Shown here: positions 1 to 64,000 of the stretch, in pieces | Numbering within the stretch: the first letter of the stretch is position 1 | How the letters are laid out: each line of letters starts with the position of its first letter | Assembly (NCBI RefSeq): GCF_002554705.1 | Contig: NZ_PDEP01000008.1 | Location: 126,106 to 190,105 of the forward strand | DNA: 64,000 bases | Direction: 5' to 3' | From: Longimonas halophila | GTDB taxonomy: Bacteria; Bacteroidota; Rhodothermia; Rhodothermales; Salinibacteraceae | The notes under the pieces: generated by a model | Databases searched by the model: none | What the model was told of the DNA's origin: nothing | The model's input: the letters and a program-made list of their open reading frames with translations, nothing else | Made by a program: the position numbers and the translations under genes

Positions 1-831
1 GGTGCCGACAATGCCTGCGACCAGGAATCCCCAGAGCAGCACGACGGGCCACGGAAAGGATGCCTCGGCCCGCGTGTAGCCGTCGATCCAGAGGAGCGTG
101 TCGGGCGCAGCGGCGAGCGGTTGGGGACCAGAGGGACCGTCGATCGTGGCATGATCAGCCGCATCCAGTAGAAAATCGGGTAAGAACATGGCCTCGCGGG
201 ACGTTACGGCGCGGTCGACCTGCGGTCCGAGGGCCAGGTAAAACCCGAAGGTGGTCCAGGGCCGGTCGGATACGTAGCGGTCGAGCATTTCGCGGAAGGT
301 GAGCTGCGGGTCGGGCGCGTCGGACCAATCGACGGTGGGCCACACGTCGGTGCAGGCGTCGCGAATCCGTGTCGAACAGTTGTCGAACAGGAAGTCGTAG
401 CGGTAGACGCGGTTTTCGGGCTGGGCGTTAGTGCGCAGAAATCCCACGAGGGCGCTGCGCTGCTCGGGCGTGAGGTTGAGCGTCTGCTCCACTACGGGTC
501 GCCCGAGCTGCTCGTAATGCCGCAGCGCCGCTGGAAACGAAGCCACGCTCAAATAATAATCGAGCTGTCCGTACAAAAATTTAGGGACGAACCAACGGTC
601 GAACCGGAAGGTGCCGTAGTTGTAGAGCCGGTCGATGCCTTGCTCCGGGTCGTGCACGCGCACCGCGCTGTGGCCAAAGGCTTCGTACACAGCGGGTCCG
701 GGCAGAATGGTGATGAGCGAGACGTCGGCTTCGGACGAGAGATCGGCGGTCTGTGCGGCTGCGGCATCGGGGCCTGCCAGCAGAATGATACCCATCAGTA
801 CCGCGGCTACATATCGAGAAACCCAGGCCAT
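1..831 (-). CDS. DUF4105 (Lnb N-terminal periplasmic domain) protein, C-terminus cut by window edge
   Basis: Reading the minus strand from ATG at 831 gives an uninterrupted frame to base 1, so the 3' end lies outside the window. The product begins with a signal peptide (about residues 1-26, ending AAAAQ). The body is typical of DUF4105/Lnb N-terminal periplasmic proteins of Bacteroidota: a YEAFGHSAVRV motif, a LYNYGTFRF stretch, and FLFDNCSTRIRD with the conserved Asn-Cys-Ser. The last visible residues form a hydrophobic segment, the first of the C-terminal membrane helices often seen in this family. Family function is not established; the conserved His and Cys suggest a papain/NlpC-like hydrolase fold, which is inference. 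It is divergent from the endonuclease III gene, sharing a 108-bp promoter region. Confidence 0.85.
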   Translation of the reverse strand, partial: MAWVSRYVAAVLMGIILLAGPDAAAAQTADLSSEADVSLITILPGPAVYEAFGHSAVRVHDPEQGIDRLYNYGTFRFDRWFVPKFLYGQLDYYLSVASFPAALRHYEQLGRPVVEQTLNLTPEQRSALVGFLRTNAQPENRVYRYDFLFDNCSTRIRDACTDVWPTVDWSDAPDPQLTFREMLDRYVSDRPWTTFGFYLALGPQVDRAVTSREAMFLPDFLLDAADHATIDGPSGPQPLAAAPDTLLWIDGYTRAEASFPWPVVLLWGFLVAGIVGT

Positions 832-939
832 ACGTCGTCCATTGTGATACGCGTTGTGTACGGCGGATGTCAACGAGAGCACTGCTCCACGGTTCGTCAG
901 CACACGTTCGCTTCGCATCTGATAACACGCTTTTATTCT

Positions 940-1788
940 GTGGGACGCACCGACCGCGCACGCATCACCCTGTCACGCCTCCGCGACGCCATCGACCGCC
1001 CGGCGACCGAGCTCCAATACACGAATCCGTACGAGCTGCTGGTCGCGGTCATCTTGTCCGCACAGTGCACCGACGAGCGCGTGAACAAGACCACGCCGAA
1101 GCTCTTCGAGGCGTTTCCAACGGTCGAAGACATGGCTCAGGCGGATGCGGAGGATATCTACCCGTACATTAAATCGGTCACGTTCCCGAACAACAAATCC
1201 GGCTATTTGGCGAAAATGGCCCGGAAAGTCTGCGACGAATTCGGGGGCGAAATCCCGGACACCGTATCCGACCTACAGAAACTCTCGGGCGTCGGACGCA
1301 AGACAGCGCAAGTCGTTGTCAATGTGGCATTTGATGTAGCTGCGCTTCCGGTGGATACGCACGTATATCGCACGTCGCACCGCATTGGACTCGTTACGCG
1401 GGATGCGAACACACCCACCAAGGTGGAGCGCCAGCTCAAGCGTATCATTCCGCGCACAGACTGGGGCGATGCGCACCACCTGCTCATCCTGCACGGACGC
1501 TACACCTGCACCGCGCGCAACCCGTCATGCGCGTCCTGCGTGCTTACCGACATCTGCACGCACTATACGCGCCTGCAGCGCCTGCCCGACCCGATGCCGG
1601 AGCTTAGCACGCGCAAAGGCGACTACTTCTGCCGCACCTGCGACTCGTTTTTCGATGAGCCGGATACGCACATCGATCGCTACGACATGGAGCAGATGGC
1701 CTGCCCCCGCTGCGGCTCGATGATGGTCTTTCGCACCCGCGATGGCCAGCCCACCAAGCAGCCGCTCGACTTTCGGGTGAATGGGTAG
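940..1788 (+). CDS. nth: Endonuclease III with C-terminal zinc-ribbon extension
   Basis: DNA glycosylase/AP lyase of base-excision repair. I chose the GTG at 940 (VGRTDRARIT...) because family homology starts here; the frame stays open upstream without similarity. The 282-residue product has the HhH motif LSGVGRKTAQVV with catalytic Lys121 and catalytic Asp139 (PVDTHVYR). The [4Fe-4S] loop is Cys190-x6-Cys197-x2-Cys200-x5-Cys206. Family members usually stop soon after that loop at about 210-220 residues. Here about 65 further residues carry CRTC (231-234) and CPRC (255-258), a probable structural zinc site. The gene is followed after 78 bp by gpmI on the same strand. Confidence 0.93.
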   Translation: MGRTDRARITLSRLRDAIDRPATELQYTNPYELLVAVILSAQCTDERVNKTTPKLFEAFPTVEDMAQADAEDIYPYIKSVTFPNNKSGYLAKMARKVCDEFGGEIPDTVSDLQKLSGVGRKTAQVVVNVAFDVAALPVDTHVYRTSHRIGLVTRDANTPTKVERQLKRIIPRTDWGDAHHLLILHGRYTCTARNPSCASCVLTDICTHYTRLQRLPDPMPELSTRKGDYFCRTCDSFFDEPDTHIDRYDMEQMACPRCGSMMVFRTRDGQPTKQPLDFRVNG

Positions 1789-1866
1789 CATACCCGTTGT
1801 CTGGCGACGCAGCGCGCTGTGCCGCTGTTCTCGACAAACTGGTCTTCTTTACACACCAACCTGCTT

Positions 1867-3396
1867 ATGACGCCTTCTGAAAAGCATCTGCTGCTCATTC
1901 TCGACGGCTATGGCCTGGCCGACGACCCGTCGGTGAGCGCCATTGATGCTGCCAACACGCCGCACATTGACGACCTGTTTGCGGAGCATCCGCACGCCCG
2001 GCTCACCGCCTCGGGCGAGGCCGTGGGGCTGCCCGACGGCCAGATGGGCAACTCCGAGGTTGGCCACATGAATCTGGGGGCTGGACGCGTGGTGTATCAG
2101 GAAATTACGCGCATCAACAAAGCCATTCGAGACGAATCGTTCTTCGAGAATGAGCCGCTGGTGGAGGCCGCACGCCATGCCAAAAAGAAGGACAAGAAGC
2201 TGCACCTGATGGGCTGCTTCTCGGATGGCGGCGTGCACAGCCACCTCGACCATCTGTACGCTCTCTTGCAACTGGCCGCCCGCGAAGGGCTCGACCGCCG
2301 TCAGGTGTGCGTGCACGCCTTCACCGACGGGCGCGACACCGATCCGCACGGCGGCACCACCTACCTGCACGAGTTTCAGCAAGAAGCGAAGCGCGCAGGC
2401 GTAGGGCGCATCGTGTCGATTGTGGGGCGCTACTACGCGATGGACCGCGACGAGCGCTGGGAGCGCACCGAACGGGCGTACCGGCTCCTTACCAAGGGCG
2501 AGGGCAAATCCTTCGAGGACCCGATGGCAGCCCTGCAAGACAGCTACAGCGATGGCATCACCGATGAGTTTGTGGAGCCGCGCCACATCACACACGGCGA
2601 CCGCACCCGCACGCACGTTGCTGATGGCGATGCGGTGATCTTCTATAACTTTCGTGGCGACCGCGCCCGCCAGATCACGCGTGCCTTTACCGAAGACGAC
2701 TTCGACGGCTTCGACCGCGGCAAAAAGCTCGATCTGGAGTACGTCATCTTCTCGCCCTACGACGAGACGTTCGACCTGCCCGTAGCCTTTCCGAAGCTGA
2801 ATCTGGAAGACACCATCGGCGAGGTCATTTCGGCGCAGGGCGGCACGCAGCTCCGCGCCGCCGAAACTGAGAAATATCCGCACGTTACGTACTTCTTCAG
2901 TGGCGGACGCGAAGAGCCGTTCGAGGGCGAAGATCGCATCATGGTGGATTCGCCAAAAGTAGCCACCTACGACATGCAGCCCGAGATGAGCGTGCCTGAA
3001 CTCTCGGAGCGCGTGGCCGAGGCGCTGGGCGCACAGGACTACACGCTGGCCGTGGTTAACTTTGCCAACCCCGACATGGTCGGCCACACGGGCGATTTTG
3101 ACGCCACTGTGCAGGCCGTAGAAGCGGTAGATGCCGCCACGCGCACCGTAGTCGAGGCGGCCCTGGAGGCCGGATACAGCATCAGCATCATTGCCGACCA
3201 TGGCAACGCCGACAAGCTGAAGAACCCGGATGGCAGTCCGAACACCGCGCACACCACGGCGCTGGTGCCGCACCTCATCATCAAAGACGGCGTGTCGGCC
3301 ATTGACGACGGCAAGCTCGGTGACGTGTCGCCCACCATGCTGAAGATGCTTGGCATCGATCCGCCCGAGGCGATGACTGGCTCGGTGCTGGTGTAG
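1867..3396 (+). CDS. gpmI: 2,3-bisphosphoglycerate-independent phosphoglycerate mutase
   Basis: Cytoplasmic glycolytic/gluconeogenic enzyme interconverting 3- and 2-phosphoglycerate through a phosphoserine intermediate. The 509-residue length is normal for the family. The metal-binding N-terminus LLLILDGYG, the catalytic serine loop GNSEVGHMN (Ser63), GRYYAMDRD, FRGDRARQ and the C-terminal ADHGNAD metal motif are all present. The ATG at 1867 gives MTPSEKHLLLILDGYG, matching the usual short lead-in; 16 more in-frame upstream codons have no family similarity. A strong rho-independent terminator follows at 3431. The next gene, sppA, is convergent. Confidence 0.97.
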   Translation: MTPSEKHLLLILDGYGLADDPSVSAIDAANTPHIDDLFAEHPHARLTASGEAVGLPDGQMGNSEVGHMNLGAGRVVYQEITRINKAIRDESFFENEPLVEAARHAKKKDKKLHLMGCFSDGGVHSHLDHLYALLQLAAREGLDRRQVCVHAFTDGRDTDPHGGTTYLHEFQQEAKRAGVGRIVSIVGRYYAMDRDERWERTERAYRLLTKGEGKSFEDPMAALQDSYSDGITDEFVEPRHITHGDRTRTHVADGDAVIFYNFRGDRARQITRAFTEDDFDGFDRGKKLDLEYVIFSPYDETFDLPVAFPKLNLEDTIGEVISAQGGTQLRAAETEKYPHVTYFFSGGREEPFEGEDRIMVDSPKVATYDMQPEMSVPELSERVAEALGAQDYTLAVVNFANPDMVGHTGDFDATVQAVEAVDAATRTVVEAALEAGYSISIIADHGNADKLKNPDGSPNTAHTTALVPHLIIKDGVSAIDDGKLGDVSPTMLKMLGIDPPEAMTGSVLV

Positions 3397-3430
3397 GCCT
3401 TCCCCCGTTTCCCGCCCCCAACAACGCACA

Positions 3431-3472
3431 CCGCCCGCTCCCGGCGTATCAGCCAGGAGCGGGCGGTTTTTT
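3431..3472 (+). terminator. Rho-independent terminator after gpmI
   Basis: An 11-bp perfect stem (3431-3441 with 3456-3466, arms CCGCCCGCTCC / GGAGCGGGCGG) is followed by six T residues. The T-run is only on the plus-strand side, so it mainly serves gpmI rather than the convergent sppA. Confidence 0.92.
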
Positions 3473-3492
3473 GGTTTGGGGATGCGAAGTAC

Positions 3493-5283
3493 CTACTCGA
3501 ATCGAATATCTACGGGCAAGCGCGCCTGGATGGTGCCATGGGTGCCCACAAGGCGTTCCAGGGCCTGCCGTTGCTCCAGGAACGTGCGCTCAATCTCGGT
3601 GGTCGTGAGCGCGCGGAGGCGGTGATGCACGCTGGTGTTGAGCGACTCGTTAAAGCGCTCAAAGAACGTCTTCGGGCGCGGCAGCACGCGAATGCGGTAC
3701 GGCCCCTCGCCCATGTTGGCGGCTTCAGCGGCACGCTGCACCGCCAGACTGAGGCTCCCGATTTCATCCACGAGTCCGACCTCTTGAGCGTCGCGGCCCG
3801 ACCATACGCGACCGCCAGCAATCTCTTCGACGGCGGAGCGATCCATGCCTCGCCCGTCAGCCACGCGCTTCAGGAAGGTGTCGTAGACCTGGCGCGTGCT
3901 TTCTTCGAGCCGCTGCTGCTCGTCGTCGCGGAACGGCTGCACGCCGGAGTAGATGTCGGCGTATGGACTGGTCTGCACGGCATCGAACGTAATGCCGAGC
4001 TCGTTTTCGAGAAAGCCGCTGGCGTTAAAGAAGACGCCAAAGACACCGATGGAGCCAGTGATAGTGTTTTCTTGGGCAATGATGGTGTCGGCTCCTGCGG
4101 CCAGGTAGTAGCCACCCGAGGCTGCCACGTCGCCCATCGACACGATGACAGGCTTCTCGTTGGCCGCGCGGCGCAGTGCGTTCCACATCACTTCCGATGC
4201 AGCGGCGCTGCCGCCGGGCGAGTTCACGCGCACCACGATAGCATATACGTCCGAGCTGGTGCGGGCCTCATTCATCGCCTCAATGAACGGCTCCGATGCG
4301 GCTGTCTGCTGGTCGCCAAACGCCGTGGGCTCGCCACCCGGCACGATGTTGCCCTCGACGTACACAACCGCCACGCTCCCGTTCTCAGCAACCGACAGCC
4401 CCGCCTCTTCGGCCGGCACGCCCGCGTATTGCGACACGCCCACGGTGGTCAGGCTGCTGGCACCGGTTCGCTCGCGGATGGCGTCCTCAATCTCGTTTGG
4501 GTAGAGCAGCGCATCCACCAGTCCGGCCTCGTATGCGGCCTCGGCACTCAAAACTGGATCTTCGCTTGCCAGGCGGCGAATTTCGGTCGCCTCCATGCCG
4601 CGCCCGCTTCCGACCTCCTCGCTAAACTGATCGTTCTGCGATTCCAGCAGAGCCTGGAGCTGCAGACGATTTTCCTCGGAGAGGTCGTCGCGCAGAAACG
4701 GCTCCACCGCAGCCTTAAACTCGCCCACGCGTACAATCTTCGGCTCAATGTCAAGACGCTCCAGGGCGTTGCTGAAAAACGGCTGCGACGTGTAGAAGCC
4801 GTTCATCTGAAACATAGACACCGGCGGAATAAACACGCTGTCAGCAGCGGTAGCCAAGTAAAGTTCTTTCTCGCCCATCCCGGCGTCGGTGCCCGACGCG
4901 ATGACCGGCTTGCCGCTTTCTTTGAACGTGGCGATGCTCTCGCGCAGGTCGTCGAGGCGGGCCCACCCCGAGGTGGCTGAGCGGATGCGCAACCATACGC
5001 CATCAATGCGCTCATCGGCGGCTGCCTTTCGGAGTGCGCTGTTAGCATCGGTCATGTCGAACGAGGGGCCATCGCCCAGCGCCTGCGCAATAGGGTCGTT
5101 GGCCATACGCTCCGGAATATCGCCGTTCACGTCGATAACGAGCACGGAGCTGGGCTGTACGGTGGGTGTAGACTCTGAAGAGAGAGCAATGGCAAAGAAG
5201 AACAGAACAAAGAACACGATGATGCCCCCGAGGGCAATGAGCGTGCCCAGAACGCTGGCCAGGAGCGTAGAAAGAAACCGCAT
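3493..5283 (-). CDS. sppA: Signal peptide peptidase SppA, long (67-kDa) type
   Basis: Membrane-anchored serine protease that degrades cleaved signal peptides. The 596-residue product starts at 5283 (MRFLSTLLASVLG), giving a single N-terminal membrane anchor (about residues 8-35). It has the duplicated clp/crotonase-like domains of long SppA. The general-base lysine lies in FKAAVEPFLRDDLS, equivalent to the E. coli SppA Lys209 region. The nucleophile serine lies in NSPGGSAAASE in the second domain. An in-frame extension to 5346 exists but would place residues before the anchor. The gene is monocistronic, convergent with gpmI, and separated from hrcA by a 628-bp gap. Confidence 0.95.
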   Translation of the reverse strand: MRFLSTLLASVLGTLIALGGIIVFFVLFFFAIALSSESTPTVQPSSVLVIDVNGDIPERMANDPIAQALGDGPSFDMTDANSALRKAAADERIDGVWLRIRSATSGWARLDDLRESIATFKESGKPVIASGTDAGMGEKELYLATAADSVFIPPVSMFQMNGFYTSQPFFSNALERLDIEPKIVRVGEFKAAVEPFLRDDLSEENRLQLQALLESQNDQFSEEVGSGRGMEATEIRRLASEDPVLSAEAAYEAGLVDALLYPNEIEDAIRERTGASSLTTVGVSQYAGVPAEEAGLSVAENGSVAVVYVEGNIVPGGEPTAFGDQQTAASEPFIEAMNEARTSSDVYAIVVRVNSPGGSAAASEVMWNALRRAANEKPVIVSMGDVAASGGYYLAAGADTIIAQENTITGSIGVFGVFFNASGFLENELGITFDAVQTSPYADIYSGVQPFRDDEQQRLEESTRQVYDTFLKRVADGRGMDRSAVEEIAGGRVWSGRDAQEVGLVDEIGSLSLAVQRAAEAANMGEGPYRIRVLPRPKTFFERFNESLNTSVHHRLRALTTTEIERTFLEQRQALERLVGTHGTIQARLPVDIRFE

Positions 5284-5911
5284 AGAGGTTGAATCTGCAT
5301 GAACGAGAACAAAACGGCCGTTGTATCCCCCCAGACGTTCGAACAAATGTGCCTGAGCACGTGCGCTTAAGCATATACGCCGGGAAGATACAGCCCTGAG
5401 CTACCCTGCGAAGGGGAACGGCTCAGCAGTAGGGAACGGCCCGGTACATGTACGTGTGAGGCGCATGCACCGTTACATGCACCTACTTATAGCCCGCAAG
5501 GGGGTAGGGGGAGGCGACGAAAAGAAACTACCGTGCGTCTCCTTAAGTACAGCATGGTACCATGTACAGCGCCTCAAACGCAACCAGCGCTTCATGCTGT
5601 TACATGTTTTTGCGAAACGATTAGCTGGCTGTTCACTTAGGAACTCTCATACATCGATGGGAGGACGAGAGCGTGTGCATAGGTTCCTTGCAAGACGTGT
5701 GAAGCACAACGACGCAAGGCTCCGAGCATCCGCTTGAAGCCCCATCCGCTGAGATCGTTCAATAACCGTAGCACTGCACGCAGGGCCCAACACGGGTGTC
5801 CTGCAAAAAGTAAGTGTGCAGCCCCGTACGACCATCATGCGCGTACGACCACTGTACGCCCGCCCTGCTCCGTGCATTTGCATTCGCTGTTGCCCAGAAG
5901 CACCGATACCC
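5284..5911. other. Intergenic region between divergent sppA and hrcA
   Basis: This 628-bp gap must hold the promoters for sppA (minus) and the hrcA-grpE-dnaJ cluster (plus). I looked for a CIRCE operator (TTAGCACTC-N9-GAGTGCTAA), the usual HrcA target, and did not find one. Short palindromes such as GTACATGTAC (about 5444-5453) and several TACATG repeats are visible but cannot be assigned. A possible 93-codon frame at 5456-5737 has no recognisable similarity and is not called. Confidence 0.5.
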
Positions 5912-7039
5912 ATGAGCGCGCCCCCCCGTTCTGCGTCGTCCGACCGCTCGCGCGACACGCGCTCTGTTCAGCAGACCGACCGACCGCCGCTGACCGAGCG
6001 CGAGCGTCGCATCCTTCAGTTAGTCGTGCAGCACTTCATTGACACGGCGGGGCCCGTCGGCTCGCGGTCGCTGGCCCGCCAGTTCGACATCGGCCTGAGT
6101 CCGGCCTCCATCCGCAACACGATGGCGGATCTGGAGGACATGGGGTACCTCGACCATCCGTACACCTCGGCGGGGCGTATGCCCACCCAAATGGGCTACC
6201 GCACGTTTGTGGACGAGCTGATGCAGGCTCCGAAGCTCTCCGATGCCGAGCGACAGGTGCTTAAGATGCAGCTGGCCCAACTCGTTAGCGATACCGACGA
6301 AATGCTGCGCGAGAGCACGAAGCTGCTTAGCAAGCTCTCGAATCTGCTCGGCGTTGCCCTCAGCCCCCGCCTGTCGACAGGCGTGCTGGAGCGCCTCGAT
6401 ATTGTGCCCCTCACCGGCCCGCGCCTGCTCTTTGTGCTCAACGTGAGCGGCGGCCTTGTAAAAACCATTGTACTTGACTTTGAGGCCGATGTCGACCGCA
6501 GCGATCTCGACCGCATCGTGTCGATGCTTAATGAGCGCTTGGCTGGGCTCACCCTTGCCGAGATCCGAGACACGCACGAAGAGCGTGTGCGCGACCTCGA
6601 CGACTCGACCGGCATCGTTGATTTGATGCAGGCAGAGGCGACGCCGCTCTTCAGCGAACCGCAGCAAGGCCGTTTGCAGCTTGGGGGAGCGCGCAACCTG
6701 TTGAATCAGCCCGAATTTCAGGAAACGGATGACATCCGCCACTTCTTTGAATTGCTGGAAGACGAGGCCCTGCTCATTGACCTGCTTGAAAACCTATGCA
6801 CGACGCCCGATGCCGCAGGCAATACCTATGTGCGCATCGGCAGTGGCAACGACGACGACGAAATGGCGTCGTACTCCATTGTCGTGTCGCCGTACCGCAT
6901 GGGTAGCACCGTGGGCACCCTTGGCCTGATGGGGCCCACGCGCATGAACTACCCCCGCGCTGTGGCACTCGTGCAGACCATGGCCGATGTGCTCAATCGC
7001 TCGAACGGCGACGATTCATCCGGCGACACGGCGTTGTAG
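5912..7039 (+). CDS. hrcA: Heat-inducible transcription repressor HrcA
   Basis: Represses heat-shock genes by binding CIRCE operators. The 375-residue product has the N-terminal winged-helix region (LTERERRILQLVVQHFIDT, then SIRNTMADLEDMGYLDHPYTSAGR), followed by the GAF-like HrcA domain and the C-terminal GLMGPTRMNYPRAV block. The ATG at 5912 is preferred because an upstream in-frame extension is unlike the family; even so, about 25 extra residues precede the winged helix. It is first in an hrcA-grpE-dnaJ cluster. dnaK is not in the window. Confidence 0.95.
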   Translation: MSAPPRSASSDRSRDTRSVQQTDRPPLTERERRILQLVVQHFIDTAGPVGSRSLARQFDIGLSPASIRNTMADLEDMGYLDHPYTSAGRMPTQMGYRTFVDELMQAPKLSDAERQVLKMQLAQLVSDTDEMLRESTKLLSKLSNLLGVALSPRLSTGVLERLDIVPLTGPRLLFVLNVSGGLVKTIVLDFEADVDRSDLDRIVSMLNERLAGLTLAEIRDTHEERVRDLDDSTGIVDLMQAEATPLFSEPQQGRLQLGGARNLLNQPEFQETDDIRHFFELLEDEALLIDLLENLCTTPDAAGNTYVRIGSGNDDDEMASYSIVVSPYRMGSTVGTLGLMGPTRMNYPRAVALVQTMADVLNRSNGDDSSGDTAL

Positions 7040-7107
7040 CTCTGGAGCCTGCGCTGCAGCCTGCTACCTCCTTACTATCCTTTTTGATTACACCGTTCAC
7101 GCTATAC

Positions 7108-7722
7108 ATGGCCACGAATCCTTCTTCCCCAACGACCGACGAAGACCCGCTGCTGAACGACACAGCCCCCGATCCGGCTGCGCCCGACACGCCTGCGAAT
7201 CCTGATACGTCTGCTGAAGCCGCAGCATCCAACGAGCGGGTAGCTGAACTCGAAGCCCAGATTGAGGCCCTCGAAGCTGAGCGCGACGCCATCAACGACC
7301 AGTTTCTGCGTAAAGCCGCCGAACTGGAAAACGTACGAAAACGCCTGAATCAACAGATCGAACGGCAGTTTGAATCAGGCAAGGTCGAGGCGATTAACGC
7401 GATACTCGGCACCATTGACGACCTGCAACGCTCGCTCGATGCCGCCGACCAGTTCAAGGAGAATGACAACCTTGAAGCTGCCTACGAGTCGTTGCGCGAC
7501 GGGCTGGTGCTGGTGCACGAGAACTTCCACAGCGCACTCGGCGATATCGGCGTGGAGCGGATTGAAACCGAAGGTCAGCCCTTCGATGAGCACAAGCACG
7601 AAGCGATGATGCAACAACCTGCCGATAATGTGGAGCCCGGCACGGTGCTCAACGAGATTCGCGCGGGCTACCGGATGGGCGACCGCGTGGTGCGCCATGC
7701 CCAGGTCGTTGTTGCAAAGTAG
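7108..7722 (+). CDS. grpE: Nucleotide exchange factor GrpE
   Basis: Co-chaperone that releases ADP from DnaK. The 204-residue protein has an acidic, Pro/Ala-rich N-terminus (about residues 1-40), a long coiled coil (about 45-105) with ELENVRKRLNQQIE, and the C-terminal beta domain with HEAMMQQPADN and VLNEIRAGYRMGDRVVRHAQVVV, which is diagnostic. The start is the ATG at 7108; a TTG eight codons upstream is less likely. It lies 68 bp after hrcA and 131 bp before dnaJ, consistent with one heat-shock operon. Confidence 0.97.
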   Translation: MATNPSSPTTDEDPLLNDTAPDPAAPDTPANPDTSAEAAASNERVAELEAQIEALEAERDAINDQFLRKAAELENVRKRLNQQIERQFESGKVEAINAILGTIDDLQRSLDAADQFKENDNLEAAYESLRDGLVLVHENFHSALGDIGVERIETEGQPFDEHKHEAMMQQPADNVEPGTVLNEIRAGYRMGDRVVRHAQVVVAK

Positions 7723-7853
7723 TGCACTGAACAAGTCCGCACGCCTTGGCATTCCATAGCGGTGATGCCAGATCCCCGAATGCCCCCGTGCCATGCGGCC
7801 CTCTGGCTGCTCTCCTGTTTCTGCTGCCTGTTTGACTGTTGCCCTCCGACCTC

Positions 7854-8993
7854 ATGCCCGAAGACTATTACGACGTACTTGGCGTTTCGCGCGATGCCTC
7901 GGATCGCGAAATCAAGAAAGCGTATCGCAAGAAGGCCATGAAGTACCATCCGGATCGCAACCCGGATGACGAGGAGGCCGAGCAGAAGTTCAAGCAGGCT
8001 GCCGAAGCGTACGAGGTGCTTTCGGATGCGGAAACGCGCCAGCGCTACGACCGCTATGGGCATGCCGGATTGGGACAGAATGGCGGTGGCGGACGCAGCG
8101 GCGGCTTCCAGGATATCAACGATATCTTTAGCGCCTTCAACGACATCTTCGGCGGGCGGGCCGGACGCTCGCGGCGCTCCAGTGGGCGCCCCGGCAGCGA
8201 CTTACGCGTGAAGCTGCCGCTTACGCTCAAAGAGATTGCCAACGGCACGCAGAAGAACATCAAGGTGCGCAAGTACGTGGCGTGCGACGACTGCGACGGC
8301 ACCGGCGCCGAAGGCGGTGTTGACGGTGAGAACCACGTCATGTGCAATGAGTGCGATGGCACCGGCGAGATTCGCCAGGTGTCGCGCTCGGTCTTTGGCC
8401 AGTTCGTAAATGTGCAGGCTTGTCCCAAGTGTAACGGCGAGGGGCGTATCATCGAAAACCCGTGCGACACCTGCAGCGGCAAGGGGCGCTACGAAGGGGA
8501 GGAAACCATCAACGTGAGTGTGCCTGCGGGCGTCACCGAAGGCAACTACCTGACGATCTCCGACGCTGGAAATGCGGGCATCCGCGGCGGCCTGGCGGGC
8601 GATCTGCGCATTGAGATCAAGGAGAAGCCGCATGAGCACTTCGTGCGCGATGGGCTCGACCTCTATTATGACCTCTACCTCTCGTTTCCTGATGCCGCCC
8701 TCGGCACCGAAGTCGAAGTGCCTACACTGAAAGGCCGGGCCCGCATCCAGATCGATGCAGGCGTGCAGCCGGGCAAGATTCTGCGGATGCGCGAGCGGGG
8801 CATCCCCGACCTCAACAGCTCCGGTCGTGGCGATCAGATGATCCGTGTGCACGTGTGGACGCCCCAGGATCTCACGAACGAGGAGATCGATATGCTTGAA
8901 GAGTTACGTTCGCATCCCAATTTCCACCCGAATCCGGACAACCAGGCGCCGAAGAAGTCGTTCTTCCGTAAAGTGCGCGATGTCTTTTCCTGA
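7854..8993 (+). CDS. dnaJ: Chaperone DnaJ (class A)
   Basis: Stimulates DnaK ATPase and delivers unfolded clients. The 379-residue protein starts at the ATG at 7854 ([16 protein letters not shown]). The J domain has HPD at residues 32-34. A Gly/Phe-rich linker is followed by four CxxCxGxG-type zinc motifs ([32 protein letters not shown]) and the C-terminal substrate-binding domains. The last member of the heat-shock cluster, it is followed after 44 bp by a flavin reductase gene on the same strand. Confidence 0.98.
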
Positions 8994-9037
8994 CGCTGCG
9001 TACAGACGCTCTATTGCCCGCTTATGCCTTGCTTGTC

Positions 9038-9583
9038 ATGTCCACGCGCACCGAAGCGCCCCCCCTGCGCAGTACTCTGCGCCGCTTGCCCTCCCCTGTC
9101 GTTGTTGTTACCACGTACGCCAAGGGTAAACCATGGGGCATTACCATCGGGTCGTTCACCAGCGTCTCGCTCGACCCGCCGCTGGTCAGCTTCAACGTAG
9201 ACCGCAACGCGCAGTCGCATGCCGCCCTGCACGAAGCGGGGCGCTGCGCCATCCACCTGCTCGATGACACGCAGGTCGCCTTCGCGAATCACTTCGCCCG
9301 CCCCGATCTTGCGCCGGAAGAGCAGTTTCAACCGGTCGCCTACACCCCCGACGCGCACCAGATTCCCATTCTGGAGGGCAAGGCCGCTGTGCTGCATGCG
9401 CGCATCGAAAATGCCCATTCGGCGGGCGACCACACCATCTTCGTGGCCGAGGTCGAGCGCATTACGCCGCGTGAGAATGCGCAGGGCATCACGTATGTAG
9501 AGCGCGGCTATCACGCTGTGGGTCATGAGCTGGGCGGCACTGCACTGTCGCCCGTAAGCACCTCGTCTAACGGCTCATCTTGA
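9038..9583 (+). CDS. Flavin reductase-like (FMN-binding) domain protein
   Basis: Single-domain, 181-residue member of the flavin reductase-like family (PF01613 type). The N-terminal RRLPSPVVVVTTYAKGKPWGITIGSFTSVSLDPPLVSFNV is the FMN-binding signature. HFARPDLAPEEQF and HTIFVAEVERI match later parts of the family. It probably reduces or binds FMN for a partner monooxygenase; no partner is nearby, so the substrate is unknown. The start is the ATG at 9038, with a TTG at 9014 as alternative. Its last 24 codons are nearly duplicated at 11438-11518 (see repeats). Confidence 0.88.
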   Translation: MSTRTEAPPLRSTLRRLPSPVVVVTTYAKGKPWGITIGSFTSVSLDPPLVSFNVDRNAQSHAALHEAGRCAIHLLDDTQVAFANHFARPDLAPEEQFQPVAYTPDAHQIPILEGKAAVLHARIENAHSAGDHTIFVAEVERITPRENAQGITYVERGYHAVGHELGGTALSPVSTSSNGSS

Positions 9584-9591
9584 GCGCCCAG
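9511..9591 (+). repeat. 81-bp imperfect direct repeat, copy A (3' end of the flavin reductase gene)
   Basis: Aligned by eye with 11438-11518 at a constant offset of 1927 bp, this segment matches at 67 of 81 positions without gaps. It covers the last 24 codons and the stop of the flavin reductase. Most differences between the copies are synonymous in the flavin reductase frame (for example GCT/GCC, GGT/GGC, CAT/CAC). The two copies bracket the protease gene and a MITE. Confidence 0.9.
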
Positions 9592-9628
9592 TATTTGAGC
9601 GGTAGTGCATTTGCACCACCGGGAATTG

Positions 9629-9796
9629 GGCAGTGGATAGACGGTAAGTGATGGCTCTCCTGGTAAAAATCTTTCCTGGGGCGAACGGTCCCCCGTTCGC
9701 CTACGCCGGTCCCGCCGGAGACGTCTGCGCTGGGCGGCGCTCCCAGTCTCCAGCTACGGGCATATTTCTTCCATCACGTAGCGTTAAACCGCTACC
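9629..9796. mobile_element. 168-bp MITE with 8-bp target-site duplication
   Basis: The ends are imperfect inverted repeats of about 26 bp: GGCAGTGGATAGACGGTAAG... on the left and, read inward from the right, GGTAGCGGTTTAACGCTACG..., both continuing to GTGATGG. The element is flanked by an exact 8-bp direct repeat GGGAATTG (9621-9628 and 9797-9804), the expected target duplication. It has no coding capacity; its interior forms short hairpins (GGCGAACGG / CCGTTCGCC). The same family occurs at 36797-36974 and about 36983-37118. The GGTAGTGG ends and 8-bp duplication would suit an IS1-like or other 8-bp-duplicating transposase; the family is not proven. Confidence 0.9.
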
Positions 9797-9813
9797 GGGA
9801 ATTGTATAGTCCA

Positions 9814-9851
9814 AGAAAAACGGTGCGTATCCACTCGGATACGCACCGTTT
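9814..9851 (-). terminator. Rho-independent terminator after the protease lipoprotein
   Basis: A 15-bp perfect stem (9818-9832 with 9837-9851, loop of 4) is followed on the minus strand by a run of T residues. It lies 33 bp beyond the stop codon of the minus-strand protease gene. Confidence 0.9.
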
Positions 9852-9883
9852 GCATTTCGCGTTGTATGATCTGCGTCTTCCTT

Positions 9884-11233
9884 CTATTGCTGCGCGATGT
9901 TAAAGTCCTCCCGGATATTCCACATGGCACTGAACACGCCGCCCCGGGAGTTGCTGCCCCAGTTAATGCCGTAGAGCGTTACGGTATCCCCATGCCACTT
10001 GAATACGGGCGAGCCGCTGTCTCCAGAGTTTGAGTGGTAGGTGGCGCGGTCCTGGCACCGGTAGGTAATAATCGACCCGTTCACGCGAATGCGCGAGCCA
10101 TCGCGCACCGGACGCCCACTGGTGCACGTGCGAAAGACAAAGCCGTACGTCCACCCGGTGCGGTACCCGATCTTGTCGAGCATCTCGCCGCCGAAGGGAT
10201 ACGACTCAGTGCCTCTGATCGAAAGCGTTGGCGAGCCGTGGTCAATGTCCAGCGGTCCCGGCTGATCCTGGCTGGGACTCGTCCAGTCCTCCGGCCGCGC
10301 AATCAGCGGATAACTGCCTCCAAATGCCGGTTCAACGTCCTCGTCGTAGGCAGCGAAAGCCGCATCGCTAAAGCGGCAACTGCGCTGCCCTAAGAATCCA
10401 CAGTCTGTAAAATCGGGGTCAATCGTTTCTACCCCAATTTGGCTGCCACCAGACGGCTGGTCAAAGGTGGTGCCCGACACGGTGCCGCGCTGGTTGGTGC
10501 AGTGCGAGTTGGTCAGAAAGCCCCAACTGCCATCCAGAAACGAAGTGAATCCGAAAGTGCATCGCCCCGATCCGTTGCTAATCTGCGTACCCCCGCGCTG
10601 CGTATCGAACGCACTTCGTACGGTATGGCTGTCTTCATTCAGGGGATCTGTCACCGTAAGCGTCACAGCCTCTCGCGGAATCTCAATCTGGCCCAGTACT
10701 TCTTCCACCTGTCCGAGTGCGTTTTCGTTAGCTACGGCCACGGTTAGTTCATTTTCCTGCTCGTGAAGGTCGATAAATACAACATCCTCGACCTCAAAAA
10801 CATTGTGGAGCTGCTCAAACCAGACAACCAAGTCGCGCATGCTATAGCGCCCTTCCCGCAATTCGATCTGCGGATTATCGACCGAGCGGCGCGGGCTGTC
10901 GCTACGGGATAGCACATCACTTCCCCACACCTCTTCCAGCACACTGCGAACCTCGTTGGTTCGGTCGGAACTGGGTTCTTGCAGATACACGACGGGCGTG
11001 CCCTGCTCATTGAAGAAGAAGCCACCAAAGTCGGGAATCTGCTCGGATACAGCAGCAAAGTCGTCGTGTATGTTTCCGCCTTCTTGCTGTGTGATATTGA
11101 TACGGTCGCGATCCTCTGGCTCGTCGTCTCCAGGGTCTTCATCATTCATGGCTTCAATGTCGCATCCCTGAAGGATGATGGCGATGAATAGCAGTGTGAT
11201 TAAACCAATAGATCGTACATAGTAGGCGCTCAT
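9884..11233 (-). CDS. Secreted trypsin-like (S1 family) serine protease lipoprotein
   Basis: The 449-residue protein starts at 11233 and has a lipoprotein signal (ITLLFIAIILQGC, lipid Cys24) followed by an Asp/Glu-rich linker. Residues about 50-200 form an N-terminal domain I do not recognise, possibly a pro-region. The C-terminal half is a chymotrypsin-fold protease: His244 in FLTNSHC, probable Asp290 in FSDAAF, and Ser406 in NSGDSGSPVF. The arrangement resembles streptogrisin-like or alpha-lytic-type proteases that carry pro-domains. It likely acts at the cell surface or periplasm. The gene stands alone in a segment bracketed by the 81-bp repeat, which suggests a later insertion between two older neighbours. 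Confidence 0.87.
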   Translation of the reverse strand: MSAYYVRSIGLITLLFIAIILQGCDIEAMNDEDPGDDEPEDRDRINITQQEGGNIHDDFAAVSEQIPDFGGFFFNEQGTPVVYLQEPSSDRTNEVRSVLEEVWGSDVLSRSDSPRRSVDNPQIELREGRYSMRDLVVWFEQLHNVFEVEDVVFIDLHEQENELTVAVANENALGQVEEVLGQIEIPREAVTLTVTDPLNEDSHTVRSAFDTQRGGTQISNGSGRCTFGFTSFLDGSWGFLTNSHCTNQRGTVSGTTFDQPSGGSQIGVETIDPDFTDCGFLGQRSCRFSDAAFAAYDEDVEPAFGGSYPLIARPEDWTSPSQDQPGPLDIDHGSPTLSIRGTESYPFGGEMLDKIGYRTGWTYGFVFRTCTSGRPVRDGSRIRVNGSIITYRCQDRATYHSNSGDSGSPVFKWHGDTVTLYGINWGSNSRGGVFSAMWNIREDFNIAQQ

Positions 11234-11437
11234 AGTCCTGTGTCCATTATGATTGGGGAGTGTGCAGCGGACGCATCTCCAGCGTACGTATGAAGATGGT
11301 GCTGCTATAATGGACCGGCGTGAAAGCACCCGGCTGGGGGGACACACTACAGGAGCACGATAGGGTGCTCTTTTGGAGCATATACCCGCAAGGCGCGCTC
11401 ACGGAGCGCAGAAATGCAGGGCCAGAAGTGCACGAAA

Positions 11438-11518
11438 TCACGCCGTGGGCCACGAGCTGGGCGGCACCGCGTTATCGCCCGTAAACGCCTCATCCAACGG
11501 CTCGTCTTGCGCGCCCGG
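11438..11518 (+). repeat. 81-bp imperfect direct repeat, copy B (flavin reductase 3' remnant)
   Basis: Counterpart of 9511-9591. On the plus strand it still reads as the flavin reductase tail (VGHELGGTALSPV), but the TGA stop has become TGC and the frame runs on to a TAG about 10 codons later. The TIGR02757 stop codon lies exactly at its left edge on the opposite strand. Confidence 0.88.
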
Positions 11519-12286
11519 CGGAAAGAACGCAAAATCATAGCGCGCCGGGTCGTCCGGGCAGAGCCGCCGACACGCATCCGTCAAGATGCGCACGGCTTTC
11601 CAGTCGTTCGACTTCCGCTCGATGAATCCCAGCGCCCGCGCCTGCCGCCCCACATGCACATCCAGCGGCACCATAAGCTGCTCCGAGCGGATGCGCGTCC
11701 ACAGCCCCAGGTCGACCGGACCGGGACGCACCATCCACCGCAGGTACATGTTCAGCCGCTTGCAGGCGCTCTTGGCCTCAGGCCGTGCCAGATGCTTGCG
11801 CAGCCGCTGCGGCGTGCCGGGGTTGATGGTCAGCAGCGTCGTGCTAAACCCCTGAATCGCCGGTCCCACCGGATACGGATGCGCCGGGTCGTCGGGCAGG
11901 TGGTCCGCAAAGATGTTCTCAATGGAGCCGTGGCGATCGATCGCATCGCTCAAATTGCGTGTAAACCACAGCGCATCCACCGGCTGAAACGTGCGATGCT
12001 TGAACCCGTCGAGCGCGTCTGCATCGCGAGCCGGGTTGAAATCGGCCACAAACGCATGCGGACGGTAGTTCATCCGCTCGCACAGCGCCTCCATCTTGTT
12101 GATGACGGTAGAGCGCCGTCCCCACGCCAGCAGCGCCGCATACAGCCCAATCACCGCCTGATCGCGCGGATCGTTAAAGCCGTGCGGAATGCCCAGCGGG
12201 TCCTCGGCGATGAACGACGGCTCCTCGTAGCGCTCCACCAGCGCATCCAAATACGAACGTAGTTCCTGAAATGACGACACAGACAC
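11438..12286 (-). CDS. TIGR02757 (DUF2400) family protein
   Basis: A 282-residue protein of the DUF2400/TIGR02757 family, common in Bacteroidota and of unknown biochemical function. Family blocks seen are DPRDQAVIGLYAALLAWGRR, KHRTFQPVDALWFTRNL, KRLNMYLRWMVRP, VDLGLW and PLDVHVGRQARALG. The helix-hairpin-helix-like end hints at a nucleic-acid glycosylase fold, which is inference. The last 25 or so residues (after YDFAFF) are not family-like. They are encoded antisense to the copy B remnant of the flavin reductase 3' end, so the C-terminus appears to have been built from that sequence. Confidence 0.88.
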   Translation of the reverse strand: MSVSSFQELRSYLDALVERYEEPSFIAEDPLGIPHGFNDPRDQAVIGLYAALLAWGRRSTVINKMEALCERMNYRPHAFVADFNPARDADALDGFKHRTFQPVDALWFTRNLSDAIDRHGSIENIFADHLPDDPAHPYPVGPAIQGFSTTLLTINPGTPQRLRKHLARPEAKSACKRLNMYLRWMVRPGPVDLGLWTRIRSEQLMVPLDVHVGRQARALGFIERKSNDWKAVRILTDACRRLCPDDPARYDFAFFPPGAQDEPLDEAFTGDNAVPPSSWPTA

Positions 12287-12336
12287 ACAACTGTTTTTTT
12301 AGGGGGATACAGAGCAGCGGCGGCAGAGCAAGCGCG

Positions 12337-13311
12337 CTACGCCATCAGCTCCGCAGCCCGTGCCAGATCCACATTGCCGCCACTTACCGTGACGCCGATT
12401 CGCCGTCCGTCACCTGTCACAGCTCCGGAAAAGAGCGCCGCCAGCGCCAGCGCGCCCGTAGGCTCTGTCACGAGTTTCATGCGCGTCCACACAAAGCGCA
12501 TCGCGTCGATGATGGCACTGTCGGGCACGGTCACCATGTCGTCGGCGTAGTGATGCACGAGCGGGAACGTGTACTCGCCCAGCGACGGCGTGCGCGCACC
12601 ATCAGCGATGGTGTCGGGGTTGTGCACCGACTGCAAGGTGCCCGTGTGAAACGAACGCGTGGCATCGTCGCCCGCCTCCGGCTCCACCCCAATGACGGTG
12701 CAGTCCGGCTGCAGGACCGACGCCGCAATGCCGCATCCCGACAGCATGCCGCCGCCTCCGCAGCACACAAGCAGCACATCCAGGTCATCGACCTGCTGCA
12801 GAAGCTCCCAACCCACCGTGCCCTGCCCGGCAATGACGTGCGGATGGTCGTACGGCGGCACGAGCGTAAGGCCGCGTGCCTTGGCCAGCTCCGCGCCGTA
12901 CTCCTCGCGGACGGTTTTCTCGGGATCGTAGGTCACCACCTCGGCCCCGTAGCTGCGCGTAGCCTCCAGCTTGACGGTAGGCGCATTCTCCGGCATCAAG
13001 ATCGTCGTGTCGATGCCCAGCAACTGCCCCGACAGCGCCACCGCCTGCGCGTGGTTGCCCGACGAGTACGCAATGACGCCGCCTGCTTTCTGCTCCGGCG
13101 ATAGGCGGCTGAGCGCGTTGTATCCGCCGCGAATCTTGAAGGCGCCAATGCGCTGCAGATTCTCGCACTTCAAGAAGACCTCCGCATCCAACCGCTCGTT
13201 GAGCGAGCGCGACGTGTGCACCGGCGTTTCGTGTACGACTCCGCGTAGACGGGTCGCCGCTTTGGCAACGTCGGTGAAGGTAACAGCGTCGAGGGCAGCG
13301 TCAGGCGACAT
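12337..13311 (-). CDS. PLP-dependent threonine/serine dehydratase (threonine ammonia-lyase family)
   Basis: The 324-residue fold-type II PLP enzyme starts at 13311 (MSPDAALDAVTFTDV). The PLP lysine is in FKIRGGYNALS, the substrate loop is SSGNHAQAVA, and the phosphate-binding glycine loop is CCGGGGMLSG. It lacks a C-terminal ACT regulatory domain, so it resembles catabolic threonine dehydratases or serine racemases rather than biosynthetic IlvA. Expected reaction: L-threonine (or serine) to 2-oxobutyrate (or pyruvate) plus ammonia. It lies 50 bp downstream of nothing else on its strand except the TIGR02757 gene, which follows it. Confidence 0.9.
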   Translation of the reverse strand: MSPDAALDAVTFTDVAKAATRLRGVVHETPVHTSRSLNERLDAEVFLKCENLQRIGAFKIRGGYNALSRLSPEQKAGGVIAYSSGNHAQAVALSGQLLGIDTTILMPENAPTVKLEATRSYGAEVVTYDPEKTVREEYGAELAKARGLTLVPPYDHPHVIAGQGTVGWELLQQVDDLDVLLVCCGGGGMLSGCGIAASVLQPDCTVIGVEPEAGDDATRSFHTGTLQSVHNPDTIADGARTPSLGEYTFPLVHHYADDMVTVPDSAIIDAMRFVWTRMKLVTEPTGALALAALFSGAVTGDGRRIGVTVSGGNVDLARAAELMA

Positions 13312-13448
13312 AGAAACAGGATGTTGGGGGAGACAACACATAGCGCATCCTACCGAATGCCGATGCGCACCCAGAGTTCGCCCGAACACGCCCGAATGGC
13401 TCTCGTTGAGCAGGCGGCTTGTCTTGTCATCCACCCACCGCCTGCCTT

Positions 13449-14249
13449 ATGATTCCCGTTTGGCTCACCGACACCGTTACGCCCGATTTGGGCCGCGCCT
13501 TGCACTACACGCAGCTGTGGGGCTTGCAGGGGGTAGAGCTCCGCACCGTGGGCGGCCCCGACGACCGCGTGCCCGACGTCAACGAGCCGCAGATTCGTCA
13601 GCAGTTGGAGGCGAGCGAGTTTCTCTTGAGCAGCGTAGCCCCGGCGCTATTTGGCGGCCCGGTGCACGACCGCATGATGTGGCTAAACGACCTGGCACGT
13701 CTGCCCGAGGTGCTCAGCTTCTGCCAGCGCATGCGATGCCCGCGCTTCGTGATCGATCCGTTTGCCGCCACCCCCAATGATGCCGACACCGCCCTCGACA
13801 CCGCCGCCGATGCGCTGCGCCAGGCCGGCGAAAAGGCCGCTGCGAAGGATGTGATTGTCGGTGTAAAGAACGATCTGTCGTCGCTGTGTCCCACCGGGCA
13901 AGACCTGGCCCTCTTGCTCGCGCTGGTTGACCACGCCAACGTACAGGCGGTGTGGGACCCTGCGGCGGCGCTCCGGGCGGGCGAAGATCCGCATGCCGGA
14001 CTCGACACGCTTGCCGGGCGCATCACCATGGTGCGATGCAGCGACGGACGCATCGAACAGGGCCAGTGGAACGATACGATCTTCGGCGCGGGCGATATCG
14101 ACTGGACAGCACAGTTGGAAACGCTACATGCTGCTGGCTTTCAGGGGCCAATTAGCCTTGAGGTGTACGCCGAGCCGCGCCCGAAGGCCGGGCTGCGCAG
14201 CGCCACCGCGCTCATTCGCCTGCTGGGCCGCGTGCAGCGCGCGGGGTAG
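13449..14249 (+). CDS. Sugar phosphate isomerase/epimerase-like TIM-barrel protein
   Basis: A 266-residue xylose-isomerase-like TIM barrel (AP endonuclease family 2 fold). Start is the ATG at 13449 (MIPVWLTDTVTPD). Supporting motifs are LQGVELRTVGG early, VKNDLSSL and AVWDPAAALRAGEDP in the middle, and the closing GFQGPISLEVYAEP typical of this superfamily. The substrate cannot be predicted. It is divergent from the dehydratase gene and may be expressed alone. Confidence 0.8.
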   Translation: MIPVWLTDTVTPDLGRALHYTQLWGLQGVELRTVGGPDDRVPDVNEPQIRQQLEASEFLLSSVAPALFGGPVHDRMMWLNDLARLPEVLSFCQRMRCPRFVIDPFAATPNDADTALDTAADALRQAGEKAAAKDVIVGVKNDLSSLCPTGQDLALLLALVDHANVQAVWDPAAALRAGEDPHAGLDTLAGRITMVRCSDGRIEQGQWNDTIFGAGDIDWTAQLETLHAAGFQGPISLEVYAEPRPKAGLRSATALIRLLGRVQRAG

Positions 14250-14410
14250 CGAACCCGCTGGTCTGGGCGCACCGTGTCCCCACTACACTACAAAACCAAC
14301 AAAAGACGCCACCAAACCAGGATTGGACGGCGTAGCCGATCCAGGATCCAGCGTAGGCAGCCCTCGCCAACTTTGAATATCAGACGGGATTCGTGAGGTG
14401 GTACAAGGTA

Positions 14411-14443
14411 AACGTCATCCTGAATCAAGTTCAGGATGACGTT
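14411..14443. repeat. 14-bp perfect inverted repeat, terminator/REP-like
   Basis: Arms AACGTCATCCTGAA (14411-14424) and TTCAGGATGACGTT (14430-14443) enclose a 5-base loop. It lies between the convergent TIM-barrel and ZIP transporter genes. Near-identical CATCCTGAA...TTCAGGATG hairpins are scattered through many bacterial genomes, so this may be a dispersed REP-like unit that also acts as a terminator. Confidence 0.75.
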
Positions 14444-14484
14444 TTGGGAGGCGGTGCGGACGCGGTTGTTCAGTAGCACCACAA

Positions 14485-15228
14485 TCAGTGCAGGACAAGC
14501 TGAAACGCCATCATCGCCAGGAACGCGAGCACGATGGTCGTGCCCACCTGGGCCGGACTCAGGTGCTCGCGCGTGTCGGGGAGCAGTTCAGCAAAGACCA
14601 TCCAGATCATGGCCCCCGCCGCCAGGCCCAATCCCACGGGCAGGAACGGCTCGAAGGTGGCCACGAGCAGATAAGATGGAACTGCCATCAGCGGCTGCGG
14701 CAGGCTGGTGAACACCGCCCACGCGCTGGCCTTCCACACCGACATGCCGCGCGGCACCAGAACCAGAGCAATGGCAAGGCCCTCGGGAATGTTGTGCACC
14801 GCAATGGCAGCAGTGATATACACGCCCAGATCGCTCCCGCCGCCGTACGATACGCCCACACCGACGCCCTCGGCAAACGAGTGCGCCGTCATCACGCCCA
14901 GAATGAGGAGGGCCTTCCGGGCATCCGCCCCGCGCAGTTCGCCGACATCGGGCGTGTTACGGCGCTCCAGCCACGCATTCGAAAGCGCAATGAGCACCAG
15001 TCCGCTGGCGGCGCCTGCCAGTCCGCGCCACGCGCCAATCGCATTCGCCTCCTCGATCAGGCTGTGACTGGCCGCCAGCATGAGCCCCGATGCCACCGCA
15101 GCCCCGATACCCAGCCACCGCTTTTCCACGCGATCCATCAGCGCAAGCGGCAGCGCCCCGAGTCCGGTCGTTACCGCTGTGATGAACGCAGCAATGAATA
15201 CGGTAAGTAGGCTGGGAGGAAGCTCCAT
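14485..15228 (-). CDS. ZIP family metal transporter
   Basis: Inner-membrane divalent metal permease (zinc or iron uptake likely). The 247-residue protein has about eight hydrophobic segments. The hallmark metal-site helices are TAHSFAEGVGVGVS (TM4) and AIAVHNIPEGLAIAL (TM5, HNxPEG). The length matches ZupT-like members. It starts at the ATG at 15228 and no metal-responsive operator was recognised upstream. Confidence 0.92.
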   Translation of the reverse strand: MELPPSLLTVFIAAFITAVTTGLGALPLALMDRVEKRWLGIGAAVASGLMLAASHSLIEEANAIGAWRGLAGAASGLVLIALSNAWLERRNTPDVGELRGADARKALLILGVMTAHSFAEGVGVGVSYGGGSDLGVYITAAIAVHNIPEGLAIALVLVPRGMSVWKASAWAVFTSLPQPLMAVPSYLLVATFEPFLPVGLGLAAGAMIWMVFAELLPDTREHLSPAQVGTTIVLAFLAMMAFQLVLH

Positions 15229-15364
15229 AGGCTCCGTGACGGCTACGAGATAGATTTCGTGTTTTCAATCTGCGCGTTGTCCCTAACGCAATAGATTTTC
15301 AGCAGGTTGCCTGTCCTTCAACATTGCTGAGTTACTCCGTGCCTCGGTTTACGCAATGTATCCA

Positions 15365-15404
15365 ACAAAAAAAGCCAGCCGGGACCCGAATGGCCCAGCT
15401 GGCT
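15365..15404 (-). terminator. Rho-independent terminator after the fasciclin gene
   Basis: On the minus strand, arms AGCCAGC / GCTGGCT (15398-15404 with 15373-15379, extended by G-C pairs inside) are followed by seven T residues (A-run 15367-15373 on the plus strand). It lies about 60 bp past the fasciclin stop codon. Confidence 0.88.
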
Positions 15405-15465
15405 GCACGTGCCAATGGAGCACGTTGTTGTGTATGGCCTGTGTATCGGCTACACAGGGCGGGAG

Positions 15466-17301
15466 TTAGGCGTTATCTCCGTCCTCTGTGAAGCTCGGCG
15501 GAAGCAGCACGCCGTCGATGAGGTGGATGAAGCTGCTTTCCGCCTCGATATCCACGTTGCTCAGGTCGATGGACGCTTGCCCATCGTTAATCGTGATGCC
15601 GGTAAGCGCTCCATCTTCGTCGCGCTCAGCGGTAAAGACGATGTCTTCGCCTTGCAGCGTCTCGGTTGTGAACGTGTCGTCGGCCTCAAGCGCATCGATC
15701 AGCGTAGCCGAGTCGACCGCACTTGGCAGCACGTGGTACTGCAGCGCTTCGGAGCGCTCGTTAAACGTCAGCTCTTGGAATCCGGAGCCTTCAAAGGCAT
15801 CGTTGGTCGGCGCAAACACCGTGAGGTCGCCGCCATCGACCGCTCCGTCGAGCTCAGCATTGGCGAGGTTGTCATAGAGCGTGCGCGTAGCAAGCAGCGC
15901 GCGCAGCTGCAGGCTGACCGGCTGGTTCTCCAGCAGCACGTCATCCAGCACATGCACCACTCCGTTCACGGCAGACAGATCCGTCTGCGTAACCTGCGCG
16001 CTGTTGACAAACACGGCGTCTTCTTCACCAAATGAAACGGTGATCTCGTCGCCCTGCACGGTTGGTAGCGCACCTTCCTCAAGGGCCGATGCCGGCAGCT
16101 CCTGCCCTCCGACCACATGATAGGTGAGCACCTCGCTCAGCAGATCAGTGTTCGCGAGGAGGTAGTCCACGTCGTATGCACTGAACGCATCGTCGCTCGG
16201 CGCGAAGACCGTGAAGACTGCACTGCGATCGCCAAGCGTAGCATCGAGACCGGTTGCGCCAAGTGCAGCAGAGAGCGTGCCGAGGCCGTCGGTCGATGCG
16301 ATGGTTTCGGTAGCGTCGGGGCGATACGCTTCCGGAAGTAGAAGTCCGGAAATGAAGTGCGACACGCCGTTGGTGGAGCCGAGGTCGACGTTGCCAAGGT
16401 CAATCGAGGCCTGGCCCCCATTAATCGTGATGCCTGTCAGTTCGCCTTGCTCTTCGCCTTCTTCAGGCTCGGCACGTACTGCCGTGAAGACGAGGTCTTC
16501 GCCTTGCACCGTCTCAGCAGTAAACGTATCGTTGTTTTCGGAGAGCGCAGTAACCAGTTCACCAGCCGAAACCGACTCGGTCAGCAGATGATACTGCAGA
16601 ATTTCAGTCACGTCGGCATCCGTCAGGTCTTGGTCCTGAACGAGCGGAGCCAGCCCCGCCAGCGAAGCTTCCGTAGGTACAAAGGCCGTAAGGTCGTCTG
16701 CCGGGTCGTTCAGGGCTGCCGTGAGCTCGTACTCCTCAAGCGCATTGTAAAATGCATTCGCAGGAAGGAAAAACTCGGCCCGCTCAGCAATCGTGCGATT
16801 ACTGAACAGCAGGTTGTTAACAATGTGAACCGTTCCGTTGGTCACATCCTGGTCAATGCGGAAGTAGCCCACTCCGTTTACACTACCGGCTGATGCCGAC
16901 AGCTCAGTGCCCTGGAGCGAGGCAAGTGTTTGACCTTCACCCAGATCGCCGGTTGTAAACGATTCGTCTACTACGTGGTACCGAATCACATCGGTGAGCA
17001 GTGTCGGGTTGGCCAGCAGCCCCTCGACGTCCCAATTTTCAAAAGCAGGGTTTCCGGGGGCGAACACCGTGAGCGGCTCGCTCTGTCCAAGCGTTTCGAG
17101 CAAGCTGGCATCCGACTCACTGGCAGCCGTTTCGAGCGTAGAAAGAAAGTCAGCCTCTTCGACAAGTTCAGCGGCAGTTCGATCGACTGGATCGACATCC
17201 GTCGGGATCTCGTCAGAGTCGCACGCTGAAAGGCTCATTAGAAGCGTTGCAGCAAGCATGAGCGGAAAAAGCCTGCTGGTTGTTGGGTTAAACATTTGCA
17301 T
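15466..17301 (-). CDS. Surface lipoprotein with four fasciclin domains
   Basis: A 611-residue acidic protein starting at 17301 (MQMFNPTTS; the ATG two codons later is equally possible). The lipoprotein signal ends LLMSLSAC (Cys about 27). Four fasciclin (FAS1) units follow, each with LTVFAPTNDAF-like and YHVV/YHVL boxes and ending VNGxVHxxxxxLL, at roughly residues 40-165, 170-335, 345-465 and 470-605. FAS1 domains mediate adhesion and matrix interactions, so an extracellular adhesion role is likely. Domains 2 and 4 share a GITINxGQASIDLxNVD insert, pointing to internal duplication. Confidence 0.92.
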   Translation of the reverse strand: MQMFNPTTSRLFPLMLAATLLMSLSACDSDEIPTDVDPVDRTAAELVEEADFLSTLETAASESDASLLETLGQSEPLTVFAPGNPAFENWDVEGLLANPTLLTDVIRYHVVDESFTTGDLGEGQTLASLQGTELSASAGSVNGVGYFRIDQDVTNGTVHIVNNLLFSNRTIAERAEFFLPANAFYNALEEYELTAALNDPADDLTAFVPTEASLAGLAPLVQDQDLTDADVTEILQYHLLTESVSAGELVTALSENNDTFTAETVQGEDLVFTAVRAEPEEGEEQGELTGITINGGQASIDLGNVDLGSTNGVSHFISGLLLPEAYRPDATETIASTDGLGTLSAALGATGLDATLGDRSAVFTVFAPSDDAFSAYDVDYLLANTDLLSEVLTYHVVGGQELPASALEEGALPTVQGDEITVSFGEEDAVFVNSAQVTQTDLSAVNGVVHVLDDVLLENQPVSLQLRALLATRTLYDNLANAELDGAVDGGDLTVFAPTNDAFEGSGFQELTFNERSEALQYHVLPSAVDSATLIDALEADDTFTTETLQGEDIVFTAERDEDGALTGITINDGQASIDLSNVDIEAESSFIHLIDGVLLPPSFTEDGDNA

Positions 17302-17660
17302 GATACGGCGATGTTGATAAGAAGAAACGGGGGACACGTCCCAGAACGGGACGTAAACATGTTAAAAGACACAGTGCGCCAAAACATAGCTACGCGCTGC
17401 GTATCGTGCCTCTGCACGAGGCAGAGAGATTGTAGAAAAGCAGTGAACCTACACAGAACACGCTGTGTGCACATGTTAAACGATTGGCGTACAGAAAGTA
17501 GCAGAATGGAGCCAGCTACGCTTCGTCACACCACAGATAGAGGATTGGCTCGGTCAAGCATGTACACTACGTTCAGTTCTCCGTGAGTGCACACTGCTTA
17601 CGATATCTATGAAGTGAAAGCCGTGTTAGAAGTTTCTCATGCTTTGTTGATGTTAAAGCG

Positions 17661-17688
17661 AAGAAAAGAGCCGAGCCTTCCTCGGTTC
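17661..17688 (-). terminator. Terminator-like hairpin, distal to tRNA-Met
   Basis: Arms GAGCCGAG (17668-17675) and CTCGGTTC (17681-17688, one G-T pair) are followed on the minus strand by TTTTCTT. It lies beyond a first terminator at 17731-17770. Confidence 0.65.
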
Positions 17689-17730
17689 TAATTGCATAGA
17701 TAGCTCAGTTCTGAAAAACAATCAGCTCTA

Positions 17731-17770
17731 AAAAAGCAAAAAGCACCACCAAACCGGAGTTTAGCGGTGC
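17731..17770 (-). terminator. Rho-independent terminator after tRNA-Met
   Basis: On the minus strand GCACCGCTAAAC pairs imperfectly with GTTTGGTGGTGC around a short loop (17743-17770), followed by TTTTTGCTTTTTT. It lies 33 bp beyond the tRNA 3' end. Confidence 0.82.
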
Positions 17771-17802
17771 TCAAGAGCGGTTCTTCTGTATGTAGACCAA
17801 TG

Positions 17803-17876
17803 TAGCGCGGGACGGATTTGAACCGTCGACCTCCGGGTTATGAATCCGACGCTCTAACCATCTGAGCTACCGCGCC
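17803..17876 (-). tRNA. tRNA-Met (anticodon CAT)
   Basis: On the minus strand the 74-nt sequence folds as a cloverleaf: acceptor GGCGCGG / CCGCGCT, D stem GCTC / GAGC with loop AGATGGTTA, anticodon loop TTCATAA, and T arm GACGG-TTCAAAT-CCGTC. Terminal CCA is not encoded. CAT could be elongator Met or the lysidine-modified Ile2 species; the sequence looks like elongator Met. Confidence 0.92.
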
Positions 17877-18044
17877 ATTGTAATTTGCAGTCCTATTCTA
17901 TGATAGAATGCGCTCCCATGGTTCCACGCCATGCCATGAAGAAGAAGTGAGTGGTTCGGGGAGATGCGCATGGGGGTTCCATTCGTGCAGGCTGCCTCGT
18001 ATTATACAAGCCCATTGGCTTTGGCAACAATCCCCGGCCCGCAC

Positions 18045-19229
18045 ATGGCTTGGTCAGACCTCATCGGACAGGCGCGCGTGGTGGACATGCTTCACCGCAC
18101 CCTTTCGCGCAAGCGCGTGCCGCATGCGTACCTGTTCCACGGCCCCAAAGGCACCGGCACTGTAGCAGCCGGCCTTGAGTTGGCCCGCGCGCTGCAGTGT
18201 ACCGAGCAAACCGAGGAGGCCTGCGACGCCTGCTCCGCCTGCCAGAAAACGCGCCGCATGGTGCATCCCGATGTGCACGTCTTCTTCCCGTACCCCAAAG
18301 GCACCTCCGACGACGATGTGGGCCAGCGCATCAAACGGCTCGGCGAGTCGCCCTACGCGCCCGTCGACTATGTGCGCCGCCCCTCGCTCGATGACCCCGA
18401 GAAGACCTCGAACAAGCAGGTCATGTACCACATCGACCGCATGAAAGAGGAGGTGGTGCGGCCTATGACGTTTCATCCGGGCGAGGGCGCGTACAAGATT
18501 GCGCTCCTTACCGATGCCGAGTACATGAACGCCTCTGCAGCCAATGCCTTCTTGAAGGTGCTGGAGGAGCCGCCCGACCAGACAGTGTTCATCCTCACCA
18601 GCAGCCGCGTCGACCAGATGCTGCCCACCATCGTGTCGCGCTGCCAGAAGGTGCGCTTCGACCCGCTTTCGCCTGATGCCATTGCCCAGGCGCTACACGA
18701 CCGCGAAAACGTGGCGCCCGAAGAGGCCTCCATGCTCGCTCGCATGGCCGATGGTTCGTACAGCCGCGCGCTGCAGCTTACCGAAAGCACCTATCTGCGC
18801 GAAAGTCGCACGCTCGTGCTCAACTTTCTGCGTGCTTCCTACACGTGCAAGGTGGCCCCCCTCAACGAGCGAATTGATGCCATTGCCAACCTGGGGCGCG
18901 AGCGCACAAAGAGCGTGCTGCGTCTTATGGTCCGGTGGATTCGCGACCTCATGCTGTACCAGACCCTTGGGGATGAGGCCCCGCTCGTTAACATCGACCA
19001 GGCCGAGGCGGTAGCCAACTTCTGCACCCGCCTCCCCGATGCCGATCTCCAGGCCATGGTGGCCCGGGTTGAGGAGGCGCTCCATCTTGTGGGACGCAAC
19101 GTACGCACGCGCCTTGTGCTCATGACGCTGGCGCTGCAACTGCGAACGGCGATGCATGGTGCATCCAGCACGCCGGTGTATCAACCCCTGCCCGAGCAGG
19201 CCCTGACCGATGCCCTGCGCACAGCGTAG
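18045..19229 (+). CDS. holB: DNA polymerase III subunit delta prime
   Basis: Clamp-loader subunit. The 394-residue product starts at the ATG at 18045 (MAWSDLIGQARVVDML); 27 codons upstream are open but unlike the family. The RFC-like AAA+ fold has a degenerate Walker A (GPKGTGTV, without GKT/S), as is normal for delta prime. Zinc-binding cysteines are Cys52, Cys60, Cys63 and Cys66. The SRC-equivalent is SRCQKVRF, and the sensor region KVLEEPPDQTVFIL is conserved. The sequence between residues about 75 and 140 is longer than in E. coli, as in other Bacteroidota. It lies between tRNA-Met (opposite strand) and a cobalamin riboswitch. Confidence 0.92.
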   Translation: MAWSDLIGQARVVDMLHRTLSRKRVPHAYLFHGPKGTGTVAAGLELARALQCTEQTEEACDACSACQKTRRMVHPDVHVFFPYPKGTSDDDVGQRIKRLGESPYAPVDYVRRPSLDDPEKTSNKQVMYHIDRMKEEVVRPMTFHPGEGAYKIALLTDAEYMNASAANAFLKVLEEPPDQTVFILTSSRVDQMLPTIVSRCQKVRFDPLSPDAIAQALHDRENVAPEEASMLARMADGSYSRALQLTESTYLRESRTLVLNFLRASYTCKVAPLNERIDAIANLGRERTKSVLRLMVRWIRDLMLYQTLGDEAPLVNIDQAEAVANFCTRLPDADLQAMVARVEEALHLVGRNVRTRLVLMTLALQLRTAMHGASSTPVYQPLPEQALTDALRTA

Positions 19230-19346
19230 CCCAGTGCCATACCGAATCGCGTTCGTATTCGGTGAACCAGTGGATACTCTTCATCCTTTTGCTGTATGTT
19301 GATTCTACCTGCACAAGACGTCCTATACGCTTGTGCATGGCCTCGC

Positions 19347-19580
19347 ACCAGGTTTGCCGCCGCACAGCGGCAATGAAAAGGGAATCTCGTACGGCCCCGG
19401 AAGCTGATTGGGTGCCGAAGCGAGAGCTGTACCCGCAACTGTGAAGCCACGTTTACACGAGCGTGTCGAACTCACTGCCTTACGAGGTGGGAAGAGTCGA
19501 CCCTGCACCTGGGTTGGTGCCGCCCGTGTTCTTGCCCCGCACTCTGCCGGGCATCGTGGCAAGCCAGGAGACCTGCCTGA
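19347..19580 (+). ncRNA. Cobalamin (AdoCbl-type) riboswitch
   Basis: The RNA shows the class hallmarks in order: GGGAATCTCG, GCCGAAGCGAGAGCTGTACC with CCCGCAACTGTGA, a GGTGGGAAGAGTCGACC segment, and the closing GCCAGGAGACCTGCC (B12 box). CACCAGGTTT near 19347 can pair with the GAGACCTG end to form the outer stem. It lies about 150 nt upstream of the TonB receptor start. A leader hairpin (arms around 19613 and 19632, CCGGGAATAGAGG / CCTCTTCCGG) is a possible expression platform. Binding of adenosylcobalamin would be expected to switch off the downstream genes. Confidence 0.95.
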
Positions 19581-19727
19581 TGCGTGCAACGTCACCTTCC
19601 TCCGGGAATAGAGGGAGCGGCGGTGGCCTCTTCCGGTAGCGCGCCAGCAGAACGCTGCGTGCAGTCGGGTGCCCATGAGCACCTCGGTCCGGTCTGTGGC
19701 GACGGCCCTCCCGTATCCACACGCGGC

Positions 19728-21749
19728 ATGGCCCTCTGGTCTCCACAGCATATTGCCTCTTCTTACAGCCTGCGCGGCGTGCTCGTGCTTTGCCTTGGGC
19801 TGTTGCTCTGCGTTCCTTCGCTATCCGTTCAGGGGGATGCGCGGGCTTCGTCTTCTGCGCGTATCTTCCCCTCTTCCACCGACACGACCCACACCGACAC
19901 TACGCGATCGTCGAAGCATGACTCACTGGCATGGGCCGAGGAGTTGCCTGCGCTTACGGTAACGGCCACGCGCATCCCCACAACGGCGCACAACGCCCCG
20001 GCCAACATTAGCACCATCGACTCGGCGGCCATTGCAGCAACGGGCGGTAGCACCGTGGCCGACCTCTTGGAGCAGCGCTCCAGCCTGCATATTCGTCGGG
20101 CCAGTGCATACGGGCTGGCCAGTCCGTCTACACGCGGTGGGGGCGCTGCCCAAACCTTGGTCTTGCTCGACGGCCACCGCATCGCAAACCCACAGCTTGG
20201 CCAAACCGACCTGTCGCTGCTGCCGACGGCCCTGCTTCAGTCTGCTGAGGTGATGCATGGCCCGGCGGCTCCGCTGTATGGCAGCGACGGCATGGGTGGG
20301 GCCGTCCATCTGCGCACGCGTGCTCCCACCGAGCCCACCGCAGCGCTGACGACCACGGTGGGCGCATTTGGTGAACGGGGCGGACGCCTGCTGCTTGGCG
20401 ATCGGTTGGGCGGTTGGGCGTGGGCGGCTACCGCGAGTTATCAACAGCGCACCGGCGACTTTCCCTACACCGACGATGCGCTCTTTCCGCCTGAAACGGT
20501 GCGCCGCGACAATGCCGATCGAACCCAGTACAGCGCCTATGCCACCCTGCGCCGGGCAGCATCGGATCGGGCCCGCGTGTCGGTGCTGGCAAACGCGGCC
20601 AATCGGGGCCTCCCGGGCACAAGTAGTCTTACGCGTAGCAACGAACGGCAGCGCGACCGCTCCATGCGCGTGTGGGGACACTACCGGTGGCCCGTGGGCA
20701 ACGGCACGCTCACCGCGCGTGCGTTCGGCCAGTACGACGGCATCCGCTATCAGGACCCCGATCGTACCACCAACGACATAGGTCGCACCTACGTAGCCCG
20801 TACCGAGGCCGAGTGGGAAGGCCCTGTCCGCTCCCGCTGGATGCTCAACGGGAGCCTCTCCGCAGAAAGCAGCTGGGCTACGCATCCCAGCCTGCGTAGC
20901 AATGCCCATCAGCAGCAGCTTGGGGGCGTCGTAAGTGCCATCTGGACGCGCGACCGCCTGCGCCTCTACCCGGCCCTGCGCGTGGATGCGTACCGCGTAT
21001 CCGACGGCACGGCCCGCGTAGCCACCGCCCCGCGCCTGGGTGCCAACTGGAAACCAATTGGCGGATACGACGCCCTGCGCCTGAAAGTCCATGCCGGACG
21101 CTCCTTCCGTATGCCGACCCTCAACGATCGATACTGGCAGCCCGGCGGTGTGCCCGACCTGCGCCCAGAGCACGGCTGGAGCATCGATGCGAGCGCTCGG
21201 TGGGCGCGCAACGGGTACCATGTGGAGGGGACCGCCTACCAGCAGTGGCATACCGACCGCATTCAATGGCGCCCGGTCGAGGGGGTATGGTCGCCGCGTA
21301 ACGTCCAGCGCGTACGGACCCGCGGCCTCGAAGGCGATGCCGCCACGCGCTGGACACCCGGTGCCGGACTTCAATTCACAACCGGACTTCGCGCCACGTA
21401 CACCGAGGCCCTCGATCGCTCTTCCCCCGAAACGTCGTCGTACAATCAGCAGTTGCCTTACGTACCACGGGTTACTGTTAAACCGTATGCAACCCTACAT
21501 GCGGGCCCGCTTCATTTGGATGCCAGTGCGCAGTACATAGGAGCACAGCTTACAGCCAGCGACGGTAGTCAGCGCAAGGACGGCTATCTAACTACCAGCG
21601 CACAGGTGCGTCTTGCCCAACAGTGGGATCCGCTTCGTGTGGAACTGCGCCTTCGCATCCACAACGCCCTAAACACGAACTACACCCTGCAAAATAATCA
21701 GCCCGTGCCGCCCCGACATGGCACGTTTTCGCTTCGTATCACGCTGTAA
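19728..21749 (+). CDS. TonB-dependent outer-membrane receptor, BtuB-like
   Basis: The 673-residue product starts at the ATG at 19728 (MALWSPQHI), giving a signal segment (GVLVLCLGLLLCVPSLSVQ). A TonB-box-like LTVTATRIP is followed by the plug domain (about residues 95-200, with STVADLLEQRSSLHIRR, STRGGGAAQTLVLLDGHRI and GPAAPLYGSDGMGGAVHLRT). The 22-strand barrel region ends in the outer-membrane C-terminal Phe-containing strand (TFSLRITL). The upstream cobalamin riboswitch makes vitamin B12 or a corrinoid the likely ligand. The propeller lipoprotein gene begins 10 bp after its stop, so they are cotranscribed. Confidence 0.93.
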   Translation: MALWSPQHIASSYSLRGVLVLCLGLLLCVPSLSVQGDARASSSARIFPSSTDTTHTDTTRSSKHDSLAWAEELPALTVTATRIPTTAHNAPANISTIDSAAIAATGGSTVADLLEQRSSLHIRRASAYGLASPSTRGGGAAQTLVLLDGHRIANPQLGQTDLSLLPTALLQSAEVMHGPAAPLYGSDGMGGAVHLRTRAPTEPTAALTTTVGAFGERGGRLLLGDRLGGWAWAATASYQQRTGDFPYTDDALFPPETVRRDNADRTQYSAYATLRRAASDRARVSVLANAANRGLPGTSSLTRSNERQRDRSMRVWGHYRWPVGNGTLTARAFGQYDGIRYQDPDRTTNDIGRTYVARTEAEWEGPVRSRWMLNGSLSAESSWATHPSLRSNAHQQQLGGVVSAIWTRDRLRLYPALRVDAYRVSDGTARVATAPRLGANWKPIGGYDALRLKVHAGRSFRMPTLNDRYWQPGGVPDLRPEHGWSIDASARWARNGYHVEGTAYQQWHTDRIQWRPVEGVWSPRNVQRVRTRGLEGDAATRWTPGAGLQFTTGLRATYTEALDRSSPETSSYNQQLPYVPRVTVKPYATLHAGPLHLDASAQYIGAQLTASDGSQRKDGYLTTSAQVRLAQQWDPLRVELRLRIHNALNTNYTLQNNQPVPPRHGTFSLRITL

Positions 21750-21759
21750 TCTTGACCTT

Positions 21760-22905
21760 ATGACTACTTCTACGCGCCCTGTGCGCCTGCTTTCTGTGTA
21801 TACGCTGCTTCTGGCTGCCACGCTCTGGCTTACCGGATGTGATTTCGGCGTCTCGCAAGATGATGCCATCACAGCCCGGACCACAGATGTGGCCGTCGCC
21901 AACGCAGGAGCGTTCGGCGCCCAAAACAGCAGCTTTACCTTCATCAATCCCGAAGAGGAGACGGTGTCGAACACGAGCACCTTTTCCTCCTACATCCAGA
22001 GTCACATTCTGCTCGACAACCAGTTGCTAACCGTCTTTGGGGAAACCGGCACGCTTGGCGTGTTCGATCTGGAGACCCGGAACCAACTGGGCCAAGTCAC
22101 GGGCATTCCGAACCCACGCTACGCTATTTCGGATGGTCGGGTGGCCTATGTAACCAGTCAGAGCTACAGCGACGATACCGATCCGGCGGTCTACATCATT
22201 GACCTGGGCGAGCGCGAGATTGTGGATACCATTACGCTGGATGCCAACCCCGAAGGCATTACGGGCACGTCCAGTAGCTTGTTTGTAGCCACCGGCAACG
22301 TCGATGGCCAAATTATAGAAATCAGTCGTCCCCTCGGTAATCCTATTACAGGCGACCATACCATTGCAGGTACAATCGACCCCGAATGCGACGCCCCGCG
22401 CCGCCCATACGTTACAAGACAGGGCCTGCTGGCGGTGGCCTGCAGTGGTGCTACGGTCTACGACGATGACTTCAACGTGATCGAAGAAACGAATGGAGCC
22501 CTCCTCGTCATTGACCCCGCAGGCAATAGTGGCGATGGAAGCATTCTTGACCGCGAAGACCTCGCCGGGCAGCTTACATCAGCGAGCTCGCAGCAACGGA
22601 CGTTCTACTCGCGGCTGCGCAATACGCTCTTTGCGGTGCTCGAAGACAACACCGTTGTGCTGTACAGCACGCTCAACGGCGAGCGCTCCGACATCCAGGT
22701 CGACGGCCCCCCGATCGGTGCGATTGCGTTTGATGCCGTTAACGAACTGATCTATCTGGGGCGTCCCGATCCGGTCAATCCATTTGGCGCGGCGGGTACG
22801 GTGACGGTGCACGAAAGCAGTGGCGCCGAAATCGAATCGTACGAAGCAGGGATTGCGCCTGGCCACATTGCACTGCGCATCACGCAGGGCGAGCAGGATG
22901 GGTAA
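21760..22905 (+). CDS. YncE-like beta-propeller surface lipoprotein, BtuG-like candidate
   Basis: A 381-residue lipoprotein (signal LLLAATLWLTGC, lipid Cys27) followed by repeated beta-propeller blades, for example LGVFDLETRNQLGQV, AVYIIDLGEREIVDTI and ALLVIDPAG, resembling the YncE/DUF5074 group. In Bacteroides, BtuG is a surface seven-bladed propeller lipoprotein that captures cobalamin and hands it to BtuB. This gene's position right after a riboswitch-controlled TonB receptor makes the same role likely here; that is inference from context and fold, not from a BtuG-specific motif. Confidence 0.82.
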   Translation: MTTSTRPVRLLSVYTLLLAATLWLTGCDFGVSQDDAITARTTDVAVANAGAFGAQNSSFTFINPEEETVSNTSTFSSYIQSHILLDNQLLTVFGETGTLGVFDLETRNQLGQVTGIPNPRYAISDGRVAYVTSQSYSDDTDPAVYIIDLGEREIVDTITLDANPEGITGTSSSLFVATGNVDGQIIEISRPLGNPITGDHTIAGTIDPECDAPRRPYVTRQGLLAVACSGATVYDDDFNVIEETNGALLVIDPAGNSGDGSILDREDLAGQLTSASSQQRTFYSRLRNTLFAVLEDNTVVLYSTLNGERSDIQVDGPPIGAIAFDAVNELIYLGRPDPVNPFGAAGTVTVHESSGAEIESYEAGIAPGHIALRITQGEQDG

Positions 22906-22938
22906 CGTGTTTCCTCCTACTTGGCGTGTCGTCTCGTT

Positions 22939-23169
22939 ATGACCGTTGACCGCTGCTACTGCTACGATGTGCCGTTTGATCGGCTCCACCGCGTATCCCA
23001 ACGCACTGGGGCCAACACGGTAGACGCCCTGCAGGCGCATGTCTGCTTTGGACACAACTGCGGCCTCTGCCATCCTTACGTACGCCGCATGCTGCGTACC
23101 GGGCAGGTTACGTTTCATCAGATCATTGAAGATGATGATGAACCTGCCCGGTCGGGAGCGCCAACGTGA
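22939..23169 (+). CDS. BFD-like [2Fe-2S] protein in the cobalamin locus
   Basis: A 76-residue protein starting at the ATG at 22939. Cysteines form Cys6-x-Cys8-x32-Cys41-x2-Cys44, matching the spacing of bacterioferritin-associated ferredoxin (CxC-x31/32-CxxC), which binds a [2Fe-2S] cluster. The C-terminus is acidic. It follows the propeller gene by 33 bp and is probably under the same riboswitch. A redox role in corrinoid reduction or processing is possible but unproven. Confidence 0.78.
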   Translation: MTVDRCYCYDVPFDRLHRVSQRTGANTVDALQAHVCFGHNCGLCHPYVRRMLRTGQVTFHQIIEDDDEPARSGAPT

Positions 23170-23236
23170 ACCTTTCATGGCCAATGCGCCGTGCATCAGG
23201 TCGATCCGATGTTTTCATTGCTGACGCTTTGCGCTC

Positions 23237-23968
23237 ATGGCCACACTGCTATACATCTTTCCGCACCCCGATGATGAAAGCTTCGGGCCGGCTCCTGCGC
23301 TGGCCCGGCAGCGTGCGCAAGGGCACGATGTGCATGTGCTTACGCTGACCCGCGGTGAGGCCACCCAGCAGCGCCACCGGCTGGGCCTGAGCAAAGAAGA
23401 GATGGGGGCGGTCCGGTTTGGTGAGATGCAGCACGTAGCCGAAGCCCTCGACCTGTCGTCGCTTAACGTGCTGGATCTGCCCGATGGCGAGCTTGCCAAC
23501 CTGTCGCCGCTCGATATCGAAGACGTGGTGATGCAGCACCTGGTGCGCCTGCAGCCCGATGTGGTTGCTACCTATGCGGTGCACGGTGTAAGCGGGCACC
23601 CCGACCACCTCGTTACGCACGCCGTAGTTAAACGCGTGGTATGCAGCGCCGTGTCAACGAACGAGGTCCCCGTGCGGCGGCTCGCCTTTTTCACACTGTG
23701 CGAGAACGACGCCCCGCGTCCCGATCATCTACAGGCCTCGTCCGACGAAGCCATTGACTGCGTAGTGCCGGTGGATGAGGAGGCCTTTTCAACGGCGCAG
23801 GCAGCCCTTCAGTGCTATGAAACCTACGCGCCCGTCATCGAAGAACACCGTCCGCTCGAAACCGTGCGCAACGGGGTGTGCTTTGAATGCTTCCGTGAAG
23901 CACCCACGCCTCGTCTTACTGACCTGACGGCTCATTTGCCCGCTCAGCTGCCTCTTGGCTCCTCCTGA
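23237..23968 (+). CDS. PIG-L/LmbE family deacetylase
   Basis: A 243-residue zinc-dependent N-acetylglucosaminyl deacetylase-like enzyme. The metal motif PHPDDE (residues 9-14) and the second metal/catalytic motif GVSGHPDH are intact. Family members deacetylate GlcNAc conjugates, including the bacillithiol and mycothiol precursors and antibiotic sugars. I cannot tell which applies here. It sits 67 bp after the BFD-like gene and 27 bp before a histidine kinase, so a five-gene operon is possible. Confidence 0.88.
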   Translation: MATLLYIFPHPDDESFGPAPALARQRAQGHDVHVLTLTRGEATQQRHRLGLSKEEMGAVRFGEMQHVAEALDLSSLNVLDLPDGELANLSPLDIEDVVMQHLVRLQPDVVATYAVHGVSGHPDHLVTHAVVKRVVCSAVSTNEVPVRRLAFFTLCENDAPRPDHLQASSDEAIDCVVPVDEEAFSTAQAALQCYETYAPVIEEHRPLETVRNGVCFECFREAPTPRLTDLTAHLPAQLPLGSS

Positions 23969-23995
23969 CCTGCTGCATCTGCTGTCGACTGGGCT

Positions 23996-25021
23996 ATGGT
24001 TGCTCCTGCGCGCTACTTCTCGTGGCTGGCCTTTAAGATCGCTGCACTGGCAGCGGGGGTTGCCGGACTTATCGCACTGGCGCTTGGAGGCTCGGTCTGG
24101 GGCAGTATCGGCAGCCTGCTGGCTGTAGGATTGGCTACGTATGGCGCCGCGTGGTGGATGCTGCACGCGCGCCTGCGCACGATCCACTCGCTTCTGAAAC
24201 AGGTGCGCGCTCACCAGTTCGACGAACTGGGCACCAGCCCCTCGCCTCGCGGCGACGAGCTCGATGGCTTGATCTGGGAACTGCATCGCACCGGGCAGAT
24301 GCTGAACCGTGAGATCGATGACATGCGCCGCATGGAGAGCTATCGGCGCGAGTTCATCGGCAACGTATCTCACGAGCTCAAAACGCCGATCTTCTCCATC
24401 CAGGGCTTTGCAGAGACGCTCTCCGACGGCGCGCTCAGCGACCCCAAGGTCAACCGCACCTTCCTGCAGAAGATTATCCGCAACGCCAACCGGCTCGACC
24501 GTCTGGCGCGCGACCTCTCCGAAATTGCTCGCCTTGAAACTGGCACCATGGAGATAGAAATGACGCGTTTCGACCTTGGCGAGCTGATGCGTGAGGTAAC
24601 CGAAACGCTACTTCCCAAAGCCGATCAGAAAGATGTTTCGCTGCGCCAGGCCACAGAGCCCAAGGCGCTTCCTGCGGTACGGGGCGACCGCGAGCGCATC
24701 CGCCAGGTCCTCGTCAATCTTATTGACAACGCGATTAAGTACAACGAGTCGGGGGGATACGTGGCGGTATCGGCCCAACGCCAGGGTGAAGCGGTACAGG
24801 TGTTGGTGCAAGACAACGGCATTGGCATCCCCGAGCGCCACTTAAACCGGCTTACCGAGCGCTTCTACCGTGTGGACAAGAGCCGTTCGCGTCACCAGGG
24901 CGGATCGGGGCTGGGCCTGTCGATTGTAAAGCACATCTTGAGTGCGCACGATGTCCAATTGCACGTGGAAAGCACCGTGGGCGAAGGCTCCACGTTTACC
25001 TTTGTGCTACCGGTTGCGTAG
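23996..25021 (+). CDS. Membrane sensor histidine kinase (PhoR-like)
   Basis: The 341-residue kinase has two N-terminal membrane segments (about residues 10-32 and 36-56), a short HAMP-like linker, and a HisKA dimerisation domain with phospho-His126 in IGNVSHELKTP. The HATPase domain has N-box NLIDNAIKYNE, G1 DNGIGIP and G2 GGSGLGLSIVKHIL. There is almost no periplasmic loop, so it senses within the membrane or through partners. No response regulator is adjacent. Its last 15 bp overlap the 3' end of the convergent small membrane gene. Confidence 0.92.
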   Translation: MVAPARYFSWLAFKIAALAAGVAGLIALALGGSVWGSIGSLLAVGLATYGAAWWMLHARLRTIHSLLKQVRAHQFDELGTSPSPRGDELDGLIWELHRTGQMLNREIDDMRRMESYRREFIGNVSHELKTPIFSIQGFAETLSDGALSDPKVNRTFLQKIIRNANRLDRLARDLSEIARLETGTMEIEMTRFDLGELMREVTETLLPKADQKDVSLRQATEPKALPAVRGDRERIRQVLVNLIDNAIKYNESGGYVAVSAQRQGEAVQVLVQDNGIGIPERHLNRLTERFYRVDKSRSRHQGGSGLGLSIVKHILSAHDVQLHVESTVGEGSTFTFVLPVA

Positions 25022-25366
25022 GCGTTGCGCCAGACGCTCGGCCTTTTCTTCTTGGGAAGACCGGTCTTTGGAGTCCATATCGTCGAGTAGTGGCTCTTGC
25101 GATGCGCGATCACTGTGAGCCCGGTCCCATGCCTCGCTCGTTACGATCGTCTCCAGGTGTTGGATGCGCCGGTTCAGGCGCTCGCGTTCGGCCTTACACT
25201 CGCTACGCAGCGCATCAATTTTCTCCTCGGTTTCCTCAGCAGATGCGCCAATCTTGCGCTGTTCGGTTTTGAACTCCAGCCACTCCTCAAAGGCGCTATA
25301 CACAAACACGATTAGTACAATCAGTATCCACCAGTATGTGCCCAGAAACTCAAGCAGTTCGGTCAT
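25007..25366 (-). CDS. Small membrane protein with coiled coil, PspB-like in layout
   Basis: A 119-residue protein with one N-terminal transmembrane helix (about residues 9-29, WWILIVLIVFVYSAF) followed by a charged coiled coil and the segment RRIQHLETIVTSEAWD. A short TM helix followed by a helix ending xLETIVxxE recalls the phage-shock protein PspB/PspC C-terminal motif. Similarity is too short for a firm assignment. It overlaps the histidine kinase end by 15 bp in a convergent arrangement. Confidence 0.75.
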   Translation of the reverse strand: MTELLEFLGTYWWILIVLIVFVYSAFEEWLEFKTEQRKIGASAEETEEKIDALRSECKAERERLNRRIQHLETIVTSEAWDRAHSDRASQEPLLDDMDSKDRSSQEEKAERLAQRLRNR

Positions 25367-25423
25367 AATGGTAGGTGCAACTATAGTTGTTGAATCAAGA
25401 TCGGGGCCATCATTAAAGCAGAC

Positions 25424-25447
25424 GGGGACGCATAGCGATGCGTCCCC
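25424..25447. repeat. REP-like hairpin (GGGGACGCAT family)
   Basis: A 10-bp perfect stem, GGGGACGCAT / ATGCGTCCCC with loop AGCG, lies just downstream of the glycogen synthase gene. A related perfect palindrome built on TAGGGACGCAG is at 47389-47416. No T-run follows on either strand. Confidence 0.75.
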
Positions 25448-25478
25448 AAGGGATGGTGGAAAGAGAATCTACACGTTC

Positions 25479-26705
25479 CTACGACACGGTGTCATCCAGC
25501 AGGTCGCGATAGAAGTCCAGTGTTTGCTCCGCAATGGCTGTCCAGCTAAACTGCTGCACCACGCGTTCGCGGGCTTTTTCCGCCATCGAAGCACGGCGCT
25601 CCGGATCGGCCAACAGCGTGTTGACGCCCTCAGCCAGGTCGGCAGCAAAGGCATCCGGATCTTTCGGGTCGAAGTCGTCGCCTTCTTGCGCATCAAACGA
25701 CACAAGCAGACCCGTTTCGCCATCTACGACGACCTCAGGAATGCCGCCTACGGCAGAGGCTACGACGGGCGTATGGCAGGCCATAGCCTCCAGGTTGATG
25801 ATGCCAAATGGCTCGTACACCGACGGACACACAAACAGCGTAGCATGCGAGTAGAGCGTGATGACCTCATCCTTGGGTAGCATCTCGTCGATCCACACCA
25901 CGCGGTTGCCGGACTCCGCCTGTGCCTCTTCAACGAGCGCGGTCATCTCCGCAGCAATCTCGTCGGTGTCGGGGGCACCGGCGCAGAGCACCACCTGCAC
26001 GTCGTCGTCCATGTCGTGGATGGCACGCACCAGGTGCAAGATGCCCTTCTGCCGCGTAATGCGCCCCACAAACAGCACAAACGGTTGTTCCGGGTCTACA
26101 TCGTGCTTGCGGAGCACCTCATCGTTGTGGCGCGGCTGGTACTGGTCAATGTCGATGCCGTTGTAGATGGTGCGGATGCGCGAACGCGGCACGTCGTACA
26201 GGTCGTGCACATCGTCTTGCATGGCTGACGACACGGCCACTACGCCATCGGCATTCTCGTAAGCGGTGCGCTCCACCCAGCTCGATCCGTGGTAGGCTGT
26301 GCCCAGCTGCTCGATCTTCCACGGACGATGCGGCTCCAGCGAGTGCGTAGAAAGCACCAGCTTGGCCCCCGTGAGCTGCTTGGCCAGGCATCCGGCCAGG
26401 TGCGAGTACCAGGTGTGCCCGTGCACAATGTCGGCCTCTTGCACCGAGCCCGCCATGATGACGTTGCGCGCCATCGCATCCAAAAACTTCGCGTGGCGCG
26501 GGTCCTGGTTTGGAATATCGGGCGCGGTGACGCCCTGCACCTCAAGGTTGCCCTGGTCTACGTCTTGATCGCCAAAGCTAAGCACCTGCACATGGTGCTC
26601 GCCGTCATCGGCAGCCGCCATTTCGCGGGTCAGGTACTCCACATGCACGCCCGCGCCGCCGTATACGTTGGGCGGATACTCATTCGTCAAGATGACAATA
26701 TTCAT
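25479..26705 (-). CDS. GT4-family glycogen synthase
   Basis: The 408-residue GT-B glycosyltransferase starts at 26705 (MNIVILTNEYPPNVYGGAGVHVEYL). Its N-terminal PPNVYGGAGVHV, HTWYSHLAG, the nucleotide-sugar binding VGRITRQKGILHL and the E-x7-E motif (EPFGIINLEAMACHTPVVAS) match the short actinobacterial-type glycogen synthase (TIGR02149-like) rather than E. coli GlgA. Members use ADP-glucose to extend alpha-1,4-glucan or to make maltose-1-phosphate. The adjacent glgC supports glycogen synthesis from ADP-glucose. The glgC stop lies 108 bp upstream, so the two are probably cotranscribed. Confidence 0.9.
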   Translation of the reverse strand: MNIVILTNEYPPNVYGGAGVHVEYLTREMAAADDGEHHVQVLSFGDQDVDQGNLEVQGVTAPDIPNQDPRHAKFLDAMARNVIMAGSVQEADIVHGHTWYSHLAGCLAKQLTGAKLVLSTHSLEPHRPWKIEQLGTAYHGSSWVERTAYENADGVVAVSSAMQDDVHDLYDVPRSRIRTIYNGIDIDQYQPRHNDEVLRKHDVDPEQPFVLFVGRITRQKGILHLVRAIHDMDDDVQVVLCAGAPDTDEIAAEMTALVEEAQAESGNRVVWIDEMLPKDEVITLYSHATLFVCPSVYEPFGIINLEAMACHTPVVASAVGGIPEVVVDGETGLLVSFDAQEGDDFDPKDPDAFAADLAEGVNTLLADPERRASMAEKARERVVQQFSWTAIAEQTLDFYRDLLDDTVS

Positions 26706-26813
26706 ACAGATACGTACGTCGAATCCAGAAAAATAGGGAGAAGGTGGCCGGGGGATGCACGGGGCACGCGGCATGGTGAACATAGGTGCCGCGCCCCGTA
26801 TCATCCGCATCGC

Positions 26814-28091
26814 TTAAATGATGGTGCCGTCAGGGATCACCGTATTCTTGGGGATGACCACGATACCGTCGCGAATCATGTAGTTCTCGCCTTCGGCCTC
26901 CTCGATGTCGTCACGGTTTTTGATGACGCAGTTTTTGCCAATCGACACGTTCTTGTCGATAATGGCCCCTTCGATATACGACTCCTCGCCAATGCCCGGC
27001 TGCGATGGTCCCTCGCGGCGGCCCAGGCCCTGATCGGTCTGCCACGCGTAATGATCGGCCCCCATGAGCACCGCGTTTTTGATGGTCGTGTTTTCGCCGA
27101 TGTACGACCGAATGCCCACCACCGAGCTGGTAATCTGGCTGTTGGTGATGATGCTCCCCTCAGCAATCAGCGAGTTCTGCACGTACGAGCTCTGCACCTT
27201 GGCAGGCGGCAGCATACGTGCGTTTGTGTAGAGCGGACGGTCGGGATCGTACAGGTCGAAGTCCGGCTGGTCTTTCGCCAGCATCATGTTGGCCTCAAAG
27301 AACGACTTAATGGTTCCAATGTCGCTCCAGTAGCCGCTAAACGGATAGCTGGCCACGCGATGCGAATCGATCGCACGTGGAATGATGCCGTGGCCAAAGT
27401 CGTGGTCGTCGGGGTAGGCGTCGAGCATGTCACGCAGCAGCCCCTGGTCGAAGATGTAGATACCCATCGAGGCAAGATAGACGCGATCTTCGGCCTCCAT
27501 TTCTGCAGAAACCGGACTGCTCTTGCCGTCGAGTTCGTCGGCGGCGGGCTTTTCCGAGAACTCGGTGATGATCTGGTCCTCGTTGGTCTTCAGGATGCCA
27601 AACGCAGGCGCCTGCTCGGCGGTTACCGGGATGGTGCCAATGGTGATGTCTGCCCCGGTTTCCTGGTGATGCGCCAGCATTTTGGCGTAGTCCATCGAGT
27701 AGAGCTGATCCCCCGACAGGATGAGCACCTGCTTGTGTTTGTAGCCTTCCATGTGGTCAAGGCTACGACGCACCGCATCCGCCGTGCCCTGAAACCAGTC
27801 TTTCGAGGCCGGGGTCTGCTCAGCGGCCAGCATCGTCACGAAGCCGTTGCTGAAGCGATCGAAGCGGTACGCCCGTGCAATGTGGCGGTTCAGGCTCGCG
27901 GAGTTGAACTGTGTGAGCACAAAGATGCGCTCGATCCCCGAGTTCAGACTGGTTGAGATCGGTACATCGATAAGGCGGTAGCGCCCGGCCAGCGGTACGG
28001 CAGGCTTAGCGCGCAGTTTGGTGAGCGGGTACAGCCGCGTGCCTGCACCTCCCCCTAAAATGACGCTAATGACGTCTTTGGAGATGTTCAT
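26814..28091 (-). CDS. glgC: Glucose-1-phosphate adenylyltransferase
   Basis: Makes ADP-glucose from ATP and glucose-1-phosphate, the committed step of glycogen synthesis. The 425-residue protein starts at 28091. The nucleotidyltransferase domain has GGGAGTRLYPLTKLRAKPAVPLAGRYRLID (shown here in parts: GGGAGTRLYPLT, KPAVPLAG), WFQGTADAVR and SGDQLYSMDY; FSGYWSDIGTI and EFSEKP line the sugar site. The C-terminal left-handed beta-helix carries hexapeptide repeats. It precedes the glycogen synthase gene on the same strand. Confidence 0.96.
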   Translation of the reverse strand: MNISKDVISVILGGGAGTRLYPLTKLRAKPAVPLAGRYRLIDVPISTSLNSGIERIFVLTQFNSASLNRHIARAYRFDRFSNGFVTMLAAEQTPASKDWFQGTADAVRRSLDHMEGYKHKQVLILSGDQLYSMDYAKMLAHHQETGADITIGTIPVTAEQAPAFGILKTNEDQIITEFSEKPAADELDGKSSPVSAEMEAEDRVYLASMGIYIFDQGLLRDMLDAYPDDHDFGHGIIPRAIDSHRVASYPFSGYWSDIGTIKSFFEANMMLAKDQPDFDLYDPDRPLYTNARMLPPAKVQSSYVQNSLIAEGSIITNSQITSSVVGIRSYIGENTTIKNAVLMGADHYAWQTDQGLGRREGPSQPGIGEESYIEGAIIDKNVSIGKNCVIKNRDDIEEAEGENYMIRDGIVVIPKNTVIPDGTII

Positions 28092-28130
28092 AGAAAAAAC
28101 CAGTCGCAATGGGAGGAATGACGAGAAGCG

Positions 28131-28358
28131 CTACCGTAACATGCGAAGTAGAAGGGTCATGAGCAAGGTTAAAATCACGCTGGCCACGATCATAGTGCCC
28201 AGCGGCAGGTAGACCCGCATGGATCCCGTTTCAAATGAGATGTCGCCCGGCAGGTGGCCCCAGTCAATAACGGTGTGACTGGCCCAGAGCAATCCGCCTA
28301 CAGCCACAAGCAGCAATCCGCTGCCAATTAGCAATCGTGCAAGATCGGGGATGTCCAT
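28131..28358 (-). CDS. DUF2905 family small membrane protein
   Basis: A 75-residue protein with two hydrophobic helices around a central GHLPGDISFE motif, followed by RVYLPLGTMIVASVILTLLM. This LPGDI-x-(F/Y)-x-P layout is the signature of DUF2905. The function is unknown. It lies 40 bp upstream of glgC on the same strand and may be cotranscribed. Confidence 0.88.
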   Translation of the reverse strand: MDIPDLARLLIGSGLLLVAVGGLLWASHTVIDWGHLPGDISFETGSMRVYLPLGTMIVASVILTLLMTLLLRMLR

Positions 28359-28516
28359 CGTACATGACGACTGTTACGAATGGTCGTGTTGCATTGGGTT
28401 TTGCGCAGCCCGTCCCGAAGTTCGCATGACTCGTTGAATTTTCGCGGCACCTTGGCGCGGACGCTCCGTGTACGCTTGTGCTTATCGTTTCTCCTGGCCT
28501 GCGCCCCGTACGCACT

Positions 28517-28990
28517 ATGCTGAAAACTGTACTCGTTGTTCTACATATCGTAACCGCATCCGCCTGGTTTGGGCTGGGCTTGCGACTGGCGAGTAAGGCC
28601 CGTACGGTGCTCTCGCTCGACGGCCCCGCTGCTGCGGCCCTCGCCGAAGATGCCCGTAGCACTGTGAAGTGGATGAGCGGGTTTATTGTGCTTACGATGG
28701 TCTTCGCATACGCCAATTTCTTCCTCAGCGGCGGATTTGCCGCGTACGGCCCGCAGTTTCACGCGGCGCTTACGCTTATGCTGGTGCTGGTGGGCGTGCA
28801 GTTCTTCATGATTCGTCCCGGCTGGAACACCCTGGCCGATCTCGTGGGCAACGGCACTGCTCCCACAAGCGACGCTGCCGACGGCGCTCGCAAGAAAGTG
28901 GCTATTGGCACCGGCATAGGTCACTTGCTCTGGATGGTACTCCTCGTGCTCATGTACTTTAACCAGTTGATCCGCCCGTTCTTTGGATAG
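28517..28990 (+). CDS. Four-helix integral membrane protein of unknown function
   Basis: A 157-residue protein starting at the ATG at 28517 (MLKTVLVVLHIVTASAWFGLGL). About four transmembrane helices are predicted by eye (1-22, 50-75, 82-102, 130-152). A conserved-looking HIVTASAWFG in the first helix recalls the heme/copper-protein families with VHxxxAxxWxG (CopD, DUF2269), but the evidence is thin. It has no close partner on its strand. Confidence 0.7.
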   Translation: MLKTVLVVLHIVTASAWFGLGLRLASKARTVLSLDGPAAAALAEDARSTVKWMSGFIVLTMVFAYANFFLSGGFAAYGPQFHAALTLMLVLVGVQFFMIRPGWNTLADLVGNGTAPTSDAADGARKKVAIGTGIGHLLWMVLLVLMYFNQLIRPFFG

Positions 28991-29045
28991 GCGTGATCGG
29001 ATGAGCCCTCGGATCACAGCAGGCTCCTATGAGCAACAAACGGTA

Positions 29046-29447
29046 TTACGGCTGCTCGCTTGAGCCGCGCGCAATGAAGGCGTCGTCGAAGCGTTCGCGC
29101 AGTGACGCGCGTACCACGTCGGCCTCGCTGCGTGTGGCCACTGGCCCGATGCGCACGCGGTAGTAGGGCGAGCGCCATACTACGTGTACCGGCGGCTCGC
29201 GGTAGCGCTGCAGCGGCTCAGGCGGTGTGTCGAGCGCACTCCACCACGCCACTGCCTCTGCGCGCGTGCTCTCGGCATCAGCCCGATGATAATTCATGCC
29301 CACCTGTACGAAAAACGCACGGGCGGGCATCTCAGGCTCAGATGCTTCAGGGGTGCCACGCAACGGCGCTGTTGCTCGGCATCCCGCAAACACAATACTT
29401 ATAACGAGCAAACTGCCCCACAGAAAAACAGCACGTGGCGTACACAT
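29046..29447 (-). CDS. SPOR-domain-like lipoprotein
   Basis: A 133-residue lipoprotein (signal LLVISIVFAGC, lipid Cys23). The C-terminal 70 residues read as a sporulation-related (SPOR) repeat fold: FFVQVGMNYHRADAESTRAEA, then YYRVRIGPVATRSEADVVRASL. SPOR domains bind denuded peptidoglycan at the septum, so a cell-division or envelope role is likely. It is divergent from the DUF2911 gene, with 157 bp between. Confidence 0.78.
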   Translation of the reverse strand: MCTPRAVFLWGSLLVISIVFAGCRATAPLRGTPEASEPEMPARAFFVQVGMNYHRADAESTRAEAVAWWSALDTPPEPLQRYREPPVHVVWRSPYYRVRIGPVATRSEADVVRASLRERFDDAFIARGSSEQP

Positions 29448-29604
29448 AGTCTCACCCGATTCAGAACAAGAGGCCGATGCATTGCATCATTGTTGCACCA
29501 TGTGCAGCAACCTATGCTCCCGCTGCTTGATCCCCGTGCGTGTGCGCTGCATATTACGACGCTCTCCTGTTTGCCATTCCCTCCTGTATCCACCTGATCG
29601 TACT

Positions 29605-30159
29605 ATGCCTACTCGTCTTCTGGGTCTCCTACTCGTAGGCCTGCTTATACTTACTTCACCAATCCACGCGCAAGACCGCAGCAACAGTGAGCCGCGCGTA
29701 AGCCCCAACGCAGAAACCCACCAGACCATTGGCACCACCGAGGTGCGCGTGACCTACGGACGCCCGGGTGTCCGTGGGCGCGACATTTTCGGCGATCTTG
29801 TGCCCTACGACACGCTCTGGCGCACCGGTGCCAATGAGGCCACCACCATTACCTTCTCCGATGACGTGCGTATTGGGGAGGACGACGTCCCTGCGGGCAC
29901 CTATGCGCTGTTCACGATTCCAGCCGAGGACGATCAGTGGACGGTCATCCTGAACACTGTGCCCAATCAGTGGGGGGCCTACGACTATGACTCGGCAGAC
30001 GACCACATGCGCACCTCCGCCGAGGCCTATCGCGCCGACACCTTCCGCGAGCAGTTGGCTTTCACCTTCGAGGCCGTCGATGAAACCTCGGCCACGCTGC
30101 TTCTGCACTGGGCTGACACTGCCCTTCCTATTCCCATCATAACTGCTGACGCTGAATGA
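29605..30159 (+). CDS. DUF2911 family secreted protein
   Basis: A 184-residue protein starting at the ATG at 29605, with a signal peptide (LLGLLLVGLLILTSPIHAQ). The family core is VRVTYGRPGVRGRDIFGDLVP..WRTGANEATTI, then VPAGTYALFTIP and NQWGAYDY. DUF2911 proteins are common periplasmic proteins of Bacteroidota with unknown function. The stop overlaps the start of the next gene by 4 bp (ATGA), showing translational coupling. Confidence 0.9.
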   Translation: MPTRLLGLLLVGLLILTSPIHAQDRSNSEPRVSPNAETHQTIGTTEVRVTYGRPGVRGRDIFGDLVPYDTLWRTGANEATTITFSDDVRIGEDDVPAGTYALFTIPAEDDQWTVILNTVPNQWGAYDYDSADDHMRTSAEAYRADTFREQLAFTFEAVDETSATLLLHWADTALPIPIITADAE

Positions 30160-30971
30160 GCCATCGCGCTGCTGCATGCTGGTTCTGGGGGATCCGTAGC
30201 GCCGCTGCTTTCCTTGTAGCAGGGCTGCTCGTTGTTGGAGGGAGCGGCTGTACAGCGTCGGCCCCCGACCCTGCGACCAACATGGAGGCCTATCTCGATA
30301 CGGTCATTGCCGCCCACGGTGGCGATAGGCTTGACCGGGCCGTTGTGACCTTCACGTTTCGGGGGGATGCGTTTACGCTTCGCCGCAACGACGGTCAATT
30401 CCGATACGAACGCGCTACGACCGATTCGCTGGGCCGCTCGGTGGTCGAAGGGCTGACCAACACCGATGTGTATCGCGTTGTGGAGGGCGATACCCTCACG
30501 CTCTCCCCCGACGAGCAAAGCACCGTGGCAACAGCTGTCAACTCGGTTGCCTATTTTGCGCTCTTACCGTATCCGCTGCAGGATCCATCCGTACAGGCCA
30601 CCTATGCCGGTCCCGATACGATACAAAACACCGCCTACCATCGCGTCGCGGTGTCGTTTGACGAAGGGGGCGGAAAAGACTATGAGGATGTGTTTCTGTA
30701 CTGGTTTGCCCAGGACACCCATGCGATGGACTACCTCGCGTATGCCTTTGGGGTGGGCGGACCGCCCGAAGACCAGGGCACGCGGTTCCGCGAAGCCTTC
30801 AACGTGCGCACTGTAAACGGCGTGCGTTGGGCCGACTACCACAACTACCGCGATGCTGCCCTCGGTCCCGACGCGCTCTCTGCGTATCCCCAGGCGTGGA
30901 CCGACGGTGCCGTAGAGCGCGTCTCAACCGTTGCGCTCCGCGACATCAGCGTGCGGCCTCTTGCCCCGTAG
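30156..30971 (+). CDS. DUF6503-like lipoprotein
   Basis: A 271-residue lipoprotein (signal ...LLVVGGSGC, lipid Cys32). MEAYLDTVIAAHGGDRLDRAVVTFTFRGDAFTL and later DVFLYWFAQDTHAMDYLAY resemble the Bacteroidota lipoprotein family annotated DUF6503, with a LolA/outer-membrane-lipoprotein-like beta fold. The ligand is unknown. It is translationally coupled to the DUF2911 gene and probably works with it in the periplasm. Confidence 0.8.
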   Translation: MSHRAAACWFWGIRSAAAFLVAGLLVVGGSGCTASAPDPATNMEAYLDTVIAAHGGDRLDRAVVTFTFRGDAFTLRRNDGQFRYERATTDSLGRSVVEGLTNTDVYRVVEGDTLTLSPDEQSTVATAVNSVAYFALLPYPLQDPSVQATYAGPDTIQNTAYHRVAVSFDEGGGKDYEDVFLYWFAQDTHAMDYLAYAFGVGGPPEDQGTRFREAFNVRTVNGVRWADYHNYRDAALGPDALSAYPQAWTDGAVERVSTVALRDISVRPLAP

Positions 30972-30976
30972 CAGCA

Positions 30977-30994
30977 GAAAACCCAAACAGGTTC
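30977..30994. repeat. Solitary IS5-like terminal repeat
   Basis: AAAACCCAAACAGGTTC followed by TTA reads, on the minus strand, GAACCTGTTTGGGTTTT. This is nearly the same as the left end of the element at 58514-58735 (GAGCCTGTGTTTGGGTTTT). The flanking TTA doubles as the stop codon of the minus-strand gene at 30995. No matching second end was found nearby, so this is a remnant or chance match. Confidence 0.5.
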
Positions 30995-31444
30995 TTAGCC
31001 TTCCATTGGTTCAGCCAGCATCTGCGTAAGCGTGTTAATGCGCTCCTGCGAAAGCAGCGGCTCGATGGCCTGAATGATGAGGCTTACGCAGGTAGCGCGA
31101 TACATGAGTGCTTCATCAGGAGCCCCATTGCGTGCCGTCTGGCTCTGGATTTGCGTATTCAGTAGCGTCCAATGACACTTCATCTCAAGATATTGCACAC
31201 CAAGTGCCTGCCGAATGTCGTCCACTTCCTCCAGATCGTCGAGCGTCTGCACAATACGGTTTCGAACGCCCGAGACATACGCCCGAATGGCACGACGCTG
31301 AGCGGTCGATCCCCGGTCCCATTCATCGAGTACCGTGTCCCACTGCGCATCGAGCGGATCTTCTAACGCTTCATGTATCGCCTGGTGCTGCTCGTTAACT
31401 GTGGTAGCAGCGTTGTCGGTGGAGGGCATAACAGTGGCAGGCAT
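30995..31444 (-). CDS. Hypothetical helical protein
   Basis: A 149-residue acidic protein, probably all-helical, with no signal peptide and no family I recognise. Visible features are a low-complexity N-terminus rich in Thr/Asn and a helix-rich core (DLEEVDDIRQALGVQYLEMKCH, two cysteines). The start could be the ATG at 31444 or the internal one at residue 6. It is convergent with the DUF6503 gene, separated by only 23 bp. Confidence 0.7.
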   Translation of the reverse strand: MPATVMPSTDNAATTVNEQHQAIHEALEDPLDAQWDTVLDEWDRGSTAQRRAIRAYVSGVRNRIVQTLDDLEEVDDIRQALGVQYLEMKCHWTLLNTQIQSQTARNGAPDEALMYRATCVSLIIQAIEPLLSQERINTLTQMLAEPMEG

Positions 31445-31977
31445 AGCAGGTCAGCAAAGAAAACAGTGGATTGGGTCAGCGAGTGCAAGTGGTGCCCGGA
31501 GCGCCAGGTACCAAAATCGAGTATATGCTATGGGGGTGTATGACAGGCACGCCAAAATGCTGCACTTCAGGGATGTATATACCGACTTCATTACAGTGCA
31601 TCGGCCTTGCATCACGTGTTCTTTTCCGCACAGTGTTACCCTCAGTTTCCATGAGTCACGCAGATGTGCGATAGCGCAGCTTCGCCTGAAAATCAGTAGA
31701 CCCAAACGTCCCATGTTGTGCACATTTGTCCTGGCGGACAGGGGAACCTTGCTGCGCCACCGTCTCGTTACGCACATACATCTGTTACACATGTCTGTGC
31801 ATCGTCTGTGCTTTTAGCGCGCAGCATATTTAGTGTACAGCATAACATGCCTTACTTCCTGCTTTAAGCTTTCTGCTTTGAGCGGTGTGCCCGCAACACA
31901 GCGTGCACGCCTCACCTGTGCCCCTGCTGGGCCCGCGCTCTCACGCACGCTGGCTGTCTCCTCCATTAACAACTTCT
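31445..31977. other. Intergenic region upstream of the coiled-coil/PYP genes
   Basis: This 533-bp gap between divergent genes is AT-richer than its surroundings and must contain the promoter of the plus-strand PYP cluster. A small hairpin (CCTG-GCGGA-CAGG near 31730) is visible. Frames on the plus strand before 31978 are open but lack family similarity. I see no RNA gene. Confidence 0.5.
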
Positions 31978-34305
31978 ATGGTTATGGCTGAGCCCTCTGC
32001 CTCCTCTGCTTCCAACCCTTCGTACGAAGACCTTGCCGAAGCGTGGAACACCATCTGCCAGCTGCTCGGTGCTGATGGGCCCGACGAGGCGATTGCACGG
32101 ATCCAGACGCTTACCGACCAGATGGAAGCGCTTGACAACCGGGAGGATCTGCCCGACGAGCTCATTACCCTCAGCGAGTTTGAGCAGGTGCTCACGCGGC
32201 TGCATCAGAAAATTGCAGATCTGCGCGCACGCAATAACACGCTCGAAGCCCGCCTCGACGCGCTCACGCAGGGCTCTGAAGACGACACTTCGGCGCATGC
32301 CCTGCTTGATGCGCTTGATGCCCCGACCTATCAGGACGCGCTCGATCACATTCAGACGCTACAGGGCAAGGCCGAGGCCCGCGACGCCTCTCAGGAGGCG
32401 ATCCAGAGCACCGGGCACGACGACATCGCCAGCCTCATTGATGCCGCTAAGGCGCTGCAGCGCGAAAACGATCGCCTGCGCAGTCAGGTTCAGAGCACAG
32501 CCCCCGACACCGAGGTCCTGCAGTCGGCCTCTGCCATTCGTATGGTGCTGGGCATCTCGAACATCGAGGAAGCCGAGGAATTTGTAGAACGCCTCGACGC
32601 GCTCAGCACGTCGGTGCGCCGGGCCCTCGACCACCTTGGGATGGACGTGCCCTCGGCTCTCAGTGTAGAGCGGGCCGACAACGTCGCCTCCTATCTCGAT
32701 GTGCTCGCTTCGCAAATTGAGCGCCTGGCCGAGGCTCCGCTGCCCGACGACGAGGTATTCGAGGCTGCCGACACGCTCAACGCCATTGAGGCCACACTTG
32801 GCATCTCCTCTGCCGAAGACGCTCGCGAGATGGAGGCAATGGTGCGGTCGTTGACCGAAGACTTGGAAGCCCTGGCTCATGAGCGCGAAGTGCTGCGCGA
32901 AGAGGGCCTCACCGCCGAAAAAGCCGTATCCATGATTCATAGCATGGAGGATCAGCTCGACGATCTTTATGTCAATCAAGACGTGAACGCGTCAGACAAC
33001 GGCACGCTGCCCCCCGGTCTGAAAAACACGCTTGGCGTCGAATCCATCAAAGAGGCGCAGCGCGTTGTTGAGCGTACCAAGGAGATGGATACGCAGATAG
33101 CCACGCTCTACGAAGAGCAAGAGCAGCTTAACGAACTCGGCATCGATAGCATCGACGAGGCCATTCGGATGATCCGCGACATGAACGAGCAGCTCGTCGA
33201 GCTCTATGAGGATGTGGAGGCGCGCTCGGCGGCGCAGGCTCTTCCCAGCGCCAACCAAGACACGTTCCAGCAGCTCGAATCGCTCTATGCGCGCCAGGAG
33301 AAGTTGCAGAGCGAACTGGGCATCTCGGACCCCGAGGCGATCATCCAGATGGTCGAGGATATGAATGCGCAGCTCGAAACGCTCTACGAAGACCGCGATG
33401 CAAGCCTTGCGTCCAACCCAGATGCAGTCGTTGAACCGGACGCATTTAACAATCCCGACCTTAGCAACGCCGAGCGCCTGGAGAAGCTCATTGAGAGCAT
33501 GGCCCGCCAGCTCGATGTGCTTTATGGCGAGAAAGAAGCACTCTCCAAAGAAGGATTCGACTCTGCCGATGAGGCCGCCGATCGCATTGCGCACCTCCGC
33601 GATGAAATTCGGGCCCTGCGTGCACAGAAAGCGAGCGATGCCGAAGACCCGACCGACGCCGACGTAGACCCCGATCTTGTTCGCGAGTGGCGCGCTCTCA
33701 AAAACGACCTCGGCGTCACGTCCCCAGACGACGTTCGTGCGCTCATTGAATCGGCGCGCATGCCCAATACGGAACCGGCTGAAGCCGAAACGTCTCACGC
33801 AGAAGAGAATGGCGCAGAAACGGCTGATCCGGCGGAGATAGCGGATATCACGTCGTCTTCTGACTCTGATACAGACGCCGCCTCAACCCGTATCCAGCCG
33901 GGACCGCAATGGAATGCGGGGCCAGCGCTGGCGGATGCCGATCTTCGTGCTTCGTTGCCCACAATGGATGCTGAAGACCGGGATGCCCTCGACCTGGCCG
34001 TTATTCAGCTCGATACTGAAGGACATGTGCTCACGCTTAACGACGCGGCCTACGCGCTGCCGATGTTCGACCGCCTGCGTTCAAAGGAGGATGCTAAGCA
34101 CGCAGCGTTCTTTTTCGATCTTGCGCCCAGCACCGCGACCGACGCGTTCTACGGACGCTTCCACGCGGGCCTCGATCAGGAACAGCTCGATGCACGCTTC
34201 CCGCATCTCTTTACGGCCTCCGGTCATCCTCCATTCGTAGCGCTCGTGCACCTGTTCTACGACGACACCACCGAGACAGCATGGGTCCTGCTACGCACTG
34301 CCTAA
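31978..34305 (+). CDS. Helical-repeat protein ending in a degenerate PYP-like PAS domain
   Basis: A 775-residue, very acidic cytoplasmic protein (no signal). Residues about 20-595 are helical with at least eight copies of a unit of roughly 40 residues. Each unit starts LG(I/V)xSxEEA (LGISNIEEA 191, LGISSAEDA 274, LGVESIKEA 352, LGIDSIDEA 387, LGISDPEA 447, EGFDSADEA 525, LGVTSPDDV 578) and often continues MxxxMxxQLxxLYE. After an acidic linker (600-660), residues about 665-775 align along their length with photoactive yellow protein: VIQLDTEGHVL, LAPSTATDAFYGRF, and the final AWVLLRT. The chromophore Cys is replaced by Ser718 and the Glu46-equivalent region differs, so it cannot bind p-coumaric acid in the usual way. 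A bona fide PYP gene follows 79 bp later. I infer a scaffold or signalling partner. Confidence 0.88.
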   Translation: MVMAEPSASSASNPSYEDLAEAWNTICQLLGADGPDEAIARIQTLTDQMEALDNREDLPDELITLSEFEQVLTRLHQKIADLRARNNTLEARLDALTQGSEDDTSAHALLDALDAPTYQDALDHIQTLQGKAEARDASQEAIQSTGHDDIASLIDAAKALQRENDRLRSQVQSTAPDTEVLQSASAIRMVLGISNIEEAEEFVERLDALSTSVRRALDHLGMDVPSALSVERADNVASYLDVLASQIERLAEAPLPDDEVFEAADTLNAIEATLGISSAEDAREMEAMVRSLTEDLEALAHEREVLREEGLTAEKAVSMIHSMEDQLDDLYVNQDVNASDNGTLPPGLKNTLGVESIKEAQRVVERTKEMDTQIATLYEEQEQLNELGIDSIDEAIRMIRDMNEQLVELYEDVEARSAAQALPSANQDTFQQLESLYARQEKLQSELGISDPEAIIQMVEDMNAQLETLYEDRDASLASNPDAVVEPDAFNNPDLSNAERLEKLIESMARQLDVLYGEKEALSKEGFDSADEAADRIAHLRDEIRALRAQKASDAEDPTDADVDPDLVREWRALKNDLGVTSPDDVRALIESARMPNTEPAEAETSHAEENGAETADPAEIADITSSSDSDTDAASTRIQPGPQWNAGPALADADLRASLPTMDAEDRDALDLAVIQLDTEGHVLTLNDAAYALPMFDRLRSKEDAKHAAFFFDLAPSTATDAFYGRFHAGLDQEQLDARFPHLFTASGHPPFVALVHLFYDDTTETAWVLLRTA

Positions 34306-34384
34306 TGCGTTGCCCTGCCGCGCACCTTTGCCGGGGCATCCTCCCCTGTTCAATGGCTTCCTCCCCGCCGCCTCCCTTTTTGCC

Positions 34385-34921
34385 ATGAGTGATTCTTCGA
34401 CCTCTGACCTGTTTTCGTACCTGAAGGAGAAGGCTAACCGCTCGTCTGAGCTGCGCTCACAAGATGCATCGGATGCCGCTGCTGATGCTTCTGACAATGC
34501 TCGTAACGAGGCTGCCGACGATGCCGAATCCGCATCGGACGATCCATCCAACCAGCTCAACTTCGAAGACCCAACCGTGGGCGAACGGCTCCGTGATGCG
34601 TCCAAAGACACGCTGAACAGCGCCGACTTTGGCATCATCCGGCTCGACGACGAAGGCATTGTACAGTTTTTTAATGCATACGAGTCCAACTTGAGCGGCG
34701 TAGACCCCGACGAGGCTCTGGGCCAGAACTACTTCAATGAACTGGCCCCCTGCAGCAATAACCGTGTGTTCTATGGGCGCTTTCGCGACGGTCTCAAAAA
34801 CGGCGGAATGGATGAGTACTTTACATACACGTTTACGTATAAAATGCGCCCTACACTCGTAGATGTGCATCTCTACCGCGACGATGCGGGCAACAACTGG
34901 ATTATGGTGCGCAAGCGCTAA
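34385..34921 (+). CDS. pyp: Photoactive yellow protein with acidic N-terminal extension
   Basis: A 178-residue protein. Residues 1-65 are an acidic, Ala/Asp/Ser-rich extension absent from classical 125-residue PYP. Residues about 75-178 match PYP end to end: ADFGIIRLDDEG, GQNYFNELAPCSNNRVFYGRF, YFTYTFTYKMRPTLVDVHL and the closing NWIMVRKR. Cys123 corresponds to chromophore Cys69, and Glu100 to Glu46 with the same 23-residue spacing. Tyr42 is replaced by Phe96 with one extra residue beside it, Thr50 by Ser104, and Arg52 by Val106, so spectral tuning and kinetics should differ from Halorhodospira PYP. PYP is known in Salinibacter ruber. No tyrosine ammonia-lyase or p-coumaroyl ligase gene is in this window. 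Confidence 0.93.
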   Translation: MSDSSTSDLFSYLKEKANRSSELRSQDASDAAADASDNARNEAADDAESASDDPSNQLNFEDPTVGERLRDASKDTLNSADFGIIRLDDEGIVQFFNAYESNLSGVDPDEALGQNYFNELAPCSNNRVFYGRFRDGLKNGGMDEYFTYTFTYKMRPTLVDVHLYRDDAGNNWIMVRKR

Positions 34922-34973
34922 GCGCTTTCCAGAAACAGGGGTCGTTCTCTTCGGCTAATGGGTTGGTAGGTGG

Positions 34974-36197
34974 ATGCAGATTGCAGTGCTCGGAGGCGGC
35001 ATTTCGGGCATCACCACGGCAGTCCTTCTGCGTGCCTGCGGGTACGCCACCACACTAATCACAGCAGCCCGCGCCGACACGGCGCACGGTGCCGACTGGC
35101 CGCGCCTGGCCAGCCACTACCCGGCGGCCTCCGTCATACCCCACACGGTGCGCGTTGCAAATCCTGCCCATCACACGCGCTGGAGTCAGGCCTGCTTCGA
35201 CGTGTTTACAGATCGACCAGCCTGGGGCGTGCGCATGCAGCGTCATGCCGAACTCTTCGAATCGCCCCCCCATCGGCCTGCTTACCTCGACGCGCTGCGC
35301 CGCCTCGTGCATCTCCCCAACGATGGACGCGGGGCCCCTGGTCTTCCGCGCCGCGCTGAGGCAGAAGGGCTCTTCGGCTGGACGTTCGACATGACGTTTG
35401 TGGAAGCTCCGCGCTACCTTCGCAAGCTGTACCTTGCCTACCAGGAGGGGGGCGGCACCATACGACGGATGCACATCTCGCCCGAGAACCGCTCAACGCT
35501 CCCTGGGGATGTGTGGGTGAACTGCCTGGGGGCAGGCGCCCCTCGTGTCTTTGACGACGAGGCTCCCGCTACATTTCTCCATGGTCACCTGCTGCATGTA
35601 AAACCGCCCATATCATGGGAGGCATGGGCAGATACGGCAGCGGTGCAGTCGTATAACTATGCGCCTGCACCTGCTTGCTATCCCTCGCATATTGAAAATA
35701 TACCCGGCGGATTGTATTTCTACCCACATGCATCCACCTGGATTGTGGGAGGTACGAAACACCCTGCACATCGCCACGGCGGCTACGCGACTCCACTGCG
35801 CGGGCGCACCCGCCATGTGCACGGCGTAGCGCTGCCTGAGGCCATGTGGACAACAAACGCGGATCTCATTAGGCAGCTCACAGGCACCGATTTCCGAGAT
35901 GCTCCCATGCGCGTGGTGAGCGGACTCCGCTATGTGCGTGGCCCTGAAAGCGACGGCGTGCGCCTCTGTTGGGACTCCGGCCCTGCGCGTCCCACAATAC
36001 ACAACTATGGCCACGGCGGTGCGGGCGTTACGTTGTCGTGGAGCTGTGCACTGCATGTGGCGCACATGCTTATGGAACGCCATGCGCCACCACAGCCGTC
36101 ACCTGCGCCCTACCCGTTTCCTGCACTGCGGGATACGATGCATCGCCTTTTCAAGGAGCAGCCCTCCGCAGCTCAACGTTCACAGCCTGATGCATAA
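34974..36197 (+). CDS. FAD-dependent D-amino-acid oxidase family protein
   Basis: The 407-residue flavoprotein begins with the Rossmann dinucleotide motif MQIAVLGGGISGITTAVLL. It has DAO-type blocks: VNCLGAGAPRVF, PGGLYFYPHASTWIVGGT, SGLRYVRGPESDGVRL and the C-terminal NYGHGGAGVTLSWSCA, which holds the FAD. These match D-amino-acid/D-aspartate oxidases. Substrate residues cannot be assigned by eye. It starts 52 bp after the PYP gene on the same strand and is probably cotranscribed, though a functional tie to light sensing is only a guess. Confidence 0.87.
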   Translation: MQIAVLGGGISGITTAVLLRACGYATTLITAARADTAHGADWPRLASHYPAASVIPHTVRVANPAHHTRWSQACFDVFTDRPAWGVRMQRHAELFESPPHRPAYLDALRRLVHLPNDGRGAPGLPRRAEAEGLFGWTFDMTFVEAPRYLRKLYLAYQEGGGTIRRMHISPENRSTLPGDVWVNCLGAGAPRVFDDEAPATFLHGHLLHVKPPISWEAWADTAAVQSYNYAPAPACYPSHIENIPGGLYFYPHASTWIVGGTKHPAHRHGGYATPLRGRTRHVHGVALPEAMWTTNADLIRQLTGTDFRDAPMRVVSGLRYVRGPESDGVRLCWDSGPARPTIHNYGHGGAGVTLSWSCALHVAHMLMERHAPPQPSPAPYPFPALRDTMHRLFKEQPSAAQRSQPDA

Positions 36198-36380
36198 GAG
36201 CAATCGCAATGCGCTTTACTGAAATCTCTGCAAATCGGCACGTATTTTGTGATAATATGAGGGCGCACGTGTATCTTCTGTAAATACACGCTTGTCCTGT
36301 TACAACGCGCAGTCCCCACCTGCGCTGCTGCACGGCAACAGGCATGCACAGCCCTCCCCACCTGGTTGCCCCCTACTCTT

Positions 36381-36473
36381 ATGGAAAATGCCGCTGACCG
36401 CGCTATTCGTTTGCTTGCTCTTGCTGCTGGAATCGTTAGCCTTGTCGTGTACACCATCTTTTACCTGATGTAA
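36381..36473 (+). CDS. Possible 30-residue single-helix membrane peptide
   Basis: ATG at 36381 opens a 31-codon frame reading MENAADRAIRLLALAAGIVS and then LVVYTIFYLM before TAA. It has a short polar N-terminus followed by one transmembrane helix. Codon use is compatible with neighbours and the reading is protein-like, but no ribosome-binding site is obvious and no family is recognised. A hairpin GTGTAT...ATACAC lies about 90 bp upstream. Confidence 0.4.
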   Translation: MENAADRAIRLLALAAGIVSLVVYTIFYLM

Positions 36474-36796
36474 CGTTGGGTTGCTCCTCAGCGGTGTAAC
36501 ATGACGATGCACCGCCGTCATAGATTTCACCGATGCTAACCTATCATGCCCCCTGGTGGCAAGTAGCATCACAGTCATGTATACTGCTCGCACTATGTGC
36601 TGATGTGGGCGTTGGCCTATGCAGTAGATGAGAAGAGAACCCTACTCTGCCAATAAGAAAATGCAGGAGTGGTGTGGAAGCCAGTGTGGTTCATACCCAG
36701 CCGGTTATAGAGTTGTAGTATTGATCCTTTCACAGACCCTCTGATTGGGAAGTGAACACACTTTGGTAATAGGGCTTCTGAATAAAAAAACGCATC

Positions 36797-36974
36797 GGTA
36801 GTGGGTAGACGCTAAGTGATAAGGCTATCGCAGAATGTAGGTTTGTCTTGTTCGAACCCCCTCTCCCTTCGGGTTTCTCCCCCTTTCCAAGGGGGAGATG
36901 TCGATAGACAGAGGGGGTTGTCTGGCTCCGATGATGTCGGCCATATGACAATCACTTACCATTGAACCGCTACC
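36797..36974. mobile_element. 178-bp MITE with 8-bp target-site duplication
   Basis: Left end GGTAGTGGGTAGACGCTAAG continuing to TGAT; right end, read inward, GGTAGCGGTTCAATGGTAAG continuing to TGAT. Exact 8-bp direct repeats AACGCATC flank it (36789-36796 and 36975-36982). The interior is a large imperfect hairpin (AACCCCCTCT / AGAGGGGGTT with CCCCCTTT / AAGGGGGA nested inside). It is the same family as 9629-9796, though the interior differs. It appears to have inserted into older related sequence that continues to 37118. Confidence 0.92.
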
Positions 36975-36982
36975 AACGCATC

Positions 36983-37118
36983 TTGGAGGGAAACGGCCTC
37001 AATGGAGACGGGCACCTCATGCCAGTAGCCGGAGGCGGGGACGAACGGAAGACTGTTCGTCCCAAGAAAAGTTTTTATCAGAAGGCAGAAGGCTATCACT
37101 TACGGCCTGTCCACTACC
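36983..37118. repeat. Partial older MITE-family copy (right end)
   Basis: Read on the minus strand from 37118 it starts GGTAGTGGACAGGCCGTAAG then TGATAGCC, matching the terminal repeat. It continues with ATAAAAACTTTTCTTGGG and a CGAAC...GTTCG hairpin that align with the left half of the element at 9629 (GTAAAAATCTTTCCTGGG). The other end is interrupted by the MITE at 36797-36974 and no clear left terminus was found, so this is a degraded host copy. Confidence 0.7.
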
Positions 37119-37238
37119 TACGTTCTGTGTATCACAGGGTCCAAACGTACCGTGGCACGTTTCGCTACTGTTGCGCACGGGGATCGCATCGGCTTCAGTT
37201 CTGCTCCGAATTAATTACCCTTAACAACTTTTCGCGGC

Positions 37239-37592
37239 ATGTCTTCTGTACCTACCCACGACATTCGTGTGTATGATGGAACGCAGTGGCATCGGATCAA
37301 TGTGGAAGAGTGTACTATTCTCCGCGATGCGCTGCTGAACTATGACCTGTCTCCATACACGGCGCTCACCGAGGTCGTGAACTGTGGCGGACGCGGGCTG
37401 TGTGCCACATGTGGCGTGCGCCTGGCTGAGGGGGTGCCAGCTTCGCATTGGCACGACCGCACGGCTCAACGCTTTGGCTATCCGCGCCTGTCGTGTCAGA
37501 TTCGTGTGCGGAAGCCGCTCACCGTGTATCTGGATACCGACAAGTGGATCTGGGGCGGACGCCGCTCGAACGAGCCGCCTGATGCATCGTAG
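37239..37592 (+). CDS. [2Fe-2S] ferredoxin
   Basis: A 117-residue plant/adrenodoxin-type ferredoxin. Cluster ligands are NCGGRGLCATC (C-x5-C-x2-C) and the distal Cys in RLSCQI. A C-terminal extension after the last ligand (TVYLDTDKWIWGGRR) is seen in chlorosome/Bacteroidota-like small ferredoxins. The electron partner is unknown. It stands 71 bp ahead of a free-methionine sulfoxide reductase gene on the same strand. Confidence 0.9.
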   Translation: MSSVPTHDIRVYDGTQWHRINVEECTILRDALLNYDLSPYTALTEVVNCGGRGLCATCGVRLAEGVPASHWHDRTAQRFGYPRLSCQIRVRKPLTVYLDTDKWIWGGRRSNEPPDAS

Positions 37593-37663
37593 ATAGCATA
37601 TGTCGCAGAGGATTCCGAATCCTGCTGCTCTACTTGTCTCTCGGTCTAAACGCTCTGTATCTC

Positions 37664-38176
37664 ATGACCCAACCTGCTGTATCCCCGGCTCAACATCACC
37701 CGCGCCTTACGGCATATGCCGATGTGCTCGACCGCATTGACGCGCTGCTTGAGGGGGAAACCGACTGGATCGCTGCCATGGCTACGGTGTCCTGCGAACT
37801 GCATCATACGTTCGACTACTTTGACTGGACTGGTTTCTACCGGGCGGTGTCGGACGATCTGCTGGTGGTGGGTCCGTACCAGGGCGGGCACGGCTGCCTG
37901 CGAATCCCCTTTGACCGAGGGGTGTGTGGAGCCGCAGCACGCACGCGTACCACGCAGTTCGTTTCGGATGTGCACGAAGCCGAGGACCATATCGCCTGCT
38001 CTTCAACCACGCAGTCGGAGGTCGTCGTGCCTGTGCTTACGCCCAATGATACACTTCTGGCAGTGCTCGACGTAGACTCGGATACGCTGGATGCGTTTTC
38101 GGAGGTGGACCGCGATATGCTGGAGCAGCTGGCTAACACCCTGGGCCGTCAGTTTGCCGATACGTCACAACGGTAG
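37664..38176 (+). CDS. Free methionine-(R)-sulfoxide reductase (GAF domain)
   Basis: The 170-residue single GAF domain protein starts at the ATG at 37664. It has the fRMsr signature TGFYR...VVGPYQGGHGCLRIPFDRGVCGAA and VSDVHEAEDHIACSSTTQSEVVVP. The three redox cysteines Cys78, Cys88 and Cys112 have exactly the spacing of the E. coli enzyme (84/94/118). It reduces free Met-R-sulfoxide, using thioredoxin or possibly the neighbouring ferredoxin system; the latter is inference. An oxidative-stress role is likely. Confidence 0.92.
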   Translation: MTQPAVSPAQHHPRLTAYADVLDRIDALLEGETDWIAAMATVSCELHHTFDYFDWTGFYRAVSDDLLVVGPYQGGHGCLRIPFDRGVCGAAARTRTTQFVSDVHEAEDHIACSSTTQSEVVVPVLTPNDTLLAVLDVDSDTLDAFSEVDRDMLEQLANTLGRQFADTSQR

Positions 38177-38221
38177 CAAACCGAGCGCCCCATGCTCGCC
38201 AGGTGACCATACGGTGTCCCA

Positions 38222-39340
38222 CTATGCCGCGCTGATGCGGCGCAGCGGGAGACGGCATGTTACGGTTGTCATGCCTTGGCTATGGCCAACGTGGAACGTT
38301 GCGCCAATGAGATGGGCCCGATAGCGCATGCGAGATAGGCCCTTCCCAGCGTCTGAAGGGGTGTGGTCGTGTTGGGTTGGATGCCAGACGCTACCGTCGT
38401 TGTGGATGGTGAGCACGAGCGCACGGCTTGTAGCATGAAGGCGGATTCCTGTGTGCGTGGGGGCCGCATGCGCGTGTGCATTTGCAACGGCCTCTTCGGC
38501 AATGCGATGTAGATGCATAGCAACCGAAGCGTTGTGCACGGCGGGCAGGTCGTCGCCTCCGATAAACGTGCAACGTCCTGGGCCGTGGCGATCGGCCTCG
38601 CGAGCCAGATCGGAGAGCGCCTCTGTGAGTCGGTCTTGCTGAAGCGAGACCGGCAGCAGTTCATGGGAGAGCTCGCGCGCCTTGTCGACGCCTTCGCGGA
38701 TGGCATCGGCAATCGCATCGAGATCGTCGGCTGTGCACGGCGTGCCTTGTTCAACCGCCGCCTTCAGGTTCTGGACGTGCATGGCCGTGGCTGCGAGCTG
38801 CATGCCGAGCGACTCGTGCAGCGACTGGCTCACAGCGCGGCGCTCGGCAGTGTTTAGAGCCGTCATGTCGCGTTCCATGTCGCGCCGTTCGGTTACATCA
38901 ATGCCCACAAGCACAAGCGATTCTACATCGGCATTGGGAGTGGAGCGCCGTGCGGTACAGGTGCCTTCCAACAATCGGGGCGGAGCATCGTCGCGCATCC
39001 AGTGCATTTCGAGATGGATCTGTCCGGCGCGTCCGCTACGCAGCGCCTCGAATCCACGTGTAAGCACGTGCATCTCTTCAGGGTTTGCAAAGAGCATGCG
39101 CACATCCTCTCCAATCATGGCATCAAGCGAGGCGCCAACAAGCTGTGTACAGGCCCGGTTCATAAACTGAATGCGTCCCTCTGCATCCATTTCAACGACC
39201 ACGGCTCCCATTGAGTCGAGCACTCTGCTGGGGAGCGGAGCGGGCTCGGGGCGTTGCGGCTGGTATGGAGAGAGCGAGGAGGACAGAGACCAGGCCGGAC
39301 GCTCCCACTGGGTTGTGGTCATGTCAATAAACGTTAGCAT
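38222..39340 (-). CDS. PAS-domain sensor histidine kinase (HisKA_3/NarX-like)
   Basis: The 372-residue soluble kinase has an N-terminal Pro-rich lead, a PAS domain (about residues 40-150: MGAVVVEMDAEGRIQFMNRAC ... LVGIDVTERRDMERD) and a HisKA_3-like region with phospho-His175 in SQSLHESLGMQL. The HATPase domain has HRIAEEAVANAHAHA and a degraded G1 (IHNDGSVW) before GKGLSRMRYRA. Start is 39340 or the internal ATG at 39322. There are no transmembrane helices, so the signal is cytoplasmic. No response regulator is adjacent. It is convergent with the fRMsr gene. Confidence 0.88.
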   Translation of the reverse strand: MLTFIDMTTTQWERPAWSLSSSLSPYQPQRPEPAPLPSRVLDSMGAVVVEMDAEGRIQFMNRACTQLVGASLDAMIGEDVRMLFANPEEMHVLTRGFEALRSGRAGQIHLEMHWMRDDAPPRLLEGTCTARRSTPNADVESLVLVGIDVTERRDMERDMTALNTAERRAVSQSLHESLGMQLAATAMHVQNLKAAVEQGTPCTADDLDAIADAIREGVDKARELSHELLPVSLQQDRLTEALSDLAREADRHGPGRCTFIGGDDLPAVHNASVAMHLHRIAEEAVANAHAHAAPTHTGIRLHATSRALVLTIHNDGSVWHPTQHDHTPSDAGKGLSRMRYRAHLIGATFHVGHSQGMTTVTCRLPLRRISAA

Positions 39341-40134
39341 GGGGTGGTGGGGCTAAGAGCAAAAAACTACCTGGTTGGAGGGGTACCTGTACAGGCAGGC
39401 TGTTCCATCCATTTGGATGTGCACAATGTGATGGTTGAGTGGAGCCTGTGTGAGGGCGTTTAAGGCGAGGAAAACGGAGGCGTGCTTTCGGGCACGGGTT
39501 CAGAGCAAAAAGTGTGCAGAAACGGGTATGCATACAAGAAATCGTATATAACGTATCTCTAAGCGCTCTGCGACACCTGTAAGTAGAAAAACATAACGTA
39601 ATGATACAAAGATATTATGTGAAGTGCGTCAATGCGATGGAGAGCAAATGTGAAGTTGTTTCTTTTGACCATGCGTGTCGGAAAAGAAGACCCCATTAGA
39701 TGAAATTGTTACATTTCAGCCATCCTGGGTACGTACTGTTTCCGATTCGGCGGAGGTGCAGGTGGGATACACCCCACGCCTTGAATACTTGCCTCCTGGG
39801 CCTGAAAACACTGCGCTAAACTCAGGAGAGAAAGTAAGCTGCCGTATCAGAGTCGCAGATAAACAAAGAGTTTCGAGCAAGGGCACGAGGACGGAGCATA
39901 GGCATCACTTTGCGTGAAAAACACAGCCACTATGCGCCGTTTGTGAGGCCGCTGCATACGATTTGGCGTTCCGGAGCCGTGTGCTGAATCCAGGCTGACA
40001 ATAGCAAACGACACAGTAAGTGATGCCACACAGCACTGGACGCCGATTCCAAAATAGCCCGAGGCCTATGCATTCCATACTATGCGCAAATTGCGTTGTG
40101 GGCCGGACGCGTTGCGTATTGCATCTGAAAGAGT
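39341..40134. other. 794-bp AT-rich intergenic region
   Basis: This stretch is clearly richer in A+T than its neighbours between about 39530 and 39900. A GTG-initiated 80-codon frame (39675-39917) is possible but has no recognisable similarity and uses codons atypical for this genome; it is not called. A CGTGC-TTTCG-GGCACG hairpin is near 39481. A lone GTAAGTGATG at 40016 resembles the MITE terminal box but has no second end. Confidence 0.5.
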
Positions 40135-40473
40135 CTATGCCAGACGCGTGCCATTGGGAACGGGCGCGTCGGGCGTGGTGAGCACAACATCGCCATTGGC
40201 GCGATGAAACCCGGTGACGAGGCACTCCGACATCATGGGGCCAATCTGCTTTGGAGGGAAGTTCACCACCGCCACGATTTGCATGCCGGGGAGATCGTCA
40301 AGCGCATACAAGTCGGTAATCTGAGCGCTGGAGCGCAGGGTGCCGATCTCTTCACCAAAATCGATAGTGAGGATGTAGGCGGGGGTTCGCGCCTCTGGGA
40401 AAGCCTTGGCACTTACAATGGTGCCCACGCGCAGGTCGACACGCGTAAAGTCGTCCCAGGTAATTGTATCCAT
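40135..40473 (-). CDS. csaA: CsaA-like tRNA-binding domain protein
   Basis: A 112-residue stand-alone OB-fold tRNA-binding domain. The motifs DFTRVDLRVGTIVSAKAFPEAR, YILTIDFGEEIGTLRSSAQIT, VNFPPKQIGPMMSECLVTGF and the final PNGTRLA match CsaA, which has chaperone-like and tRNA-binding activity. The start is the ATG at 40473. It has no operon partner. Confidence 0.94.
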   Translation of the reverse strand: MDTITWDDFTRVDLRVGTIVSAKAFPEARTPAYILTIDFGEEIGTLRSSAQITDLYALDDLPGMQIVAVVNFPPKQIGPMMSECLVTGFHRANGDVVLTTPDAPVPNGTRLA

Positions 40474-40661
40474 AGCAAGAGGGGGGCTTCAGGTGCGCAG
40501 AACGGAGAATATCACGTCAATGTACAGAGCGAACACAGGGGCATCAAGCCCATTGTGTTCGATGAACCTCGTACCGCAACAGACCGTCTGATGAGCAGAG
40601 CCGGTTGCTTTACGCACCGGGTCTTATCTCGTTGGTCTGTTAGATGTGTCTGGCATGCTTC

Positions 40662-41489
40662 ATGTCTACCCCGTACACTATCGCTCATTGCTCCGATATC
40701 CACTTTGGCAAAATCGCGCACGCCGAGGTGGTATCAGCGCTTGTTGATGACATCAACGCGCACGATGTAGACCTGGTCGCGATAAGTGGCGATTTGACGC
40801 AGCGCGCCCGTACCGGCGAGTTTCAGGCAGCGGTGGCTATGATTGAGCAGTTTAATGCGCCTACGCTGGTGGTACCGGGCAACCACGACGTGTACCCGTG
40901 GTGGCGCCCCTGGAAGCGTCTTACGGCCCCGTTGCGCAAGTATCGGCGGTTGGTGCAGCCCGAGCTGCGGCCTACGCGCGTTGAGCCCGAGGTGGCTGTG
41001 CTGGGGCTGTCTTCGCCCCACGGGGCTACCGTGAAAAGCGGACGCTTGCGTCCCGAGGCGCTCAACACCATGCGCACCTTCTTTGACGAACACGCATCGC
41101 AGTTTCGAGTGCTGGTGGTGCACCATCATCTCACACGGATGGAGCAGTTAGGCCGTCACGACATCATGGGCAATGCCGACGAAGCCCTTACGGCCGCTGC
41201 CCAGGCTCAGGTCGATCTGATTCTCTGTGGACATCTGCACATCTCGCATATTGAGCCTGTCGATATCGTGTCTGACCGGGGCGATACGGAACATCGCATG
41301 GTTGTAGCCAGCGCAGGCACGGCCACCAGCAGCCGAGGGCGGAGGTCGAACCGGGGCGTCAACTTCTACAATCTGATGCACATTCGCCCAGACTCGTTTT
41401 CGGTGGAAGAGCGGCGCTATCAGCCGGATGCGACGGTATTTTCCGAGATGCGCACCACTTCTTTCGATCGGGTCACCTCGCTTTCGTAG
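40662..41489 (+). CDS. Calcineurin-like metallophosphoesterase (CpdA/Icc type)
   Basis: A 275-residue enzyme starting at the ATG at 40662. The five metal motifs are present: DIHFG (D-x-H), GDLTQ (GD), GNHD (GNHD/E), VVHHH (H) and GHLHISH (GHxH). The order and short length match class III cAMP phosphodiesterases, but substrate is uncertain within this broad family. It is divergent from csaA. Confidence 0.9.
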   Translation: MSTPYTIAHCSDIHFGKIAHAEVVSALVDDINAHDVDLVAISGDLTQRARTGEFQAAVAMIEQFNAPTLVVPGNHDVYPWWRPWKRLTAPLRKYRRLVQPELRPTRVEPEVAVLGLSSPHGATVKSGRLRPEALNTMRTFFDEHASQFRVLVVHHHLTRMEQLGRHDIMGNADEALTAAAQAQVDLILCGHLHISHIEPVDIVSDRGDTEHRMVVASAGTATSSRGRRSNRGVNFYNLMHIRPDSFSVEERRYQPDATVFSEMRTTSFDRVTSLS

Positions 41490-41506
41490 AGGCAGAATGC
41501 ATCTAC

Positions 41507-41545
41507 ATACAGCAGGGCGCCTGCACAGTGCAGACGCCCCTGTAT
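41507..41545. terminator. Hairpin between convergent phosphoesterase and pckA genes
   Basis: Arms ATACAGCAGGGCG (41507-41519) and CGCCCCTGTAT (41535-41545) pair with a small bulge. It lies between two convergent stop codons and probably ends transcription from one or both sides, though no long T-run follows. Confidence 0.6.
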
Positions 41546-41570
41546 CCGCCTGTATGATATCGAAGACCGG

Positions 41571-43166
41571 TTACGCGGTGGGCGCGGCGGCCTCTACACC
41601 TGCCGATACGTGATCGGCGTACTTGGCGAAGTTTTCGGCGAACATGCGAGCCAGTTCTGCAGCTTGCTGGTCGAAAGCATCCGGATCCTCCCACGTGTTG
41701 CGCGGCTGCAAGATGGTATCGGGCACGTTCGGGACGTGCTCGGGCACGTGCATGCCAAACACGGGGTCGGGCGTGGTGGGGGCGTCGTTGAGCTGGTTCG
41801 TGAGAATCGCATCCACCATTGCACGGGTGTGCTGTAGGTCAATGCGCTCGCCCGTGCCGTACGGGCCGCCGGTCAGCCCGGTGTTGATGAGCCAGCACTG
41901 CGCGCCGTGCGTGCGGATCTTATCGCCCAGCAGTTCGGCATACTCGGCAGGATGCCGCACCATAAACGGCTCGCCAAAGCAGGTGCTGAACGTGGCTTTG
42001 GGCGCACTCACGCCCCGCTCGGTTCCGGCCACCTTGGCGGTGTAGCCCGACAGAAAGTGGAACATCGTCTGCTCAGGCGTGAGCTTCGACACGGGGGGCA
42101 GCACGCCGAATGCATCGTACGTCAGGAAGATGACATGGTCGGGGTGCCCGCCCTGCCCTGTCTCAGACGCGTTCGGGATGTAGTCGATCGGGTACGATCC
42201 GCGCGTGTTGCGGGTGATGGTGTCATCGGTAAAGTCGGGCGTGCGCGTCTCGTCCTCCAGCATCACGTTTTCGAGGATAGTGCCGAAGCGCTCGGTGGTG
42301 CTGTAGATCTCCGGCTCCTGCTCGGGCGTTAGGTCGATCATCTTGGCGTAGCAGCCGCCCTCAAAGTTAAAGACCCCGTTCTCGCTCCACCCATGTTCAT
42401 CATCGCCAATGAGGGTGCGGCTGGCATCGGCCGAGAGGGTCGTTTTGCCCGTGCCCGAGAGGCCGAAGAACACGGCGGTGCTGCCATCGGGATCTTCGTT
42501 GGCGGAGCAGTGCATAGGCAGCACATTTTCGCCGGGCAGGCGATGGTTCAGCACCGAGAAGATGGACTTCTTGATCTCGCCCGCGTAATGCGTGCCGCCA
42601 ATGAGCACCAGCTCTTTCTCCAGACTCACAAAAATAGCGGCCTCCGAGTTCGTGTTGTCGCGTTCCGGATCGGCTTTGAACGTGCACAGGTCGAGCACGG
42701 TAAATCCGGGCTCAAAGTCGGCGCGGTCAATTGCTGGGCGCCGCACGAACATGTTGTAGGCAAAGAGGCTGTGCCATGCCTTTTCGGTGATGATGCGCAC
42801 TGGCATGGTGTACTCGGGATCGGCCCCGGCGTACAGGTCTTGCACAAAGAGCGGTTTGCCCGTGGCGTGGTCGGCCAGGCGCTCTTGCAGATGATCGAAG
42901 GTTGCGGCATCGGTAGGACGGTTAACCGCGCCCCAGTTAATTGTGTCGATGTTGGAGGCGTCGCGCACCAGGAAGCGATCTCGGGGGCTTCGTCCAGTGT
43001 AAGGATCGGTGCGCGTGCAGAGCGGCCCCTGAGCCGCAAGCTGGCCTTCGTCTTGAGCCAGCGCCATCTCATAAAGAACAGGTGGCTTCAGGTTATAGTG
43101 AATCGGGCCGGGGTCGGTGAGCCCCAGTGCGCGGAGGTGCGAGGTCACGTGGTCGGGTACGGTCAT
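41571..43166 (-). CDS. pckA: Phosphoenolpyruvate carboxykinase (ATP)
   Basis: Gluconeogenic enzyme converting oxaloacetate to phosphoenolpyruvate with ATP. The 531-residue length is standard. Motifs include RSPRDRFLV, the PEPCK-specific GGTHYAGEIKKSIFSVLN, kinase-1a loop GLSGTGKTTLSAD, kinase-2 LIGDDEHGW and FNFEGGCYAKMIDL. The start at 43166 (MTVPDHVTSHLRALGL) fits. It is monocistronic, with a 292-bp gap upstream where I see no other feature. Confidence 0.97.
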   Translation of the reverse strand: MTVPDHVTSHLRALGLTDPGPIHYNLKPPVLYEMALAQDEGQLAAQGPLCTRTDPYTGRSPRDRFLVRDASNIDTINWGAVNRPTDAATFDHLQERLADHATGKPLFVQDLYAGADPEYTMPVRIITEKAWHSLFAYNMFVRRPAIDRADFEPGFTVLDLCTFKADPERDNTNSEAAIFVSLEKELVLIGGTHYAGEIKKSIFSVLNHRLPGENVLPMHCSANEDPDGSTAVFFGLSGTGKTTLSADASRTLIGDDEHGWSENGVFNFEGGCYAKMIDLTPEQEPEIYSTTERFGTILENVMLEDETRTPDFTDDTITRNTRGSYPIDYIPNASETGQGGHPDHVIFLTYDAFGVLPPVSKLTPEQTMFHFLSGYTAKVAGTERGVSAPKATFSTCFGEPFMVRHPAEYAELLGDKIRTHGAQCWLINTGLTGGPYGTGERIDLQHTRAMVDAILTNQLNDAPTTPDPVFGMHVPEHVPNVPDTILQPRNTWEDPDAFDQQAAELARMFAENFAKYADHVSAGVEAAAPTA

Positions 43167-43458
43167 GACAGCAGCAGAGTGGCTTGATGTTGAAAACGAC
43201 GGAAACGGGTCGAAATATAGCCCGCATCGTGCAATACACCTCTAAGAAAGCGCTTCCAGCCCTCTTTTGCGACAGCTACGGTTAAGTAAATGTGAATATA
43301 AACTAACGTGTGCTGCATTTGCTGTGAACATTATATGTGCGGTATTGCGGATTTAACAGACGGATGACAGGGCGCCGTCTGCGAATCCCCCGTTACGCTG
43401 AATCGTTGAGCATTCTACAACTCAGGTCTTCTTTTGCACAGCAGCGTATCGCCTCTTC

Positions 43459-44331
43459 GTGGTCTTTTTCTCGTTCGTGTGTGGCTCAGTGTACGGGTGG
43501 ATGCGCAGCGATCCGCTCGTGGTGGCGGGCATCGCAGCAGCCCTGATTGGCAGCACCTATGTGCTAACGGGCCTTCCAGTTAGCGGGACCGTGCTCCTGG
43601 GTGTGCCTGCGGGCGTAGCGCTTGTGTATCGGTTCGACCGCACGAGCCCTGCCGCGGTCGAGGATGCTCGCACGCACGGCGCACGCCGCCGGTGGATGGA
43701 TCGGCATCACGTCTATATTCGCTTTACTACTACGCTCTATGTGCTACTGGCTGTGTGGGCGTTCTGGAACCTCGCGCCCCTAACTCAGGCTGCAGCGGCT
43801 GGATTTGCGGGAATGGGCGCGCTGTACGTCTGGCCGATTCGCGGCTGGCGTTTCAAACACATCGGCTCTGCCAAGACACTGGCGGTGGCGGGTGCATGGA
43901 GCCTGGGCGTGGTGGGCCTTCCGGTTTTAGAGGGTGTGTCTACCGTTGGAGTAGCAGGCAGCATGTGGGAGGCGCTGGGCCTGGCCTGCTACCGGATGGG
44001 CTGGCTGCTGCCGAATCTCCTCTGCAGCGACTGGGCCGACCGCGCCGCCGACCACGCCGCTGGACTTGAGACGCTCCCGCAGTCCTGGAGTGTCCGACAG
44101 GTGCGCACAGTAGCAGCAAGCTGCGCCGGAGGAGCTGCGCTGGCTGCTGCCGTGCTCGCGCTGACCACGGGACGTCCCGTGTGGATGGCTGAAGCGCTCG
44201 CCGCAGCGCTGCTGGCCCTCGGGGGCGCCCGCTGCCCCGTACACCCAGGACCCACCTACCGCCTGGCGCTCGACCTGTACATGGCCGTGCCGGGCCTGAT
44301 TGCGCTCTTGGCTGTGTGGGTAACAGGATAG
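43459..44331 (+). CDS. UbiA-superfamily prenyltransferase-like membrane protein
   Basis: A 290-residue integral membrane protein with about eight hydrophobic helices. Two Asp-rich segments match UbiA positions in divergent form: YRFDRTSPAAVED in the first loop and SDWADRAADHAAGLETLP in the second. The first motif is weak (no NDxxD), so activity is uncertain. Such degenerate UbiA homologues are common in Bacteroidota. The GTG at 43459 is the likely start; MRSDPLVVAG is an alternative further in. Confidence 0.75.
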   Translation: MVFFSFVCGSVYGWMRSDPLVVAGIAAALIGSTYVLTGLPVSGTVLLGVPAGVALVYRFDRTSPAAVEDARTHGARRRWMDRHHVYIRFTTTLYVLLAVWAFWNLAPLTQAAAAGFAGMGALYVWPIRGWRFKHIGSAKTLAVAGAWSLGVVGLPVLEGVSTVGVAGSMWEALGLACYRMGWLLPNLLCSDWADRAADHAAGLETLPQSWSVRQVRTVAASCAGGAALAAAVLALTTGRPVWMAEALAAALLALGGARCPVHPGPTYRLALDLYMAVPGLIALLAVWVTG

Positions 44332-44417
44332 AGTATAGATAGACAGGTGAAGGAATGGAACGCTCCATCTGCAGATTTCAATTACCTGCATTATGATTCG
44401 GCGCAGGTGGTATTACC

Positions 44418-45566
44418 TCACCGCACACGCCGAAACTGCTTTCCGGCGCGCTGCTCGACGACGCCCTTGAACTCCAGTTGCAACAGATGCACGAGTGCCT
44501 GCGAAGGCGGAATTCCGGTGCGGGCGCAAAGCACATCAAGGTGCACGGGCTCCCTGGTCAGGGCTTCGTAGAGCGCCTGCTCGGACGTGCTAAGCTCAGG
44601 CATCGGCTCGGGCGCTGTCGCGGCAGCCGCATTGTCGGTGTCTGTTGGAGGCGGTGGCAGTTCGGCCAAGAGGTCATCCACATCGAGGACAAGCTTGGCG
44701 TGGCCGCGCTGGATGAGCCGGTTGGTGCCCACTGAGGCGCTCTTCCCAACGGGACCCGGCACCGCAAACACCTCGCGGTTCTGCTCTACGGCCAGTCGTG
44801 CGGTGATGAGCGCGCCGCCCTTTTCGTGCGACTCGACGACAAGCGTACCCAGCGTAAGCCCGCTCACAATGCGATTGCGCTCAGGGAAGTTGGAGGCGTT
44901 GGGGTCCTCGTCGAGGGTGTACTCGGAGAGCACCGCCCCCTGATCCTCAATGCGCCGCGCCAGCCGCGTGTGCTTCTGCGGGTAGATCCGCGCGAGTCCC
45001 GAGCCCAGCACGGCAAGCGTGCGTCCGCCCTGCTTAAGCGCCGCGCGATGCGCTGCCGCGTCGATGCCAAATGCCAGTCCGCTCACGATCGTATAGCCGT
45101 GCTGCACAAGGGCCGCTGTCAGGTCGCGCGCTACGCCCTTGCCATAATCGGTGCATCGCCGCGTGCCCACCACGGCCAGGGCATGGGTGTCGGTGGGATG
45201 CAGCGCCCCGCGTATCCACAAGCAGGGCGGTGGATCGTAGGTGTGGCGCAGACGCTCGGGATAGTCGGTATCCCAGAGGGTGCAGAGGTCCACGTCCATC
45301 TTATCAGCACGGGCAAACTGCCGGTCGACGGCGGTGTGATCGTCGAACGTGCGGATAGCCTCGGCTGTGCGGGGCCCGATGCCGGGCACCTGTGTGAGCA
45401 CCGATTTTGACGCGTGAAATACCGCGCTGGGCCGCTTGAGGTGTCCGATGAGCGTGCGGGCGCGGCTCCAGCCGACATTCGGAACCAGCATGAGCGCAAC
45501 CAGAGCGCGGCGTTCGGTGTCAGAGTCAACGTCGGGGGCGGTGGGGTCGGCATCGAAGAGCGTCAT
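44418..45566 (-). CDS. dprA: DNA processing protein DprA
   Basis: Loads RecA on incoming single-stranded DNA during natural transformation. The 382-residue protein has an N-terminal helix-hairpin-helix region (TQVPGIGPRTAEAI), the Rossmann DprA core (ALAVVGTRRCTDYG, IVSGLAFGIDAAAHRAAL, GSGLARIYP, NFPERNRIVSGL, GALITARLAVEQNREVFAVPG), and a C-terminal winged-helix domain (about residues 315-382). Its ATG overlaps the obgE stop by four bases (ATGA), so translation is coupled. Confidence 0.96.
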   Translation of the reverse strand: MTLFDADPTAPDVDSDTERRALVALMLVPNVGWSRARTLIGHLKRPSAVFHASKSVLTQVPGIGPRTAEAIRTFDDHTAVDRQFARADKMDVDLCTLWDTDYPERLRHTYDPPPCLWIRGALHPTDTHALAVVGTRRCTDYGKGVARDLTAALVQHGYTIVSGLAFGIDAAAHRAALKQGGRTLAVLGSGLARIYPQKHTRLARRIEDQGAVLSEYTLDEDPNASNFPERNRIVSGLTLGTLVVESHEKGGALITARLAVEQNREVFAVPGPVGKSASVGTNRLIQRGHAKLVLDVDDLLAELPPPPTDTDNAAAATAPEPMPELSTSEQALYEALTREPVHLDVLCARTGIPPSQALVHLLQLEFKGVVEQRAGKQFRRVR

Positions 45567-46594
45567 GAAGAGGTAACCTCGGCCGCAGTGCGGCGCTTCT
45601 CGGTATCAACAGCGTTGAACAGGCGGCGTTTGAGGGGCCCCAGCCCGATCTGTGCGACGGCACTAATGGGCAGCAGCTCTACGTCGGGCGGGAAGTGTTC
45701 GGCCACCACATCAGGAAGCAGCGAGCGCTCTTCGGGCGGGAGCAGGTCGATCTTCGAGAGCGCAACAAAGCGTGGCTTATCAAGCTGAGCAGCGTCGTAT
45801 TCGCGCAATTCGTGTAGCAACTGATCGTACGTCGCGCCCAAATCGGTCGCGGTGATCGGAATCACGAAGAGCAGCACAGCGGTGCGCTCAATGTGGCGCA
45901 GGAACTGCAGCCCAAGTCCGCGTCCCTCATGTGCGTCTTCGATGATGCCCGGCAGATCCGCCATAACAAACGAGGTGTACTCGTTCACGTAGACCATGCC
46001 AAGCGAGGGCGTGAGCGTGGTGAACGGATAGTTGGCCACCTCGGGCTTCGCCGCCGAAATCGACGACACGAGCGTGCTCTTGCCCGCATTCGGAAAGCCC
46101 ACCAGTCCCACATCAGCCAAGAGCTTCAGCTCCAGCGCAATCTCCTTCTCCTCGCCATCCTCGCCGGGCTGGGCATGGCGAGGCGTCTGGTTGGTCGACG
46201 ACTTAAAGAAGGTATTGCCCTTACCGCCGCGTCCGCCTTCGGCGATGCAGAGACGATCGCCCGGCTCCACCACTTCGCCGATGATTGCGTCGGTGGTGTT
46301 GTTGCGGATGACGGTGCCGGGGGGCACGCGCAGCACGACGTCTTCGCCATCCTTGCCGGTCTTGTTGTGACTGCCGCCGGGGTCGCCATCCCCAGCTTCG
46401 TGCAAGGTGTTGTAGCGTAGATCCATGAGCGTGTAGAGGTGTGGATCGGCTTCGATGTAGACCGATCCCCCTGCGCCGCCGTTGCCGCCGGCCGGGCCGC
46501 CCTTGGGCACAAACTTCTCGCGCCGGAACGACACCAGGCCACGCCCGCCGTCGCCGCTGCGTACCGTAATGACTACGTGATCAACAAATTTCAT
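45563..46594 (-). CDS. obgE: Obg-family GTPase
   Basis: Essential ribosome-associated GTPase (50S assembly, stress). The 343-residue protein has the glycine-rich Obg fold (GDGGRGLVSFRREKFVPKGGPAGGNGG shown in part: GGPAGGNGGAGG, VPPGTVI), then the G domain with G1 GFPNAGKST, G3 DLPGIIEDAHEGRGLG and G4 LSKIDLL. The C-terminal OCT domain found in some homologues is absent. It forms a two-gene operon with dprA. Confidence 0.97.
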   Translation of the reverse strand: MKFVDHVVITVRSGDGGRGLVSFRREKFVPKGGPAGGNGGAGGSVYIEADPHLYTLMDLRYNTLHEAGDGDPGGSHNKTGKDGEDVVLRVPPGTVIRNNTTDAIIGEVVEPGDRLCIAEGGRGGKGNTFFKSSTNQTPRHAQPGEDGEEKEIALELKLLADVGLVGFPNAGKSTLVSSISAAKPEVANYPFTTLTPSLGMVYVNEYTSFVMADLPGIIEDAHEGRGLGLQFLRHIERTAVLLFVIPITATDLGATYDQLLHELREYDAAQLDKPRFVALSKIDLLPPEERSLLPDVVAEHFPPDVELLPISAVAQIGLGPLKRRLFNAVDTEKRRTAAEVTSS

Positions 46595-46895
46595 GGTAGG
46601 GGCCTCTCACACTCAAGAACATCGAACTGGCACCCGGTCTGCTGTGCAGTAGACCGGCGCACCGTGCAAACATAACGTGGCAGAGGCAACGCGGTGCCTG
46701 CCGGCGACGTTGGGGCCGAAGGAACGTGACTGCGCAACGACCGGTGTGCTCAATAGTTTTCACGGGCGATTGACGGCGGTGCACTGCATCCATGCCTTGT
46801 TTCCCCATAGCTTACGTGGCTGTGGGTTCAACGGATGCGATGCCGCGGAGCCCGCTCGCACATTTGTTTTGCTTCCCTTGGGTACTCTTTTGACG
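46595..46895. other. Intergenic region between divergent obgE and rnhA
   Basis: These 301 bp should hold both promoters. The plus strand is open in the rnhA frame from 46677 but without RNase H similarity before 46896. I see no other feature. Confidence 0.5.
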
Positions 46896-47342
46896 ATGGA
46901 CACTGTAATTGTCTACACCGACGGCGCATGCAGCGGCAATCCCGGTCCGGGCGGATGGGGCGCTTTGCTAATGCCCGAGGGCGATCGCGACGACGCCACG
47001 CAGCTTACGGGTGGCGCACCTCAGACCACCAACAACCGCATGGAACTGACGGCGGCGCTCAAAGCACTTGAATCGCTCGACGAGCCGACGACGGTCAAGC
47101 TCCACACCGATAGCGCGTACGTGTCGCGGGCCTTCAACGACGGCTGGCTTGCCAACTGGAAGCAAAACGGCTGGCGCACCTCCTCCAAGAAGCCGGTCAA
47201 AAACAAGGACCTGTGGCAGGCCCTGGATGCGCAGAACGAGCGTCACGACGTGAAATGGATCTGGGTGAAGGGCCATGCCGACAACGTGCACAACAACTAC
47301 GTCGATTCGCTGGCGGTAACGGCGATGGAGGATTATAAGTAG
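46896..47342 (+). CDS. rnhA: Ribonuclease HI
   Basis: Cleaves the RNA strand of RNA-DNA hybrids. The 148-residue protein starts at the ATG at 46896 (MDTVIVYTDGACSGNPGPGG). The catalytic carboxylates lie in DGACSGN (Asp9), MELTAA (Glu), TDSAYV (Asp) and HADNVHNNYVD (Asp). The basic handle region NWKQNGWRTSSKKPVKN is present, as in the E. coli enzyme. It is convergent with topA. Confidence 0.97.
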   Translation: MDTVIVYTDGACSGNPGPGGWGALLMPEGDRDDATQLTGGAPQTTNNRMELTAALKALESLDEPTTVKLHTDSAYVSRAFNDGWLANWKQNGWRTSSKKPVKNKDLWQALDAQNERHDVKWIWVKGHADNVHNNYVDSLAVTAMEDYK

Positions 47343-47388
47343 CGGTATCAGTGCTCCAGGTAGATTCCCAGCGTTGCTGGTAAAAGCA

Positions 47389-47416
47389 GTAGGGACGCAG
47401 CGCGCTGCGTCCCTAC
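47389..47416. repeat. 28-bp perfect palindrome (REP-like, GGGACGCAGC family)
   Basis: Each half is 14 bases (GTAGGGACGCAGCG and its exact complement) with no loop. It lies between the convergent rnhA and topA stop codons. It shares the GGGACGCA core with the hairpin at 25424-25447. It can work as a bidirectional terminator, but the same palindrome type is dispersed in unrelated genomes. Confidence 0.8.
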
Positions 47417-47448
47417 AAGAGGTATGGAGCCATGAACGAAGTTGACGC

Positions 47449-50043
47449 TTAGCTCTTCTTGGCGTTAATCAGTTCCACCGCCTCTTCCATCGTAATGTCT
47501 TCGATGGTCTGGTCGTCCCCGAGCGAGGCGTTGGTGCCGCTGTGCTTCACGTAGGGTCCGTAGCGTCCGTCCCACACCTCAATCGTCTTGCCGGTTTCGG
47601 GATGCTCGCCGAGCACGCGCTGCGGCTTGTTCTTCGCCTCTTTCTTCTCGATGAGCTCCATTGCGCGCTCCAGATCGACCGTGAGCACGTCATCGCTCTT
47701 TTTGAGGGAGGCGTAGGTGTCTTTGGCGCCGGATTTGGTGTGGCGCACAAACGGACCGTAGCGTCCAATCCCGGCCTCAATGGGATTGCCGGTTTCTGGG
47801 TGTTCGCCCAACTCACGCGGCAGGTTCATGATCTTGAGCCCCAGTTCGAAGTCCACTTCGGCAGGGTCTACGCCGGGCGGCAGCGACACGCGCTTCGGTT
47901 TGCCGGGCTGGTCGTCTTCGCCCAACTGCATGTACGGACCGTACGGGCCTGACTTTAGCAGCACGGGCATGTCGGCATCGGGGTGAACGCCGAGCACGCG
48001 GTCGCCTTTGTTGGCTTCTTCCAAAATATCTTTGAGCTTCTGGCGGGTGGTGTCGCCCGGAGAAAGGTCTTCCGGCAGCGAGGCGGTGACGGTGTCTTCG
48101 GAGTCGTCGCTCTCATCGAGCGGGCCTTCCACATACGGGCCGTACTTGCCAACGCGCACCACATACGGATCCCACTGCTCAGGAAAGTCGATGGTCGAGA
48201 TGGCACGCGGGTCGATCGTCTCCTGGCCGTCTTCGACGCGCGGCTGTACGCCGCCTTCGCCCAGGAAAAAGTCGCGCAGGTAGGGCTCTGGATCTTTCTC
48301 GCCGGTAGCGATGTGATCGAGGATCTCTTCCATCTCGGCGGTAAAGTGCACATCCACCAGCGGGTTGAACTGCGCCTCCATCAGGTTATTCGTGGCAAAT
48401 GCGGTGAACGTAGGCACGAGCGCACTGCCCTCTTTGCGCACGTAGCCGCGGCGCTGAATGGTGCTAATAATGGAGGCATAGGTCGAGGGCCGCCCAATGC
48501 CTTCCTCTTCGAGCATCTTCACGAGCGAGGCCTCGGTGTAGCGCGAGGGCGGCTTGGTTTCGTGGCCCACCGGCTCCAGCGCCTGCACGTTCAGCCCGTC
48601 GTCGTCGGTGCGGGCGGGTACGGATTCGTCGCCCACCGACAGATCGGGTAGCGGGCGCTCGCGGTCTTCGAGGTCGGCTTCGGGGTCATCGCTGCCTTCG
48701 ACGTAGGCGCGCAGGAAGCCGGGAAACAGAATGGTCTTGCCCGAGGCGCGGAAGCGGGCTACGTCTTCGCTGCCTGCGTCGATGTACACATTCGTGTACT
48801 GAATGCGCGAATCGGCCATCTGCGTGGCCACGGTGCGCTCCCAGATGAGGTCGTACAGCCGTTTCTGTTGGCCCGACAGCCTAATCTCGTCGCTCGTCTT
48901 CATGGCGTTGCCTGCGGGACGAATGGCCTCGTGGGCTTCTTGGGCGCTGTCGGACGAGGTGTACGTGCGGACGCTGTCGCTCAGGTAGTCGCTTCCGTAG
49001 CGCGTTTCAATGGAGGAGCGGCTGGCGGCAATGGCCTCCTTCGACAGATTCTTCGAGTCGGTACGCATGTACGTGATGTGACCGTTCTCGTACAGCTTCT
49101 GCGCCACGCGCATCGTGCGGTTGGCCGTGAAGCCGAGCTTGCGGCTGGCTTCCTGCTGCAAGGTGGAGGTGATAAACGGCGGCGGCGGGTTTTTCGTGCG
49201 GGTGCGGGTCTTCACATCCGCTACGCGCCACGGCTCGGTGGGCAGCGTGTCGGCGAGAGCGGTAGCCTGGTCCTCCGAAAGCAAGAGCACGTCCTTGCCT
49301 TCTTCGAGGTCGTCTTTCAGGCGCCCCGTGTCCTGATCAAAGTCGCGGCCCTGCGCCAGGCGCACGTCGTTCAGATGCGTCATGTCGGCATCGAACGGAA
49401 TGCCCGCTTTGGCGAGCTGCGCTTTCAGGTCCCAGTAGGTGGCTGGCATGAAGGTGATGCGCTCCTTCTCGCGCATCACCAACAGGCGTACGGCCACGCT
49501 TTGCACGCGTCCGGCCGAGAGCTTCGGCTTAATTTTGCGCCACAGGAGCGGCGAGATGGTGTAGCCCACCAGACGGTCGAGGATGCGGCGGGTTTGCTGG
49601 GCCTCGACCAGATCTTCGTCGATATCGCGCGTGTTTTCGAGCGCGGCTTCAATGGCTTCTTGCGTAATCTCGTGGAAGACCATGCGCCGTACCGGCACAT
49701 CCGGCTTCAGGACCTCCAGCAGGTGCCAGCCGATCGACTCGCCTTCGCGGTCTTCATCGGTGGCGATGTAGAGCTCATCGGCCTCGTCGAGCGCCTTTTG
49801 CAGTTGCTTGACGACATCGCGCTTCTTTTTGGAGACGACGTAGAGCGGCTCGAATCCGTTGTCGACGCGCACCCCCAGCCGCGACCACTCCTCGTCTTTG
49901 TACTCGGCTGGAATCTCGGAGGCCGAGGCCGGCAAGTCACGGATGTGGCCCATGCTGGCCTCGATTTGATACCCGCTTCGGGGCAGAAAATTACGGATGG
50001 TGCGGGCCTTGGTGGGCGACTCAACGACAACTAATCGCTTCAT
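47449..50043 (-). CDS. topA: DNA topoisomerase I
   Basis: Type IA topoisomerase that relaxes negative supercoils. The 864-residue protein has the Toprim domain (VVVESPTKART; metal Asp cluster TDEDREGE about 96-103), catalytic Tyr325 in GHITYMRTDS, and the SAGRVQSVAVRL motif. The C-terminus (about residues 590-864) contains four repeats of the topoisomerase C-terminal type without zinc cysteines, each with GxYGPxxxx (VGKYGPYVEG, KSGPYGPYMQL, GRYGPFVRH, DGRYGPYVKH). This is the form found in cyanobacteria and Bacteroidota. It is a single gene with its own promoter. Confidence 0.97.
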   Translation of the reverse strand: MKRLVVVESPTKARTIRNFLPRSGYQIEASMGHIRDLPASASEIPAEYKDEEWSRLGVRVDNGFEPLYVVSKKKRDVVKQLQKALDEADELYIATDEDREGESIGWHLLEVLKPDVPVRRMVFHEITQEAIEAALENTRDIDEDLVEAQQTRRILDRLVGYTISPLLWRKIKPKLSAGRVQSVAVRLLVMREKERITFMPATYWDLKAQLAKAGIPFDADMTHLNDVRLAQGRDFDQDTGRLKDDLEEGKDVLLLSEDQATALADTLPTEPWRVADVKTRTRTKNPPPPFITSTLQQEASRKLGFTANRTMRVAQKLYENGHITYMRTDSKNLSKEAIAASRSSIETRYGSDYLSDSVRTYTSSDSAQEAHEAIRPAGNAMKTSDEIRLSGQQKRLYDLIWERTVATQMADSRIQYTNVYIDAGSEDVARFRASGKTILFPGFLRAYVEGSDDPEADLEDRERPLPDLSVGDESVPARTDDDGLNVQALEPVGHETKPPSRYTEASLVKMLEEEGIGRPSTYASIISTIQRRGYVRKEGSALVPTFTAFATNNLMEAQFNPLVDVHFTAEMEEILDHIATGEKDPEPYLRDFFLGEGGVQPRVEDGQETIDPRAISTIDFPEQWDPYVVRVGKYGPYVEGPLDESDDSEDTVTASLPEDLSPGDTTRQKLKDILEEANKGDRVLGVHPDADMPVLLKSGPYGPYMQLGEDDQPGKPKRVSLPPGVDPAEVDFELGLKIMNLPRELGEHPETGNPIEAGIGRYGPFVRHTKSGAKDTYASLKKSDDVLTVDLERAMELIEKKEAKNKPQRVLGEHPETGKTIEVWDGRYGPYVKHSGTNASLGDDQTIEDITMEEAVELINAKKS

Positions 50044-50193
50044 GAAGCGTGGGGAAAGTCAGACTCGATACGGTGCATAAATTGCGTTCTGTGCACGCCG
50101 CGGCAACTTCAAGCGTTCCGGGGGCATACGTTAACGTCTTGTTTGGAGCCGCTGCGTTACGCGCAACAGGCCATAGACCTGCCTCCCATACAC

Positions 50194-50244
50194 CAACGCC
50201 CCCTTGCGCACCAAAAAGTAGGCGGACAAGGGGGCGCGGCGTTG
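50194..50244 (-). terminator. Imperfect inverted repeat downstream of dps
   Basis: CAACGCCCCCTTG (50194-50206) and CAAGGGGGCGCGGCGTTG (50227-50244) can pair with a 3-5 base bulge. It lies 54 bp past the dps stop and could end its transcript; T-runs are poor. Confidence 0.5.
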
Positions 50245-50297
50245 CACAGGCACGTGTTGGAGCGCCGTGCGGCTACAGTTTCAAGGCAGCTACGCCG

Positions 50298-50930
50298 TTA
50301 TGCGTGTGCCTTTTCCACTTCGGTTTCTGCTTCAGCAGAAGCCTCCACTTCAGCATCGGCAAAGCCCAACTCAAGCGAGTCTTCGCCCAAGAAGTGGTCG
50401 ATGTGGTGGGCGCGATCTTCAGCTTTAGTCAGCACTTTTTCAAGCTGGCGCTTGGTGCCGTGGTCGCCGTGCTCCAGGGCCACGTCAATGCTTTCGCGAA
50501 CCAGCTTCGAGAGCGTGGCCTCGGCGCGCAGGTCATGCTTCAGCATGTCGCGCAGGCGGTACGTGCCTTCTGGCTCGTGTGTTACATGTGAGAGGGCCGA
50601 CTGGTTGGTGGGAGCACACGTCGGGATGCCGCCCAGCGCTGTGATGCGCTCCGCGATGCGATCAATGTACTTGTGGAGCTCGGTGTAGTGCTCCTCAAAG
50701 AACAGATGCAGATCGCGGAACTGCGGGCCTTCCACGAGCCAGTGATGCTTGTGGTACTGATGGTACATGCTCCACATGGTCGACTGAATCTCGTCGAGCT
50801 TCGGAAGCAGCGCTTCTACGGCCTCGTCCGAGATCTCAACCGGGTTTTCTTCAATCATCTGTTGCGGGCGCCACGGCTCGGCGTATTCTTCTTTACGGTC
50901 GTCAGCGGTTACAGGGGTCGATTTATCCAT
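50298..50930 (-). CDS. dps: Dps family ferritin-like DNA protection protein
   Basis: Dodecameric mini-ferritin that oxidises and stores iron and protects DNA. The 210-residue protein starts at 50930 ([12 protein letters not shown]). The inter-subunit ferroxidase site is recognisable: [38 protein letters not shown] (in parts: [18 protein letters not shown]). The helical bundle has an acidic C-terminal tail ([13 protein letters not shown]). The divergent spacer upstream carries palindromic operator candidates (see 51113-51190), which could serve iron- or peroxide-dependent control. Confidence 0.92.
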
Positions 50931-51112
50931 AGCGGTTGGCGTGTCTTGATGAGAGGAATGTGTACGCTCGGTGCGCTCTGGAGCGAGGGCCTGCGGTCGT
51001 GCGCGGCTGTTTTTCTGGTCCTGTGGATCCGTATCAGTGTGACCCGTCCCAGTGTGCAGCAGGAGCAGCACGCGCCGCGCGGCGCATGGAGCTTGGGCCC
51101 TGTCATGTTGTG

Positions 51113-51190
51113 TTGTACTATATGTACAAACGGGGTGCCAGGACCCCGGTGTTAGAGGGTCGTAACACCGACTTGCGAGTTCGTAACACC
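51113..51190. promoter_or_regulatory. Candidate operator palindromes between dps and the divergent gene
   Basis: Two separate perfect inverted repeats are visible. TTGTAC-N5-GTACAA covers 51113-51129. CGGTGTTA-N8-TAACACCG covers 51147-51170. TCGTAACACC is then repeated directly at 51160 and 51181, 21 bp apart (two helical turns). They lie 180-260 bp upstream of dps and 120-200 bp upstream of the plus-strand gene. They look like binding sites for one or two dimeric regulators; neither matches a Fur, PerR or OxyR consensus well enough to name. Confidence 0.6.
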
Positions 51191-51311
51191 CCTGGTGCGT
51201 GTAGCTTCTAAAGGACGCCTGTGGCGCGAAAAGTTGATCGCAATTCAGGAAGCCGAGCCGTATGTTACAGGCACATCTGTTATTCTGTCGGACCAACCTG
51301 CCAATTTACGT

Positions 51312-51638
51312 ATGCTATTTCGTCTGATACGCTCAACCGTAGCCTGGGGATGCGCAGGTGCTGCCGGAGCGGCTACGGCTTACTACCTTACCGAGGCGGC
51401 TCGTGGCACCACACGCGGCGCGCCTGGATACACGAAAGCACTCTCTACACTGGGTAAACGCACCGGTGGGTCGATGCGCGAGGGCATGCTGCTGCTGGGA
51501 GCCACAGCGGCGGTGAGTGGAGTGCTCGCGTATCGCATTATCGCGCCATCGGCACCTGCGAACAATGATGGGGATGCATCGGGTTCTGCAGATGCAAATG
51601 CTGATTCTGCGTCCGAAGAGCATGCCTCAGAATCCTGA
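51312..51638 (+). CDS. Hypothetical small membrane protein with acidic tail
   Basis: A 108-residue protein starting at the ATG at 51312 (MLFRLIRSTVAWGCAGAAGA). Two hydrophobic segments (about 8-27 and 58-76) flank a basic Gly/Arg loop (TEAARGTTRGAPGYTKALSTLGKR). The tail is Asp/Ala/Ser-rich. No family is recognised. It is divergent from dps and may share its operator region. Confidence 0.6.
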   Translation: MLFRLIRSTVAWGCAGAAGAATAYYLTEAARGTTRGAPGYTKALSTLGKRTGGSMREGMLLLGATAAVSGVLAYRIIAPSAPANNDGDASGSADANADSASEEHASES

Positions 51639-51693
51639 GGAGCTGCTCTGTAACCGGACGATGCTGTCGCATACCCCTAAAATCTCCTTGAAA

Positions 51694-51733
51694 CAGAAAA
51701 CCGAGACGCTACCCATGTGGGGAAGCGTCTCGG
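51694..51733 (-). terminator. Rho-independent terminator after the acyl-CoA dehydrogenase
   Basis: A 10-bp stem, CCGAGACGCT / AGCGTCTCGG (51701-51710 with 51724-51733) plus CCC/GGG inside, is followed on the minus strand by TTTTCTGTTT. It lies 43 bp beyond the stop codon. Confidence 0.88.
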
Positions 51734-51775
51734 CCGTTTCCTCTCCAGTCGAATGTGCAGGTGGAAGCGTGCTGT

Positions 51776-53035
51776 CTACGCAAACGCGTTCAGTCCCGTA
51801 AGGTCCTGGCCGACGACGAGCGTGTGCACTTCGTGCGTGCCTTCGTAGGTGATGACCGATTCGAGGTTGGCCATGTGGCGCATGACGGGGTAGCGGCTCG
51901 TTACGCCATCGCCGCCGAGCACTTGGCGGGCCGAGCGGGCGACCTCAAGTGCCATCTCGCAGTTGTTGCGCTTGGCCATCGATACCTGCTGGGGACGCAT
52001 GGTGCCTTCGTCTTTGAGCGTGGCCAGGCGCCAGTTCATAAGCTGTGCGCTGGTGATGGATTGCGCCATCTCTACGAGCCGCTCCTGCACCAGCTGAAAC
52101 TGCCCGATGGGCTTGCCGAACTGGGTGCGGTTGGTGGCGTGCTGACGGGCGGCGTCGAAGCAGGCCTGGGCGGCTCCCACCACGCCCCACGCAATGCCAA
52201 AACGCGCCTGAGTGAGGCACGACAGCGGCGCGCCGAGCCCTTTGGCTTCAGGCAGGCGGTTACTGGCCGGGATCTTAACGTCGTTCAAGATGACCTCGGA
52301 GGTTACCGCCGCGCGCAGTGACCAGGTGTCGTCAATCGGCGGCGTTTCGACGCCGGGGCGGTCGAGCTCCACCAAGAAGCCGCGCACCACATCGTCTTCG
52401 TCTTTGGCCCAGATTACAGCGACATCGCCAATGGAGGCGTTTGTGGACCAGCGTTTGTGGCCGTTCAGCACGTAGTGGTCGCCGTCTTTTACAGCGCGGG
52501 TTTCCATGCCGCCGGGATTGGAGCCGTGGTTGGGTTCGGTCAGCCCAAAGCAGCCGATCTTTTCGGCCTGGGCCAGCGCGGGCAACCACTGCTGCTTCTG
52601 CGCCTCGCTGCCGTACCGCCAGATGGGATACATGACGAGCGAGCCCATCACCGAACAGAACGAGCGCAGTCCCGAATCGCAGCGCTCCACCTCCTGCATC
52701 ATCAGGCCATACACGACGTTGCTGTGTCCGCCGCCGCCATATTCGGTGGGCAAGTGGGGGCCGATCAGGCCGAGCCGGGCGAATTCCGGAATCAGGTGCT
52801 GGGGGAAGGTACGGTCGTGCGCGTGCGATTCAATGATGGGCTCAACTTCGTTGGTGATGAACGCACGCACCGCGTCGCGCTGCTCGCGCGCCTCCTCAGA
52901 GAAGAGGCCGTTCACGTCCAGGAAATCGACCGGGTCGAAGTCGGCAGCACGGTAGGTACTGCTCTCCGAAATGTCGGGGGCGGCGGACGCCTCGGGGGGA
53001 GCGGGGGCGTTGGCTGTGGAGGCAGAAGAAGGCAT
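51776..53035 (-). CDS. Acyl-CoA dehydrogenase, glutaryl-CoA dehydrogenase-like
   Basis: The 419-residue FAD enzyme starts at 53035 (MPSSASTANAPAP), giving a Pro/Ala-rich lead of about 30 residues before the family fold. Conserved blocks are CFGLTEPNHGSNPGGMETRA (FAD/acyl loop), WSTNASIGDVAVIWAK, RTQFGKPIGQFQLVQ and QVLGGDGVTSRYPVMRHMANLE. The catalytic base is the Glu in ITYEGTHEVHTL, where family members carry YEGT(H/A). The pattern fits glutaryl-CoA dehydrogenase (lysine/tryptophan catabolism) more than straight-chain enzymes. It is monocistronic. Confidence 0.9.
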   Translation of the reverse strand: MPSSASTANAPAPPEASAAPDISESSTYRAADFDPVDFLDVNGLFSEEAREQRDAVRAFITNEVEPIIESHAHDRTFPQHLIPEFARLGLIGPHLPTEYGGGGHSNVVYGLMMQEVERCDSGLRSFCSVMGSLVMYPIWRYGSEAQKQQWLPALAQAEKIGCFGLTEPNHGSNPGGMETRAVKDGDHYVLNGHKRWSTNASIGDVAVIWAKDEDDVVRGFLVELDRPGVETPPIDDTWSLRAAVTSEVILNDVKIPASNRLPEAKGLGAPLSCLTQARFGIAWGVVGAAQACFDAARQHATNRTQFGKPIGQFQLVQERLVEMAQSITSAQLMNWRLATLKDEGTMRPQQVSMAKRNNCEMALEVARSARQVLGGDGVTSRYPVMRHMANLESVITYEGTHEVHTLVVGQDLTGLNAFA

Positions 53036-53226
53036 ACAGTAGAGCAGTTCATGAATGGATGTAGAACACACACCGGCCGCCAGTCAGTCGGGGACGCAAG
53101 TCGGGCCCGCGCACCACGCGGATGAACTACCGCCCGGCGCGGAGCATATACGCGGCAGCCGATGCTCGCTGACAGCATAACGGCGCTAATTAGTAAACCC
53201 TTACCACTTCACGAAGTTTGCCCGCT

Positions 53227-53739
53227 ATGATTGGACTCCGTCGCTGGACCCAGACAGCTTTGCTCCTTGCTTTCGTAGGCCTGCTCTGCGCCCCCTCAGA
53301 TCTTCATGCACAGGAGCGCCCGCGTGTGGGGATTGGGTTCAACTCACTGATTAGTACCGACGACGGGTTTGGGCCGGGCCTTCGGATGCGCGTCTCCTCG
53401 CCCATCAACAGCGATGTGTCGGTGGCTATCGGGTCCGGGTTTACCGGATACGTCTTGGGCGGACGCGATGAGGCGTCGTATGCGGTTGACCCACAGGTGT
53501 CGCTCATTGTAACGCGCACCGACACGCCCACGCAGGGCACGTATTTCATGGGCGGTGCGGGGGCGTACCTTCCCATCAATACGGAAGACAGCAAGGCGGC
53601 TCCTACCATTCACCTGGGCGTGGGGCGCGTATGGCTTTTGCAGGAGACCTCGCTGTTCGCAGAGTTCGACCCGGCCCTGGCCATTGGGGAGACCGCCGCG
53701 GCCGGACTCTTCTCATTCCGCTTCGGTGTGATCTTTTAA
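53227..53739 (+). CDS. Putative outer-membrane beta-barrel protein
   Basis: A 170-residue protein starting at the ATG at 53227, with a signal peptide (LLLAFVGLLCAPSDLHAQ). The mature part consists of alternating short strands (VGIGFNSLIS, GLRMRVSSPI, VSVAIGSGF) and ends in LFSFRFGVIF with a terminal Phe, the outer-membrane insertion signal. The function is unknown. Confidence 0.75.
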   Translation: MIGLRRWTQTALLLAFVGLLCAPSDLHAQERPRVGIGFNSLISTDDGFGPGLRMRVSSPINSDVSVAIGSGFTGYVLGGRDEASYAVDPQVSLIVTRTDTPTQGTYFMGGAGAYLPINTEDSKAAPTIHLGVGRVWLLQETSLFAEFDPALAIGETAAAGLFSFRFGVIF

Positions 53740-53780
53740 GTTGAGGTCCTCGACCCGTTGCTGCGTCTGGAGAGGAAGCT

Positions 53781-54248
53781 CTACACCGTTGCCATGATAG
53801 ACTCGGCCCGCTTGGAGCGCTTTTCGGAGCGTGCGGGGGCGCGCTCCGGATCGGCATGCTTGGTGATGTAGTGATCAATGTACGCGGCGGCCACCTCGGC
53901 CTCCTCATCGGCGCTGCACAGGTAGTATTCCTGCTTGTACGGCTTTTGCCATTGGCTTGGGAAGAACAGCGTGCGGTACTGTGGAGTCGAGAGCCCAAGC
54001 ACGTCGCCGGCTTCATTCCACAGGCCGCCGCCAGTATGAAAGCCGCCGTGCAGCAGCAGCTCGCGCTCGGTGTACGTACCCGATTCGAGCAGCACATGCC
54101 CGGCAATGCAGCACCTGAAGCCACGCGGCGTAGCGCCGCCGGTCAGCACGGCCTGCTCGTTATGAGCAAACGCCCACTGCGCCAGACAGAAGCGTTCAGG
54201 GCGATATACAATGGTGCGTCGTACAGTCTCCAGCAGTTGAACGTTCAT
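53781..54248 (-). CDS. Conserved hypothetical protein
   Basis: A 155-residue soluble protein of unknown function. Visible features: TVRRTIVYRPERFCLAQWAFAHNE at the start, a Cys-Cys pair (RGFRCCIAGHVLL), Gly/His-rich LLLHGGFHTGGGL, and a basic, low-complexity tail (PERAPARSEKRSKRAE). No motif is assigned. It is the last minus-strand gene before the 120-bp spacer preceding nadA. Confidence 0.65.
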   Translation of the reverse strand: MNVQLLETVRRTIVYRPERFCLAQWAFAHNEQAVLTGGATPRGFRCCIAGHVLLESGTYTERELLLHGGFHTGGGLWNEAGDVLGLSTPQYRTLFFPSQWQKPYKQEYYLCSADEEAEVAAAYIDHYITKHADPERAPARSEKRSKRAESIMATV

Positions 54249-54381
54249 AGACGTTGGGGAAACAGGTGAACGGAGTTGAAGCGTCCCGCCTGCACAAGCG
54301 GCAGGACGCGATCGATTGTTAAGCGCTAACGCTCGTACGGCGCGGTCGTTCGCGTGCGGTTGGCAGACGGTACCCAGTGGT

Positions 54382-55389
54382 TTACTTAACCCCCTGACTC
54401 ATCGTCATCATGCGTTCGATGGGCACCAGCGCCTGTTCGCGTACGGAGGCGTCCATCGTGACTTCAGGCGCCTCGTGCTCCAGGCACAGGTACAGCTTCT
54501 CGATGGTGTTGAGCCGCATGTGGGGGCACTGGCTGCAGTTGCATCCGCTTTCGGGCGGAGCGGGAATCAGCGTGTTGCCCGGATTATCCTTGCGCATCTG
54601 ATGCAGAATACCCTCTTCAGTGGCTACGATGAATGTAGCCGGGCCGTTGTCGCGGGCGTAGCGGCGGATCTGACTGGTGGAGCCTACGAAGTCGGCGTGC
54701 TGCAAGACGGCATCGCGGCATTCGGGGTGCGCCAAGATCTCGGCCTCGGGGTGCTCAGCCGCCCGGCGCAGGAGTTTGCGCTCGCTGAAGGTTTCGTGCA
54801 CAATGCAGACGCCATCCCAGAGCACCATGTCGCGCCCGGTTTCGCGCATCAGGTACGCGCCCAGATTGCGGTCCGGGGCAAACAGAATCTTCTCGTCTTC
54901 AGGCAGCTGCTCAATGATATGCGCCGCGCTCGACGATGTGCAGATGATGTCGCTAAGCGCTTTCACTGCCGCCGAACTGTTCACATACGTGATGACCGTG
55001 TGGTCGGGGTGCTCGTTGCAGAACGCCTCAAACGCATCGGGCGGACACGTATCGGCGAGTGAGCAGCCCGCATTCAGGTCGGGCAGCAGTACCTTTTTTT
55101 CGGGATTCAGAATCTTCGCGGTTTCAGCCATAAAGTGAACGCCGGCGAAGACAATGATCTCGGCGTCGGTGTTGGCCGCCTCACGCGCCAGGCCCAGCGA
55201 GTCGCCCACAAAGTCGGCCATCTCCTGAATCGCAGCTTCCTGGTAATAGTGCGCCAGCAGCAGTGCGTTCTTCTCTGATTTTAAGCGGTTGATTTCGGCG
55301 TGTAGATCGAGAGAGGCGTCAACCGATGCATCCACAAAGCCAAGCGTGGGGTCAACAGAGGCGGGTGTGGCAGCAGTAGAAGCAGGCAT
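54382..55389 (-). CDS. nadA: Quinolinate synthase
   Basis: NAD biosynthesis: condenses iminoaspartate with dihydroxyacetone phosphate to quinolinate, using a [4Fe-4S] cluster. The 335-residue protein has the NadA blocks [54 protein letters not shown] (first cluster Cys), [22 protein letters not shown] (second Cys) and [10 protein letters not shown] (third). nadB and nadC are not in the window. Confidence 0.97.
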
Positions 55390-55430
55390 GAGACGAAGCA
55401 GGTGGTGGAAGGGGCAACGACTGGTGCGCG

Positions 55431-56138
55431 TTAAGCCGCGTGCTCGTCGAGCGAGATCGGGTGCAGTTGTCCATGTTCGAGGCGAAGCACGCGGTCGGCC
55501 ACAGCAGCCAGGGCAGGTGTATGTGTTACAAGCACGAACGTCTGTCCAGTTTCGCGCCGCAGCGTTTCGATTTCGTCGTGGATGGGGGCAGCGGTTCGCG
55601 CGTCCAGGTTGCCGGTGGGCTCGTCCAGCAGCACCAGTTCGGGCTCGTTCATGAGCGCGCGGGCGATAGCTACGCGCTGCTTCTCGCCGCCCGACAGCGT
55701 AGACGGCGACTGTCCGGCCCGGTCGGCGAGTTCGAGCAGGTCGAGTAGCGCTTGGGCACGGTCGTTCGCCTTGTGTTGGGACTGGCCCTGGATGCGGGCG
55801 GGCATGGTCACGTTTTCGAGGGCGCTGAACTCGGGCAGTAGATGATGAAACTGAAAGACAAACCCGATGGTCTGGTTGCGAAAGGTGGAGAGCGTCTCAT
55901 CGTCCATGGCAAACACATCGCGCTCGCCAATGCGCACGGTGCCACGGGTAGGCCGGTCAAGGCCGCCCAGGATATGCAACAGCGTGCTCTTACCAGATCC
56001 GCTCTCGCCCATTACCGCAACAATCTCGCCGGGCGCCACCTGCATGCTCAAGTCGTCGAGCACGGTAAGTGCCTGCGGCGTATCGGCCCCAAAGGTTTTG
56101 GTAAGACCGGAAACGTCGACCAGGGGAGCGTTGGGCAT
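55431..56138 (-). CDS. lolD: ABC transporter ATPase, LolD-like
   Basis: A 235-residue ATPase starting at the ATG at 56138 ([16 protein letters not shown]). Walker [11 protein letters not shown]-loop [16 protein letters not shown], signature [15 protein letters not shown], Walker [13 protein letters not shown] and the H-loop VTHTP are complete. [10 protein letters not shown]..ENVxMP is typical of LolD/FtsE/MacB-type ATPases, and here most like LolD, which drives lipoprotein release from the inner membrane. The permease (LolCE) is not adjacent. It lies 24 bp downstream of an NtrC-type regulator gene. Confidence 0.85.
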
Positions 56139-56162
56139 AAGCAAACGTGAAAGGGAAAGCGG

Positions 56163-57542
56163 CTACTCGTCGCGTTCGATGCCGTACTTGTTGAGCTTGT
56201 TGTAGAGATGCGATCGTTGGATGCCGATGGTCTCGGCGGTTTGGCTCACGTTCCAGTCGTGCTCGTCGAGTTTGTGTTCGATGAACAGCTTCTCGAACTG
56301 ATCGCGCGCATCGCTAAACGCATCGTAGGTGTGGATGAGGTCGTAGGTTGGGCCGCTGCTTGAGGTTTGCGGGCCCATGCAGCGCTGCACATCGTCGGCA
56401 CCCACGGTGTCGCCATCTGTCAAAATAAGGATGCGTTCCAGCACGTTGTGCAGCTCGCGCACGTTGCCGCGCCACTCGTAGCGTTGCAGTGCCTTCAGGG
56501 CATCGTCCGATAATGTCTTTGGGGGGATGCCATTGCGTCGCGCCAGCCGATCGGCCATGTGCTCGGTGATGAGCGGGATGTCGCCTCGCCGCTCGCGCAG
56601 AGGAGGTACATCAATGAGGATGACACCGATGCGATGATACAGATCTTCGCGGAAGTCGCCGTCCTCGATCTCCTGCTGTAAATTCTTGTTCGTGGCGGCA
56701 ATGACCCGCACATCCACCTCAACGGTACGGCTTCCGCCCACTCGCTGAATCTTGTGCTCCTGCAGCACGCGTAGCACCTTGGCCTGCGCCGAGAGGCTCA
56801 TGTCGCCGATCTCGTCCAGGAAGAGCGTGCCGCCATGGGCTTGCTCAAACTTGCCGATGCGCTGCTGTGTGGCTCCGGTGAAGGCGCCTTTCTCGTGCCC
56901 GAAGAGCTCGCTTTCGATGAGTTCGCTGGGAATGGCCGCGCAGTTGACCTCGACCATCGGCTCGTCGCGGCGGTTGGATTTGCGGTGCACCCAGCGCGCT
57001 ACGAGTTCTTTGCCGGTGCCGTTTTCGCCGGTGATGAGCACGCGGGCCTCAGTGGGGGCCACCCGCTCAATGGTCTCCTTGATATCGGTGATGGCTGCGC
57101 TCTCGCCCACGATGGGCGTAAGATCGCCCGTGTTCGTTTCGGTGATGGTCTGGCGCATGCGGCGGTTTTCCGTCTCCAGCTCGCCGCGATCGAGCGCGTT
57201 GCGCACCGTAAGCAACAGCCGGTTCAGGTCCGGCGGTTTCTCGATAAAGTCGTACGCGCCGAGCTTGGTAGCTTCCACAGCGGTTTCGACAGTGCCATGC
57301 CCGCTAATCATCACCACGGGTAGGTCGGGACGGTCGGCGCTCAGCGATTCGAGCACCTCCATCCCATCGCGCTTGGGCATTTTGACGTCGAGCAGCACCA
57401 GGTCGTACGTGCTATCGTGCACCATATCGAGCGCTTCCTCGCCATCGGAGGCCGCGTCGACGGCGTAATCCTCATATTCCAGAATTTCGCGCAGGGTACG
57501 TCGGATGCTGGCCTCGTCGTCAACTACGAGAATGGTAGCCAT
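56163..57542 (-). CDS. NtrC-family sigma-54-dependent response regulator
   Basis: The 459-residue regulator starts at 57542 (MATILVVDDEASIRRT). It has a receiver domain with Asp8/Asp9 and phosphoacceptor Asp52 (LLDVKMP), and a central AAA+ domain with Walker A GENGTGKE, the sigma-54-contact loop EKGAFTGA, and GGTLFLDEIGDMS. The C-terminal Fis-type helix-turn-helix is EHDWNVSQTAETIGIQRSHLYNKLNKYGI. Its histidine kinase partner is not adjacent. It is followed closely by lolD (24 bp). Confidence 0.95.
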   Translation of the reverse strand: MATILVVDDEASIRRTLREILEYEDYAVDAASDGEEALDMVHDSTYDLVLLDVKMPKRDGMEVLESLSADRPDLPVVMISGHGTVETAVEATKLGAYDFIEKPPDLNRLLLTVRNALDRGELETENRRMRQTITETNTGDLTPIVGESAAITDIKETIERVAPTEARVLITGENGTGKELVARWVHRKSNRRDEPMVEVNCAAIPSELIESELFGHEKGAFTGATQQRIGKFEQAHGGTLFLDEIGDMSLSAQAKVLRVLQEHKIQRVGGSRTVEVDVRVIAATNKNLQQEIEDGDFREDLYHRIGVILIDVPPLRERRGDIPLITEHMADRLARRNGIPPKTLSDDALKALQRYEWRGNVRELHNVLERILILTDGDTVGADDVQRCMGPQTSSSGPTYDLIHTYDAFSDARDQFEKLFIEHKLDEHDWNVSQTAETIGIQRSHLYNKLNKYGIERDE

Positions 57543-57592
57543 GAGCACAGGTCAAGAGAAAACGCCAGAGAGCGACCAGGCAGAGAAGCAGG

Positions 57593-58306
57593 TTACGAGG
57601 TGGACTGGGCCCGTTTGGCGTTTACGCGAGCCAGGTGGCGCTGCACCTCTTCAGACTCAGGGGCATCGGCGTATGTCTCCTGGATCTCGGTATACACGCG
57701 CTGCGCCGCATCGAGATTACCCGCGGATTCGTAGGCGCGCCCGGCGTTAATCAGGTAGCGCGGTGAGAGGGAGGCACTTTCGACGTACGAGGCGGCCTGC
57801 TCGTACAAGTCGGCAGCCTCGGAAAACTCGCCCCGGTCTTCAAGAATGGAAGCTTCGGCGGCCAGAGCACTGGCGCCAACCAGATCCTGGTCTTTGTCGA
57901 AGCGCTGCAAGTACGTCAGGGCTTCGTCGGGCATGTCGTTGCGCAGGTAGGCATTCGCAACGTAGAAGGTGGCCAAGTTGCCTGCGTTGGTGCCGCTGTA
58001 GGTATCGGCAATCTCAAGCAGGCCCATCTGGCTTTCGGTGCCCTGCAGCGCCTGCTCGTAGTTGCCCGCGGCATACACGCGCTCAATCTGTCCAAGGTGT
58101 TCCTGGGCCTCGGCCTCTGTCTGTTGTGCATTCCACAGGTAGAAACCGACCGCCGCGATGAGCACCACGAGCCCAGCACCAGCAGCGTACAACGTTTTCT
58201 TGTTCTCCTCAAAAAAGAGGATACTCCGGGCGTACAGATCGACAATGGCGTTCGAGCGCAACTCCTTGCGGCGCGACGAGGACTCGGGGGCTTTGAGCGC
58301 AGACAT
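57593..58306 (-). CDS. Tetratricopeptide-repeat membrane protein (YfgM-like)
   Basis: A 237-residue protein with a charged N-terminal 35 residues, one transmembrane helix (about residues 38-60, YAAGAGLVVLIAAVGFYLWN), and a periplasmic TPR region (ATFYVANAYLRNDMPDEALTYLQRF, AADLYEQAASY, NAGRAYESAGNLDAAQRVY). The layout resembles YfgM, an ancillary SecYEG-associated chaperone adaptor; Bacteroidota homologues carry 5-6 TPRs. It is divergent from the gap region and precedes the NtrC-type gene on its strand. Confidence 0.85.
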   Translation of the reverse strand: MSALKAPESSSRRKELRSNAIVDLYARSILFFEENKKTLYAAGAGLVVLIAAVGFYLWNAQQTEAEAQEHLGQIERVYAAGNYEQALQGTESQMGLLEIADTYSGTNAGNLATFYVANAYLRNDMPDEALTYLQRFDKDQDLVGASALAAEASILEDRGEFSEAADLYEQAASYVESASLSPRYLINAGRAYESAGNLDAAQRVYTEIQETYADAPESEEVQRHLARVNAKRAQSTS

Positions 58307-59061
58307 ACAGCGGGAAACGGTTCAACAGGAAAAATAACAGGACGAGACACGCACGCAGCGTTGCATCTGCATGCTACAACATTATGGTGCTTGGGGCACC
58401 CCGTAGGCAAGCCGTAGCAGCACGGAATGTTTCTACTTGATATTCGCGTACATGCCGCCAAACGCTCTTGACGCATGGCACGGTTGCGCCCTTCCTAAAT
58501 AATTTGCACCTTAGAGCCTGTGTTTGGGTTTTGGTTTGCAGGCGAGAGCGAGCGCCGCTGAGGCGAAAATTGGACCAGGATTAAGGTTCGTAGCCGGAGC
58601 TACGGGCCGAAATCGGGGGCAATTTGCACCAGGGGCATGACCTTCGGCCCCAGTCCAGTGGAGCCGCTCGCAGCGCCCTGACCGTAGGGAAGAAGTACTC
58701 TCGGGGTGCCCAAATTAAGAAATCAAAACAGGTTCTTAAAGCCGCTTACAGACTATGCCTGGTGCTTGCACGTCAGTCTTGCGTCCGAATAAGAAAGCTT
58801 AGCACATGATGCTGAACATTGCGTATCCGTACGGGTGCATGTTGTGGTATACATAGCGCATCGGTGCCTGCATGGGGGCAGAGAGAACGGCATACGTTTG
58901 CGTAACGAGGGGCAAGAGTCGCTCCACGTATGCCTTCCCCCACATAGCCCCCTACAGTCCGGCTGCACGAAGCCGCGCAGATGCGCCCTCAACGCGAGAT
59001 GTGTTCCTGTGCCGCACCTCGTTGCATCTTCAATGATTTATCACTCAAGACCATCTCACTC
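58307..59061. other. Intergenic region between divergent TPR gene and gap
   Basis: This 755-bp gap contains the 222-bp element at 58514-58735. The rest has no gene I can support. Upstream of gap, the segment 58980-59061 is open in frame but without family similarity before 59062. Confidence 0.5.
58514..58735. mobile_element. 222-bp non-coding element with IS5-like ends
   Basis: The left end is GAGCCTGTGTTTGGGTTTT and the right end, read inward, GAACCTGTTTTGATTTCTT, an imperfect inverted repeat. The direct repeat TTA (58511-58513 and 58736-58738) looks like a 3-bp target duplication, a size known for some IS5 subgroups. The interior holds a GTAGC-CGGA-GCTAC hairpin and no coding region. AATTTGCACC occurs both just outside (58501) and inside (58621). 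A similar single end lies at 30977-30994. Confidence 0.7.
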
Positions 59062-60069
59062 ATGGCTACTACACTCGGTATCAACGGATTCGGCCGCATT
59101 GGCCGTCTGGTGCTGCGCTCCATTGTGGAGCGGGGCGATACGGATTTTGAAATCGTAGGCATCAACGACCTGACGCCGGCTGCTACGCTGGCCCATCTGT
59201 TGCAATACGACTCGGTGCATGGCACCCTTGACGCTGACGTGTCGCACACCGAAGATTCGATCACGGTGGGCGAGATCACAGTGCCGGTCTTCAACGAAAA
59301 AGACCCGGCGAACCTGCCGTGGGACGAGGTCGGATGCGACATCGTCGTCGAATCAACCGGCCTGTTTCGCACGCGCGAGACGGCGAGCAAGCATATCGAG
59401 GCTGGCGCCAAGAAGGTGGTCATCAGCGCCCCCGCGAAAAGCGAAGTGGATGCCACGATCGTGCTTGGCGTAAACGACGAAATCCTCACCGGCGATGAAA
59501 CGATCGTATCCAACGCCAGCTGCACCACCAACTGCCTGGCTCCGCTCGTGAAGGTGCTCGACAACGCCTTTGGCCTGAAGCACGGCCTCATGACGACGGT
59601 GCACGCATATACCTCGTCACAGAACATCGTGGACGGTCCGCATGGCGACCTGCGCCGTGCGCGCACCGCTGCTGCCTCTATCATCCCCACGTCAACAGGC
59701 GCTGCCAAAGCAGTTGGGTTGGTGCTGCCCGAGCTTGACGGCAAGCTCGACGGCATGGCCATGCGCGTACCCATCCCCGACGGCTCCATTACGGACCTGA
59801 CGGTGCATGTCGACGACGCCCCGTCGATTGATGCGGTGAACGAAGCCTTTCAGGAGGCCGCTTCGGGGGCAATGAACGGAGTGCTTGAGTACAGCGAGGC
59901 CCCGCTCGTATCTGCCGATATCATCCACAATCCGCACTCGTGCATCTACGACGCGCCCTCCACAATGGTGGCAGGGGAGCTCATTAAGGTGACGGGCTGG
60001 TACGACAACGAATGGGGCTACGCCAGCCGCGTTGTCGACCTGGCTGCCAAGATGGCCAAGCTTTCTTAA
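59062..60069 (+). CDS. gap: Glyceraldehyde-3-phosphate dehydrogenase
   Basis: Glycolytic/gluconeogenic dehydrogenase. The 335-residue protein starts at the ATG at 59062 (MATTLGINGFGRIGRLVLR). The NAD-binding GxGxxG and the NAD-specific Asp in VGINDLT, the catalytic Cys154 in SNASCTTNCLAPL, and the closing WYDNEWGYASRVVDL are all present. It is followed after 87 bp by pgk, with a hairpin terminator between. Confidence 0.98.
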   Translation: MATTLGINGFGRIGRLVLRSIVERGDTDFEIVGINDLTPAATLAHLLQYDSVHGTLDADVSHTEDSITVGEITVPVFNEKDPANLPWDEVGCDIVVESTGLFRTRETASKHIEAGAKKVVISAPAKSEVDATIVLGVNDEILTGDETIVSNASCTTNCLAPLVKVLDNAFGLKHGLMTTVHAYTSSQNIVDGPHGDLRRARTAAASIIPTSTGAAKAVGLVLPELDGKLDGMAMRVPIPDGSITDLTVHVDDAPSIDAVNEAFQEAASGAMNGVLEYSEAPLVSADIIHNPHSCIYDAPSTMVAGELIKVTGWYDNEWGYASRVVDLAAKMAKLS

Positions 60070-60090
60070 AGTAGCGACTGGCCGTACACG

Positions 60091-60127
60091 CGCCGGGGCG
60101 TTCACCCACGTCCCGGCGATTTTGTTT
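60091..60127 (+). terminator. Attenuator-like hairpin between gap and pgk
   Basis: A 10-bp stem (60091-60100 with 60109-60118, arms CGCCGGGGCG / CGTCCCGGCG with one G-T pair) is followed by ATTTTGTTTT. It can terminate after gap or reduce read-through into pgk. Confidence 0.82.
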
Positions 60128-60156
60128 TCCGCTCGTAACACGTTTCCCCCTCCGTC

Positions 60157-61362
60157 ATGAAAAAGCTCACCCTCGACGCCGTGAACGTGCAGGGCAAGCG
60201 CGTGCTCATTCGCGTCGATTTTAACGTTCCGCTTACTCATAACGATGACACAAATCGCCCTACCGTGGCCGATGACACCCGGATTCGGGCCGCGCTTCCC
60301 ACCATCCGGCATGTACTCGACAAGGGCGGAAAGGCCATCCTCATCAGCCATCTGGGCCGTCCCGGCGGTTCGCCCGATCCCGACTTGAGCCTGGCGGCGG
60401 TGGCCGACCATCTCGACACCCTCATCGAAGAGCGGGTGCGCTTCTCCAGCAATACCACCGGCGATGCGGTGCAAGAAGCGATCGATGGCATGGGCAACGG
60501 ATGCGTCATCCTGCTCGAAAATACGCGCTTTGACCCGGGCGAAAAAGCCAACAGCGACGACTTTGCCGACGGCCTGGCTGCCCTTGCCGATATCTACGTC
60601 AATGATGCGTTCGGAGCCGCACACCGCGCGCATGCCTCCACCGCTGGTGTGGCCGCCCGTGTGCAGCCCGCCGTGATGGGGCGCCTCATGGAGAAAGAGG
60701 TCAAAATCCTGACGCAGGTGCGCGACAATCCCGAATCGCCCATGGTGGCCATTCTGGGCGGGGCCAAAGTATCCGACAAGATGGGCACGGTGCGGCGCCT
60801 TGCCGAAAACGCGTCGCACATTCTTGTTGGAGGGGCTATGACCTACACCTTCATGAAGGCCATGGGCCACGATGTAGGGGGCTCGCTCGTGGAGGAAGAC
60901 CGCCTGCAGCAGGCCAAGACCCTTGCCGACGAAGCCAGTTCGGTGCTGCATCTGCCCCAAGATCATGTCTATGCCGCGTCGATTGAAGACAACACCCCGG
61001 CAGGCGTAGCCGAGGGCGACATCCCTGAGGGGCAGTTGGGACTCGATATTGGACCGGCTACAGTCAAAGCATACGCCGACTACATCGCCGAAGCCGAAAC
61101 CATCATCTGGAACGGTCCCATGGGCGTCTTTGAAACGGAAGCCTTCGCGCAGGGCACGCTGGCCATTGCGGAAGCGGTAGCCGAGGCCACCGACAACGGG
61201 GCCTTCTCGGTTGTGGGCGGCGGCGACTCGGTGTCTGCGCTCAACGTATCCGGCAAAGCCGATCGCATCAGCCACGTCTCCACAGGGGGCGGGGCCATGC
61301 TGCAGCTGCTGGAAGGTGCTTCGCTCCCTGGCATAGACGCGCTTACCGACGCCGACGTGTAA
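60157..61362 (+). CDS. pgk: Phosphoglycerate kinase
   Basis: Transfers phosphate between 1,3-bisphosphoglycerate and ADP. The 401-residue length is typical. Motifs seen: VLIRVDFNVPL, ISHLGRPGG, LENTRFDPGEKAN, GAAHRAHAST, AILGGAKVSDK, WNGPMGVFE and the nucleotide-binding GGGDSV. It lies in the gap-pgk cluster with the usual order. Confidence 0.98.
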   Translation: MKKLTLDAVNVQGKRVLIRVDFNVPLTHNDDTNRPTVADDTRIRAALPTIRHVLDKGGKAILISHLGRPGGSPDPDLSLAAVADHLDTLIEERVRFSSNTTGDAVQEAIDGMGNGCVILLENTRFDPGEKANSDDFADGLAALADIYVNDAFGAAHRAHASTAGVAARVQPAVMGRLMEKEVKILTQVRDNPESPMVAILGGAKVSDKMGTVRRLAENASHILVGGAMTYTFMKAMGHDVGGSLVEEDRLQQAKTLADEASSVLHLPQDHVYAASIEDNTPAGVAEGDIPEGQLGLDIGPATVKAYADYIAEAETIIWNGPMGVFETEAFAQGTLAIAEAVAEATDNGAFSVVGGGDSVSALNVSGKADRISHVSTGGGAMLQLLEGASLPGIDALTDADV

Positions 61363-61404
61363 ACGCTGCACGCCCTCGCTTGCTTGAACAAGGTCAACGT
61401 GCCT

Positions 61405-62310
61405 ATGAACATGGATTTTTGGCTTCCGCTGGCTGCATCAGCCGGACGCATCCTCGTTATTCTTGTGCTGGCGTTCCTGGCTATTAAGGCGGTAGATCGC
61501 CTCATTGATCGGTGGAAACGACAGGTGGAAGATCTGCCGCCGCTCAATCCCAAACGCCAGCGCACCTACACGCTCAGCAGCCTCATTAGCTCGACCGCTC
61601 GCTACATCGTGTGGCCACTGGCCGTTATTATGGTGCTCAGTGAGCTGAACATGGACATCGGAGCGCTCCTGGCCACCGCCGGTATTGCGGGGCTCGCTGT
61701 CGGATTCGGCGCACAAACGCTGGTGCGCGATGTCATATCGGGCATCTTTCTGTTATTCGACGACACGCTGCATGTGGGCGACTCGGTCCGCATCGGAAGC
61801 GACGTGGGGACCGTTGAAGAGGTCAACATTCGCCTCATTAAGGTGCGTAAGTTCGATGGCGAGCTGCTGATGATCCCCGCAGGCGAGTTGCGCACCTTCG
61901 GCAACCGAAGCGTCACCTTCAGCCGGATTGTGGTGCCGGTCGGGCTGTCGTACGAGCAAGATATCGACAGCATCTTGCCGGTTATGCAGCGCGTGGCCGA
62001 TGCCTGGGTCGCCGAGCAAGATCCAGAGATTCTGGTTGATGAAGAGGCGTCCGTCCAGGCCATCAATGATTTTGCGGATTCGACCGTCACCGCCCGCATC
62101 ATTATGCGCGTCAAACCCGGCGAGCAGTTCGAAGCTGAGCGGCAGTTGCGCCTGCGTCTGAAGCGCGAGTTCGACCGCCTCGGCATCGAGATTCCGTTCC
62201 CGCGTCGCACGATCTACACCCGTACCGAAGACGACCTGCCCCCGCCCACCATTGCCGATGATGCGTCTTCCAGCGACGCGTCTGTTGCCGAAGCCGACGG
62301 GGCCGACTAA
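61405..62310 (+). CDS. Small-conductance mechanosensitive channel (MscS family)
   Basis: A 301-residue channel relieving osmotic pressure. The start is the ATG at 61405 (MNMDFWLPLAASAG). It has about three transmembrane helices; the third pore helix has GLAVGFGAQTLVRDVISGIFLL, the MscS hallmark. The cytoplasmic beta domain has GDSVRIGSDVGTVEEVNIRLIKVRKFDGELLMIPAG. The acidic tail beyond residue 275 is an addition. It is 42 bp after pgk on the same strand. Confidence 0.94.
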   Translation: MNMDFWLPLAASAGRILVILVLAFLAIKAVDRLIDRWKRQVEDLPPLNPKRQRTYTLSSLISSTARYIVWPLAVIMVLSELNMDIGALLATAGIAGLAVGFGAQTLVRDVISGIFLLFDDTLHVGDSVRIGSDVGTVEEVNIRLIKVRKFDGELLMIPAGELRTFGNRSVTFSRIVVPVGLSYEQDIDSILPVMQRVADAWVAEQDPEILVDEEASVQAINDFADSTVTARIIMRVKPGEQFEAERQLRLRLKREFDRLGIEIPFPRRTIYTRTEDDLPPPTIADDASSSDASVAEADGAD

Positions 62311-62355
62311 TCGCACCCGCATCCCGTAGTCCTTTTACATCGCCTGCTTGCGTCC

Positions 62356-63303
62356 ATGCCACACGCTATCTCCGTTGACGGATTGGAAAAAACCTACCGT
62401 AGCGGGCTGTTTCGCCCAACGACCGTCAAGGCCCTGCAGGGCGTGGATCTGGCGCTGGAGCCGGGACGCGTATTTGGCCTGCTGGGTCCTAATGGCGCGG
62501 GCAAAACAACGCTCGTAAAGGTGCTGCTGGGCATCGTGAAGGCCAGTGCAGGCACGGCGCAACTGTTTGGCACGCCGGTGACCGATCATCAGGCTCGGCA
62601 GCGTGTGGGGTATCTGCCCGAAAAACATACGTTTCCCGAGCTCCTTACCGCCCGGCAGATGCTCGACGTGTACGGGCAGATGGGCCGCGTGCCCGCCGAA
62701 CACCGGGCCACACGCATCCCCGACCTACTCGACAGAGTGGGCCTATCGGCCCAGGCCGAGCGCAAGATTGGGACCTTCTCGAAAGGCATGCTTCAGCGCG
62801 TGGGGCTGGCACAGGCGCTCATGAATAGCCCCGATCTGCTCTTTCTGGATGAGCCCACGGACGGCGTCGATCCGGTGGGCCGCCGCGCCATTCGCGACCT
62901 GCTGGTGTGGCTGCGCGACGAAGGGACCACCATCTTCATCAACTCGCACCTGCTCTCAGAAGTCGAGAAGGTGTGCGGCGAGGTTGCCATTATGAACGAG
63001 GGGGAACTCGTGAAGCAAGGCGCCATCTCGGAGCTTACTGCGGTGGAGCGCGAGTACCGCCTGGTGTGCACCCCCCTCCCCGATGATCTGTCCGAGTCAG
63101 TGCACCAGCGGCTCACTCCGCTCAACAATGAAACAGCCCCCGACGGGCTGCAGAACTGGCGCGTGGCCTCAGACACTCGTGCCGACCTGAACGCACTCAT
63201 CGACACGCTACGTGCTCACGATGTCGAGATTGAGGCGATTGATCCGGTGCGCCGCTCCCTCGAAGACTACTTCATTGACGTGGTCTCGCCTCCTGCCGCT
63301 TGA
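62356..63303 (+). CDS. ABC transporter ATP-binding protein (export type)
   Basis: A 315-residue ATPase of the CcmA/DRA family. Walker A is GPNGAGKTT, signature FSKGMLQRVGLAQAL, Walker B LLFLDEPTDGVDP, and the H-loop NSHLL. A C-terminal domain of about 90 residues follows (after about 225), common in Bacteroidota exporters. Its permease partner begins 71 bp later on the same strand, so the pair is an exporter operon; the substrate is unknown. Confidence 0.93.
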   Translation: MPHAISVDGLEKTYRSGLFRPTTVKALQGVDLALEPGRVFGLLGPNGAGKTTLVKVLLGIVKASAGTAQLFGTPVTDHQARQRVGYLPEKHTFPELLTARQMLDVYGQMGRVPAEHRATRIPDLLDRVGLSAQAERKIGTFSKGMLQRVGLAQALMNSPDLLFLDEPTDGVDPVGRRAIRDLLVWLRDEGTTIFINSHLLSEVEKVCGEVAIMNEGELVKQGAISELTAVEREYRLVCTPLPDDLSESVHQRLTPLNNETAPDGLQNWRVASDTRADLNALIDTLRAHDVEIEAIDPVRRSLEDYFIDVVSPPAA

Positions 63304-63374
63304 TTGCCGTACGCAACGGATCCGCACGGTACGGCCTTCTTCGTTCGCATGTATCTCATCTGCTGCATTCCATC

Positions 63375-64000
63375 ATGCAACCCACGCTCGGCCTCATTTA
63401 CCTCACATTTCGCGAGCTCTGGGCCAAAAAAGTGGTGCTGGGCCTTTTCCTGATCAGTTCGCTCCTGCTGGTCATGGTTGCATTTGCGTTGAACCTGGAC
63501 GTGGTCGATGGCTCGCTGGCGGGCCTGCGCCTCTTTGGGCAGACGCCGGACACCGTGGAGGGCCTCTCGCTGGAGCGCCTTGTGTTCGGGGTCGAAGCCG
63601 CTGTGGCCGGGGCCGCGTACTGGCTCGGCATCCTGCTGGCCCTGTTCGCCACTGCTCCGCTCATAGTTTCGATGCTCGAACGGGGTCACATCGACCTGCT
63701 GCTCTCCAAACCGATGTCGCGCCCCACGCTGTTCCTGAGCCATGTTGCAGGCGTGTGGGCCGCCGTCGCTGTGCTTACGATCTACCTGCTCGGTGGGGTG
63801 TGGACGATTATGTCCATCAAAACCGGTGTGTGGAACGGCTCCTTCCTCATCTCGATTGGGCTCGTGGTCGTTATGTTTGGGGTGATGTACAGCACCGTGG
63901 CGCTCATGGGGGTGTGGACGGAGAGCACCGCGCTGGCCCTCATTGTAAGCTACGGGCTCATCTTTGCATCGCTCGTACTGGCCGGACACGAAGCGATTGT
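63375..64000 (+). CDS. ABC transporter permease (ABC-2 type), cut by window end
   Basis: ATG at 63375 (MQPTLGLIYLTFRELWAKK) opens a frame that runs to the window end without a stop, giving 208 codons here. The N-terminal TM helix (VVLGLFLISSLLLVMVAFAL) and later helices (AAYWLGILLALFATAPLIVSML, HVAGVWAAVAVLTIYLLGG) with an intervening ERGHIDLLLSKPMSR loop are typical of ABC-2 permeases. It is paired with the ATPase gene just upstream. Confidence 0.88.
   Translation, partial: MQPTLGLIYLTFRELWAKKVVLGLFLISSLLLVMVAFALNLDVVDGSLAGLRLFGQTPDTVEGLSLERLVFGVEAAVAGAAYWLGILLALFATAPLIVSMLERGHIDLLLSKPMSRPTLFLSHVAGVWAAVAVLTIYLLGGVWTIMSIKTGVWNGSFLISIGLVVVMFGVMYSTVALMGVWTESTALALIVSYGLIFASLVLAGHEAI

Follow-up and report, generated by a model that had tools for sequence, protein, structure and literature searches.

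Cofactor-bearing PAS proteins which work together with a cofactor-less partner are exemplified by the White Collar proteins WC-1 and WC-2. CetA/CetB provide a further working analogy (PMC9664959), yet neither system is homologous to the locus described here, and neither contains a photoactive yellow protein (PYP) or a helical-repeat scaffold. Multidomain PYPs are known from the Ppr/Ppd hybrids, some of which (methylobacterial Ppr) also lack Cys69 (PMC9664959, section 6) but whose PYP domain is N-terminal and fused to phytochrome plus kinase or GGDEF/EAL modules. The MCP-PYP fusions, too, are long helical proteins that end in a PYP domain (PMC12826048, section 6); there, however, Cys69 is present and the helices belong to a chemoreceptor, whereas the scaffold considered here has neither Cys69 nor a match to an MCP family. 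The PYP of Salinibacter ruber (Q2S0F2), whose function is listed as unknown (PMC12826048, Table 1), is of the same clade-B type as our stand-alone PYP but has no adjoining scaffold or pseudo-PYP, only a scaffold remnant of about 100 amino acids being found at another locus. How a single-domain PYP transmits its signal is an open question according to these surveys of 2022 and 2025 (PMC9664959, section 7; PMC12826048, abstract). In the parts of their main text consulted, no active PYP is described as the partner of a separate, dead paralogue, and a literature search for pseudo-PYP and for PYP with DUF427 found no papers; this agrees with the original prediction, which knew of no description of the architecture.

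The window analysed is a stretch of 64,000 nucleotides from Longimonas halophila, and the anatomy of the encoded proteins (Table 1) can be read from it directly. The gap between the scaffold gene and the downstream PYP gene amounts to 79 bp; an alternative GTG start at 31885 would lengthen the scaffold protein to 806 aa. The original prediction had located both ORFs and the two residues Ser718 and Cys123 correctly, and its central proposal, a PYP with intact chromophore site paired with a chromophore-less paralogous domain on a long helical protein, is in agreement with residues, fold and adjacency. Scans for promoters and terminators performed no better than shuffles.

Table 1. Features of the locus, in positions of the window.
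Feature	Position	Strand	Basis or remark
775-aa scaffold protein with C-terminal pseudo-PYP	31978..34305	+	ORF
Helical-repeat region of scaffold, residues 16-594	32023..33759	+	repeat fragments, AF2 helices
Most conserved repeat block, residues 424-489	33247..33444	+	common to both locus types; alignment A5
Disordered acidic linker of scaffold protein, residues 595-641	33760..33900	+	pLDDT<50
Pseudo-PYP domain, residues 651-775	33928..34302	+	profile, BLASTP, AF2, Foldseek
Ser718 of pseudo-PYP, in place of chromophore cysteine	34129-34131	+	
Stand-alone PYP, 178 aa	34385..34921	+	ORF, profile
Cys123 of stand-alone PYP (chromophore Cys69)	34751-34753	+	
DLFSYLK motif in disordered N-terminal extension of stand-alone PYP	34406..34426	+	motif form [DNS][LP][YF]S[FY]L[KRQ]
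149-aa all-helical protein (P150)	30995..31444	-	divergent from scaffold gene; no significant Pfam/NCBIfam family

The stand-alone PYP is recognised by the NCBIfam profile TIGR02373 photo_yellow with an E-value of 4.8e-29 (101 bits), the curated cut-off of 143 bits being reached in 0/195 and 0/395 genomes; not all PYPs are captured by this profile (PMC9664959). Among the PDB sequences a PYP is matched at E 7.5e-25. Within the chromophore site Cys69 and Glu46 are kept while Tyr42 is replaced by Phe, an exchange present in about 9% of known PYP homologs (PMC9664959, section 6). The case for photoactivity is strengthened by ligase and ammonia-lyase genes which occur in eight scaffold-PYP loci as well as beside the third PYP of this genome (L070). 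As its light input the locus would use the stand-alone PYP, carrying p-coumaric acid that is produced through lyase and ligase genes at other sites of the genome; the ammonia-lyase matches of this genome are situated on other contigs than the window locus. One might instead suppose that the scaffold serves chromophore supply by gathering apo-PYP, ligase and lyase, with the pseudo-PYP mimicking apo-PYP to hold the ligase. The type-B loci, in which the order is scaffold-PYP-ligase-lyase-DUF427, fit this notion, as do Salinibacter-like genomes, where the remnant of the scaffold directly precedes ligase and DUF427 genes and PYP is gone from there. That remnant, however, is devoid of a pseudo-PYP, and the type-A gene runs, including that of the window, possess neither ligase nor lyase gene. 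PYPs elsewhere are not known to need a scaffold-like helper for loading their chromophore, which further weakens the chromophore-supply explanation; it appears improbable to us.

As originally claimed, the C-terminus of the scaffold protein aligns with the neighbouring PYP (BLASTP, 33% identity, E 1e-14). Its residues 654-773 match TIGR02373 at E 5.3e-11, short of the curated threshold of 143 bits, and a PYP among the PDB sequences is matched at E 1.8e-7. In the AF2 model, built from 20 aligned sequences, residues 651-775 reach a pLDDT of about 91, and Foldseek places the PYP structure 2qj7 first (E 8.7e-12, TM 0.91 by target length), PYP or PYP-derived entries making up the top 40 matches listed; the predicted fold is thus that of PYP and not another. 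A generic PAS domain is ruled out, as in this genome 33 Pfam PAS matches stand against three of the PYP profile, namely the pseudo-PYP, the stand-alone PYP and the third PYP on another contig. Cys69, the residue defining the family in PMC9664959, is Ser718 here; it is absent from all fused domains (0/22) and present in every complete stand-alone PYP (31/31). Judged by its sequence, the C-terminal domain is a PYP paralogue and not a functional PYP.

These residue counts comprise 21 fused and 31 stand-alone domains, with a 390-aa ORF (L045) added as the 22nd fused domain. L042 and L043, which lie on the same contigs as L066 and L054, respectively, were dropped, as were L072, a partial PYP of 126 aa which has the cysteine, and, as ordinary PAS matches, L073 and a 919-aa PAS kinase in L062; weak matches of the PYP profile in other long ORFs (E 3e-7 to 9e-4, e.g. 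in G156 and G141) were regarded as those of ordinary PAS domains and left uncounted. The core positions 37, 62, 68, 75 and 119 are kept in 21/21 aligned fused domains, and the pocket is altered with some consistency, with Pro at position 50 in 19/21 and Ala at position 46 in 17/21. Such a remade pocket could mean that the pseudo-PYP senses another ligand or redox state, unrelated to the neighbouring PYP, their adjacency being left over from a tandem duplication; a redox role has indeed been proposed for Cys69-less methylobacterial PYPs (PMC9664959, section 6). Against this speak the missing cysteine at position 69, the absence of any conserved polar residue at positions 42, 46, 69, 98 or 100 among the 21 aligned fused domains (the commonest, Ser at 69, occurs in 11) and the persistence of the adjacency in three families, so that we deem a sensor of this kind very improbable. 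Nor is the domain decaying, which is ruled out by a dN/dS of 0.059 for residues 656-775 compared to 0.070 for PYP (one species pair); these values indicate purifying selection on the pseudo-PYP, like that on PYP itself. In a tree of 53 rows all pseudo-PYPs fall on one side of a single branch (support 96/95), and the fused domains probably stem from one old duplication. Tree and alignment A1 include 20 of the 21 fused domains and alignment A2 28 of the 31 stand-alone PYPs, close relatives being omitted.

The label "helical repeat" given to the remainder of the protein proved apt: an LG[VI]x[ST]x[DE][DE]A turn punctuates its recurring helices, with 122 repeat fragments from 19/20 proteins scanned by a search pattern in which part of this motif was fixed beforehand, and AF2 predicts helices, albeit at modest to low confidence (pTM 0.29). 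No transmembrane segment was detected in the 775-aa protein (highest 19-residue Kyte-Doolittle mean 0.87), and no recognised output domain (PHY, HisKA, GGDEF/EAL, MCP, V4R, REC) is found in the scaffold at the curated cut-offs of Pfam and NCBIfam. These collections yield, beyond the PYP domain, only sub-cut-off matches, mostly to coiled-coil families; a chemoreceptor, kinase or SMC protein was rejected, a Rad50-like match reaching 17.5 bits where 700 are required and the others remaining below cut-off as well. The protein would be pictured as a cytosolic helical scaffold. Across residues 591-655, which span the linker, dN/dS amounts to 0.20 (one species pair). Scaffold relatives of 354-1225 aa, some of them cut by contig ends, are present in 13 genomes of the class, and scaffold-like proteins without a pseudo-PYP domain also exist. 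A profile of the most conserved repeat block (15 sequences) finds, at E<=1e-6, 19/195 class genomes, which are the 19 PYP carriers of the order; six are matched only weakly, and these are remnants.

The fused pseudo-PYP is observed in 13/195 class genomes belonging to three families, and all 13 also possess a stand-alone PYP. The anticipated adjacency is conserved in relatives, the next gene after the fused gene being a co-directional stand-alone PYP in 18/22 cases in three families. In L045 the fused ORF, with Ala at position 69, follows PYP instead of preceding it, while three of the 22 fused genes (L050, L061 and L062) have no adjoining PYP, with a contig end some 820 bp away in the case of L062. 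A peculiarity of one strain is thereby ruled out. For the adjacency of scaffold and PYP, a past tandem duplication may be the cause. Outside the family but within the order, the 149-aa gene and scaffold-PYP-ligase-lyase occur together in G112 and, spread over two contigs, in G146. Fisher's test gave association p-values of 3e-21 and 2e-24, in which independence is overstated as one family dominates the counts, and in which G084 and G142 were scored as PYP without the 149-aa protein. In both, remote likenesses to this protein directly downstream of PYP were found afterwards (E 0.0046 and 7e-8, respectively).

The 149-aa gene, which the original prediction overlooked, recurs as a conserved neighbour of PYP and scaffold loci. 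Its product, for which AF2 predicts six helices (pLDDT 88.7), has a best Pfam match of E 0.025, below cut-off, no structural counterpart in the PDB at E<=0.001 (Foldseek) and, with its profile against PDB sequences, no significant match (best E 0.29); dN/dS is 0.053 (one species pair). Alignment A3 comprises 11 of the 12 members of its cluster then known, close relatives being omitted. The protein is present in 22/195 class genomes, including 19/19 genomes of the order with a strong PYP, compared to 13 with pseudo-PYP, and also, outside the class, in the three genomes of f52 in which PYP was found; without PYP it occurs in G126 and, weakly, in G011 and G042, and from G473, which has a PYP-like protein, it is absent. 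In terms of genome distribution it tracks PYP closer than the pseudo-PYP does. In seven genomes of the order PYP and the 149-aa gene are neighbours that no scaffold gene separates, and the pseudo-PYP is dispensable, as six of these genomes have none. G026, which we take to be Salinibacter ruber, has its PYP divergent from the 149-aa gene, and Salinibacter-like genomes show this arrangement without a scaffold. Moreover, the [DNS][LP][YF]S[FY]L[KRQ] motif is found in 17/17 type-A PYPs of the family examined, its YS[FY]L part including those of scaffold-less loci (0/10 type-B PYPs, 0/4 others). The counts of 19 and 13 PYP genomes, the scaffold-less Salinibacter-like loci and the motif would suit a pseudo-PYP that caps the scaffold by homodimerisation, with PYP signalling through the 149-aa protein or the scaffold repeats and not by pairing with the pseudo-PYP. 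The occurrence of the domain in all aligned scaffolds cannot serve as evidence here, the scaffolds having been found by that domain; left unexplained, however, is why a PYP-derived dimeriser should have been chosen beside PYP in three families, and we regard the cap as rather unlikely.

The reading we prefer, and to which we give an even chance, is that of a dedicated multi-protein blue-light module in which the pseudo-PYP docks PYP onto the scaffold. The old PYP duplicate, having lost its chromophore site, would have been retained for its PYP-like shape, as a domain on which the active PYP docks or with which it dimerises. On illumination PYP would loosen, so that its hold on the pseudo-PYP and, in turn, the state of the scaffold would alter; the 149-aa helical protein would be a third core component, probably an adaptor passing the signal on. 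The data show the anatomy of the proteins, the conserved pairing, the purifying selection and the joint inheritance of the parts, from which we infer a physical complex of PYP with the pseudo-PYP, an effect of light on it, the part played by the 149-aa protein and the output of the module. Weighing against this reading are the PYP genomes that do without a pseudo-PYP, the fused genes that lack an adjoining PYP, the scaffold-like proteins devoid of the domain, the occurrence of the 149-aa protein without PYP and of a PYP-like protein without the former, the possible origin of the adjacency in a tandem duplication, the dominance of one family in the counts and the low confidence of the scaffold model. 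More tentatively, and with somewhat less than even confidence, we propose an undescribed photoreceptor complex in which a soluble PYP is recognised by its dead twin, itself part of a modular helical scaffold, switching occurs by light-dependent PYP/pseudo-PYP hetero-association and the signal proceeds via a new 149-aa family acting as general partner of Bacteroidota PYPs including that of Salinibacter ruber.

Scaffold, pseudo-PYP and 149-aa protein look like an undescribed partner set for a light sensor with few known downstream partners. The locus offers two concrete, phylogenetically supported candidate partners of PYP in a halophile that has been cultured, and, as the 149-aa gene adjoins the PYP of Salinibacter-like genomes, the claim is testable with a well-studied PYP. 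The family of Longimonas has been described as nonmotile (PMC6856283), and this speaks against an output in the form of flagellar phototaxis here. Should the natural pairing of PYP with pseudo-PYP prove real, it might also serve as an optogenetic dimeriser.

Reading of the window sequence confirmed the two genes of the original prediction together with the serine (Ser718) of the scaffold and the chromophore cysteine (Cys123) of the stand-alone PYP. The C-terminus of the scaffold does align with the downstream PYP, as had been claimed (33% identity, E = 1e-14), and its fold is indeed that of PYP. In an AF2 model built on a 20-sequence alignment, residues 651-775 are confidently predicted (pLDDT about 91) and preceded by a disordered linker, while the first 40 Foldseek matches of this domain in the PDB are all PYP or PYP-derived (2qj7, E = 8.7e-12; 1gsv, E = 2.0e-11 with an rmsd of 1.8 Å over 126 columns). 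TIGR02373 recognises the domain with an E-value of 5.3e-11 compared to 4.8e-29 for the stand-alone PYP; neither attains the curated cut-off (143 bits), and no genome among 195 of the class and 395 of the phylum does so either. Within the window genome the PYP profile yields three matches and the Pfam PAS model 33.

The predicted adjacency of the two genes extends to relatives, as 18 of 22 genes with a fused pseudo-PYP domain are followed by a stand-alone PYP on the same strand. At three loci (L050, L061, L062) no PYP adjoins, being encoded elsewhere in the same genomes, and at L045 a 390-aa ORF stands directly after PYP instead of before it. Scaffolds are between 354 and 1225 aa long, contig ends having cut short some of them. 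The fused domain occurs in 13 of the 195 class genomes, 11 from the window's family and one each from families f10 (G112) and f13 (G146), and all 13 also possess a stand-alone PYP. No further PYP-scaffold fusion was seen among the 395 phylum genomes in a profile search to E 1e-8, a limit which misses the weakest fused domains such as that of genome G077; in this search a 1059-aa ORF of genome G330 matches part of the PYP profile (5e-9). By title, no description of the architecture was found among papers on PYP surveys, gene clusters, Salinibacter, coiled coils, scaffolds or heterodimers and the relatives by genus, nor were any papers found on pseudo-PYP terms or on PYP with DUF427. The available part of PMC12826048 counts Cys69-containing PYPs only and would thus pass over pseudo-PYP domains. 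PMC9664959, in its main text as far as available, speaks of substituted Cys69 in clades A and B but not of the present architecture. The supplementary lists of both surveys may already contain some of these proteins.

All 31 complete stand-alone PYPs retain Cys69 and Tyr98, with position 46 occupied by Glu (29) or Asn (2) and position 42 by Tyr (17) or Phe (14). The Asn variants occur at L048 and L071; the available parts of PMC12826048 and PMC9664959 name Gln and Leu as substitutions at position 46, Asn not being among them. None of the 21 aligned fused domains possesses Cys69, which is replaced by Ser (11), Gly (6), Ala (3) or Asp (1), while a 22nd domain has Ala. Tyr/Phe at 42 and Met at 100 are likewise absent from all 21, and Glu46 and Tyr98 occur in one each; instead, Pro at 50 (19) and Ala at 46 (17) prevail, and core positions 37, 62, 68, 75 and 119 are identical throughout. 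Nei-Gojobori dN/dS values, calculated by our own script for the single species pair of window and congener (L066), are 0.059 (pseudo-PYP), 0.070 (PYP), 0.10 (scaffold) and 0.053 (divergently encoded 149-aa protein), compared with 0.20 in the linker of the scaffold and 0.45 in the extension of PYP. In a 53-row tree, 20 pseudo-PYPs fall on one side of a single branch (support 96/95). Since the tree is unrooted and several pseudo-PYP rows form long branches, their origin from a single duplication is likely, though not proven.

Two locus types are present in the window's family. Type A, to which the window belongs, comprises the divergent 149-aa gene and a scaffold followed by one or two PYPs; the run contains no chromophore genes. 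In type B, where Pfam was run on representatives only, a shorter scaffold and PYP are accompanied by a DUF427 protein and by both chromophore enzymes, an AMP-binding ligase and an aromatic amino acid lyase. Eight loci (L045, L047, L054, L055, L058, L065, L068, L069) unite scaffold and PYP with ligase and lyase; L060 has only the ligase of the chromophore genes, and L050 lacks PYP but encodes a scaffold, the ligase and DUF427. The type-B PYPs form a clade (99/95) which includes the third PYP of the window genome (L070), encoded with ligase, lyase and DUF427 but without an adjoining scaffold. In G112 a 1023-aa ORF in which ligase and lyase are fused lies with PYP, the scaffold and the 149-aa gene, and in G146 the same set, with ligase-lyase, is divided between two contigs; an arrangement of 149-aa gene and divergent scaffold-PYP-ligase-lyase would accordingly be the older one. 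In Salinibacter-like genomes PYP and the 149-aa gene are divergently oriented. A scaffold remnant of ~100 aa, consisting of the N-terminal part and one repeat without pseudo-PYP, precedes ligase and DUF427 there, and these two still adjoin each other.

Further features of these loci are compiled in the table. The ligase-lyase ORF of L065 lies directly 3' of PYP and is likely a one-chain p-coumaroyl-CoA synthase. The DUF427 protein is the last gene of type-B operons and was found by similarity also in L045, L050, L054, L058, L068, L069 and L070. The pseudo-PYP of the L045 ORF is strongly diverged, with Ala at 69. The short scaffold-like proteins adjoin or overlap the last PYP of their operon.

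Coordinates of features in the window and at loci of relatives
Locus	Position	Strand	Feature
Window	34974-36197	+	FAD-dependent oxidoreductase (DAO family), 52 bp after PYP
Window	38222-39340	-	PAS-HisKA_3-HATPase sensor kinase
L044	3165-6722	+	Multi-PAS histidine kinase
L044	7056-7838	+	OmpR-type response regulator
L058	10146-13733	+	Multi-PAS histidine kinase
L058	14147-14830	+	OmpR-type response regulator
L044	7928-8722	-	Short scaffold-like helical protein, no PYP domain
L053	10077-10904	+	Short scaffold-like helical protein, no PYP domain
L059	8542-9381	-	Short scaffold-like helical protein, no PYP domain
L045	9059-10231	+	Second scaffold-like ORF (390 aa), type-B operon of G071
L048	1142-1534	+	PYP with Asn46
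L071	9336-9725	-	PYP with Asn46
L065	6307-9378	-	1023-aa AMP-binding ligase-aromatic amino acid lyase ORF
L055	5573-6064	-	DUF427 protein (PF04248)
L111	8475-8930	-	Scaffold remnant
L113	8095-8397	+	Scaffold remnant
L110	8222-8521	+	Scaffold remnant

The 149-aa protein has no significant family in Pfam or NCBIfam; its confidently predicted six-helix model has no fold match in the PDB at E<=0.001. Its profile matches 22 of the 195 class genomes, namely all 19 genomes of the order that have a strong PYP (a single copy per genome), G126, where no PYP was found, and G011 and G042, where the match is weak and the gene sits after a sensor histidine kinase gene. Among the 19, ten have the gene divergent from the scaffold and seven have it divergent from PYP across a scaffold-free gap; in two (G077, G106) it lies on another contig. 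Of the 395 phylum genomes 13 match, including all three f52 genomes in which PYP was found (G401, G407, G450), where the two genes are non-adjacent; G473 encodes a PYP-like protein (5.5e-18) in the absence of a 149-aa gene. A remote likeness is encoded directly downstream of PYP in G142 and G084, before an ORF which, from its motif, we take to be ligase-like. The genome search gave 7.2e-8 for G142 and nothing for G084, whose ORF reaches 0.0046 among 2536 ORFs (next unrelated ORF, 0.73); hhalign of this pair against the family gave 93% over 62 columns. We read this pattern as a link between the 149-aa protein and PYP, bearing in mind that most of these genomes stem from one family and that three carry the protein without PYP.

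Light would be perceived by PYP. The simplest view of the conserved pseudo-PYP next to it is that of a PYP-shaped surface for interaction, and the kinked helical repeats would serve as a spacer or multivalent platform. The disordered N-terminal PYP extension contains the motif [DNS][LP][YF]S[FY]L[KRQ] in 17/17 type-A, 0/10 type-B and 0/4 other PYPs examined. Because the motif persists in PYPs of loci that have lost the scaffold but not the 149-aa gene, it may be the docking site of the 149-aa protein, although this protein stands with PYPs lacking the motif in G112 and G146. Flagellar phototaxis is disfavoured as output since the family of Longimonas is nonmotile (PMC6856283). A multi-PAS histidine kinase (Pfam, run on L044 only) and an OmpR-type regulator (assigned by similarity to L046) lie between type-A and type-B PYP loci at L044 and L058 and are possible output partners. 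The DAO-family oxidoreductase, whose homologue likewise follows PYP in the congener, may share one transcript with PYP. The sensor kinase of the window is encoded about 3.3 kb downstream of PYP.
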